From Actinomycetota bacterium (lineage in GTDB: Bacteria > Actinomycetota > Actinomycetes > Streptosporangiales > Streptosporangiaceae): a stretch of DNA of 32,005 bases. The DNA is taken from positions 1-32,005 of the forward strand of contig DAHUZQ010000145.1 in assembly GCA_027306495.1 (NCBI GenBank). The letters are read 5' to 3'. The notes under the pieces are model-generated. The model had not been told where the DNA came from, did no database searches, and saw only the letters and a program-made list of their open reading frames with translations. Positions 1-32,005 of the stretch are shown here, piece after piece. Position 1 is the first letter of the stretch, and the number at the start of each line of letters is the position of its first letter. The translations under genes and the position numbers were made by a program.

Positions 1-109
1 GGCGTGAGCGGGAGGGATGCGCGTCTCCCCGGGAGGCGGCTGCCTGGGCGTGAGCGGGAGGGATGCGCGTCTGCCCGGAAGGCGGCTGCCCGGGCGTGAG
101 CGGGAGGGT
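1..109. repeat. 46-bp tandem repeat, about 2.4 copies
   Basis: A 46-bp unit starting with GGCGTGAGCGGGAGGGATGC begins at 1, 47 and 93. The second copy differs from the first at only a few positions and the third is cut short after about 17 bases. The array may extend left of the window. It lies upstream of the first gene and is G-rich on the plus strand. No function can be read from it. It could be an intergenic repeat family or part of the promoter region of the 203-5989 operon. Confidence 0.8.
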
Positions 110-202
110 GTGCCTATCCCTACCGAAGTAGGTGTCGGGACCTGGGCCGGAATGCGGGGAAATGGCATGATGAGGACGAGGTGGCGACGCGGGAGCGAGC
201 CG

Positions 203-1957
203 GTGACATGGGCTGGAATCCTGAAGGCAGTGGCCAGCGCGCTGGCGCGGGAAAGTCTTCCGGCTGGCCCCGGCGAGCCTGCGCAGTCCTTGCTGACTGC
301 CCTCACCCAGCCTTTGCCCCGGATCATGTGCCGCGCGGCGCAGGGGCGCGCTCTTGATAGGGCGGATGGAGCCGGGCCGCTCATACGCCAGTACGATCTT
401 CCGCCGTTCCTGCTCGCGCACGGTCTGTTTGGCACCGCCACGGCGGCCGTCAAGGCTTGCGGATCGGGAAGCGCCGGCGGTGGATGCGCCGACGACCGGG
501 TGATCGCGGCTGTCGCCGTCTGCGCTCTGTCGGCGGATGGTTCCGTCGGGGACCGCAGCGATCCCGAGGTTCGCCTCCCGCCCGATCGGCTCGCTTCCGA
601 TTGGGCCGGTGCGTTCGATACGGCCGCATGGTCGCAGGGCCTGGCGGGACTGGCGCAGCGGACCGCTGAATTGAATGACCTGCTGCTCGCAGCCGGCGGG
701 GCACGCCGGCTGCAGTGGCATGGGGTCACGCTCGAGGACCGGATCCTGGCCGAAGCTGTCGCGGCCGCGGTGGTCGGCGGCGCGGCGTCTGACAGCGCAG
801 TGCCGCCAATGTTGTGGCGGTTCCCGTTCGGTCTTTTCGGCAAGCTCGGCCTGAGTGCGGCCGAAGATTCCGTGAATGCCATCGAGGGGTGGCTTGGCGT
901 TGAATTCCGGCCGGCGCCCCATACCGTGGACCGCACTGCCGACCTCGCCGTGCTGGTGGCCACCCTGGCCAAGGATCTCAGTGAGGGCTGCCGGTGCAAG
1001 GACGGCATCGATCCCGGCGAGGTGGCATTTGTCCCCCGTGGTGACTGCCGGCAAGAGGACCACGATCTGCGGCTGTGGCAGCCGGGGCAGACACGGCCCG
1101 GCAGCAGGGGCGGTGGCCGTTTCGCGGCCACGCTCTGGGGCTGGCAGCGCAGGTGGCTGGGAGGGGCGGTCCCGCATCACCACAGCGATGCTGGCCACCG
1201 GGAACGGCCGCGGCTGCGCCCCAACGATGTCGCGGGCAGCGTGCTGGCCCGGCGCTGGCTCGCGACGGACCGGGGTTTCGGCGGGCCGGTGCTCAGGTAC
1301 GACCGCATCCTGCCCGAGGTATGCCTGGCTTGTGGCGAACGCGTCCGCCTCGCACACACCGCGACGGCCGGCGGGCGCGCCATCATCGAGCGAGTCTGCC
1401 CGTGCGGGGAGTCCCGGTACATCTACCGCGCGGAGGTCACCCACGCCGGGGGCGGCGACCAGCTCCGGCACAAGCTCGGCCTGGTCGTCGCTTCGCAGGA
1501 GGAAGGCTCACCGGGTGTGGGTTACTGCTCGACGGCACCGCTCGGTCCGCTGTGGGTCTGTGGCAGGTCCGGGCGTTACTCACTCGCACAGCGATACTGC
1601 CCCGATCCCGGATGCGGTCCCCACGACGGCCAGGAGCACACCCAGCTCGGCCATGCCTGGGCGCTGCTGCCGCGCGGACACGCGTGGGCTGACCTGAGAG
1701 CCACCGCGACCCGGCAGGAGGGCGCGGCAATCGCCAACGGCGGCCCGCGGCTGAGCGAGACGGACATGCAGTTGCTGCGGCAGGCATTCGACGAACTCAA
1801 CCCCCGTTCGGGACGCGGCTGCCGGACGGAGACAGACCTGTGGCATCAGGCCCGCCAATGGTCTGCCGAAGAGGTGGAACGATTTCCGGCTCTCGCGGGC
1901 AGGCATGGCCTCGAACTGCTCCTGCGGTGCAAGCAGATTGCCGAGGGCGAGCCATGA
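203..1957 (+). CDS. Cysteine-rich putative zinc-binding protein, first gene of the Lon-NACHT operon
   Basis: About 584 residues; family not recognised. The N-terminal two thirds look alpha-helical with no clear motif. Residues about 374-401 carry C-x2-C then C-x-C (CLAC, CPC), and a second group follows near 442-473 with YC, WVCG and CPDPGC, so one or two zinc-ribbon-like folds are likely. The C-terminal 70 residues look helical. I chose GTG 203 because GGGAG lies about 7 bases upstream. ATGs at 167 and 170 in the same frame are alternatives, and an earlier ATG at 17 would run through the tandem repeat. It ends 55 bases before the next gene, which has its own strong ribosome binding site, and all three genes read the same way. 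A role as sensor, adaptor or nucleic-acid binder in the system is inference only. Confidence 0.7.
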   Translation: MTWAGILKAVASALARESLPAGPGEPAQSLLTALTQPLPRIMCRAAQGRALDRADGAGPLIRQYDLPPFLLAHGLFGTATAAVKACGSGSAGGGCADDRVIAAVAVCALSADGSVGDRSDPEVRLPPDRLASDWAGAFDTAAWSQGLAGLAQRTAELNDLLLAAGGARRLQWHGVTLEDRILAEAVAAAVVGGAASDSAVPPMLWRFPFGLFGKLGLSAAEDSVNAIEGWLGVEFRPAPHTVDRTADLAVLVATLAKDLSEGCRCKDGIDPGEVAFVPRGDCRQEDHDLRLWQPGQTRPGSRGGGRFAATLWGWQRRWLGGAVPHHHSDAGHRERPRLRPNDVAGSVLARRWLATDRGFGGPVLRYDRILPEVCLACGERVRLAHTATAGGRAIIERVCPCGESRYIYRAEVTHAGGGDQLRHKLGLVVASQEEGSPGVGYCSTAPLGPLWVCGRSGRYSLAQRYCPDPGCGPHDGQEHTQLGHAWALLPRGHAWADLRATATRQEGAAIANGGPRLSETDMQLLRQAFDELNPRSGRGCRTETDLWHQARQWSAEEVERFPALAGRHGLELLLRCKQIAEGEP

Positions 1958-2012
1958 GCGCGCCCGGCCACACGGTGAGGCGAAGCCGCAGGACAACGCG
2001 AAGGAGCGCATC

Positions 2013-3080
2013 ATGGGCACGGCAATGACACGAGGGGACGGTGACGGGCTGCTGCGTGCGGCAGCCCTGTTCGCAGACCAGGATCACGGTGGGGCCGGGT
2101 TCCTTGACCGTTTCGGGCAGGCGGTGCCGGCCGAACCGAGCCTGGCAGGTGCGGCACTTTCGGGCGCGCTCGCCGCCCGCGCGCGGGCGGGGGAAATCAG
2201 GATGTCGCTCGGCGTCGGCGAGCTCAGGCTCGCGGCCACTTCGGCCGGCGCCACTCTCATCGCATGCGCGCTGGCCGATCCCAGCGGGACAATGTCCGTC
2301 TGTGTGCGCTTGGTGGACGCCGGCTGCCAGCCGATCGCCGGGGCGTGCGTGCGGGTGAGCGACGGGGACCATGAGTTCGCCGTCGTCACCGATGGCGGCG
2401 GGGCTGCCGCGCTCCCCGCCGCGCCGAACTCCGCCGTGGGGGCCGGCCTGGTGATCAGGGTCGGCGCCCGCACGCCGACCGGGCCAGGCGCCCAGCCTCC
2501 GCTGGACGCGGCGGGGGTGCCGCGTGAGGCACCTGCCGTGGGGCGGATGATCGAACTGGCGCGCAGTTCCAGCCGTGATCGGTTCGAGCTGGCGGCAGCC
2601 GGCGGCGAAGGGACGGGCGGGGCAGCGGTTCCGGAGCCGATCGAGGTGCGCGGGGTGACGTTCCTGTGCCGGGAGCGCCGCCGCGGCTACGATCTGACCC
2701 TGCTGGTCGCGGGTCTCAGCGTGGGATCAGGTGATTCAGCGGCCGGTGCCTTCGGGGTCACGTTCGTGACCAGAGGGCCGGATGACAGGCGCGAACGGTG
2801 GATCGTCCCGCTCGCCCTCAGCCCGCGCGGGCTCGCCGGCTCCCTGCACAGCACCTCGGCGCGGGTGCTGGAGGAAGAGAGTGTGGACGTCCGGGGAGCC
2901 CGCCAGTTGCTGGCCTCACTCAGCGGTGAGCTCGGGGACGGGGACGCCTTCAATGAGACGGTGCGCCGCAGTATCCGCCATGCCGACGAGGGGACGGCGT
3001 GGACTGGGCTGAGCCGCAGGCTGGCGCTCGGTCATGCCCGGGAACTTGTCGAGTCCACTCTCGCTGAAACCCGCCCCTGA
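2013..3080 (+). CDS. Hypothetical protein with Ig/carboxypeptidase-regulatory-like segment
   Basis: 355 residues. ATG 2013 is fixed by AAGGAG at 2001-2006; earlier in-frame ATG codons run into the preceding gene. Residues about 90-150 (VRLVDAGCQPIAGACVRV and the following TDGGGAAALP stretch) have the look of a carboxypeptidase regulatory-like or similar beta-sandwich domain, with the pattern V-x-L-x-D-x2-G-x-P-I-x-G-A-x-V followed by a T-D-G-x-G turn. The second half, starting near EVRGVTFLCRERR, appears alpha/beta without a known motif. There is no signal peptide or membrane segment. Its TGA overlaps the next start as TGATG, so translation of the two is probably coupled. It is most likely a partner of the downstream protease-NTPase; its exact job is unknown. 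Confidence 0.75.
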   Translation: MGTAMTRGDGDGLLRAAALFADQDHGGAGFLDRFGQAVPAEPSLAGAALSGALAARARAGEIRMSLGVGELRLAATSAGATLIACALADPSGTMSVCVRLVDAGCQPIAGACVRVSDGDHEFAVVTDGGGAAALPAAPNSAVGAGLVIRVGARTPTGPGAQPPLDAAGVPREAPAVGRMIELARSSSRDRFELAAAGGEGTGGAAVPEPIEVRGVTFLCRERRRGYDLTLLVAGLSVGSGDSAAGAFGVTFVTRGPDDRRERWIVPLALSPRGLAGSLHSTSARVLEEESVDVRGARQLLASLSGELGDGDAFNETVRRSIRHADEGTAWTGLSRRLALGHARELVESTLAETRP

Positions 3081-5989
3081 TGAGGTCCGGGTCCCTCCTC
3101 TACTACGACCCGGACGGCTGGTCCCACGACCCGCACCAATGGTGGGCTCCGCTCACCGATCTGGCCGCCGGATCCGATGTCGCCTCCCGAGACTGGCGGC
3201 GTGTGCTCGGGGTGGAGGAGTTCTTCGATAAGGGCTTGCTCGGGCAGACCCAGGTCCTGACCTCCTGGGTGTGCCTGGTGGCGGCGGCTGCCGCCGCCAG
3301 TGCCGCCCGGGCGTGGGCCCGCGGTACGGCCGGCGCCCGGGTACCCCGTGGCGGTGCGGACCATGCCGCGACGGTGCGTACCGGTGCGGGTGCCGGGACT
3401 GCGGGTGCCGGGACTGCGAATGCCGGGACTGCGAATGCTGGCACCGTGGGCGCCACTACGCGCGCCGTGGGTGGCACATCTGACGCGGCGATCCTGGCGG
3501 TGGGGGCGCTGGAGATGGCGGCGGCTCTACAGCAGTTGCGCTGGCAGGGCCGCCGTGTCGGGGAGGGCCTGATCTCGACACGTGTGCTGGTGGAACTCGG
3601 CCGGGCGGCGCTGAAGTCCGCGGGCTTTCCCGGCCGGGTCCACGGGCGCAGCCCAGCCGCGCTGTGGCTGCTCGCCGGGTGGCTGGCCCACTGCGGTAGC
3701 GAACCCCCGGCCCCCATCACGACCGGCGGAATGCTCCGTGATGACGGCCCGGTCACGGCCCGGCAGGCTGTGGCGCGAGCAGCGCAGGCGGCATTCCAGC
3801 GCTGGGGGCACACCAGCGCGCTGGACTGGGGCACCGCGCACCTGGTGGAGCGCCTGGTGGTCGGCGTTATCGACGATCCCGGGCCGGGTGCCACGCCGGG
3901 TGCCCCCGCGCAGGCCTGGGCCAACGTCCTCCTCGCGGCAGGCGGTCACCAGCCGGGCTCCGGCGAGGTCGGCGCTTTTGAGGCCAGGCGGCAGCGCTCT
4001 TCGCTCGTTCTGCCGCCGGGGCTGCCCGTGCCCGATCTTGCCCGGCTGGCGTTCCTGCATGCCGATGAGGAATTCGCTGGCTCCATCGCCGACGCGTTGC
4101 ATGCCGCCTGCCGTGTCCGGGCACCCGCCGGGTCCGCCGAACTCGTCAGCTGGGCGGTCCAGTTGCGGCTCACCGGGTATCCACTGGCGGAGCGAGTGGT
4201 GACGGGCCCGTCGGCGAGCCTGGGGGCCTATGTCGCGTTCCGGTCGCTGGCTGAGCCCGGCGCCAGCGCCGACGACTCGGTCGCGTTCACCGGCCAGGTG
4301 CTCGCGGACGGATCGCTTCGTGCGGTCGGGGGTGCCAGCGGGAAGATCGCCGCGGCGCGGGACAGGCGGATCAGAGTCGTCGTCCATCCGCGTGGCATGG
4401 CCTGGCGGGACCCGCGCGGCCGGTTGAATCTGGTGAGCGCGGGAACCGCGGAAGATGCCGTGCACGCCGCCGCGGCGGGGTCGGCCAGCCTGCGGATGTA
4501 CCTGGAGGCCGCTCGCCGTCTCATCGCCCCCGAGCCCTGGCTGCAAGCCTGGCTCGACAGCAAAGGGCCGCAGGGCGCCCAGATGCCCCTGCTGGACGTG
4601 ACGGCCCGGCATGTGCGGGGTCACCAGTCCAAGCCGCCGGCGCATGCTGACGGGAAGAGCCCGGGCGTGCTGGCCCGTCAGCAAACGGGCGCGTCCGGCT
4701 CCCAGCCGGCTGGCCCGGCTCACCGTGAGCCAGAGGTGGCCGCCTGCCCGGCACATCTGCTCGCCAGGTCGTACCCCGACTACTCGTTCGTGATCAGCGC
4801 TGGCGGAGGGTGCGGGAAGACGATAGCTGCTAAGCGGATCGTCGCGGACGCGGCCGGTCAGGCACTGGACGCGCTGAACCCGCGGCCCGGTCATCACCCC
4901 GGCACCGTCACGATCCCGCTCTACCTGGCGCTGGGTGAACTGCCGGCGAACTGGGATGAGCTTGTCCGGGCCAGTGTCGCAGCCCTGCCTCAGATCAACG
5001 GCAGCCACCTGGAGATCGGGGCAGCGCTCACAGCCGCGTTCACCGGTGCGACGTCCCTGTGCTGCCGGCCACTGGTCGTGGTCGACGGTACGCACTGGAC
5101 CCGTTCCGATGAAAATCTCGACCGCCACAAGGTGCGCGAACTCGTGGCGCTGGTGGCGGCCAACCCCGGCAGCAAGCGCGGTGCGGGCTGGTGGCCCGAA
5201 CGGGCCAGCCAGGTGGTGCTGTGCGGCCGCAGCGAGAGCCGCCGTCACCAGCGGGCAGCCGAGGCGCTGCGGCGGGAGCGGCCGGGCTGGATGGTCACCA
5301 TGGGGCTTGACCCGTTGAGCGATTCCGAAATCGACCGCTTCGTCACTTCCCTATCCGGCCGCGAGGTGCCGGCCGCCAGCCGGCCCTGGTCGCTGGTTTC
5401 GAACCCGCTGCTGCTGGCCCTGAGCGTGGTCGCCGGCGGAGCGGCGATCGACTCCGACCCGGCTGACGTCTTCGACCGTGGCATCAACGTCCTGCTGGAC
5501 GGGAACGACGTGCACCGCGGTGCCCTGGCCGAGATAGCCTTCCGGGCCGCGTCGGCCAGGCTCGCACCTGTGGGTGACTTCACTCTCACCGACATCGCAG
5601 CGCCTGCGGCCCGCGACGTCGTCGCCGACGCACTTGCGCACGGTGACACGCTCCGGGCGTGGGCGATGGCCCTGGACCACGACGAGCGCGACGCATTCGA
5701 GCATGCCGAGCGGGCGACCCATCTGCTGAGCGCGGCCGGCCGTGGCTGGCGATTCTTCCACGACCGCGCCTTCGCGTTCCTGGTCGCCGACCGGATCGCG
5801 CGCCGCGCCCTGACCGAGCCGAGCGCTGCCGATGAGCTGTTTGGGACGCTCGCGCCGCACCTCGGCCACCCGCTGTGGGCTGACACGCTCGAGGCAACGG
5901 GCCGGTTGCTGGAACTGCGCGCCCGCATGGGCCGGGCCGGAGGGCCAGTGGAGTCGGCGAGCGGGGGGGACCCGGCGGAACCTGGGTGA
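3080..5989 (+). CDS. Lon-like protease domain fused to NACHT/STAND-type NTPase
   Basis: 969 residues. An N-terminal region with an Ala-rich hydrophobic stretch (about 58-80, possible membrane segment) and an AGTAN repeat (about 104-122) leads to a Lon-type S16-like domain at about 365-460. GPSA at 376-379 supplies the expected catalytic Ser378. GGASGK at 417-422 supplies Lys422, 44 residues later, against 43 between Ser679 and Lys722 in E. coli Lon. VAFTGQVLADG lies between them as in Lon. A linker follows, then an NTPase: Walker A AGGGCGKT at 574-581, Walker B-like PLVVVDG at 664-670, sensor-like VVLCGRSES at 712-720, PLSDSEIDRFV and NPLLLALSVV, the run expected of NACHT modules. This is not a Lon protease, because the AAA+ module of Lon is missing and the domain order is reversed. 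It is probably an NTP-switched protease. The domain calls come from motifs, not from a profile search. Confidence 0.8.
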   Translation: MRSGSLLYYDPDGWSHDPHQWWAPLTDLAAGSDVASRDWRRVLGVEEFFDKGLLGQTQVLTSWVCLVAAAAAASAARAWARGTAGARVPRGGADHAATVRTGAGAGTAGAGTANAGTANAGTVGATTRAVGGTSDAAILAVGALEMAAALQQLRWQGRRVGEGLISTRVLVELGRAALKSAGFPGRVHGRSPAALWLLAGWLAHCGSEPPAPITTGGMLRDDGPVTARQAVARAAQAAFQRWGHTSALDWGTAHLVERLVVGVIDDPGPGATPGAPAQAWANVLLAAGGHQPGSGEVGAFEARRQRSSLVLPPGLPVPDLARLAFLHADEEFAGSIADALHAACRVRAPAGSAELVSWAVQLRLTGYPLAERVVTGPSASLGAYVAFRSLAEPGASADDSVAFTGQVLADGSLRAVGGASGKIAAARDRRIRVVVHPRGMAWRDPRGRLNLVSAGTAEDAVHAAAAGSASLRMYLEAARRLIAPEPWLQAWLDSKGPQGAQMPLLDVTARHVRGHQSKPPAHADGKSPGVLARQQTGASGSQPAGPAHREPEVAACPAHLLARSYPDYSFVISAGGGCGKTIAAKRIVADAAGQALDALNPRPGHHPGTVTIPLYLALGELPANWDELVRASVAALPQINGSHLEIGAALTAAFTGATSLCCRPLVVVDGTHWTRSDENLDRHKVRELVALVAANPGSKRGAGWWPERASQVVLCGRSESRRHQRAAEALRRERPGWMVTMGLDPLSDSEIDRFVTSLSGREVPAASRPWSLVSNPLLLALSVVAGGAAIDSDPADVFDRGINVLLDGNDVHRGALAEIAFRAASARLAPVGDFTLTDIAAPAARDVVADALAHGDTLRAWAMALDHDERDAFEHAERATHLLSAAGRGWRFFHDRAFAFLVADRIARRALTEPSAADELFGTLAPHLGHPLWADTLEATGRLLELRARMGRAGGPVESASGGDPAEPG
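3391..3448 (+). repeat. 15-bp in-frame tandem repeat
   Basis: Three near-exact copies and one degraded copy of a 15-bp unit (TGCCGGGACTGCGGG type) encode repeated AGTAG or AGTAN in the linker after the hydrophobic stretch of the protease-NTPase. The repeat keeps the frame, so copy number could vary between strains without inactivating the gene. Confidence 0.75.
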
Positions 5990-5997
5990 CCCCCCCG
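5962..5997. terminator. Strong hairpin between convergent genes
   Basis: Seven G at 5963-5969 pair with seven C at 5990-5996. Inside, ACCC at 5970-5973 pairs with GGGT at 5984-5987, and GG with CC, closing a CGGAA loop. There are two small bulges, and C5962 can add a pair with G5997. The hairpin includes the TGA of the protease-NTPase gene and sits between two converging genes, so it probably ends transcription from both sides. There is no T-run, as is usual in actinomycetes. Confidence 0.65.
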
Positions 5998-6040
5998 GGC
6001 GAGCGTGACCCCCCGGGGCGCAGCGGGCGGCTCCGTGCGG

Positions 6041-8164
6041 TCAGAGGTCCAGCAGGGCGGCGCGCGCCACTTCCGCCCAGCCCTCGCCGGCGTCGCCGTT
6101 CAGCCATCGCCGCGCGCCGTCGGTGATCAGTTCCCGGAAGCCGGCACCGTCGTCTTCCGGAAACTCGGCGGCCACCTCCAGGACCACCTTGGCCGCCGCC
6201 ATGGCGCGCACCCCGGCCGCGACCCTGGCCGCGTAGCCAGGCGGCCATTCCAGCGCGACCGCCAGCGGCCAGCGCACTATGGGCGCGGCGGCCATCCAGC
6301 GGATGAGTTCTGCGGCGGCTTCGGCCGGCACGGTACGCCCGTTCAGGAACCGGGTGAGCGCCCCCGGATCACTGGTCCCGGCGTCGAGAAGCCGCCGGGT
6401 GCCCTCGGTGACGAGGCTGTCCGGCAGGTCCCGTCCCTCGAGCACCAGTAGGGCGCTCCATACCACCAGCGGATCGTCGTGACCCAGCAGGGAAATCACC
6501 CGGGTGACGAGATCACCGGGCAGATCCCTGCCGTGGAACAGCCTGAGCGTCCGGCGGACGGTCGGCGCACTCCCGTCCTCAAGGATGCGGCCGATCTCCC
6601 GCAGCGTGACACCGGCCATATGCCAGGCCTTGAGCACGGGACTGGGAATGTGAGCGGATTCCCGCCGCTCAAGCAGTTCGATCACGCGACCGACGATGAT
6701 CGCGGGAGGGTGGAGCCACCGGAACACCGACCGGGCGTGGCCGGCGACGACGGGATCCTCGTGCCCCAGCAACCGCCCCGCCCGGGGGCGGAACTCGGCG
6801 GGAATGTGGTCCGGCGCGGTGTCGGGGGCTGGGAGGGTGGCTGCCGGGTGGGCGCGCCGCAGCAGCCGCAGGATGCGCGAGAACTCCTCTTCGGGCAGGT
6901 CCCAGCCTTCCAGCACGGTCACAGCGCTCACCGTGACCATCGGATCCTCATGACCCAGCATGTCCACGACCTTGGACAGCAGTTCAGCGGACAGTCGCCG
7001 CCCTTCCAGGACGCCAAGCGCGCTCTCGATGATCGACGGCATGGCGTGCCCGAGCAGTCCGGCTACCCGGGAGAGGAGATCTTCGGAGAGATCCTGTCCT
7101 CGCAGGAACTCCAGCGTCCCCCAGACGATCAGCGGGTCCGTGCTGGCGAGGTGGCCGACAACGATGTCCAGCAGGCGGCCCGGCAGGTCACGCCCCTCCA
7201 GCAGGGACAGCGCGTTCCATACCACTGCGGGGTCAGGGTGGTCCAGCAGCCCGGCGATCTTCTCCAGCAGGTCTTCCGGCAGGTCCCGGCCACCGAGAAT
7301 GGCAACGGCGCCTGCCACCGCGAATGGGTTTGCGTGGTCGAGCAGCCCGGCGATCTTCTCCAGCAGGTCCTCGGGCAGGTCCCGGGTTTCGAGTATCAGG
7401 CGTGCTCGCGCGCAGATCGACGGGTTTGCGTGGTCGAGCAGCCCGGCGATGTTCTCCAGCAGTTCCGGCGGCAGATCCCGGCCGCCCAGGAACGCCGTGG
7501 CGCTGGCGGTGATCGATTTGTCGCCGTGCGCGAGCAGCCGCACCACATCGGCGATCAGGCCCGCGGGCAGATCTCGTCCCTCCAGCACCCGCAGCGCTCC
7601 CTCCACCACCTCCGGCCGCGGGTGCTCCAGCAGGCCGACCACCTTGGCGAGCACGGGTCCGGGAAGTGCCCGCTCCGCCGCGCGCGGGCGGGCTGAGTCC
7701 GCTCCTCTCAGCTGTCTCAGCGACCCCAGGCCGGCCAGGGCATCGGTGACTGCCCCCGGATCCTGGTCGTCCAGCAGCAGCAGGTAGCGCCGCGAGACCT
7801 CCTCATCGTCAAGGTGATGGGCGAGTGCGGCGCAGGCTGGTTCGCGCAGGGCCGGACTGCGCAGAGCCAGTTGCAGGGCTGGCGAACGCGGCCGCAGGCG
7901 GGCGATGGCGAGTGCCAACTCGGCCCGTTTGCCGTCGAATGCGGCCATCGCGATGGCGAGTTCGTCGTGCAGCATGTCTGCCAGGTCCGGTGGTGGATCC
8001 CGCAGCGCTGCCAGCACGCCGGCGACCGAGGCGAGCAACCCGAGATCCGGGTGGCCCGCCGCATACCGGTAAAGCCACCACACATACCGGTCGGCGGGCG
8101 GAAGCGCGTCCACCGGCCAATCCTCGCCGGATATTGCGCCATTGGCTAGCCATTGGCCTGTCAT
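6041..8164 (-). CDS. HEAT-like repeat protein with exact 32-residue periodicity
   Basis: 707 residues from ATG 8164; the open frame extends further upstream, but an earlier start would run into the preceding gene. Residues about 194-424 hold eight copies of a 32-residue unit of the type LEGRDLP-x2-LL-x2-IAGLLDH-x-P. The GRDLP-type turns fall at 194, 226, 258, 290, 322, 354, 386 and 418 without a single insertion. Two further copies with the same spacing lie near 543 and 575. This fits a HEAT/armadillo-like solenoid used for protein or nucleic-acid binding. The N-terminal 150 residues are helical, with a WWLYRYAAGHPD segment. There are no catalytic motifs. It is the last of three minus-strand genes and faces the protease-NTPase gene across a 51-bp gap. 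A role as a recognition or scaffold subunit of that system is inference. Confidence 0.8.
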   Translation of the reverse strand: MTGQWLANGAISGEDWPVDALPPADRYVWWLYRYAAGHPDLGLLASVAGVLAALRDPPPDLADMLHDELAIAMAAFDGKRAELALAIARLRPRSPALQLALRSPALREPACAALAHHLDDEEVSRRYLLLLDDQDPGAVTDALAGLGSLRQLRGADSARPRAAERALPGPVLAKVVGLLEHPRPEVVEGALRVLEGRDLPAGLIADVVRLLAHGDKSITASATAFLGGRDLPPELLENIAGLLDHANPSICARARLILETRDLPEDLLEKIAGLLDHANPFAVAGAVAILGGRDLPEDLLEKIAGLLDHPDPAVVWNALSLLEGRDLPGRLLDIVVGHLASTDPLIVWGTLEFLRGQDLSEDLLSRVAGLLGHAMPSIIESALGVLEGRRLSAELLSKVVDMLGHEDPMVTVSAVTVLEGWDLPEEEFSRILRLLRRAHPAATLPAPDTAPDHIPAEFRPRAGRLLGHEDPVVAGHARSVFRWLHPPAIIVGRVIELLERRESAHIPSPVLKAWHMAGVTLREIGRILEDGSAPTVRRTLRLFHGRDLPGDLVTRVISLLGHDDPLVVWSALLVLEGRDLPDSLVTEGTRRLLDAGTSDPGALTRFLNGRTVPAEAAAELIRWMAAAPIVRWPLAVALEWPPGYAARVAAGVRAMAAAKVVLEVAAEFPEDDGAGFRELITDGARRWLNGDAGEGWAEVARAALLDL
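6877..7585 (-). repeat. 96-bp coding repeats
   Basis: Eight consecutive 96-bp units underlie the 32-residue protein repeats. On the plus strand the core AGCAGCCCGGCGATCTTCTC recurs almost unchanged at about 7245 and 7341, with a one-base variant at about 7437. The central copies are much closer to each other in DNA than the outer ones, which suggests recent duplication or gene conversion within the gene. Confidence 0.8.
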
Positions 8165-8237
8165 GGCCGAATTGCCCTGAAACCCATAGCCCCGGAACGT
8201 CCGGTGTGCCCGCCGGCCGGCCGTCACAGCCCCATCA

Positions 8238-9380
8238 TCACAACGGATTGACGACCACGAACGCCTGGCCGTAAGCAGGGCCGACGCTGCCGAGGCCACC
8301 ACCCGGATCGGTCATTTCGTTTCCATAGCCCGCGGCGAACAGCCGGCTGGTGGCCACACCGTGCGCCATGAGGAAGGCGCGAACGGCTCCCGCCCGCCGC
8401 CAGGACAGCAGGCTCTCGCGGCCGAGCGGGCCGGACCGGTCGCCGAAGGCGAGGATGCTGACCTGCGCCCGCGGATCCGTGGCGGTGAGTGTGGCGGCCA
8501 AACTGGCCAGCAGCGCCCTCGATCCCGGCTGGAGACGTGCCTCGCCCGGCCTGAACCGGAGGCTGGCCGGCGCGGGCCCGGTGTGCCCGGCCAGCGCTTG
8601 CCGGACCACCGGGGCCAGTCCGGCTGCCGCACCCGCGACCAGGATCACGGCCCGGGCCGCACCTGCCCGCAGCAGGGCCGCCTGCCATTCCAGTTCCTCG
8701 GCGCGGTCACCCCGGACTCCGGCGATGACGACCGTGATGCCCGCCAGGCTCGCTGGCCCGGCCCGCAGTGCTTCGTCCGAGAGCAGCCGGGTCGCGAAGA
8801 GCACGATCACCCGGCGTGTCCCGAGATCATTCCCTGCCTGCTGAAGGCTCGTGAAGAAGGCGGTCGCGGCCGAAAGATCGGGCCGCGGGCTCGCAGCGGA
8901 CCCGGCCCCGGGAACCGCCCGGGAGAGGCCGGGGATGAGTGATGAGGACCACGCATGCATGAGCCCGGCAAGCTTCCGGGCCAGGACCTGGCGATCACCG
9001 GCGATCTGGATCCGGTAACCGGTGAGGCGGTGCTGGTAGGTGAGCTTCTCGAAGTGGGTGGTCTGCCCTGCTGGCTGGATGGGGCCGGCGGGGGCCGTCA
9101 TGGCGGGCGGTGGAGGCGACACCGAGGCCGCGAGCACCTTCCCGCCCGCCGCCAGGTCGACGACCTCCACGTGTTCCCGGGGACGCGCGGAGGCGGCGGC
9201 GAGGGCTTCGATCGCCGGCAGATCGTGACGGGCCTGGCTGGTCTCGATGACCAGGGCCGCGGATGTGCCAGGCCCGGCAGTCAGCCGGCGCGGATCCCCG
9301 CCGCCAGCGGCGGCGCAACCGGCGGCGGCCACCGCCAGGGTGGCGACCGGCGCCAGCACCTTCATTGCCCTGCTGTTCAT
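8238..9380 (-). CDS. Putative lipoprotein with C-terminal OmpA-like domain
   Basis: 380 residues from ATG 9380, with AGGGG about 8 bases upstream; an earlier in-frame start at 9419 is less well placed. A short signal peptide (MKVLAPVATLAVAAAGC) ends in a lipobox with Cys22 as the lipidation site, so the protein should be anchored outside the membrane. Residues about 45-270 are alpha/beta (ALVIETS, RVIVLFATRLLS, GITVVIAG) and may be a degenerate vWA-like fold, although no complete metal-binding motif is visible. The last 110 residues match the OmpA/peptidoglycan-associated pattern: F-x-P-G then L-x-P-x-S, SILAFGDRSGPLG, LSWRRAGAVRAFL and GYGNEM. It lies between the membrane protein and the repeat protein genes. 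It probably links the membrane and the cell wall. Confidence 0.75.
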   Translation of the reverse strand: MNSRAMKVLAPVATLAVAAAGCAAAGGGDPRRLTAGPGTSAALVIETSQARHDLPAIEALAAASARPREHVEVVDLAAGGKVLAASVSPPPPAMTAPAGPIQPAGQTTHFEKLTYQHRLTGYRIQIAGDRQVLARKLAGLMHAWSSSLIPGLSRAVPGAGSAASPRPDLSAATAFFTSLQQAGNDLGTRRVIVLFATRLLSDEALRAGPASLAGITVVIAGVRGDRAEELEWQAALLRAGAARAVILVAGAAAGLAPVVRQALAGHTGPAPASLRFRPGEARLQPGSRALLASLAATLTATDPRAQVSILAFGDRSGPLGRESLLSWRRAGAVRAFLMAHGVATSRLFAAGYGNEMTDPGGGLGSVGPAYGQAFVVVNPL

Positions 9381-9512
9381 CGTGCACCCCTGGGGGGATC
9401 GGTCCTGCTTCATCGACACCGGTAGGGACAGATCGCCCCCGGCTCCGCGAACCGTGGGCGGCGGACAGCCGGCGGCCGCGCCTGGAAAACTGGCACGCGC
9501 CGCCGGCCAGCG

Positions 9513-9535
9513 GCCGGGCCTGGCGAGGCCCCGGC
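9513..9535 (-). terminator. Hairpin just after the membrane protein gene
   Basis: GCCGGG at 9513-9518 pairs with CCCGGC at 9530-9535, and CCT with AGG inside, with one bulged C and a GGCG loop. On the minus strand it directly follows the stop codon at 9537-9539. It could end or attenuate transcription between the membrane protein and the OmpA-like lipoprotein, so the three minus-strand genes may not be a simple single operon. Confidence 0.45.
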
Positions 9536-9536
9536 G

Positions 9537-10397
9537 TCAGCCCATGAGCAGCACGGCGATCGCCCTGCTGCTCGCCGCCAGGAACTCCTCATGTGCGATG
9601 CCGGCGGGCGGGTGAGAGATCGCCCAGGCCATGACGGTGTCTTCGAGAGCTGCCCGGGACAAGCCGGCCCTGGTGCGGGCTGCCGAGGCTGCGTCCTGCG
9701 TGTCGGCCCGGGCGGCACGGCGCGCGGCGCGGTCGGCGCTCGCCACAGCCTTCGGCCTGCGGTGCGACAGGAGCACGAAGCCGACCGCCACGAGGGCGGC
9801 CGACATGCCGGTCAGGGCCAGCGCGCCAAGGGCAGCCGACGGCATCCCCTCGTAGCCGGTGACCTGCAGGTAGTCCAGCCGCAGGGCGAAGATGGTGACG
9901 AATCCGGCACCGAGCAGGGCAACCAGGAGCCAGAAGGTCACCCGGCGGCCCTTGGTGGCGAACAGGTCGAGCAGCCACATCTGCCCGCCCAGCGCGGCGC
10001 ACAGCAGGACGGTCAGGGCCAGCGTCGGGATCTGATCTAGCCCGAATGCCTCCGCTGTCCAGTACGCGGGCAGCACATCGAGCAGGGCCAGAGCGGTCGC
10101 GGCCGCGGTGGCAAACCGCCGGCCGAGCTGCCGGTGCGGGCTCGCCTTGTGACGCTCGGCGCTGGCTCGCGCGCGGGCCTCCGCCGCCTGTCGGCTGGCC
10201 TGCTCCGCCACTGCGGCTGCGAGGTCGGCCTGAGCCCGGTCGTTGCGTGCTTCCTGAAATTGGTCGAGGGCAAGCGGCGACTCCCGGAACAGCTCGCCGA
10301 TCGCGGCGATTGCGCTGGAAAGCAGCGACTGGCCCGGCTGGCTAGCGACCGGGGGCTGGCCGGCCTCGCCAGGGCCCAGAAGTGGGTGGATGGACAT
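9537..10397 (-). CDS. Four-helix membrane protein with coiled-coil N-terminus
   Basis: 286 residues from ATG 10397, supported by GGGAGG 9 bases upstream. The frame is open a further 340 bases upstream, but that part has unlikely composition and no ribosome binding site. Residues about 35-95 are rich in Ala, Glu, Arg and Gln (QADLAAAVAEQASRQAAEAR) and should form a coiled coil. Four hydrophobic segments follow: TAAATALALLDVLPAYWTA, LALTVLLCAALGGQMWLL, VTFWLLVALLGAGFVTIFAL and ALALTGMSAALVAVGFVLL. The tail is basic and Ala-rich, ending in a helical segment. The family is not recognised. Together with the neighbouring lipoprotein it gives the minus-strand set a membrane location. It may be a membrane platform or effector for the Lon-NACHT locus, which is inference from position. 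Confidence 0.7.
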   Translation of the reverse strand: MSIHPLLGPGEAGQPPVASQPGQSLLSSAIAAIGELFRESPLALDQFQEARNDRAQADLAAAVAEQASRQAAEARARASAERHKASPHRQLGRRFATAAATALALLDVLPAYWTAEAFGLDQIPTLALTVLLCAALGGQMWLLDLFATKGRRVTFWLLVALLGAGFVTIFALRLDYLQVTGYEGMPSAALGALALTGMSAALVAVGFVLLSHRRPKAVASADRAARRAARADTQDAASAARTRAGLSRAALEDTVMAWAISHPPAGIAHEEFLAASSRAIAVLLMG

Positions 10398-10766
10398 GAG
10401 AAAGCGCCTCCCTTCGCTCATGCCCGAGGTAGGGGGAGCGGAGAGAGCCCACCGCGCGACCGCGAGTGAATGGATGTGAACGGGGCGGCGCGAAACGGGC
10501 GGCAATATCGTGCGCGCGGTGCCCGCAGGCCGCAATTGCGTGACCCGGGGCTCGCTCCCGCCTGGTTCCGGGCGCGTTCCCCGCTGTGGTCCCGCCCCGG
10601 GGAAGTGCCGGGCCAGCCCCATCCGCGGGTGCGGGTTCGTGACCAATACCGCGCGGTGCCGGCCGATTGTAACGGCAGCGGGTGAATCGGCACTATCTGT
10701 ACGCAAGTGACATTCCATGTTAGCCTGACGGCACACCATGCCTTGGACGGTGGCGGCGGGAGGTTA
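10398..10766. other. Intergenic region between divergent genes
   Basis: This 369-bp gap separates the starts of the minus-strand membrane protein and the plus-strand GAF-like protein, so promoters for both must lie here. The stretch about 10665-10735 is more A+T-rich than its surroundings and is a plausible promoter area for the plus-strand gene. I see no clear operator, hairpin or small gene. Confidence 0.4.
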
Positions 10767-11609
10767 ATGGTGGTGACGAGAGGCCTTTCGCTACTCATAC
10801 GGGATTCTCTGCCGATACTTGGTGTTGCTGGCTTCGTTTTCACTGTTGCTGGCGTAGTGCTTACCGTCAGGCTCTCGCCTCGCAAGGCCAATGAAGCCCC
10901 ACTCCGGGGCCGCCCCGTGCGCGCAGTCCGCATCTGGAGTCCGTCACAGTACTCCCTGGCGCTTGGTTATCTTGAGGATTTCTGCCAGAAGCTGCGGAAC
11001 AAATTTTACTATTCTGGGAAAGAGCGGGGACGCGTTACCGAGTCCGACCTCGTCCGGTGGATAATCCAGCTCTCACTCACCTGCGCGGCCCAGATGGTCC
11101 CCCAGTCGCTGGGCAGGGCGACCCTCTTCCGCGTCAGCAGCCTGACCTCTGACGGCGATGGCCGGACCGTAGGGATACGGATTTACTCATCGGAGTTCGT
11201 GGGCGTCTTTTCGGTGAATCAAGTTGCCAGTGTCTTCGACGGTACATTCTTGCGGAACCTGCATCTCAATGAGAATCAGCACACCGATGAGTGCCCGGCG
11301 GCTCTTCAGTGCATCCTGGAAGGCATGCCGATAATCCAGTCTCTGGCCCGCCGGAAGGCCGCGCTGGATGAACCAGAGCGTGCGATCGGCGCCACTCATA
11401 TTCTCGGCATACCGCTGCAGGGCGGATTCCACGTGATAAGGGATCCTGATCAGGTGGTCGCAATTACTGTCGAGCTCAAGTTTGGCAAGCTGAGGGGCTG
11501 GCTGATTGACCGGCGCAATCCACAGCGGCTGACGGTCTACCGGCGGGCCACTCACCTGGCCAGGCTGCTCGCGAACGTCCCGGAACTCGCCGATCCCCGT
11601 TTCAGTTGA
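10767..11609 (+). CDS. Membrane-anchored hypothetical protein, possibly GAF-like
   Basis: 280 residues. The GGGAGG at 10758-10763 is too close to ATG 10767 to be ideal, so GTG 10770 or 10773 may be the true start; the difference is one or two residues. A single hydrophobic segment (SLPILGVAGFVFTVAGVVL) near the N-terminus anchors the protein, probably with the rest in the cytoplasm. The remainder is alpha/beta, and the stretch GATHILGIPLQ with VVAITVELKFG near the C-terminus has the hydrophobic pattern of a GAF domain. This is a weak resemblance. Codon use is less G/C-biased than in the flanking genes, as in the radical SAM gene downstream. A perfect 9-bp hairpin at its stop ends the transcript. 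Function unknown. Confidence 0.65.
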   Translation: MVVTRGLSLLIRDSLPILGVAGFVFTVAGVVLTVRLSPRKANEAPLRGRPVRAVRIWSPSQYSLALGYLEDFCQKLRNKFYYSGKERGRVTESDLVRWIIQLSLTCAAQMVPQSLGRATLFRVSSLTSDGDGRTVGIRIYSSEFVGVFSVNQVASVFDGTFLRNLHLNENQHTDECPAALQCILEGMPIIQSLARRKAALDEPERAIGATHILGIPLQGGFHVIRDPDQVVAITVELKFGKLRGWLIDRRNPQRLTVYRRATHLARLLANVPELADPRFS

Positions 11610-11632
11610 CCCGCCGCCGTAGTGCGGCGGGT
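11609..11632 (+). terminator. Perfect 9-bp hairpin at gene end
   Basis: ACCCGCCGC at 11609-11617 pairs exactly with GCGGCGGGT at 11624-11632 around a six-base loop, beginning at the last base of the stop codon of the preceding gene. There is no T-run. It is very likely an intrinsic terminator of the actinomycete type. Confidence 0.75.
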
Positions 11633-11748
11633 GGTCAGCGGAGACGAAGGGGCCGGCCCGAAGGCACCCGCTCATCGGGCGTGTCCTGGGCCAGGCGCCA
11701 GCTGTGCGGCCTGACCTACCGCGAGCGCTCACCCCTGTGCTGGCCCAC

Positions 11749-11848
11749 TGTGGCCCGGGCGACCGTTGGGCGTCCATGGCTCGGTCCCTGCGCCGTGACT
11801 CTGGAATTCGCCCCGCCTTGTGGCCCGGGCGACCCGTTGGGCGTTCAT
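11749..11848. repeat. Pair of 29-bp direct repeats
   Basis: TGTGGCCCGGGCGACCGTTG occurs at 11749, and again at 11819 with one extra C, each followed by GGCGT and CAT with one substitution. The copies start 70 bases apart. They may be binding sites or the trace of a small duplication. No attachment-site or insertion-sequence features accompany them. Confidence 0.65.
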
Positions 11849-12125
11849 AGGGCACCCGCGCCCGCGCTCACCTCGGCCCGCCCGCTCCACCCCCGCAAGT
11901 GAATGGACGGGGGCCTGCCAGATACGGACCGGGATCCCGCTGCTATGCCAATACTGGATACAAGAGTATGTAACCATCCAGATCACGACAGACTGGGCGG
12001 CTCCCAGCGGGGCTGTTCGCCGCGTGGCGCCGCTGTGCCGTGACGTGCCGTGAACGGACGCGATATGGTCTTAGGGGCACCATCGTTACCCGACGGTACC
12101 CTCCCCAACCGGCGAGGCAGTCCGA

Positions 12126-12350
12126 GTGTGGCCCCTGCGGCTGGCGGGTATTAAGGTGTTCCGTGGCTTCCTGTGTCCACCACGGTGCCCCAGGATCCCG
12201 CTGTGCCCGCCCGGCCGACGGAGTGATCGCCGGGCTTTTCGGTGTTCGCGCGCCATGGCCCTACCAAGGATGGGCGCGCAGACCCCGGCCCTGCGCCACG
12301 CGTGCTCTGCCAGGATCGGCTGTACGTGTGGCCACCGGCCTCGGTGCTAA
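12126..12350 (+). CDS. Doubtful small Cys-containing open frame before the radical SAM gene
   Basis: 74 codons from GTG 12126, with GAGG about 8 bases upstream, ending TAA 80 bases before the radical SAM start. The deduced peptide has many Cys and Arg residues and ends in CSARIGCTCGHRPRC, which would suit a substrate peptide of a radical SAM maturase. Against this, an overlapping frame is also Cys-containing, so composition alone could give it; the T-tailed hairpin at 12209-12239 lies inside it; and no leader-core pattern from a known peptide family is visible. It is listed as a candidate only. Confidence 0.2.
   Translation: MWPLRLAGIKVFRGFLCPPRCPRIPLCPPGRRSDRRAFRCSRAMALPRMGAQTPALRHACSARIGCTCGHRPRC
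12209..12239 (+). terminator. T-tailed hairpin upstream of the radical SAM gene
   Basis: GCCCGGC at 12209-12215 pairs exactly with GCCGGGC at 12229-12235, followed at once by TTTT. T-tails are uncommon in this window. No confident gene ends just upstream, so the hairpin may end a short RNA or act as an attenuator about 190 bases before the radical SAM start. No known riboswitch class was recognised. Confidence 0.5.
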
Positions 12351-12429
12351 GCTGCCCGGAGGCATATGGGTGGGAATGCGCCGTTTGCGTAGGATCCGTG
12401 TATGTGCTTGGTGATATGAAGGAGACTCC

Positions 12430-13332
12430 TTGCTCGATGAAGTAGCGGGCATAGAGCGCGTGCGGATGCTGTATGTCCAACTCCTCTATAAATGCAATTA
12501 CAGATGTCTGCACTGCTTTCATGGCAGCCTGCTCGATTCCCCCAGTCATTACAAGCGGGAGCAGATCGAAGCCCTTCTGCGGCACTTTGTTGCAAACTAT
12601 GACCTGAAAGCGGTGACCTACCTCGGCGGCGAGCCGATGATGCACCCGGACATCGTCGGCCTCGCGGCGTACGCGCACCGGAGTGGATTGGCCGTCGAGA
12701 TCTGCACCAACGGGCACTTTGGATTCCGTCGGCAGTTCGAGGCATTGGCACCGTGGGTGTCCAAGCTGCGTGTGTCGCTGGAAGGGCTCCGGGAAACCAA
12801 CGACAAGATCCGGCGCGTGGGCAGTTTTGATTCCGCGATGCGCAGCATCGCGCTGGCCACCGGGCTTGGAATTCCTGTCGGCATAACGATGACTGTGACC
12901 GCTTGGAATGTGCGGGAGGTGATCCCGCTCGCGCGGATTCTTGGGCTGATGAACGTGGCTGAACTCAAGCTTCACCGCATACGGCCGGTGGGGTCAGCGG
13001 CCCAGCATCCTGAACTGCTGGCATTCGGCCCACACGACCTGAGCGGCCTGCGGCGTTCCATACAGGAGAGCGATACCTCTCTCAAGATTATTTATGACTC
13101 CGACCTTTTTGAGGATGCAGCGCCCGTAAGTGATGCGTTGCCCGGCGCGCCACAGCGGCTTGACCGGCTTGAAATCGACCCGGCCGGTGGCCTGACCATG
13201 TCGTGCAAGGCGGTCGGCCTGAATGCGAATGCCTTTTACTGGGATAAGCAGACCGCGAGCGTCGGTTACGCTCCGCATGCTGGAGACGAGTTCGATCTGG
13301 GGATGTCGCAGGTCCTTTACCGTACGGCGTGA
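12430..13332 (+). CDS. Radical SAM enzyme
   Basis: 300 residues. The start is TTG 12430, fixed by AAGGAG at 12419-12424 with 5 bases between; the upstream frame gives no better start. The 4Fe-4S/SAM motif C-x3-C-x2-C is seen as KCNYRCLHC with Cys22, Cys26 and Cys29. GGEPMMHPD near residue 60 is the GGE motif that contacts SAM. The rest fits a partial TIM barrel. A late Cys259 (LTMSCKAVG) sits where SPASM/twitch proteins have their auxiliary cluster cysteines, but a full set is not present. Such enzymes modify peptides or small molecules by radical chemistry; the substrate cannot be told. Codon use is less G/C-rich than most of the window. It converges with the TetR gene across 24 bases. Confidence 0.85.
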   Translation: MLDEVAGIERVRMLYVQLLYKCNYRCLHCFHGSLLDSPSHYKREQIEALLRHFVANYDLKAVTYLGGEPMMHPDIVGLAAYAHRSGLAVEICTNGHFGFRRQFEALAPWVSKLRVSLEGLRETNDKIRRVGSFDSAMRSIALATGLGIPVGITMTVTAWNVREVIPLARILGLMNVAELKLHRIRPVGSAAQHPELLAFGPHDLSGLRRSIQESDTSLKIIYDSDLFEDAAPVSDALPGAPQRLDRLEIDPAGGLTMSCKAVGLNANAFYWDKQTASVGYAPHAGDEFDLGMSQVLYRTA

Positions 13333-13356
13333 CTGAACCGCCCGGCCCGGCCGCGA

Positions 13357-14061
13357 TCAGCCCCGGATGTCCGGCGGCGCCTGAGTGAGGCCTGGTGCCG
13401 TCGCGGGTGGCGCGAGGGCGCGCAGTGCGAGAGCGGTGATCGCGGGCTCAAGGTCGGGTGGCATGACCGCAGTGCGCACCCGCTGGGCGGATATCACCGA
13501 CAGCAGCAGCCAGGCGGCGGCTTGTGGGTCGGCGCCTGGATCGATGCCGCCATGCGCTTGGGCGTGTTCGATCAGATCAGCCAGATGGGCGGCGATGGCG
13601 CGCAAGGCTTTGCGGGCCGGCTCGGTCAGTTCGGGCTCCGCCGCCAGCGCGGCCGCGTCGGCGAAGAGCACGCCGTAGGCTGCGCCCGCATGGTGGAGCC
13701 GGCCAGTCCCGGCGCCGGCATCTGCGCTGTCCTGCTCCGGCGGCCCGTGCCCGGGCCCTGCGAGCACATGACCGAGCAGGCCCGGCGCTGAGCCGGCCTG
13801 TGCCGCTAGCTCATCCAGCGACGCCGCGGCCTCGGCGGCGGCCCGCTCCACGACGGCGGCGAAGAGCGCGGCCTTTGAGCCGAAATTCTGGAAGATCACG
13901 GGCTCGGTGACGCCTACCCGGGCCGCCACGTCAGACACCTTCGCTGCGCGGTAGCCGGTCATGGAGAACACCTCGGCAGCGGCACGCAGGATCGTTTCCC
14001 GGCGCTCTGCGGCAGGCAGCCGGGTTCGCCGGGTGTTCGTGCCGTCTTCGTCGCGATCCAT
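13357..14061 (-). CDS. TetR/AcrR-family transcriptional repressor
   Basis: 234 residues. The N-terminal helix-turn-helix is typical: RRETILRAAAEVFSMTGYRA, then KVSDVAARVGVTEPVIFQNF and GSKAALFAAV at about residues 20-70. The C-terminal ligand-binding region is Ala-rich and diverged as usual. It lies opposite the methyltransferase gene, 83 bases start to start, and the gap holds two abutting copies of a TetR-like palindrome. The protein therefore probably represses both itself and the methyltransferase, with release by an unknown small molecule. The ribosome binding site is weak (AGAAG). Confidence 0.9.
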   Translation of the reverse strand: MDRDEDGTNTRRTRLPAAERRETILRAAAEVFSMTGYRAAKVSDVAARVGVTEPVIFQNFGSKAALFAAVVERAAAEAAASLDELAAQAGSAPGLLGHVLAGPGHGPPEQDSADAGAGTGRLHHAGAAYGVLFADAAALAAEPELTEPARKALRAIAAHLADLIEHAQAHGGIDPGADPQAAAWLLLSVISAQRVRTAVMPPDLEPAITALALRALAPPATAPGLTQAPPDIRG

Positions 14062-14089
14062 GGTCCGTCTTCTGAGTTCGTTTGACGGT

Positions 14090-14127
14090 TAACTTAGTCA
14101 TAACTAAGCTTAGTCGCTACTAAGTTA
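14090..14127. promoter_or_regulatory. Duplicated TetR-type operator
   Basis: Two copies of CTTAGTNNNNACTAAG abut exactly (14093-14108 and 14109-14124), and their junction forms the perfect palindrome ACTAAGCTTAGT. With flanking TAA and TTA the whole 38-bp block is symmetric about 14108/14109. It lies between the divergent TetR and methyltransferase starts and is far more A+T-rich than its surroundings. It probably binds two repressor dimers and covers both promoters. Confidence 0.85.
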
Positions 14128-14144
14128 GCTCACGGGAGGTTGGC

Positions 14145-14786
14145 ATGCATGACGTTCTCCGGCGGCTGCACGCAGGGCAGCGCCGCAAGGGGACCACGAT
14201 CGACTACTTCCGGCTCAACGAGGTGGTTAGCCAGATCGCTTTCGGCGGGCGCAGAGGCCAGGTCTACCGGTGGATCGTCTCCCTCGCGGAGGTGGGGCCG
14301 GGGGATTCGGTCTTGGACATCGGATGCAGCGGCGGGTACCTGGCAAGGAAACTGGCCGCGGCAGCGGGGCCGGGCGGCCACGTCACCGGGGTGGACCCGT
14401 CGCAGGGGGCGATCGCCTATGCGCGCCGGCGCGCCCTGCCCGCCATGACCTTCACGGTGGGAACCGCGCAGGACCTCGGCTTGCCGGATGCCGCGTTTGA
14501 CGTGGTCACATGCACGCTCGCGGTCCATCACATTCCCGCGCGCAAACGCCAGGCGGCGTTCGGTGAGATGTACCGGGTGACCAGGCCCGGCGGCCGGCTG
14601 CTGGTCGCCGATTTCGACCCTTCCCGGCGACCGTTCCCGCTCCATCCCGGCGCGCAGCGGATGCGCCGCGCGGCTGCCACCGTCGGCCCGTTGGAGGTAC
14701 TGGCCGCCACCAGCGGGTACCAGGTCGAGGCCACCGGCGACCTGTCGTTGCTGCGCTACCTCCTGGCCGTCCGCCCGGCTCGGTAA
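14145..14786 (+). CDS. Class I SAM-dependent methyltransferase
   Basis: 213 residues from ATG 14145, with GGGAGG at 14133-14138. Motif I is VLDIGCSGGYLA (Asp58 to Gly64), followed by the acidic strand end VTGVDPS, FTVGTAQDLGLPDAAFDVV, and LAVHHIP and RPGGRLLVADF as the later motifs, which is the Methyltransf_11/UbiE-like arrangement. The length is slightly short for this family. The substrate is unknown. It is controlled together with the divergent TetR gene through the shared operator, which suggests induction by a toxic or signalling compound that it may methylate; that part is inference. A strong hairpin lies 137 bases after the stop. Confidence 0.9.
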   Translation: MHDVLRRLHAGQRRKGTTIDYFRLNEVVSQIAFGGRRGQVYRWIVSLAEVGPGDSVLDIGCSGGYLARKLAAAAGPGGHVTGVDPSQGAIAYARRRALPAMTFTVGTAQDLGLPDAAFDVVTCTLAVHHIPARKRQAAFGEMYRVTRPGGRLLVADFDPSRRPFPLHPGAQRMRRAAATVGPLEVLAATSGYQVEATGDLSLLRYLLAVRPAR

Positions 14787-14802
14787 GCATCTTGACGGTC
14801 AG

Positions 14803-14958
14803 CAGTCCCGGGATCGGCTCGGGTGGGGGACTTGGGCCACGGGCCCGCAGTTCCCCGATGAGCATCTGCACGACTTCGCGGCGGCCTTCCCCGCACCGGC
14901 CGCGAAGGTGGCCTGGACCGCCGCGCGGGCCGCTCGCGGCACGAGCGGCCCGCGCTGA
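14803..14958 (+). pseudogene. Possible C-terminal gene remnant
   Basis: A frame of about 51 codons ending at TGA 14956-14958 has strong G/C bias at third positions and a protein-like sequence (WATGPQFPDEHLHDFAAAFP), but no start codon or ribosome binding site after the methyltransferase stop. It may be the tail of a deleted gene. The family was not recognised. The hairpin at 14923-14955 occupies its end. Confidence 0.3.
14923..14955 (+). terminator. Perfect 14-bp hairpin
   Basis: GCGCGGGCCGCTCG at 14923-14936 pairs base for base with CGAGCGGCCCGCGC at 14942-14955 around CGGCA. It is followed by the stop of the possible gene remnant. It is the longest perfect stem seen in the window and is a likely terminator for the methyltransferase transcript. 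Confidence 0.7.
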
Positions 14959-15047
14959 GCGGCGCCTCAAACACGCCCAGCGGCCCATACCACGCAGACG
15001 GCAGGTCCCAACGTATGCTTCTCCCCGGTAGACGGCGAGGGCGGATC

Positions 15048-16658
15048 GTGAGTGCTCGGCGGGACGTGGTGGTGGTGGGCGGGGGCCACAACGGGCTGGT
15101 GGCGGCGGCGTACCTGGCCAGGGACGGCCTGGATGTGCTGGTCTGTGAGCGGCGCGAAGTGGCCGGCGGCGCCGCGGTGACCGAGCGCCCGTTCGGCCCG
15201 GACTACCGGATCACCTCGCTGTCCTATGTGGTGTCGCTGCTGCCGGCCAGCCTGGTGTCCGACCTGCGGCTCGACAAGCACGGATACCAGGTGTTCCCGC
15301 AGGGCCCCTACTTCGCGCCGCGGGCCGACGGACGCTACCTGCGGCTGCCGGACGACCCGGCGGACCGCAGCAGGGAGATCGCCAAGTTCTCCGCCGCCGA
15401 CGCCGCGGCCTATCCGGCCTACCAGGCACATATGCGCGACATCGCGCGGATCCTCGGGCCGATGCTGGTGGAGATCCCGGCGCCGCTGGGCTCGCGGAGC
15501 CCGGCCGGCCTGGCCCGGCAGGCGATGCTGCTGCGGCATCTGCGCAAGCTGGACACGCGCCGGTCAGTGGCCGTCATCCGGCTGCTGACCGGCAGCGTCG
15601 CCGATCTGCTCGACCCCTACTTCGCCAGCGACGCGGTGCGCGGGGTGCTGTCGGTGTCGGGGGTGATCGGGACCTGGGCCGGCCCCCGTTCGGGGGGAAC
15701 GGCGTACGTGACGCTCCATCACCACATCGGCGATGTGGACGGCCAGCCCGGTGCGTGGGGTTTCCCGCGCGGCGGGATGGGCGGGGTCACCGGCGCCATG
15801 GCCGGCGCCGCCCGCTCGTTCGGCGCGCAGATCCGTACCGGGGCCGAGGTCGCCCGGATCCGGACCACGCCGGGCGGCCGGGTGGCCGGGGTGACCCTGG
15901 TGTCCGGGGAGGAAGTGGACGCCGGCCTGGTGGTCTCGACGGTGCACCCGCAGATCGCGTTCGGTCAGCTCGTTGAGCCGTCGGCGCTGCCGGAGGACTT
16001 CCTCGCCGACATCCGCCGCTGGCAGACTCGCAGCGGCACCGTCAAGATCAACCTCGCCCTGGACCGGCTGCCGGTCTTCACCAGCCACCCCAGCTTCGAC
16101 CCGCAGGTGCACGGCGGCACGATCGTTCTCGCGGAAAGCCTGGATGACCTGGAGAACGCGTTCCAGGAAGCGGTCCGGGGGCAGCCGTCCGCCCAGCCGT
16201 TCGCAGATATCTGCATCCCCAGCGTGTTCGACGATTCGCTGGCCCCGGCAGGGCACCACGTGATGTCGATGTTCACCCAGTGGGTGCCCTGCGGGTACGC
16301 CGCCGCCCCACACGAAGCCGAACTCGGGGCCTACGCGGACCGGGTGATCGCGCGGATGGAGTCGGTCGCGCCCGGGTTCACCAGTTCGATCCTGCACCGC
16401 CAGGTGATCGGCCCGCACCGGATGGCCGAAGAGTACGGGCTGGTCGGGGGCAACATCTTCCACGGTGAGCTCAGCCTGGGCCAGATGTATCACGCCCGCC
16501 CGGCGGCCGGGTACGCCGACCTGCGCACCCCGGTACGCGGCCTGTACCAGGCGGGCTCAGCCACCCACGGCGGTGGCGGCGTCACCGGGATCCCGGGGCG
16601 CAATGTGGTCCGGCAGATCCGCGCGGACCGACGGGCCGCCCGCCTGCGCGTCCGATAG
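15048..16658 (+). CDS. FAD-dependent oxidoreductase, PYROXD2/phytoene desaturase-like
   Basis: 536 residues from GTG 15048 (GAGGG about 8 bases upstream); ATG 15015 is possible but adds a basic tail before the Rossmann strand. The FAD-binding start DVVVVGGGHNGLVAAAYLAR is typical, followed by VLVCERREVAGGAAVTE. The C-terminal FAD contact GLYQAGSATHGGGGVTGIPG is also seen. Length and the YRITSLSYVVSLL segment fit the PYROXD2-like branch of the phytoene desaturase/amine oxidase group, enzymes that oxidise isoprenoid or other hydrophobic substrates, mostly uncharacterised in actinomycetes. No carotenoid genes lie nearby, so a carotenoid role is not supported. It converges with a membrane protein gene. 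Confidence 0.85.
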   Translation: MSARRDVVVVGGGHNGLVAAAYLARDGLDVLVCERREVAGGAAVTERPFGPDYRITSLSYVVSLLPASLVSDLRLDKHGYQVFPQGPYFAPRADGRYLRLPDDPADRSREIAKFSAADAAAYPAYQAHMRDIARILGPMLVEIPAPLGSRSPAGLARQAMLLRHLRKLDTRRSVAVIRLLTGSVADLLDPYFASDAVRGVLSVSGVIGTWAGPRSGGTAYVTLHHHIGDVDGQPGAWGFPRGGMGGVTGAMAGAARSFGAQIRTGAEVARIRTTPGGRVAGVTLVSGEEVDAGLVVSTVHPQIAFGQLVEPSALPEDFLADIRRWQTRSGTVKINLALDRLPVFTSHPSFDPQVHGGTIVLAESLDDLENAFQEAVRGQPSAQPFADICIPSVFDDSLAPAGHHVMSMFTQWVPCGYAAAPHEAELGAYADRVIARMESVAPGFTSSILHRQVIGPHRMAEEYGLVGGNIFHGELSLGQMYHARPAAGYADLRTPVRGLYQAGSATHGGGGVTGIPGRNVVRQIRADRRAARLRVR

Positions 16659-16684
16659 GCCCATCGCCGACGGGTGGCGAGCCT
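16657..16684. terminator. Bulged hairpin between convergent genes
   Basis: AGGC at 16657-16660 pairs with GCCT at 16681-16684, and TCGCC with GGCGA, with a three-base bulge. It lies in the 38-bp gap between two converging genes and may end both transcripts. Confidence 0.45.
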
Positions 16685-16696
16685 CTCACCAGCGTG

Positions 16697-17473
16697 TCAG
16701 GCGGGCCCCTTCTGGGAGGGGGAGCCGGCCACGATGTCCCGCACCCGGTTCCAGCGTTCCTGGTGGTGCAGATCGAACCGGCGCGCCGCACGCGCGGCGC
16801 GCCGGGGCCGGGTTTCGTATCGGTGGACCGCCCACCAGGATCCGGGTTTGGCGAGCCTGATCGCCCCCACGAGGGCGACGATGCTGATCACGATGCCGAT
16901 CACGCCGGTCACGATCTTGCCTTTGAGTACGCACGTCACGCTCAGCATGAGATCGATGGCCAGGACGCACACCGACGTCCACCAGGCCGCGGTGCCGACC
17001 CGGCCAGAGAGAAGGTCGGCGCCGCCGATCAGTGCCCCTGTCACCACCAGCACACAGAAGATGGCGTCGACCGACTTGCGCCCCTCGTTGGCCCAGTAGA
17101 CATCCTCCAGGTGGAGCCACAGCGCGAACTCATCCAGCGTGAGACTGACGCCCACACCGAACACTGCCGCGGCTACGTCGAGCCCCACTCCCTGCGGTGT
17201 CGCGGAGATGAGGACTATCCCCGTCCCGATGAGGATCAAGATGCCGAAGACCTGGTGATGGATGTGGATCCCGGCCACCTTGACATTGCCTAGTCCCGCG
17301 CCCGAACCGCTGCCCGACCGGATCAGCCTGGTCACCATTCTGGTGATGAGGAAGGTCAGGAGTATCGCCAGGAACATCCACAGCAACGGGCGCAAGTTCG
17401 CGCCGTTCCCGCTGATCGAGATCCGCAATTGCGACGCGGACGAAGGAACGCTGGATTCAGCCCAGGCTCGCAC
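16697..17473 (-). CDS. Conserved polytopic membrane protein with His and acidic motifs
   Basis: 258 residues from GTG 17473, with GAGGGGG a few bases upstream. About six hydrophobic segments are visible, including LLWMFLAILLTFLITRMV, VFGILILIGTGIVLIS and IVTGVIGIVISIVALVGA. The most striking features are polar residues placed next to or within helices: GIHIHHQVFG (His70, His72, His73) and LDEFALWLHLEDVYW (Asp114, Glu115, His121, Glu123, Asp124). Such a set could bind a metal ion inside the membrane. I recall similar uncharacterised proteins in actinomycetes but no function. The C-terminal tail is basic and cytoplasmic. It diverges from the permease gene by 234 bases and is probably transcribed alone. 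Confidence 0.75.
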   Translation of the reverse strand: MRAWAESSVPSSASQLRISISGNGANLRPLLWMFLAILLTFLITRMVTRLIRSGSGSGAGLGNVKVAGIHIHHQVFGILILIGTGIVLISATPQGVGLDVAAAVFGVGVSLTLDEFALWLHLEDVYWANEGRKSVDAIFCVLVVTGALIGGADLLSGRVGTAAWWTSVCVLAIDLMLSVTCVLKGKIVTGVIGIVISIVALVGAIRLAKPGSWWAVHRYETRPRRAARAARRFDLHHQERWNRVRDIVAGSPSQKGPA

Positions 17474-17706
17474 GGCATCCCCCTCTACCGCCTGAACTGG
17501 GATTTTACGCGGCGTGGAACTCGGGCGCGGCGGCGTGCCGGGGGCGCAGTGCCCGCAAGGCTGGAGGCGTCCCGGGGTGGATGCCGGCCCGGCGCTGCTG
17601 TCCCACCGGCCACCAAACGCCCGTTACCGCATAATTCGGTCTGTTCCGGGACGGTCACTCCGTGCGATGATCGGGACAGGGCTTCTCCTCGGTCTGGGAG
17701 GCAGCG

Positions 17707-19209
17707 GTGGCCAGTAAGGGATCCAGCACTACAGCCGCCGGACAGGGACTCAGGCGTAACGCGGTCGGGTTGCGCGAGGTCCTGTTCCAGAGCATCACCG
17801 ACATGGCGCCGGGGGCGGCCATCGCCGCGTCGATCCCGGCGGGAGTCGCGTTCGCCGGGGGCGCCCTGCCACTTGCGGTGCTGTTCGCCCTTGTCGCGTC
17901 CTTGTTCACGGCCTGGACGATCAGCCAGCTCGCCAAGGAGATCCCCGCAGCGGGTTCGCTCGCGACGTACGCCGCTCGCGGACTCCATCCCGCCGCCGGG
18001 TTCCTGGTCGCCTGGGCCTACGTCATGGTCGGCTGGCTGATCGCGCCGTTGGTGCTGCTGCAACTCGGGTTCACGACGGCTGCCACGCTCAACACCGAGT
18101 TCGGCTGGCCGGCCAACCTGTGGTGGCCATGGGCCATCCTCGGGATGCTGATCGTATTCGCGGTCGGCTACTTCGGCATTCGCACCTCCGCCCGGATGGG
18201 CACAATCCTCGGCGTGTTCGAAATAGCCGTGTTCACCGTCATGGCTGTGCTGCTGGTGATCCACGCCGGCGGCCACAACACCGCGTCCGTGTTCACGACG
18301 AAATACACCCCACCCGGCCAATTCCACGGCCTGTCCGGTGTCATCGCCGGCTCCGTCTTCACCACCCTGGCCGTCCTCGGGTTCGAGAGCGCGGCTCCGC
18401 TGGCCGAGGAGGCTCGCAACCCCAGGCGCACGGTGCAACTCGCGGTGCTGCTCTCCACCCTGCTGATCGGCGCCCTCTACGTGTTCACGACCTACGCGAT
18501 GGATGTCGCGTTCGGGCCGTCGCGCTTCGCGAGTTTCACCACCGGCACCGGCGCGGCGTCCTGGGAGGGTGTGGCGCGGGCACTGTACGGGCTGTTCTGG
18601 ATACTCGTCTTCTTCGCGATCATCAACTCGACCCTGGCCAACTCCAACGCTGGTGTGAACGTGGCGAGCCGCACGTCGTTCGCGATGGGCAGGATCCGCG
18701 CGTTCCCGTCGCTGTTTGCCCGGGTCAGCGAACGGCACAGGTCGCCAGTGGTCGCGATCAGCATCGGAACCGTCATCAGCCTCGCGATCATGCTCGGGCT
18801 CGGCTTCCGCTACAGTCCCACGACTGCATTCGGCATGATCGGCACCGCGCTCGTGATCTTGCTCGTGGGCATCTACCTGGTCGTCGATGTGGCCTGCATC
18901 GGCTACTTCGCCCGCCGTGGCCACGGCTTCAAACTGGTTTCGCACCTGCTGGTGCCGATCCTCGGGATCGCGGCCTTCATTCCCGCCTGGCTCGCCGGGG
19001 CTGGCATCAAGGCCCAGGGCCTCAGCTTCATCGCGCCGCTGACCGCGCCCTATTCCTACATGGGACCGGCGGCGGCGATCTGGATGATCCTCGGCATCAT
19101 CTACCTGCTCTTCCTCCATGCGCTTGCGCCGCGGCGGGTGGTGGACGTGGGCCTGGTGCACCTCGATGCCGAGCCGGCGGCCGAGTCCGCCAGGGTGACG
19201 GGGTCATGA
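17707..19209 (+). CDS. APC-superfamily amino acid/amine permease
   Basis: 500 residues from GTG 17707, with GGGAGG 5 bases upstream. It begins with GLREVLFQSITDMAPGAAIA, the usual first helix of amino acid-polyamine-organocation transporters, with about 12 hydrophobic segments. LAVLGFESAAPLAEEARNPRR is the conserved segment near helix 6, in which the family couples substrate and cation. The C-terminal 25 residues are hydrophilic. Its stop overlaps the acetamidase-family gene start (ATGA), so the two are one translational unit. The transported compound is probably an amide, amine or amino acid that the hydrolase then splits; this is inference from the pairing. Confidence 0.9.
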   Translation: MASKGSSTTAAGQGLRRNAVGLREVLFQSITDMAPGAAIAASIPAGVAFAGGALPLAVLFALVASLFTAWTISQLAKEIPAAGSLATYAARGLHPAAGFLVAWAYVMVGWLIAPLVLLQLGFTTAATLNTEFGWPANLWWPWAILGMLIVFAVGYFGIRTSARMGTILGVFEIAVFTVMAVLLVIHAGGHNTASVFTTKYTPPGQFHGLSGVIAGSVFTTLAVLGFESAAPLAEEARNPRRTVQLAVLLSTLLIGALYVFTTYAMDVAFGPSRFASFTTGTGAASWEGVARALYGLFWILVFFAIINSTLANSNAGVNVASRTSFAMGRIRAFPSLFARVSERHRSPVVAISIGTVISLAIMLGLGFRYSPTTAFGMIGTALVILLVGIYLVVDVACIGYFARRGHGFKLVSHLLVPILGIAAFIPAWLAGAGIKAQGLSFIAPLTAPYSYMGPAAAIWMILGIIYLLFLHALAPRRVVDVGLVHLDAEPAAESARVTGS

Positions 19210-20219
19210 GCGACCTGGAAGTGGTCCGGTTCGTTCCCGAGCGCGATCAGTACGCGTGGACATTCGGTGGGGTGGCGCCGGTCGCCCGGATCCGGCCCCC
19301 GGCCATCCTGGAGGTGTTCACCGAGGACGCGTTCTTCGGCCGGGTGCGCAGCGAGCGCGACCTGGTCTCGGAGGTCTGCGAGTTCCCGTTCGTGAACCCG
19401 CAGACCGGCCCGTTCTACATCGAGGGCGCGCAGCCCGGTGACACGCTCGCGGTGCACTTCGTGTCGATCACCCCCGCCAGGGACTGGGGCGCCTCCACCA
19501 CGATCCCGCTGTTCGGCGCCCTGACGAACACCCACGCGACGGCGCTGCTCAACGAACCGCTGCCGGAACTGGTGTGGCTGTACCAGTTCGACCGGGACGC
19601 GCAGACCTGCCGGTTCACCGCGCGGCGGGGCGGCTTCACCGTCGACCTGCCGATGGACCCCATGCATGGCACCGTCGGCGTGGCGCCGGCCAGCCTGGAG
19701 GTGCGCAGTTCGCTGGTGCCCGACGCGTTCGGCGGCAACATGGACACCCCGGAGATGCGGGCCGGGACGACGTGTTATCTGGGCGTGAACGTGGAGGGTG
19801 CGCTGTTCTCGCTCGGTGACGGGCACGCCCGCCAGGGCGAGGGCGAGACCTGCGGGGTCGCGGTCGAGACGGCGATGAACACGGTGATGGTGGTGGACCT
19901 GATCAAGGGCACACCGTGTCCCTGGCCGAGGCTGGAGAACGACAGCTACATCATGACGACCGGGTCCGCCAGGCCGCTGGAGGACGCGTTCCGCATCGCC
20001 CAGACCGAGCTCATCCGATGGCTGGCGAGCGAGTACGGCATGGACACCATGGACGGCTACCAGTTGGTCAGCCAGGGGGTGGAAGCCCCGCTCGCGAACG
20101 TCGTCGACGCCAACTACACCTCGGTCGCCAAGATGCCCAAGCGGTACCTGCCCGGCCGGAGCGTCATGGGGGGCATGCACGCGAACTTGCGCGAACTCGC
20201 GGCGGGTTACGGCGGCTGA
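19206..20219 (+). CDS. Acetamidase/formamidase family protein
   Basis: 337 residues from ATG 19206, which overlaps the permease stop by four bases. Family features are clear: NPQTGPFYIEGAQPGDTL, DPMHGTVGVAP, FGGNMDTPEM near residue 175, and GVNVEGALFSLGDGHARQGE at about 197-216, with the conserved His, Asp and Glu residues that bind zinc and substrate in FmdA/AmdA proteins. The length is typical. These enzymes release ammonia from short-chain amides. With the coupled permease it probably supplies nitrogen or carbon from an imported amide. The exact substrate is not evident, and no regulator gene adjoins. Confidence 0.9.
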   Translation: MSDLEVVRFVPERDQYAWTFGGVAPVARIRPPAILEVFTEDAFFGRVRSERDLVSEVCEFPFVNPQTGPFYIEGAQPGDTLAVHFVSITPARDWGASTTIPLFGALTNTHATALLNEPLPELVWLYQFDRDAQTCRFTARRGGFTVDLPMDPMHGTVGVAPASLEVRSSLVPDAFGGNMDTPEMRAGTTCYLGVNVEGALFSLGDGHARQGEGETCGVAVETAMNTVMVVDLIKGTPCPWPRLENDSYIMTTGSARPLEDAFRIAQTELIRWLASEYGMDTMDGYQLVSQGVEAPLANVVDANYTSVAKMPKRYLPGRSVMGGMHANLRELAAGYGG

Positions 20220-20231
20220 GGGTCGCCAGCA

Positions 20232-20262
20232 GCCCGGCCAATCCATTCAGCTATGGCCGGGC
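20232..20262. terminator. 9-bp hairpin between convergent genes
   Basis: GCCCGGCCA at 20232-20240 pairs exactly with TGGCCGGGC at 20254-20262 around a 13-base loop. It lies in the 62-bp gap between the acetamidase-family gene and the converging small gene and probably serves both. Confidence 0.75.
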
Positions 20263-20281
20263 CACCGGGTCCGCGCGGATG

Positions 20282-20623
20282 TTAGGAGAGGTGCAGCTCG
20301 GCCAGCGCCTCCTGATAGGGGCCGAGGGCCTCATCCCGGCCGACTACGACGAGTTCATCCCGGAAGTCCTGCATGAGGAGCATTCCTTTGTTCTCGAGCT
20401 TGGTGACCGCCGGGTCGGCGCTGAGTTCCAGCAGCTTCTCATACTCACCCTCGATGATGATCATGTTGTCGCTGTTGGACGACCAGTACCACTTGGGCTG
20501 GCTCACCACGCCCTGCGAGGCCTTCTTCTTCGCGAAGTCGTCGATCTCGCGCCCGTACTCGATCGCCGCCTTCTCCCGCCCCGGAACCGGGTTGGTGAAC
20601 TTGACCACCAGCGCAGCCTTCAT
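20282..20623 (-). CDS. Small alpha/beta protein of unknown function
   Basis: 113 residues from ATG 20623, with AGGGGG 6 bases upstream; an in-frame TTG directly before it is not needed. The start MKAALVVKFTNPVPGREKAA followed by a helix, then PKWYWSSNSDNMIIIEGEYE and a second helix, suggests a ferredoxin-like (dimeric alpha-beta barrel type) fold, as in EthD-like or monooxygenase-like small proteins. No catalytic residues can be assigned. It is Lys- and Glu-rich and likely cytosolic. It is probably transcribed alone, with hairpins on both sides. Confidence 0.75.
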   Translation of the reverse strand: MKAALVVKFTNPVPGREKAAIEYGREIDDFAKKKASQGVVSQPKWYWSSNSDNMIIIEGEYEKLLELSADPAVTKLENKGMLLMQDFRDELVVVGRDEALGPYQEALAELHLS

Positions 20624-20935
20624 CAACTACCCCCTAGTCCTGATGTCTGACGTGCGACTTCCCGTCTGACCCCCCGGGCGCTTCCAGTGATCCTTCTCAG
20701 GGATCCTGGCCCTGCGCACTGCGGGATCACGAGTCTGGGCATACCCGAGGCAGGTGGACATGAGTCAGGTCCATGGCCGGAAGAATGCGGCTTTCGCGGG
20801 AACGAGTGCTCAGCGCCGGTGGGTGGCGCCGCCGGAGCTTCGCCGGGCCACGATATTGAACCGGACAGACATCCTGGCGTTCGCGAAGCCGGCGTTCGAG
20901 CGGCTGCGGCAGGCCGATTCCGGACCGAGGGCTGA
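20624..20935. other. 312-bp gap with one bulged hairpin
   Basis: This gap holds the promoter of the small minus-strand gene and the hairpin at 20684-20709. A plus-strand frame opens at ATG 20760 and runs on into the opposite nuclease-helicase gene. It lacks a good ribosome binding site and I do not call it. Confidence 0.5.
20684..20709. other. 9-bp bulged hairpin upstream of the small gene
   Basis: CCAG plus GATCC pair with GGATC plus CTGG, with one bulged T and a seven-base loop. It lies 61 bases before the start of the minus-strand small gene. It could be an operator, a leader element or a terminator; position alone does not decide. Confidence 0.45.
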
Positions 20936-23900
20936 TCAGGGGCCTTCGCCGGCTTCCCAGGCGCGGCAGAGGGCGTTGGCCAGGTACATCTGGCGGGGGG
21001 TACGGCAGGCGACCCGCAGCAGGCCGGGGCTCGCGACGATGACGGCCATCGCCTTGGCGCGGGAGGTGGCCACGTTCAGCCGGTGCAGGTCGTACAGGAA
21101 CTCCAGGCCGCGCGGCGCCTCGTCGGCCGAGGAGGTGGCCATCGAGTAGATGGCCACGGGGGCCTCCTGCCCCTGGAACTTGTCGACGGTCCCGACGCGG
21201 ACCGCGGCGGCGCCGGCCTCGCCGGCCATCCGGAGGGCGTCTTCGATCTCCCGGATGTGCGCGTTGTAGGGGGTCACGACGAGGATCTCACCGGGGCCGA
21301 TCGGCTGTTCGTGGCCGTGCCGGTCACGCCACTGGCGGCCCAGCAGGCCGAGAACGAGCGCGGCCACCCGGCCCGCCTCTTCGGCCGAGGCGTTCGCGTT
21401 GTCCTCGTGCGGCACGGCGATGACGCGCAGCCCGGCGCCGCCCGGCGACATGTCGCCGGGCGTCACCTCGCCGAGGATCTGCTGGCGCTCAAGTCCGTCC
21501 ACCCCGGTCAACTGCCCGTCGTAGAAGACCTGCGAGGTGAAGTCGCGCAACCGCGGGTGCATCCGCCAGGTGGTGTCGAGGAGCAGCCCGGCCTCGGCGG
21601 GCATGGTCGCCCGGCCGCTCAGGATGTGCTCCAGCGGCGACACCCCCGCCCCGGGCGGATGCGCGGCCTGGCTGGGCTGGGCGAGTTGCTGCGGGTCCCC
21701 GAGCAGGATCAGGTTCCGGGCCGCACCGGCCACCGCCAGTACGTTGGCCAGCGACAACTGGCCGGCCTCATCGACGAACAGGGTGTCGACCCCTCCCGCC
21801 ATCTCCGGGCGAGACCAGAGCCACACGGTGCCGGCGGCCACATCGAGTTCACCGTCGCGCAGCGCCCGCGCCAATGCCTCGTTGGACATTCCCTGGGCGT
21901 CCCGGTGCAGGTGAGGGTTGTCTTTGTCGGCGCGCTGGCCGATGCGGACCGTCATCCCGCAGTCCGCTGCCTGCTGGCGCACCATGGAGATGAAGTTGTG
22001 GATGACCGCGTGCGATGGGGCGGTGATCCCCACCGGGCGGCCCGCCCGGATCAGGGCCAGGATCTGCCGCGCCCCGTTGTAGGTCTTCCCCGTGCCCGGC
22101 GGTCCCTGGATCGGCAGGTAGGAGGCCTGCAACGCGACCGCGAGCCGGACCGCCGCATCACCCGCTGATTCCTCTTCCCGCCGCAACGATCTGGCCGGAA
22201 CGGCGCCTGCGGCAGGTGCAGGAGCACCCACGGCAGGAGGGGCGGCGCTGGCAGGAGGGGCGGCGTCAGCGGGCGCGGCGTGGGCCGGGGCAGCGGTGCC
22301 GGCAGCCGGGGGCAGACCGACGGCCGGCGGAAGCCGCTGCAGCAGCGCGGTCGCGGCGTCCGCGCCGGAAACGCCCTCCCGCACGACCCGCTCTCCCAGG
22401 TCACGGAGCCGTTCCCGGAGCTCGCGGGTCCCGGGCGGTGGTTCGGGGATCAGCGCGGCCGGAAGTGGGTTCGGGTTGCTCTTGCCCACCTTGAGCCTGA
22501 TCGTGCCGCGCTCGTCATCCAGGTCACAGATCGTCCAGGTCTTCCCGGTGACGGGATCGACGCCGCGATCGTTCCCGGAGAAGCGGTGCTCCTGGGGCGG
22601 GAACCCAAATTCGCGGATGACCGACTGCTTCTCCTCACCGACGATCTCGCCGCCGGTCAAGCCGCCGAGCGCGTCCGGTTCGCCGGCCAGGTCATCGCCG
22701 CTCAGCGTGCACAGGTAGAAGTACCGCCACCAGGCCGGCTTGGCTTCCCGGCGGTGCCAGTCCAGCAGATCGGCGAGCAGCGCCTTGGCCCTGTGCTCAT
22801 CGGTGCGCTCCGCCGGGTCTACCGGAATGCCCGTGAGCAGTGCCGCCCGGATCCGGGTGACCTCTGGGTCCTCTTGCGTGTCGGTCTCTGCCGCGACGGC
22901 TGGCCGGGGCAGGTCTTCACCGAGCCGACCGGGCAGTTCAGCCCGGCGTTCCTCCAGCCAGTCGCGCAGGGCCAGGGTGGCCCGGCAGTCGTCCTCGTTG
23001 TAGGCCGCGATGACCCGTTGCTCGCCGTCGGTGTCCGTTGCGGCCCGGTCCCCGTCCTCCAGGGCGGCCTCGAACGCGATCAGGTTGCGGGTCGCCTCCC
23101 GCAGGTCCATGAGCCGGGCGTAGCCGCACAGCGGCTCCAGTCGCTTGATCGAGTAGCTCTCCACCCCGGCGCGCAGCCCCTGCCGGACGACCCGGTAGAG
23201 GTCGACGAACACGCCGAGCCGGAACAGGTCGTCCACCTCGTCCTCGCGGGTGGCGTACCGGCCCATCAGGCGGCCGACGGCTTCGGCCCGGGTCTCGTGG
23301 AGTTCGGTGAGATGGTCCACCGAGGTCGGCTCGTAGTGGTTGTAGTGGTAGACGTGCAGGCGGGGGTTGCGCTTGCGGCGGTCGGTGATGAAGTCGATCA
23401 GTTCCTCGAACGCGCGCTTTTCGCCCCGGCGGCCGAACGAATCACGCTGGCGGTCGCACGACCAGATCTGGGTGTACCGAGGTAGGCCGGCCTCATCGGT
23501 TTCCGCCGTGTCCACGACGCCGAACAGGTACTGCAGGCCGAATTCCTGGCCGTCTTCGCTGTAGTAGCGGGCGCCCTCGATGTCGAAGAACAGGTCACCG
23601 GGGGTGGGTTCGGGAAGAGCGAGCAGTCCGCGGTTGGGGATCAGTTCGCCGAGGTCGTTCCGTTCAGGATCCAAAATCTCGTAACGGATCGCACCATCAT
23701 CCTCGCTGGCGATTTGCAACCGGGCCTGCAACCGGGCGCGCTGGAGAGATTCCCCGCCTGCCCGGCTCACGGCCGGCAATTCGCCGAGGGCCGCGAACCC
23801 GCGCCGGGTGCTGACGCCGGCGGCTTTCAGCGCCTTCCGCTGTCCCTTCGTGATCCCCGCGATCAGTGACAGGTCGTCATCGCTTCGGCGCCGCGCAGCG

Positions 23901-24664
23901 CACAACCCGCTCCACCGGCAGATGGCGCAGTGCTCGACCGGGTCCGGGTAGGGATCGGTGGGCGGATTCTCGCCCGGATCGCCCGCGATGAAAGCGGTCA
24001 GCGAGCGCCGGGCCTGCCGTTCATAGGCTGCATAGTCGTCAACCTTGAAAGGCTTGCGCTCGCCGTTGCCCAGCGCCAGGTGCATCCAGCGTGGGGAGAC
24101 GCCCTGCACACCGGCGAGCAGATGCGAATAGAACGCGGTCTGCGCCACCGCCCGCGCCTTCGCTGACCGTGCCAGCTTCGCATCGACGACTTCGTAATGA
24201 ACGGCTGCCGGGCGCGGTTCACCGTCCGGTGCGGGCAGCAGGTCGGCGCGGATGAGGAAGTCGGGCCGGCCCAGCAGGGCGGGCCGGTCTATCGCGTGTT
24301 CGTCCCGGGCGTGTTCGTCCCCGGCGGGCGGGGTCTGCGCGGGCTGATGGAGCAGTACGCCCTGGTAGATGATCTCGGCGCCGGACCGCATGGCGTCCAG
24401 CGTGGCGCTCGCGGCCTCTGCCTCCGCCCCGGGAGCGGAGGAGATCCCGGTGATCTGGAGCCCGTCCTTGCTGAACTCATCGAGGATCTGCTGCTCGTGG
24501 GCGATCCCGCGCCTGACCAGTTCCTCGAAGCCGAGGTCGAAGGTTTCGGGAGGCTGGAGTTGGTGGCGCGCCTTCAGCAGGTCCAGCCGGGTCAGGTGCC
24601 GGCAGGCGAGGAAGTTCGCGACGTCGCTCGCCGACAGCCGAAGCCGGCCATCACTGATCTGCAC
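20936..24664 (-). CDS. TM0106-type RecB-like nuclease / RNase H-like / UPF1-type helicase fusion
   Basis: 1242 residues from GTG 24664 (GGGAG 8 bases upstream); ATG 24700 would add 12 residues. The N-terminal PD-(D/E)xK nuclease shows GRPDFLIR and YEVVDAK at about 156-162. Cys21 together with CAICRWSGLC near 242-253 gives the four cysteines of a Cas4/AddB-like Fe-S site. An RNase H-like domain starts with GDLFFDIEGARYY near 355 and ends with EDDCRATLAL. A Pro/Ala-rich linker near 790-830 leads to a superfamily 1 helicase: GPPGTGKT near 855, LFVDEAGQL near 958, LILLGDPQQLAQ, TVDKFQGQE and RLNVATSRAK near 1193. The whole is the TM0106-family architecture joined to a Dna2/UPF1-like motor. It likely processes DNA or RNA ends in repair or defence. 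It diverges from another nuclease-helicase gene. Confidence 0.88.
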   Translation of the reverse strand: MQISDGRLRLSASDVANFLACRHLTRLDLLKARHQLQPPETFDLGFEELVRRGIAHEQQILDEFSKDGLQITGISSAPGAEAEAASATLDAMRSGAEIIYQGVLLHQPAQTPPAGDEHARDEHAIDRPALLGRPDFLIRADLLPAPDGEPRPAAVHYEVVDAKLARSAKARAVAQTAFYSHLLAGVQGVSPRWMHLALGNGERKPFKVDDYAAYERQARRSLTAFIAGDPGENPPTDPYPDPVEHCAICRWSGLCAARRRSDDDLSLIAGITKGQRKALKAAGVSTRRGFAALGELPAVSRAGGESLQRARLQARLQIASEDDGAIRYEILDPERNDLGELIPNRGLLALPEPTPGDLFFDIEGARYYSEDGQEFGLQYLFGVVDTAETDEAGLPRYTQIWSCDRQRDSFGRRGEKRAFEELIDFITDRRKRNPRLHVYHYNHYEPTSVDHLTELHETRAEAVGRLMGRYATREDEVDDLFRLGVFVDLYRVVRQGLRAGVESYSIKRLEPLCGYARLMDLREATRNLIAFEAALEDGDRAATDTDGEQRVIAAYNEDDCRATLALRDWLEERRAELPGRLGEDLPRPAVAAETDTQEDPEVTRIRAALLTGIPVDPAERTDEHRAKALLADLLDWHRREAKPAWWRYFYLCTLSGDDLAGEPDALGGLTGGEIVGEEKQSVIREFGFPPQEHRFSGNDRGVDPVTGKTWTICDLDDERGTIRLKVGKSNPNPLPAALIPEPPPGTRELRERLRDLGERVVREGVSGADAATALLQRLPPAVGLPPAAGTAAPAHAAPADAAPPASAAPPAVGAPAPAAGAVPARSLRREEESAGDAAVRLAVALQASYLPIQGPPGTGKTYNGARQILALIRAGRPVGITAPSHAVIHNFISMVRQQAADCGMTVRIGQRADKDNPHLHRDAQGMSNEALARALRDGELDVAAGTVWLWSRPEMAGGVDTLFVDEAGQLSLANVLAVAGAARNLILLGDPQQLAQPSQAAHPPGAGVSPLEHILSGRATMPAEAGLLLDTTWRMHPRLRDFTSQVFYDGQLTGVDGLERQQILGEVTPGDMSPGGAGLRVIAVPHEDNANASAEEAGRVAALVLGLLGRQWRDRHGHEQPIGPGEILVVTPYNAHIREIEDALRMAGEAGAAAVRVGTVDKFQGQEAPVAIYSMATSSADEAPRGLEFLYDLHRLNVATSRAKAMAVIVASPGLLRVACRTPRQMYLANALCRAWEAGEGP

Positions 24665-24802
24665 GGACCTCTCCCAGTGAGTGTCATGGCGGCAAGCCAT
24701 CAGCCACCTACACCAGAAGCTATGCCAGGCGGCGGAGGTCGAGAGATCTGTTTGCGGCGGTATACGGTGTCAGGCGACTTGTTATCCGAAGGGGGAGCCG
24801 CA

Positions 24803-27800
24803 GTGGCCGAGAGTGATTCGCCGTTTCTGGCGGTCCCGGCCTCTGACTGGCTCGTATCGAACCGTTCTGCCTTTGCCATCGCGGACCGTTTCCCGGTCAG
24901 TCCCGGGCACACCCTGGTGGTGCCAAGGCGCCCGATCACGACCTGGTGGGGGGCTACCAGCGAGGAGCGGGCGGACATCCTCGCCCTGATCGACGAGGTC
25001 AAGCGCACGCTCGATGATGAGCGGCATCCGGACGGTTACAACGTCGGGTTCAACGCGGGTGAGGCTGCCGGGCAAACGGTCGGGCACTTCCATATTCATG
25101 TGATCCCGCGTTATCGCGGTGACGTCGCTGATCCGCGCGGCGGAGTGCGGCATGTCATTCCCGGTAAAGGCAATTACCTGCTCGCCGCCGACGGGCCGGC
25201 CGCGCTGGTCGACGGGCAGGATCGGTTGCTCCGGGACGAGTTGCTCCGTTGCCTGCGCGATCGGCGGTTCGACCACGTCGATCTGCTGGTCAGCTTCATC
25301 ATGAAGTCGGGACTCGAACTGGTCCATGGTGGGCTGGGCGACGCACTGGACCGGGGGGCCAAGGTCAGGGTGCTGACCACGGACTACCTGACGGTCACTG
25401 ACGCGGACGCCCTGGCCCGGCTACTGGACCTCGCCGAACTGCGGCCGGACTCGGTGGCCACGCGTGTCTTCCACGACCCGGCCACGAGTTTCCACCCGAA
25501 GGCCTACCTCTTCTCGTCCGCGGACGGCTCTGCTGCGGTGGCGTTCGTGGGCAGCAACAACCTCAGCGCGTCGGGTATCGCGGGGGGCATTGAGTGGGCG
25601 ATCGGCGCCGACCGGGTCGCGCCGCTGCTGACCGCCTTCGAGCGGTTGTGGGACGACGCTCGCAGTCAGCCCCTCTCCCATGAACTGCTGGCTGATTACC
25701 GTCAGCGGTGGCGGCGGGCTGTCCGGGGCGGGGGTCCCGGCGGTGAGGTGCCCACAGCCCCGGTGGCGGGTGTGGTGGCGGAACCACAGGCGACTGCGCC
25801 CAGCCCCTGGCCTGTGCAGCGGGAGGCGCTGACAGCGCTCGAACACTCCCGGCAGGAAGGGTTCCGCAGGGGGCTGGTCGTCATGGCGACAGGGCTGGGC
25901 AAGACGTGGCTCGCCGCGTTCGACACCGCCCGGCCGCAGTTCCGGCGGGTGCTGTTCGTCGCTCATCGCGAGGAGATCCTGCGCCAGTCCCTGGACGTCT
26001 TCCGCCGGGTGCAGCCGGACGGGGACCTTGGCCTGTACTACGGACAGCAGAAGCAACCGGGTGCACGGGTGGTCTTCGCGAGTGTTGCGACCCTCGCCCG
26101 CAATCTGCACCGGTTCGCGGCCGATGAATTCGACTACCTGGTGGTGGATGAGTTCCATCACGCTGCCGCCCGCAGCTACCGCCAGGTGATCGATCACTTC
26201 CACCCGGCGTTCATGCTCGGGCTGACCGCCACACCCAACCGGATGGACGGCGCCGACCTGCTCGCGCTGTGCTCGGACAAGCTGGTCTACGAATGCCCGC
26301 TTACGGACGGCATCGAGCGCGGCGACCTCAGCCCGTTCCGGTATTTCGGGATCGCGGACGATGTCGACTACGCACCCATTCCCTGGCGTGGCGGGCGCTT
26401 CGACCCCGGCGCGCTGACGCAGGCTGTGGAGACGCAGGCGCGTGCCCGGCACGCGCTGGAGGTCTGGCGCGCGAAGGGGGGTGGCCGCACCCTCGGCTTC
26501 TGTGTCACCGTCAGCCACGCGGACTTCATGGCCGAGTTCTTTGGCCGGAACGGCGTCGCGGCTGTCGCTGTGCACAGCGGACCGTCCAGCGCCCCCCGTG
26601 CGGGCTCACTGGAGCGGCTGCGTGCCGGTGACCTGCAGGTCATTTTCACGGTCGACGTGTTCAACGAGGGCCTTGATGTCCCGGAAGCTGACTCGATACT
26701 CATGCTGCGGCCTACCGAGTCCCCGGTGGTGTTCCTGCAGCAGCTTGGCCGTGGCCTTCGCCGCAGCGAGGGCAAGACCGCCCTGACCGTGATCGACTTC
26801 ATCGGCAACCACCGCAGCTTCCTCATCAAGCCGCGCACCCTGCTCGCCCTGCGGGCTGATGGCCGGATCAGCACCGACAAGGTGCTCCGGGCTGTGCGGA
26901 CCGGCGACTTCGGCCTGCCACCCGGGTGTTCGGCCACCTACGACGTGGAGCTTGTGGACATTCTCCGCGGGGTCGCCAGGGTCGGCGGACGGTCGGCTCT
27001 GGAGGACTACTGCCGGTCCTACGCCGATGAGCGTGGTCGCCGGCCCACCGCGGTGCAGGCCTATGAAGCCGGGTACAACCCAGCGTCGGCCCATGGCACC
27101 TATGGTCACTGGTTCGCGTTCCTGGGCGACCTCGGCCTGCTGGCCGAGCAGGAGGGGGAGGTGCTGCGCCGCAACTGCGACGTGCTGGAGGGCATCGAAA
27201 AGGAGGCGATCACCAAGTCGTACAAGCTGGTGACCCTGCAGGCGCTGCTCCAGATGGGCGCACTGCGCACCGGAGCGGATATCGCGGAGATCGCCTGGAC
27301 CGCGCACCGGATCGTCACCGGTGATCCGCGCCTGCTGGCGGACACCCGTTCGGCTGAGATGCCCGATCCGTCGTCCGTGGGCGCCGACGCATGGCGGGAG
27401 TACTGGCTGAACTGGCCACTGGCCGCCTGGGCCGGGCGGCTGCGCGGTGCGTCGGCGGGCTGGTTCCGCATCGAGGGCCGGCGCTTCGTTCCCGCCTTCC
27501 GGGTGGCCGACGAGGTGGGCGAGGCGTTCGACACCATGGTCGGGGAACTCGTTGACTACCGGCTGGCCCGGTACCTGTTCGCGAAGGGAAATCGCGCGAG
27601 CCCGCTGGAGGCGGCGTTCCGGCTCAAGGTCATCCAGACCCACGGGCGTCCGATCCTCATGCTCGACCGCGCCCGCAACCCCGGCTTGCCCGAAGGTGAG
27701 GCGTCGTTCATCGCCGACGGCATCGTGTACTCGGGCAACTTCGCCAGGATCGCCCTGAACGTCGTGCACCGTCCGGGCCATCCGGGCAACCTGCTGCCCG

Positions 27801-27955
27801 ACCTGCTGCGGTCCTGGTTCGGGCCGGACGCGGGTCAGCCGGGCACGGCGCACCACGTCGCCCTGGTCCCCGGGAAGCCCCACTGGCAGATGCGGCCGAC
27901 GGCACCGGGAACCGCGAGCATTCGGGCGGCTCGCCACCTCGAATCGGGCCAGTGA
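24803..27955 (+). CDS. HIT / phospholipase-D nuclease / DEAH helicase / DUF3427-like fusion
   Basis: 1050 residues from GTG 24803, with GGGGGAG about 6 bases upstream; upstream in-frame ATGs lie inside the divergent gene and are rejected. Residues 10-115 are a HIT domain with HFHIHVIPR (His95, His97, His99), a nucleotide-phosphate hydrolase or transferase fold. Residues about 150-270 are a PLD-like nuclease half with SFHPKAYLF (His231, Lys233) and GSNNLSASG. A superfamily 2 helicase follows: ATGLGKTW with Lys367, VVDEFHH (Asp449-His452), LGLTATPNRMD and QQLGRGLRR near 646-654. The remaining 350 residues resemble DUF3427 in position and composition. PLD-helicase-DUF3427 proteins occur in many bacteria and are suspected of DNA repair or phage defence; the N-terminal HIT is a notable addition. 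A hairpin ends the gene. Confidence 0.88.
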   Translation: MAESDSPFLAVPASDWLVSNRSAFAIADRFPVSPGHTLVVPRRPITTWWGATSEERADILALIDEVKRTLDDERHPDGYNVGFNAGEAAGQTVGHFHIHVIPRYRGDVADPRGGVRHVIPGKGNYLLAADGPAALVDGQDRLLRDELLRCLRDRRFDHVDLLVSFIMKSGLELVHGGLGDALDRGAKVRVLTTDYLTVTDADALARLLDLAELRPDSVATRVFHDPATSFHPKAYLFSSADGSAAVAFVGSNNLSASGIAGGIEWAIGADRVAPLLTAFERLWDDARSQPLSHELLADYRQRWRRAVRGGGPGGEVPTAPVAGVVAEPQATAPSPWPVQREALTALEHSRQEGFRRGLVVMATGLGKTWLAAFDTARPQFRRVLFVAHREEILRQSLDVFRRVQPDGDLGLYYGQQKQPGARVVFASVATLARNLHRFAADEFDYLVVDEFHHAAARSYRQVIDHFHPAFMLGLTATPNRMDGADLLALCSDKLVYECPLTDGIERGDLSPFRYFGIADDVDYAPIPWRGGRFDPGALTQAVETQARARHALEVWRAKGGGRTLGFCVTVSHADFMAEFFGRNGVAAVAVHSGPSSAPRAGSLERLRAGDLQVIFTVDVFNEGLDVPEADSILMLRPTESPVVFLQQLGRGLRRSEGKTALTVIDFIGNHRSFLIKPRTLLALRADGRISTDKVLRAVRTGDFGLPPGCSATYDVELVDILRGVARVGGRSALEDYCRSYADERGRRPTAVQAYEAGYNPASAHGTYGHWFAFLGDLGLLAEQEGEVLRRNCDVLEGIEKEAITKSYKLVTLQALLQMGALRTGADIAEIAWTAHRIVTGDPRLLADTRSAEMPDPSSVGADAWREYWLNWPLAAWAGRLRGASAGWFRIEGRRFVPAFRVADEVGEAFDTMVGELVDYRLARYLFAKGNRASPLEAAFRLKVIQTHGRPILMLDRARNPGLPEGEASFIADGIVYSGNFARIALNVVHRPGHPGNLLPDLLRSWFGPDAGQPGTAHHVALVPGKPHWQMRPTAPGTASIRAARHLESGQ

Positions 27956-27958
27956 TCA

Positions 27959-28007
27959 GGCCGCCTGCGGCCCACCGACGTTGCGCCGTCTGGCTGCCGA
28001 AGGCAGC
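27959..28007 (+). terminator. Two hairpins after the HIT-PLD-helicase gene
   Basis: GGCCGC/GCGGCC (27959-27972, two-base turn) begins three bases after the stop. GCTGCC/GGCAGC (27993-28007, GAA turn) follows 20 bases later. One or both probably end transcription. Confidence 0.55.
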
Positions 28008-28247
28008 GCAGGCGTTGCATGAACGGTAGTGCAGCCTCTGTGCAAACGGTAGTGCAGGCGCGGCGACGACCATGATCGTCGTCACCACCGGACCTGAGCC
28101 CTGTGGGCGCCGTGAAAGCCTGCGCCTGATGCCACTCGTCGCTCTTGGTCCGTAGCAGCGTGCCGTCGAGTTCCAGTTGGCGGAGCACGAGCGTCTCGCC
28201 ATGGGCGGCGATCGGAACAAGGAGGCTCACCAGTCTGCTCTACTCAC
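28008..28247. other. Gap of uncertain content
   Basis: AACGGTAGTGCAG occurs twice (28022-28034 and 28045-28057, 23 bases apart). A minus-strand frame from GTG 28230 reads MSLLVPIAAHGETLVLRQLE and looks protein-like for about 45 codons, then degrades into the 3-prime end of the helicase gene. It lacks a ribosome binding site. The stretch may hold gene debris next to the decayed toxin-antitoxin locus. No confident gene. Confidence 0.35.
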
Positions 28248-28562
28248 GTGCCTGCCACGCCCGACGTGGCTGTTGCTGGCCCAGTGCCGATCCTTGCGGG
28301 CGTGCGGTTCCACAAGCGGAACAACCTGGCCCGGCGCAACCTGGGCTTCTGGGAGATTGCGCTGCTTGAGGTGCTTCGTTCCTATCCTGCGTACGCAGAG
28401 GCGAGCCTGGATGAAGTCGCCATCCGGGTGTCCTCCTTGGTAGAGGAGGGGAAGGTGCGCCTCAGCCCGCTAGAGGCGGCTGTCCGTGCTGAACGATCAC
28501 CTGCGCTCCGGCGGAACTTTGCGGCTGTGAGTGCCGAGCTTTCCGTGGACACGAGTGCCTGA
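28248..28562 (+). CDS. Small protein, possibly remnant of an AbiEi-like antitoxin partner
   Basis: Up to 104 residues from GTG 28248. No good ribosome binding site precedes this codon; AAGGAGG at 28219-28225 is too distant, so the real start may be lost or be a later GTG. The segment WEIALLEVLRSYPAYAEASL and the helical, charged C-terminus look like a genuine protein end. It ends 26 bases before the AbiEii-like frame, in the place where the antitoxin gene usually lies. The relation to AbiEi-type proteins is inferred mainly from this position. It may be a 5-prime-truncated gene. Confidence 0.4.
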   Translation: MPATPDVAVAGPVPILAGVRFHKRNNLARRNLGFWEIALLEVLRSYPAYAEASLDEVAIRVSSLVEEGKVRLSPLEAAVRAERSPALRRNFAAVSAELSVDTSA

Positions 28563-28588
28563 CCGGTGTTCTGGCGAGAAGGATCAGA

Positions 28589-28930
28589 ATGACGCTGCTC
28601 CGGGATTCCCCCGATGATCTGCTCGCCCTGTGTGGTGCCGCCGCGGACTCTTTAGGAATCCCTCTGGATCTCCTTGGAACGCTGTCGAGGCCCGGGCAGG
28701 GCATGGATGTCCTGGCTGCCGATGTTGACAGCAAGAGCGCCGAGTTCGGCTGGGAATTCACTCCCCGCCCGGACGACGGTTATTCGGCGAGTGTCACCTT
28801 CCAAGTCTCGGGACCTGTCCACGCATTGGCAGAACAAGCGTACGGATCTGCCCTGAGCTTGATATGGGGCGGGGCGCCAACCATCGATCAATGCCTGGCA
28901 CGCATCCAAGAAGTAGGAGATCTGCTGTGA
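28589..28930 (+). pseudogene. Internally deleted AbiEii-like nucleotidyltransferase toxin
   Basis: 113 codons from ATG 28589, with AAGGA 6 bases upstream. The first 29 residues (DDLLALCGAAADSLGIPLDL) look like the N-terminus of AbiEii/AbiGii-type nucleotidyltransferases, which normally goes on to an EKDYWVT-type segment. Here the sequence jumps to a piece that looks like the C-terminal end of the same family (GWEFTPRPDDGYSASVTFQ and a final CLARIQEVGDLL). The nucleotidyltransferase core, with its GGT and acidic metal-binding residues, is missing. Normal members are around 300 residues. The frame is intact, which suggests an in-frame internal deletion. The family assignment comes from remembered sequence patterns and needs a profile search. 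Confidence 0.5.
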
Positions 28931-29046
28931 ACCCGCGTGGCGCGAGCGGGCCGGCCGGACCGTAGTTGCCTGCGCCGGGGTTGTCGGGCAGGCTGAGTGA
29001 GCCTGGAACGCTGTGGAAACACTCCTGCCGGAGAAGGGTCGCGCCG

Positions 29047-29919
29047 ATGAAGTTGCCTCCCGTTGACTACGAGGCGCCGAAGACCGTTTCCGAGGCTCTG
29101 GAACTGCTGACCGAGCATCAGGATGAGGCGAGCATGCTCGCTGGGGGCCAGAGCCTGATCCCGCTGCTGGCGCTGCGGCTCGCCCGCCCGGCGGTGCTCA
29201 TCGACATCAACGGTCTCTCCGAGCTTGCCGGGGTGTCGGCGGACGACGGCTGGGTGAGGATCGGCGCCATGACGCGGGAGTATGTCGCCGAGGAATCCGC
29301 GCTCATCGCAGATGCCGTCCCGCTGCTGGCGGCTGCGCTGCCGTTGATCGGCCACGAGGCGATCCGCAGCCGCGGCACGGTCGGCGGCAGCCTGGCGCAT
29401 GCCGACCCGGCAGCGGAACTGCCCGCTGTCGCCCGGGCGCTGGACGCCGAGTTCGTCGTGCGCAGCGCGTCAGGGGAACGGGTCATCCCGGCCGCGGACT
29501 GGTTCGAGGGCTATCTCACGACCTCGCGCCGCGTGGACGAGCTTCTTGTGGAGGTGCGCGTCCCTGCCGCGGGACCGGGTACGGGAATCAGCTTCCAGGA
29601 GGTCGCCCGGCGCCACGGTGACTTCGCGATCGTGGGCCTGGCGGTATCCCTGACGATTTCCGGCGGCGTGATCGGCGATGCCCGGCTCGCGTTCGCCGGC
29701 CTCTCGGATGTGCCGGTCCGGGCCGGCGACGCGGAGGACCTGCTGGCCGGAGAGCGGCCGTCGGCGGAACTCTTCGAGGAGGCGGCCCGCCGGGCGACCG
29801 AGGATCTCGACCCGCCGGCTGACCTGCACGGGTCGCCGGAGTACCGGAAGAAAGTCGCGACCGCCCTGGTGCGCCGCGGCCTGCGAGCGGCCGTGGACAA
29901 CGCCGGCGAGAGGCAGTGA
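29047..29919 (+). CDS. Molybdenum hydroxylase FAD-binding medium subunit (CoxM-like)
   Basis: 290 residues from ATG 29047 (GAGAAGGG about 8 bases upstream); the frame is open further upstream, without a better start. FAD contacts of the family are visible: AGGQSL at 32-37 and TVGG at 111-114 followed by SLAHADPAAELPA. The C-terminal CODH flavoprotein domain (GDARLAFAGLSDVPVRA) is present. It transfers electrons from the iron-sulphur subunit to the acceptor. It is the first gene of an M-S-L operon, and its stop lies directly before the small subunit gene. Confidence 0.93.
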   Translation: MKLPPVDYEAPKTVSEALELLTEHQDEASMLAGGQSLIPLLALRLARPAVLIDINGLSELAGVSADDGWVRIGAMTREYVAEESALIADAVPLLAAALPLIGHEAIRSRGTVGGSLAHADPAAELPAVARALDAEFVVRSASGERVIPAADWFEGYLTTSRRVDELLVEVRVPAAGPGTGISFQEVARRHGDFAIVGLAVSLTISGGVIGDARLAFAGLSDVPVRAGDAEDLLAGERPSAELFEEAARRATEDLDPPADLHGSPEYRKKVATALVRRGLRAAVDNAGERQ

Positions 29920-29927
29920 GGCGAGAA

Positions 29928-30395
29928 GTGGACATCACCCTGCGCGTCAACGGCGCGACATGCACGGGCTCGCCCGAGGCGCGCAAGACGCTCGCGGACT
30001 TCCTGCGTGACGACCTCGGCCTCACCGGCACTCATCTCGGCTGCGAACACGGGGTCTGCGGCGCGTGCACGGTCATCGTGGACGGCCGGGCGGTGCGTTC
30101 GTGCCTGATGCTGGCGGTCCAGGCCGACGGCAGTGAGGTGACGACGATCGAAGGCCTGGCACCGGACGGCGAACTGGGCGGCTTGCAGCAGGCGATGTGG
30201 GATTCGCACAGCTTCCAGTGCGGATTCTGCACACCCGGTTTCGTCATGCAGGCGACGGCGTTGCTGCGCGCCCACCCCGGTGCCGGCGAGCAGCAGATCC
30301 GGGAGGCGCTGTCCGGCAACATCTGCCGGTGCACCGGCTACCAGAGCATCATCGACGGCGTGCTGCTGGCCGCCGAGCGGGCACGTCAGAGCTGA
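29928..30395 (+). CDS. Molybdenum hydroxylase 2Fe-2S small subunit (CoxS-like)
   Basis: 155 residues from GTG 29928, with GAGG 6 bases upstream; the alternative GTG 29916 overlaps the previous stop by four bases and adds MRRE. The protein start DITLRVNG fits the family. Two 2Fe-2S clusters are complete: Cys39, Cys44, Cys47 and Cys59 (CEHGVCGAC plant-ferredoxin type), and Cys98, Cys101, Cys133 and Cys135 (CGFC with CRC). It carries electrons between the molybdenum centre and FAD. Order and spacing place it in one operon with its neighbours. Confidence 0.94.
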   Translation: MDITLRVNGATCTGSPEARKTLADFLRDDLGLTGTHLGCEHGVCGACTVIVDGRAVRSCLMLAVQADGSEVTTIEGLAPDGELGGLQQAMWDSHSFQCGFCTPGFVMQATALLRAHPGAGEQQIREALSGNICRCTGYQSIIDGVLLAAERARQS

Positions 30396-30407
30396 GGCGG
30401 GGAGATC

Positions 30408-32005
30408 ATGGCAGGCATCGTGGCCGAGCGCTACACCGGCGCCAGCATCAAGCGTTCCGAGGACCCGCGCATCCTGACCGGCTCGGGCCGCTACGTCGAC
30501 GACATCAAGCTGCCCGGGATGCTGCACGCCGCGTTCGTGCGCTCCCCGCTGGCGCACGCGCGGGTGCTCTCCGTGGATGTCTCGGCCGCGCGGGCGCTGC
30601 CCGGGGTGGTCGCGGTGTTCACGGGAGCGGAACTGGAGGCGATGACCGTCCCCGGGCCGGACGCGCTGTCGGCTCTCATGGGCGGCGGTGGCCCGACTCC
30701 GGAGTACTCCCTGCTGGCGACCGACAAGGTGCGCTTCGTCGGCGACCCGGTGGCGGTCGTCATCGCCGAGAGCCGTTATCTCGCCGAGGACGGCTGCGAA
30801 CTGGTGGACGTCGAGTACGAGGATCTGCCGCCGGTCGCGAACGCGTCCTCCGCGCTCGACCCGGGCAGCCCGCCGCTGTTCGCCAACCTTGGCGACAACA
30901 TCGTCCGCCCGCATTCACGCAACGAGTTCGGCGACGTCGCCGCTACGTTCGCTGGCGCTGACCGCGTCTTCGACTTCCGCATCGATGTGCACCGCCACCA
31001 GAACGTGCCCATGGAGGGACGCGGCTGTGTCGCGAGCTATGACGCCGAAACCGGTGTGCTGACCGTCCATGCGGCCACGCAGAGCGTCCACGTCAGCAAG
31101 ATCGCGGTCGCCATGCGGCTCGGCATGGAGCACGACAAGGTGCGGGTGCTCGCCGGCGATATCGGCGGCTCGTTCGGGCTCAAGATCGGTGCCTCACGGG
31201 AGGAACTCGCGGTCGCGGCGGCCTCGCGCGCGCTGCGCCGGCCGGTCAAGTGGGTCGAGGACCGCGGCGAAAATCTCACGGCGTCGGGGCAGGCGCGCGA
31301 GGAGAGCTTCGACGTCCGGGCTGCCGTCAGCGACGACGGCGACCTGCTCGGGCTGGACGTGAAGGTGGTCATCGACACCGGCTCGTACCCGGGAATGGGC
31401 TCGATGGTTCCGGCCATCATGGAGGCGATGCTGCCCGGCCCGTACAAGGTGGCGGCCTTTGGTTTCGAGTCGACCGCGGTCACGACGAACAAGGCTTCGT
31501 ACGTCGCCTATCGCGGTCCGTGGGCGTCGGAGACGTTCGTGCGGGAACGCGTCCTCGATCTCGTCGCGGCCGATCTCGGCCTCGATCCGCTCGCGATCCG
31601 GCTGCGCAACGTCGCGCCCCGCACCGATCCGCCCGCCGCCATGATCACAGGCCGGCCGCTGGTCGGAATCACCACCGCGGATTCATTGGAACGAGTTGCC
31701 CAGCGCGTGGACTTTCCCGCGTTCCGGCGCAGGCAGGCCGAGGCCCGAACGCGGGGCCGCTACCTCGGAATCGGTGTGGCGACGTTCATCGAGGCGGCCC
31801 CCGGGCCACGCTCGCCGGGGGAGCCGAGCGGCCCGATGGGCACCGAGACCATGCGCCTGCGGCTGGCGGAGGACGGCATGGTTGTGCTCTTCACGGGCCA
31901 GATGCCGCACGGCCAGGGCCATCAGACCACCCTTGCCCAGATCGCCGCCGACCAGTTCGGCGTGCCGTTCGAGCAGGTCCGCGTCGTCGTCGGGGACAGC
32001 GACGT
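30408..32005 (+). CDS. Molybdenum hydroxylase large subunit (CoxL/XDH-like), cut by window end
   Basis: At least 532 residues from ATG 30408 (GGGGAG directly upstream); about 250 more are expected beyond the edge. The N-terminal Ald_Xan_dh_C-type domain (EDPRILTGSGRYVDD, HAAFVRSPLAHARV) and the molybdopterin-binding part are clear. GGSFGLK at 253-259 and PHGQGHQTT near the end contact the molybdopterin cytosine dinucleotide cofactor. The active-site loop reads AYRGPWA at 367-373, instead of AYxCSFR of true CO dehydrogenase (form I) or AYxGAGR of form II. It therefore hydroxylates an unknown aldehyde, purine or other N-heterocycle rather than CO. Maturation genes may lie to the right. Confidence 0.92.
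   Translation, partial: MAGIVAERYTGASIKRSEDPRILTGSGRYVDDIKLPGMLHAAFVRSPLAHARVLSVDVSAARALPGVVAVFTGAELEAMTVPGPDALSALMGGGGPTPEYSLLATDKVRFVGDPVAVVIAESRYLAEDGCELVDVEYEDLPPVANASSALDPGSPPLFANLGDNIVRPHSRNEFGDVAATFAGADRVFDFRIDVHRHQNVPMEGRGCVASYDAETGVLTVHAATQSVHVSKIAVAMRLGMEHDKVRVLAGDIGGSFGLKIGASREELAVAAASRALRRPVKWVEDRGENLTASGQAREESFDVRAAVSDDGDLLGLDVKVVIDTGSYPGMGSMVPAIMEAMLPGPYKVAAFGFESTAVTTNKASYVAYRGPWASETFVRERVLDLVAADLGLDPLAIRLRNVAPRTDPPAAMITGRPLVGITTADSLERVAQRVDFPAFRRRQAEARTRGRYLGIGVATFIEAAPGPRSPGEPSGPMGTETMRLRLAEDGMVVLFTGQMPHGQGHQTTLAQIAADQFGVPFEQVRVVVGDSD

Follow-up and report, generated by a model that had tools for sequence, protein, structure and literature searches.

A predicted Lon-type Ser/Lys protease domain joined to a NACHT-like NTPase in an actinobacterial protein

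Does one protein of an actinobacterial draft genome join a Lon-type protease to an NTPase of the NACHT/STAND type, and what might a protease do under such a switch? The gene in question, P0001, lies in a window (the whole stretch of DNA analyzed here) of 32,005 bases. The window is an entire contig, one among the 252 of a draft genome of 3.38 Mb that is 91% complete, and P0001 is present in a single copy in this genome.

Two domains in one reading frame

The gene and the parts of its product, all on the plus strand, are as follows.

3080 to 5989, +: P0001, Lon-like protease-NACHT/STAND protein of 969 aa (open reading frame and translation)
3080 to 4030, +: N-terminal helical region, residues 1 to 317 (matchless in Pfam; helical model)
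3385 to 3438: 15-base tandem repeat, Ala/Gly/Thr-rich, in the N-terminal region
4031 to 4489, +: Lon-like (S16) protease domain, residues 318 to 470 (PF05362, TIGR02903, hhalign, BLASTP, Foldseek)
4211 to 4213, +: codon of Ser378, predicted nucleophile, in GPSA (376 to 379); invariant in alignments of 24 and of 16 sequences
4343 to 4345, +: codon of Lys422, predicted general base, in GGASGK (417 to 422); invariant in the same two alignments
4490 to 4774, +: linker, residues 471 to 565, Ala/Gly/Pro/His-rich (sequence reading)
4775 to 5794, +: NACHT-type STAND NTPase, residues about 566 to 905 (hhalign against 21 NACHTs, alignment, AlphaFold2)
4802 to 4822, +: Walker A, GGGCGKT, residues 575 to 581
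5075 to 5098, +: Walker B, VVVDGTHW (VVVDG, residues 666 to 670), with DG kept and the acids of DGxDE replaced by His672-Trp673
5222 to 5239, +: sensor-1 motif CGRSES, residues 715 to 720, its Arg invariant throughout the NACHT set
5402 to 5422, +: GxP-type motif NPLLLAL, residues 775 to 781
5753 to 5788, +: winged-helix motif FFHDRAFAFLVA, residues 892 to 903, F-x-H...FLVA (NACHT consensus, F.H.....YLVA)

The frame runs for 969 uninterrupted codons with a steady GC content at the codon positions throughout, so P0001 does not represent two genes fused through a frameshift. A Pfam scan of residues 1 to 299 returned no match, and residues 150 to 317 were mostly helical in a low-confidence AlphaFold2 model. 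The equivalence of this N terminus to the N-terminal helical region of the relatives described below was rejected as unproven (P = 0.2). The protein has no separate transmembrane helix; its sole hydrophobic stretch (residues 772 to 790) is the NPLLLAL helix of the NACHT part.

An earlier note on this DNA had placed Ser378 and Lys422 at nearly the spacing of the Lon dyad. Measured by one procedure, the two residues are 44 positions apart in P0001, compared with 45 for SepM-type Lon and 43 for one full-length actinobacterial Lon, which bears out that claim, and they lie in the GPSxG...GGxxxK context of S16 peptidases. A match of the region around residues 360 to 465 to this family, on which the proposal depended, was also found. 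TIGR02903 matched with an E value of 1.6e-5 and PF05362 with one of 5.7e-4 (19.9 bits, slightly under its curated cutoff of 21.1), these curated Lon models covering residues 352 to 452. Moreover, hhalign aligned residues 374 to 466 with a profile of six actinobacterial SepM-type Lon proteins at P = 2.5e-9 (38% identity over 93 columns), compared to 0.027 for the best of 60 shuffles and 0.55 for the reversed sequence.

The AlphaFold2 model of residues 150 to 480 was, like that of the NACHT part, of moderate confidence (mean pLDDT of 58 and 59), with a pLDDT of 85 to 95 across most of the stretch from about residue 380 to 465 and low values N-terminal to it. The model of the Lon part resembled solved Lon proteolytic domains. 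All of the best 40 Foldseek matches were of this kind, and E. coli Lon (1rr9) matched at E = 4.7e-5 over about 160 columns (target-normalized TM of about 0.55); since SepM-type Lon sequences were in the alignment behind the model, these matches are support and not independent proof. The expected conservation in homologues held as well. When P0001 was aligned with 11 relatives, three SepM proteins, and one Lon, Ser378 and Lys422 were the only invariant columns of the 16-sequence set, and a separate 24-sequence alignment had three, namely, the Ser, the Lys, and one Ala. Over the second half of the domain, P0001 resembles canonical Lon and the relatives about equally. Judged by sequence and predicted fold, this is an S16-type domain, and we infer that it acts as a Ser378/Lys422 protease.

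The motif run described earlier for the second half of the protein (GGGCGKT, VVVDG, CGRSES, and NPLLLAL) is present in full. Walker A, the sensor-1 Arg, the GxP-type motif, and the winged helix follow one another in the order seen in NACHT proteins. The acidic pair of the extended Walker B (DGxDE) is missing, as P0001 reads DGTHW at this place, and therefore the NTPase may bind nucleotide more than hydrolyze it. From these motifs, the module is NACHT-like, with hydrolysis possibly impaired.

Using hhalign, the segment from Walker A to NPLLLAL matched a profile of 21 actinobacterial NACHT proteins at P = 1.7e-8. True NACHT proteins, left out of the profile one by one, scored 4e-14 to 1e-29, the best of 60 shuffles 0.023, and the reversed sequence 0.7. 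Other NTPases gave 1.2e-4 and 0.0077 (the SF1 and SF2 helicases encoded in the window), 0.0053 (ComM AAA+), and 0.083 (true Lon AAA+). On the last of these values against 1.7e-8, an assignment of the P0001 NTPase to Lon AAA+ was ruled out. The reversed domain order that the earlier note had pointed out therefore stands: Lon carries its AAA+ motor N-terminal to the protease and SepM has a PDZ domain, whereas in P0001 a NACHT-like NTPase is C-terminal to the protease. Pfam scans of this part returned nothing, and PF05729 stayed below the cutoff in the genome search (E = 0.59). Thus, the profile searches supported a NACHT assignment by hhalign but not by the Pfam NACHT model, and an NTPase invisible to plain Pfam is best described as a divergent NACHT.

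AlphaFold2 modeled this part as a P-loop core with a C-terminal beta-hairpin/helix. The top Foldseek matches of the model were ORC/Cdc6 AAA+ proteins, with Avs4, Avs5, and NB-ARC also among the matches; the model is too weak to tell STAND from other winged-helix AAA+ proteins, and the profile test was used for this reason. After the winged-helix motif, the protein continues for only about 66 residues without repeats, indicating that no C-terminal sensor repeats are fused to P0001. Among NACHT-like candidates from the same genome, the best-scoring one (L006) was rejected as Rho and another (L009) as a SARP-type regulator.

Relatives of the Lon-like domain and their loci

A second Lon-NACHT fusion was sought with several queries. 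None was found with the whole of P0001 in 60 relatives or 108 class genomes, where the searches gave ordinary SepM-type Lon only, nor was one found in 81 order genomes queried with the NTPase half, in 395 class genomes queried with the Lon domain, or in 395 and 35 genomes queried with the family profile described below. None emerged from tblastn against plasmids and phages or from scanning genome and viral contigs for peptide patterns, a low-sensitivity method. Weak long-frame matches (L077, L079, L080 to L083, and L085 to L087) were read as ordinary Lon, SepM, ComM, or RadA, and 36 genomes from other genera of the same family had no orthologue of P0001. Across the actinobacterial genomes, plasmids, and phages searched, the fusion is known from a single contig of this draft genome.

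The search of the 395 genomes with the Lon domain exposed a protein of 1189 residues (L078) with an architecture unlike that of P0001, to which BLASTP matched residues 318 to 461 at E = 2e-8. With a two-sequence profile, more members were found in the order of L078; a seven-sequence profile extended the family by two in the class, and a contig scan with a profile of five closer members added three relatives. The relatives total 11 (L097 to L102, L131, L132, and L138 to L140), and their hosts include Pseudofrankia asymbiotica, Frankia nepalensis (two), Frankia canadensis, Streptomyces sp. JJ38, Knoellia flava, and Pseudonocardia terrae. The search for homologues thus succeeded for the Lon-like domain, mostly in predicted conflict loci, but not for the Lon-NACHT architecture.

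The seven-sequence profile separated members outside the model (E = 4e-27 and 2e-20) from canonical Lon (1e-9 or weaker), and a profile of the 11 relatives without P0001 recovered P0001 at E = 3.7e-9 across residues 318 to 464. Against the PDB, Lon proteases were the only matches of the family profile (best E = 1.1e-7), and one relative, L140, clears the PF05362 cutoff. P0001 and the relatives have in common a PDxxxxAFLxxDxxF segment before the Ser, which is unmatched in canonical Lon and at which P0001 scored E = 0.0016, better than 1000 shuffles. The Ser-Lys spacing of the relatives is 51 to 66, versus 44 in P0001, and the canonical GPS is changed to xGS in most family members.

In all 11 relatives, the Lon-like domain is followed by a hydrophobic segment (calculated for 8 and assigned by eye for 3) and a long propeller-like C terminus. 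WD40 repeats were supported by Pfam in L097, L099, L100, L132, and L140, weak in L101 and L131, and assigned by eye in L098, L102, L138, and L139. No NACHT was present in those relatives whose sequence was read. A separate observation concerns L084 (G447:C61:15000-20000), a putative lipoprotein of 659 aa in which a Lon-like Ser/Lys domain (DGPSAG and GGLPQK) without PDZ is followed by a long helical region.

CATRA-N/CATRA-C-EAD1 and CATASP genes adjoin L097, L099, L100, and, at a distance of up to about 2 kb, L102; CATRA systems were reportedly described in a 2020 paper in J. Bacteriol. A CATASP gene without CATRA adjoins L098, L101 has an EAD8-trypsin neighbor, and L138 has a caspase gene nearby and possibly an alpha/beta-hydrolase upstream (a subthreshold match). 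These loci, with their CATASP, CATRA-EAD1, EAD8-trypsin, and caspase genes, are predicted to be conflict systems. The partner proteins encoded directly upstream in L138 and L140 carry a CATASP-type C-terminal domain (P = 3.9e-6 and 1.3e-5), which makes the partner gene a recurrent companion of the Lon-like domain. CATASP-like C-terminal domains beside the Lon-like-WD40 genes were significant in L138:5878-7548 and L140:6667-7566 and weak in L131:8809-10077(-) and L101:6769-8235. This pattern suggests that the loci share a partner domain outside the coverage of Pfam.

The genes next to P0001 are as follows.

17 to 1957, +: gene 1, 646 aa, about 55 bases upstream of gene 2
2013 to 3080, +: gene 2, 355 aa from the ATG at 2013, preceded by AAGGAG
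6041 to 8302, -: convergent gene for a HEAT-repeat protein (HEAT_2, E = 1.2e-8), 51 bases from the stop of P0001

The layout is operon-like, with the TGA stop of gene 2 overlapping the ATG of P0001 by one base, and gene 2 resembles in position and layout the upstream partner genes of the relatives. The proposal that gene 2 encodes a CATASP-like partner was set aside as unproven (hhalign P = 0.02; score of 20.4, compared to 19.5 for the best of 100 shuffles). Genes 1 and 2 gave no Pfam match up to E = 10, and no CATRA-N/CATRA-C, CATASP, or EAD gene was found in the window by Pfam or at significance by hhalign. Upstream of gene 1 the contig soon ends, so a neighboring gene may be missing there. 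A 46-base tandem repeat (2.3 copies; 1 to 108) occupies the contig start; the contig may therefore end in a repeat, and upstream genes could be missing. The gene 1 protein has a zinc-ribbon-like CxxC/CxC stretch around residues 436 to 470. The HEAT-repeat gene contains near-identical repeat units of 96 bases (7180 to 7516), and upstream of it on the same strand lie genes for a putative lipoprotein with an OmpA domain (8238 to 9419; weak ZorB-like match) and a membrane protein (9537 to 10739). The HEAT-repeat protein might, speculatively, act as a sensor in trans for P0001.

A possible protease switch and its alternatives

Because its closest Lon-like relatives lie mostly in predicted conflict clusters, P0001 is probably a protease turned on under attack. 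Our preferred reading, to which we give a probability of roughly 60%, is that P0001 is a STAND-type conflict protein in which a Lon-type Ser/Lys protease serves as the effector and NACHT oligomerization as the switch. In the resting state, the NACHT module would keep the protein inactive. The trigger would be a signal from an invader or from damage, and sensing would fall to a partner protein, since no sensor repeats are fused to P0001; this partner could be encoded by gene 1 or gene 2, or by the convergent HEAT-repeat gene, a more speculative candidate. Upon this signal, the NACHT module would bind NTP and oligomerize, so that the Lon-like domains come together as a ring or an array and Ser378 and Lys422 become active there. 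The active protease would then cut a particular substrate, be it a partner effector, a regulator, or an essential protein, leading to defense or cell death. Lon proteolytic domains operate as rings assembled by the rest of the protein, and as Lon-type activity is naturally ring dependent, oligomerization and catalysis would be directly linked. The loss of the Walker B acids may result in slow or no hydrolysis and thus in a STAND switch that is long-lived in its active state or nucleotide locked. A role in phage defense is suggested by the neighborhoods of the relatives. Against this reading, the Lon domain of the relatives is joined to a membrane anchor and a propeller, and never to a NACHT in those read; the fusion is single, the Walker B acids are absent, and there is neither a sensor in cis nor a CATRA or EAD gene in the window.

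P0001 could instead be a regulatory or housekeeping protease, active in development or stress rather than in defense and gated by its STAND ATPase. STAND NTPases also control transcription and development in actinobacteria, as exemplified by the SARP-type L009, and models of phage-defense proteins gave no match to P0001. In addition, LypABC, a CARD-NLR-like system with peptidase domains, has a use other than defense (PMC13236601). Yet the extreme sparsity of the gene, found in 0 of 36 same-family genomes of other genera, is unlike that of a housekeeping gene, and the loci of the relatives are predicted conflict loci. We therefore regard this explanation as rather unlikely.

It is also improbable that the Lon-like domain is a pseudoenzyme with a binding or scaffold role in regulation. 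This possibility is raised by RadA and ComM, textbook cases of Lon-like folds in nonproteolytic roles (Lon-like matches to both were observed here), and by the prevalence of xGS over the canonical GPS in the family. Furthermore, inactive peptidase domains are common at the effector position of vWA-MoxR systems (PMC7159879), and catalytically inactive caspase and trypsin domains have been described at that position in related conflict systems. A decayed domain, however, would not retain exactly the Ser and the Lys as the only invariant columns over a diverse set of 16 sequences, and the RadA- and ComM-type domains lack this pair. Finally, an assembly chimera or a decaying gene, as a single draft contig, lost Walker B acids, and a search without orthologues might suggest, is very hard to reconcile with one frame of 969 codons of steady codon-position GC, the AAGGAG before gene 2 and its one-base stop/start overlap with P0001, and an intact catalytic Ser, Lys, and Walker A.

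Comparison with known systems

Our reading of P0001 as a NACHT-switched protease places it next to several known groups. Bacterial NACHT proteins are tripartite, with an effector, an oligomerizing NACHT, and a sensor (PMC12169576). P0001 shares with the anti-phage bNACHT/STAND proteins an effector on the N-terminal side of a NACHT that has a Walker A, a sensor Arg, a GxP-type motif, and a winged helix; unlike them, it has a Lon-type effector, lacks the Walker B acids and C-terminal sensor repeats, and is missed by the Pfam NACHT model. With Lon and the SepM (YlbL-type) S16 peptidases, it shares the Ser/Lys dyad, a TG motif, and the fold of the proteolytic domain. The Lon-TM-WD40 relatives have a homologous Lon-like domain, the PDxxxxAFLxxDxxF segment, the invariant Ser and Lys, and, in several loci, an upstream partner gene, but in place of the NACHT of P0001 they have a transmembrane helix and a propeller.

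The earlier note had taken a protease switched on by NTP-dependent oligomerization to be new or little studied, and this claim of novelty has to be qualified. In CalpL, a SAVED-Lon protein of type III CRISPR systems, binding of cA4 leads to oligomerization and activates the N-terminal Lon domain (PMC11417357). CalpL and P0001 both combine an N-terminal Lon-type Ser/Lys protease with a module that oligomerizes, upon ligand binding in CalpL and, as proposed, with NTP in P0001. The switch is the cA4-binding SAVED domain in CalpL and a NACHT NTPase in P0001, and no SAVED domain or CRISPR protein was among the Pfam matches of the window. CalpL being already known as an immune Lon effector, the new element is the pairing of a Lon effector with a NACHT module and not the Lon effector itself. 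CARD-NLR/trypsin-STAND systems, LypABC included, likewise unite a serine peptidase with an NLR-like ATPase, within a single protein or a single system (PMC13236601), but their peptidase is trypsin-like and unrelated in fold and catalytic mechanism. As tested here, P0001 is a member of neither CalpL, whole Lon, nor the CATRA systems. The strongest claim to novelty lies with the larger Lon-like family, whose members occur in predicted conflict loci and of which P0001 is the once-seen NACHT-controlled version.

Nuclease, TIR, trypsin-like, and caspase-like effectors are known in bacterial NLR-like proteins. If our reading is true, a NACHT-switched Lon-type Ser/Lys protease adds a peptidase class to these effectors and parallels the activation of caspases by NLRs, as well as CalpL. 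More tentatively, and at slightly less than even odds, P0001 would be the first recognized example of a class of immune receptors whose Lon-type Ser/Lys protease is switched on by a NACHT/STAND module, with a Lon domain from an as yet unnamed pool shared with actinobacterial CATRA-type systems and with proteolysis coupling the sensing of an invader to regulated cell death. Two main papers on these actinobacterial conflict systems, one of them PMC7159879, make no mention of Lon or S16. Lon-like domains encoded next to CATRA, CATASP, EAD-trypsin, and caspase genes point to S16 peptidases as a recurring, if overlooked, component of such systems.

Farther along the window, the minus strand encodes a protein with RNase_H_2 and an SF1-type helicase (20936 to 24700) and the plus strand one with HIT, PLD, and a ResIII helicase (24197 to 27955). 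The overlap of about 500 bases between these two open reading frames is due to upstream start choices.

What the first reader, a model, noticed from the sequence alone, without database searches (positions are those of the whole stretch)
24803..25150. HIT domain fused to the front of a PLD-helicase protein
The HIT motif HFHIHVIPR is intact and in frame directly before the PLD nuclease half. HIT proteins act on nucleotide phosphates or adenylated ends (for example aprataxin on 5-prime AMP-DNA). Here the domain might clean blocked DNA ends or act on a nucleotide signal before nuclease and helicase action.
Basis: partly seen in the sequence, partly recalled or inferred. Interest (0 to 1): 0.5.

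Follow-up and report, generated by a model that had tools for sequence, protein, structure and literature searches.

The report
Nucleotide-hydrolase domain on a DNA-shredding enzyme
A bacterial enzyme that resembles the DNA-shredding restriction enzyme SauUSI carries an intact histidine-triad (HIT) domain at its front end, and similar HIT domains are sometimes found beside or fused to other kinds of DNA-cutting enzymes, hinting at an unrecognised chemical step in defence against foreign DNA.

Summary
Window 24803-27955 (+) encodes a 1050-aa protein: HIT (Pfam 1.5e-20, HFHIH intact), PLD nuclease core (HxK), SF2 ATPase, helical region, small C-terminal beta domain. The start is supported by an SD-like GAAGGGGGAG before GTG 24803 and by a start-aligned mycobacterial homologue; the HIT part is under purifying selection (dN/dS 0.07-0.21 in six pairs). 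The PLD-SF2 core is SauUSI-like (PDB 7clg, 6e-76), but SauUSI's SRA-like recognition domain is absent here, though present in some HIT-bearing relatives.

On a tree, HIT and degraded-HIT rows lie on one side of one branch (92/85): 13 keep HxHxH; 12 degraded rows form one nested alphaproteobacterial group, Nannocystis is apart.

New here: the domain belongs to a HIT subfamily with a DPRGGVR tail. Of 25 sampled members without the PLD-SF2 fusion, 10 are fused to or next to an HNH or phosphorothioate-restriction-like nuclease (Pfam supports 7); a less thorough look at 20 other HIT loci found none adjacent. This points to a nucleotide-bond hydrolase serving restriction-type nucleases. The substrate is untested.

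The parts
24803..27955 (+). CDS, HIT-PLD-SF2 protein, 1050 aa, GTG start
   Evidence: SD-like GAAGGGGGAG at 24788-24797
24803..25192 (+). HIT domain (residues 1-130), Fhit-like motif, with subfamily tail
   Evidence: Pfam HIT 1.5e-20; alignments A1, A3, A4
25085..25099 (+). histidine triad HFHIH (H95, H97, H99)
   Evidence: sequence; the three His invariant in 16 of 16 rows of A4
25130..25177 (+). subfamily tail DPRGGVRHVIPGKGNY
25205..25792 (+). PLD nuclease domain; H231xK233 at 25493-25501, N253, E264
   Evidence: PLDc_2 3.1e-5, below its gathering score; 7clg; H, K, N, E in 17 of 17 rows
25808..26902 (+). SF2 helicase-like ATPase (ATGLGKT, DEFHH, LTATP, QQLGRGLR)
   Evidence: ResIII 1.6e-36, Helicase_C 1.8e-13
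26903..27592 (+). helical region, coupler-like position
   Evidence: model secondary structure
27608..27907 (+). C-terminal beta domain with WFGPDAG motif; the window protein ends after it, whereas some relatives go on into S24 and/or SRA-like DUF3427; no confident PDB match
20936..24700 (-). divergent neighbour, RNase_H_2/RecB-like plus SF1 helicase; related gene also near the HIT-PLD gene in L007, L010 and L120 (fragment in L008)

Best explanation
The protein is a SauUSI-like, ATP-dependent PLD restriction nuclease that carries its own HIT enzyme. The PLD-SF2 core would bind foreign DNA, translocate and cut it (inferred from SauUSI). The HIT domain belongs to a subfamily that pairs with several unrelated restriction-type nucleases. 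It most likely hydrolyses a nucleotidyl-phosphate bond met during restriction: first candidate, AMP-blocked 5' DNA ends left when ligase tries to reseal the cuts, so that breaks stay open; second, a small dinucleotide or modified nucleotide. Shown: architecture, intact triad, selection, nuclease pairing in part of the subfamily. Inferred: catalysis, substrate, defence role.
For: HIT intact, in frame and under purifying selection. PLD-SF2 core matches SauUSI 7clg (6.1e-76; Foldseek 1.9e-37; PADLOC mREase_IV 3.3e-105). HIT and degraded-HIT rows on one side of one branch (92/85). Subfamily tied to nucleases: 10 of 25 non-PLD-SF2 members; Pfam supports 7 of the 10 above its own cut-offs. One HNH neighbour scores 1.8e-17 to phosphorothioated-DNA restriction endonuclease, below that model's cut-off. 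Controls: 0 of 20 adjacent. Fisher p 0.012 for 7 of 25, 0.0011 for 10 of 25. 4 of the 6 plasmid records read have an HNH or HNH-family gene next to the HIT. HNH-HIT is one polypeptide in L108, L109 and L117. NUDIX-annotated genes lie directly upstream of SauUSI-like genes in 3 of 10 plasmid loci read.
Against: No activity or substrate was measured. The HIT degraded in one alphaproteobacterial group while the nuclease core stayed conserved, so HIT catalysis is not required everywhere. 33 of 37 genomes of the window's phylum with a SauUSI-like match showed no HIT in the match. 12 of the 25 non-PLD-SF2 members showed no nuclease. The count was not blind: subfamily loci were also read by eye; nine of the ten positives were in the training sets of the models (only L095 was not); four (L095, L101, L114, L116) had been found by an earlier model not trained on them. 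Controls were searched only with those models and a Pfam listing cut to 25 of 95 families. With one hidden control p is 0.059 (7) or 0.012 (10), with two 0.26 or 0.040. The HIT tree does not show the subfamily as one clade. The three NUDIX neighbours belong to distant HIT-less PLD-helicases. No aprataxin zinc finger was found.
Confidence: 0.45

Rival explanations
1. The HIT degrades a small nucleotide (ApnA alarmone, nucleotide phosphoramidate or modified nucleotide) that triggers or follows infection, or that would otherwise provoke self-cleavage. It acts as a switch or house-cleaner for the nuclease, like the role proposed for ThsC.
For: Nearest named models are Ap4A-phosphorylase/ATP adenylyltransferase and Fhit. 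NUDIX-annotated genes adjoin HIT-less SauUSI-like genes; a nucleotide pyrophosphohydrolase gene follows in L128. HIT in 2.4% of Thoeris systems, with such a role proposed (PMC8565338, passages).
Against: Nothing seen here ties the subfamily to a signal-producing enzyme. Fusion to and pairing with nucleases fits DNA-end work equally well.
Confidence: 0.32
2. The HIT is mainly a binding or structural module (nucleotide or DNA-end sensor, dimerisation), and its catalysis is incidental.
For: In the degraded alphaproteobacterial group the triad is HxHxR or HxHxV and the GH and AGQ loops are gone, yet the region is kept with dN/dS 0.065-0.32 in five pairs.
Against: 45 of 46 subfamily domains keep HxHxH. 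The middle His persists in 16 of 17 rows of A1. Another HIT, MccH, works with HxHxK (PMC7157772, passages), so HxHxR need not be dead.
Confidence: 0.16
3. A chance fusion with no role in restriction; a generic housekeeping HIT captured once.
For: A single origin of the PLD fusion is compatible with the tree, the HIT was degraded later in some, and about half of the non-PLD subfamily members had no nuclease neighbour.
Against: HIT-PLD proteins in Actinomycetota, Pseudomonadota and Gemmatimonadota; purifying selection; the same HIT subfamily meets nucleases in other arrangements.
Confidence: 0.07

Closest known systems
[quoted passage not shown]
   Same: PLD with HxK, SF2 ATPase, helical region after it; sequence and Foldseek match over the PLD-SF2 core
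   Different: Window has an added N-terminal HIT; lacks the C-terminal SRA-like TRD/DUF3427 and ends in another beta domain; SauUSI's Glu of HxKx4E is Ser238 here; the whole models do not superpose (TM 0.28-0.35, rmsd about 25) (PMC7913695 section 24 read)
Fhit / Ap4A phosphorylase-like HIT proteins
   Same: HxHxHxxPR with AGQ before it; best named PDB and NCBIfam matches, the latter far below cut-off
   Different: DPRGGVR..IP...Y tail; fused or adjacent to nucleases in part of the subfamily
Aprataxin
   Same: HIT chemistry on nucleotidyl bonds; DNA context (recalled)
   Different: No zinc finger or FHA found by Pfam in the window protein
ThsC (HIT of Thoeris type II)
   Same: HIT in a defence gene set; weak profile match 7.9e-9
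   Different: No Thoeris partner recognised among the 10 window ORFs scanned

Membership tests
HIT superfamily | HxHxHxx triad and HIT profile | tested here: met
   HFHIHVI; Pfam HIT 74.1 bits vs cut-off 21.5
HIT superfamily | nucleotide hydrolase or transferase activity | not testable with these tools
   none
Aprataxin | zinc finger following the HIT (recalled) | tested here: not met
   no zinc-finger family among Pfam matches at E 0.001
SauUSI-type restriction enzyme | PLD nuclease with HxK | tested here: met
   H231, K233 in 17 of 17 rows of A1; 7clg 6.1e-76
SauUSI-type restriction enzyme | HxKx4E with the Glu | tested here: not met
   Ser238 in window, variable in A1
SauUSI-type restriction enzyme | SF2 helicase-like ATPase after the PLD | tested here: met
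   ResIII, Helicase_C; K367, D449, E450, R650, R653 in 17 of 17 rows
SauUSI-type restriction enzyme | C-terminal SRA-like TRD (DUF3427) | tested here: not met
   no DUF3427 match in window; found in HIT-bearing relatives L013, L039 and in L107
SauUSI-type restriction enzyme | ATP-dependent cleavage of modified DNA | not testable with these tools
   none
Thoeris type II (ThsC) | HIT gene together with thsA/thsB | tested here: inconclusive
   no ThsA or ThsB model among the 10 window ORFs scanned; other window ORFs were not scanned

The most novel reading that the evidence does not exclude
The DPRGGVR-tailed HIT subfamily includes a dedicated accessory enzyme of modification-dependent restriction. 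Attached to PLD-helicase, HNH and phosphorothioate-type nucleases by separate fusions and operons, it carries out a nucleotidyl-hydrolase step (for example stripping AMP from ligase-activated 5' ends so that cuts cannot be resealed) for which my searches found no description in any restriction enzyme.
Probability: 0.27. Interest if true: 0.78.

Novelty: new variant of a known kind. Interest (0 to 1): 0.55.

Why it matters
Restriction is usually described as recognise, move, cut. A nucleotide hydrolase attached to several nuclease types would add a step after or around the cut, such as blocking repair by ligase or gating by a nucleotide. It would give a testable handle on how phages reseal restricted DNA and how type IV-like enzymes avoid or tolerate self-damage. 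It also gives candidate substrates to test on a small domain.

Tried and rejected
Viral spread: no IMG/VR contig matched the six exact peptide patterns. In phages and plasmids no record covered 80% of the protein; HIT-less PLD-helicases are present there.

C-terminal domain: profile search of the PDB gave only matches at E 0.6-0.92, Pfam nothing for the window stretch. A separate model (pLDDT 85) had no Foldseek match under 0.001. VIA-align on the whole model showed 50 rows that, by their ranges and titles, are nearly all helicase-domain matches; SauUSI is not among the rows shown. It does not test the HIT, PLD or C-terminal parts.

Literature: searches found no paper describing a HIT fused to or paired with a PLD-helicase or HNH restriction nuclease. 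Passages opened in PMC10693628, PMC12839542 and PMC11090510 were not about it; passages in PMC7159879 and PMC3874153 concern DUF3427/SauUSI without HIT. Absence in this library does not prove absence in print.

Promoter/terminator scan: none found; sigma-70 consensus only.

HIT tree: few columns, bootstrap not settled; the control HITs fall in two places (2 changes, though supported branches force only 1), so the subfamily is defined here by profile score and tail, not by the tree. The HNH label needs 11 changes there, hardly fewer than shuffled labels (mean 13.8; 16 of 500 as low), so I do not count 11 gains.

One search used a wrong reading frame and was discarded; one search repeats it. Rows dropped before the PLD-SF2 tree: duplicates L001, L037, L067, L123, L092, L119, L120, L121, L122; partial proteins L015, L094 and, by the same list, L031, L035; over-long envelopes L036, L124. 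L021 was kept but not labelled (cut by contig end). The tree is rooted at the midpoint; L033, L014 and L066 have long branches and unsure places. The labels 'degraded' of L029, L129 and L033 rest on position and residual motif only; the HIT profile did not detect them, and it detected the other ten only weakly (5.7e-5 to 0.013).

Full report
CHECK OF THE OBSERVATION. The ORF 24197-27955 (+) holds HIT, PLD and SF2 domains in one frame. The likely start is GTG 24803, after GAAGGGGGAG at 24788-24797. It aligns with the first possible Met of the mycobacterial homologue L009, whose frame has a stop two codons earlier. The divergent gene's first start codon is at 24700. The HIT domain scores E 1.5e-20. 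The AlphaFold model has mean pLDDT 83.7; blocks of residues 11-80 score 86-93, the triad and tail (81-130) 50-82.

NUCLEASE CORE. The best PDB relative is SauUSI 7clg by sequence (6.1e-76) and by Foldseek (1.9e-37), though the whole chains do not superpose (TM 0.28-0.35, rmsd about 25). PADLOC calls it mREase_IV (3.3e-105). H231, K233, N253 and E264 of the PLD and the main SF2 residues are in 17 of 17 rows of A1. The Glu of SauUSI's HxKx4E motif (PMC7913695 section 24) is Ser here. The window protein has no DUF3427; L013 and L039 have it, and L039 also has a Peptidase_S24 domain. So the window protein is SauUSI-like in its core but fails a defining feature, the SRA-like TRD. It ends in a beta domain without a confident PDB match.

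DISTRIBUTION AND HISTORY. One scan of GTDB contigs gave 29 loci from several phyla. In the window's phylum 37 of 396 genomes had a match at 1e-60, of which 4 carried the HIT in the match; 26 of the other 33 were fetched and none had a HIT-profile match in the protein. In the window's order 19 of 150 genomes had a match at 1e-100, two with HIT (window and G504); of the 17 others 13 were fetched (L068-L080), without HIT. In Alphaproteobacteria 3 of 337 matched at 1e-100: G545 and G879 with HIT, G619 a partial match without. On a midpoint-rooted tree of 77 rows the HIT and HIT-degraded rows (with the unlabelled L021) lie on one side of one branch (92/85); the 12 degraded alphaproteobacterial rows form one nested group (99/86); Nannocystis is apart, on a long branch. 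In A1, 16 of 17 keep the first two His of the triad and 11 of 17 the third. Degraded copies lack the GH and AGQ loops but are still constrained (dN/dS 0.065-0.32 in five pairs). MccH, a HIT with HxHxK, is active (PMC7157772 passages), so HxHxR is not proof of inactivity.

SELECTION. dN/dS of the HIT region in six intact pairs is 0.070-0.207: close to the PLD's in the window group (0.07-0.08 against 0.07-0.12), about twice the PLD's in L009-L010, L009-L039 and L011-L093.

A HIT SUBFAMILY THAT OFTEN MEETS NUCLEASES. A profile of DPRGGVR-tailed HITs (A4) shows a score gap in 730 genomes: members at E 1.5e-33 or better, other HITs at 3.1e-28 or weaker. Members: 13 in 194, 8 in 240 and 8 in 296 genomes; the fused G162 lies below the gap at 2.1e-27. 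Four of these 29 are PLD-SF2 fusions (G000, G074, G258, G545). Of the other 25, ten have a nuclease-type domain in the same ORF or the next one: HNH operon type (L088, L095, L101, L114, L116), HNH-HIT single protein (L108, L109, L117), phosphorothioate-restriction-like HNH neighbour (L100), and an N-terminal half of that type fused to HIT (L099). L113 keeps only the N-terminal part of the HNH-HIT type and is the eleventh HMM match. L107 is HIT joined to DUF3427, a deletion-like relative of the PLD fusion. L096 lies beside a YhcG PDDEXK gene. No nuclease was found in the other 12. Pfam supports L100, L101, L108, L109, L114, L116 and L117 above its cut-offs; L099 has a weak NCBIfam match (1.7e-6); L095 had no match in either library; L088 was not scanned there.

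LIMITS OF THAT COUNT. I read the subfamily loci by eye as well as by model. Nine of the ten positives were in the training sets of the models; L095, L101, L114 and L116 had been found by an earlier model not trained on them. Controls were 20 of the top-ranked other HITs, not a random draw, examined with the same models (one weak match, 8.6e-4, about 4.5 kb away in L151) and by a Pfam scan of 97 of their own and neighbouring ORFs in which no HNH family was among the 25 shown of 95; families with one or two members could be hidden. Fisher p against 0 of 20: 0.0011 (10 of 25), 0.012 (7 of 25); against 1 of 20: 0.012, 0.059; against 2 of 20: 0.040, 0.26. On plasmids I read the six best-ranked of 86 records: 4 of 6 have an HNH or HNH-family gene next to the HIT (Hymenobacter, Aromatoleum, Polaromonas, Persicobacter); Jeotgalibacillus and Paraburkholderia do not. 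The Hymenobacter neighbour is annotated HNH in the record but had no Pfam match. On a HIT tree the subfamily is not resolved as one clade; 45 of 46 subfamily rows keep HxHxH.

OTHER NUCLEOTIDE ENZYMES NEARBY. Of 10 hand-picked plasmid loci with SauUSI-like genes read, 3 have a gene annotated (deoxy)nucleoside triphosphate pyrophosphohydrolase directly upstream (Hymenobacter, L. plantarum, L. curvatus; NUDIX checked by Pfam in the first only). These three PLD-helicases are distant from the HIT-bearing ones on the tree. In the HIT-fused Gemmatimonadota locus L013 a NUDIX ORF lies about 0.5 kb upstream on the same strand, with another ORF between. E. coli NudG acts on 5-methyl-dCTP (PMC5158307 passages), which would fit guarding the nucleotide pool of a cell with a 5mC-dependent nuclease. 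HIT and NUDIX enzymes also share ApnA as substrates (recalled).

MECHANISM. Shown: architecture, intact triad, selection, nuclease pairing in part of the subfamily. Inferred: that the HIT is active and serves restriction. Because its partners differ in fold (PLD-SF2, HNH), the common factor is cut or modified DNA, not the helicase; this favours DNA-end or nucleotidyl-adduct chemistry. The choice between 5'-AppDNA and small nucleotides is open.

LITERATURE. Searches found no description of this fusion or pairing. ThsC shows that HITs occur in defence sets and was proposed to handle a nucleotide signal (PMC8565338 passages).

Noticed in passing
L009, L038, L039, L040 (C-terminal third); L033: LexA-like Peptidase_S24 domain (Pfam-tested in L039, seen by alignment in the others) after the helicase; in L009, L038, L039 and L040 it is followed by a DUF3427-like end.
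   Followed up: partly
L107:5402-6490 (-): HIT joined to DUF3427 with most of the PLD-SF2 part missing; looks like an in-frame deletion relative.
   Followed up: partly
L016, L019, L023, L025 upstream; L124:3284-3886: A class I SAM-methyltransferase-like ORF directly upstream of degraded-HIT or HIT-less PLD-helicases (Pfam-tested in L019, annotated in L124, by eye in the others).
   Followed up: partly
L008:570-3056, L009:3370-5835, L010:3371-6082, L120:3302-5830: SMC/RecF-like ATPase gene near actinobacterial HIT-PLD-helicase genes; no match among window ORFs at 1e-10.
   Followed up: partly
L120:12739-13989; L010:9920-10609: McrBC-component gene and GIY-YIG nuclease gene near HIT-PLD-helicases, a defence-island-like setting.
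   Followed up: no
window 28966-32003: FAD-binding and molybdopterin-binding dehydrogenase genes downstream; apparently unrelated metabolism.
   Followed up: no
L087:6031-6360 (Streptomyces phage phiSASD1 gp4): A phage carries a free HIT with the same PRGGVR tail; could be a counter-defence or nucleotide gene.
   Followed up: no
L128:3412-7047: SauUSI-like gene flanked by two genes annotated as nucleotide pyrophosphohydrolases on a Lactiplantibacillus plasmid.
   Followed up: partly
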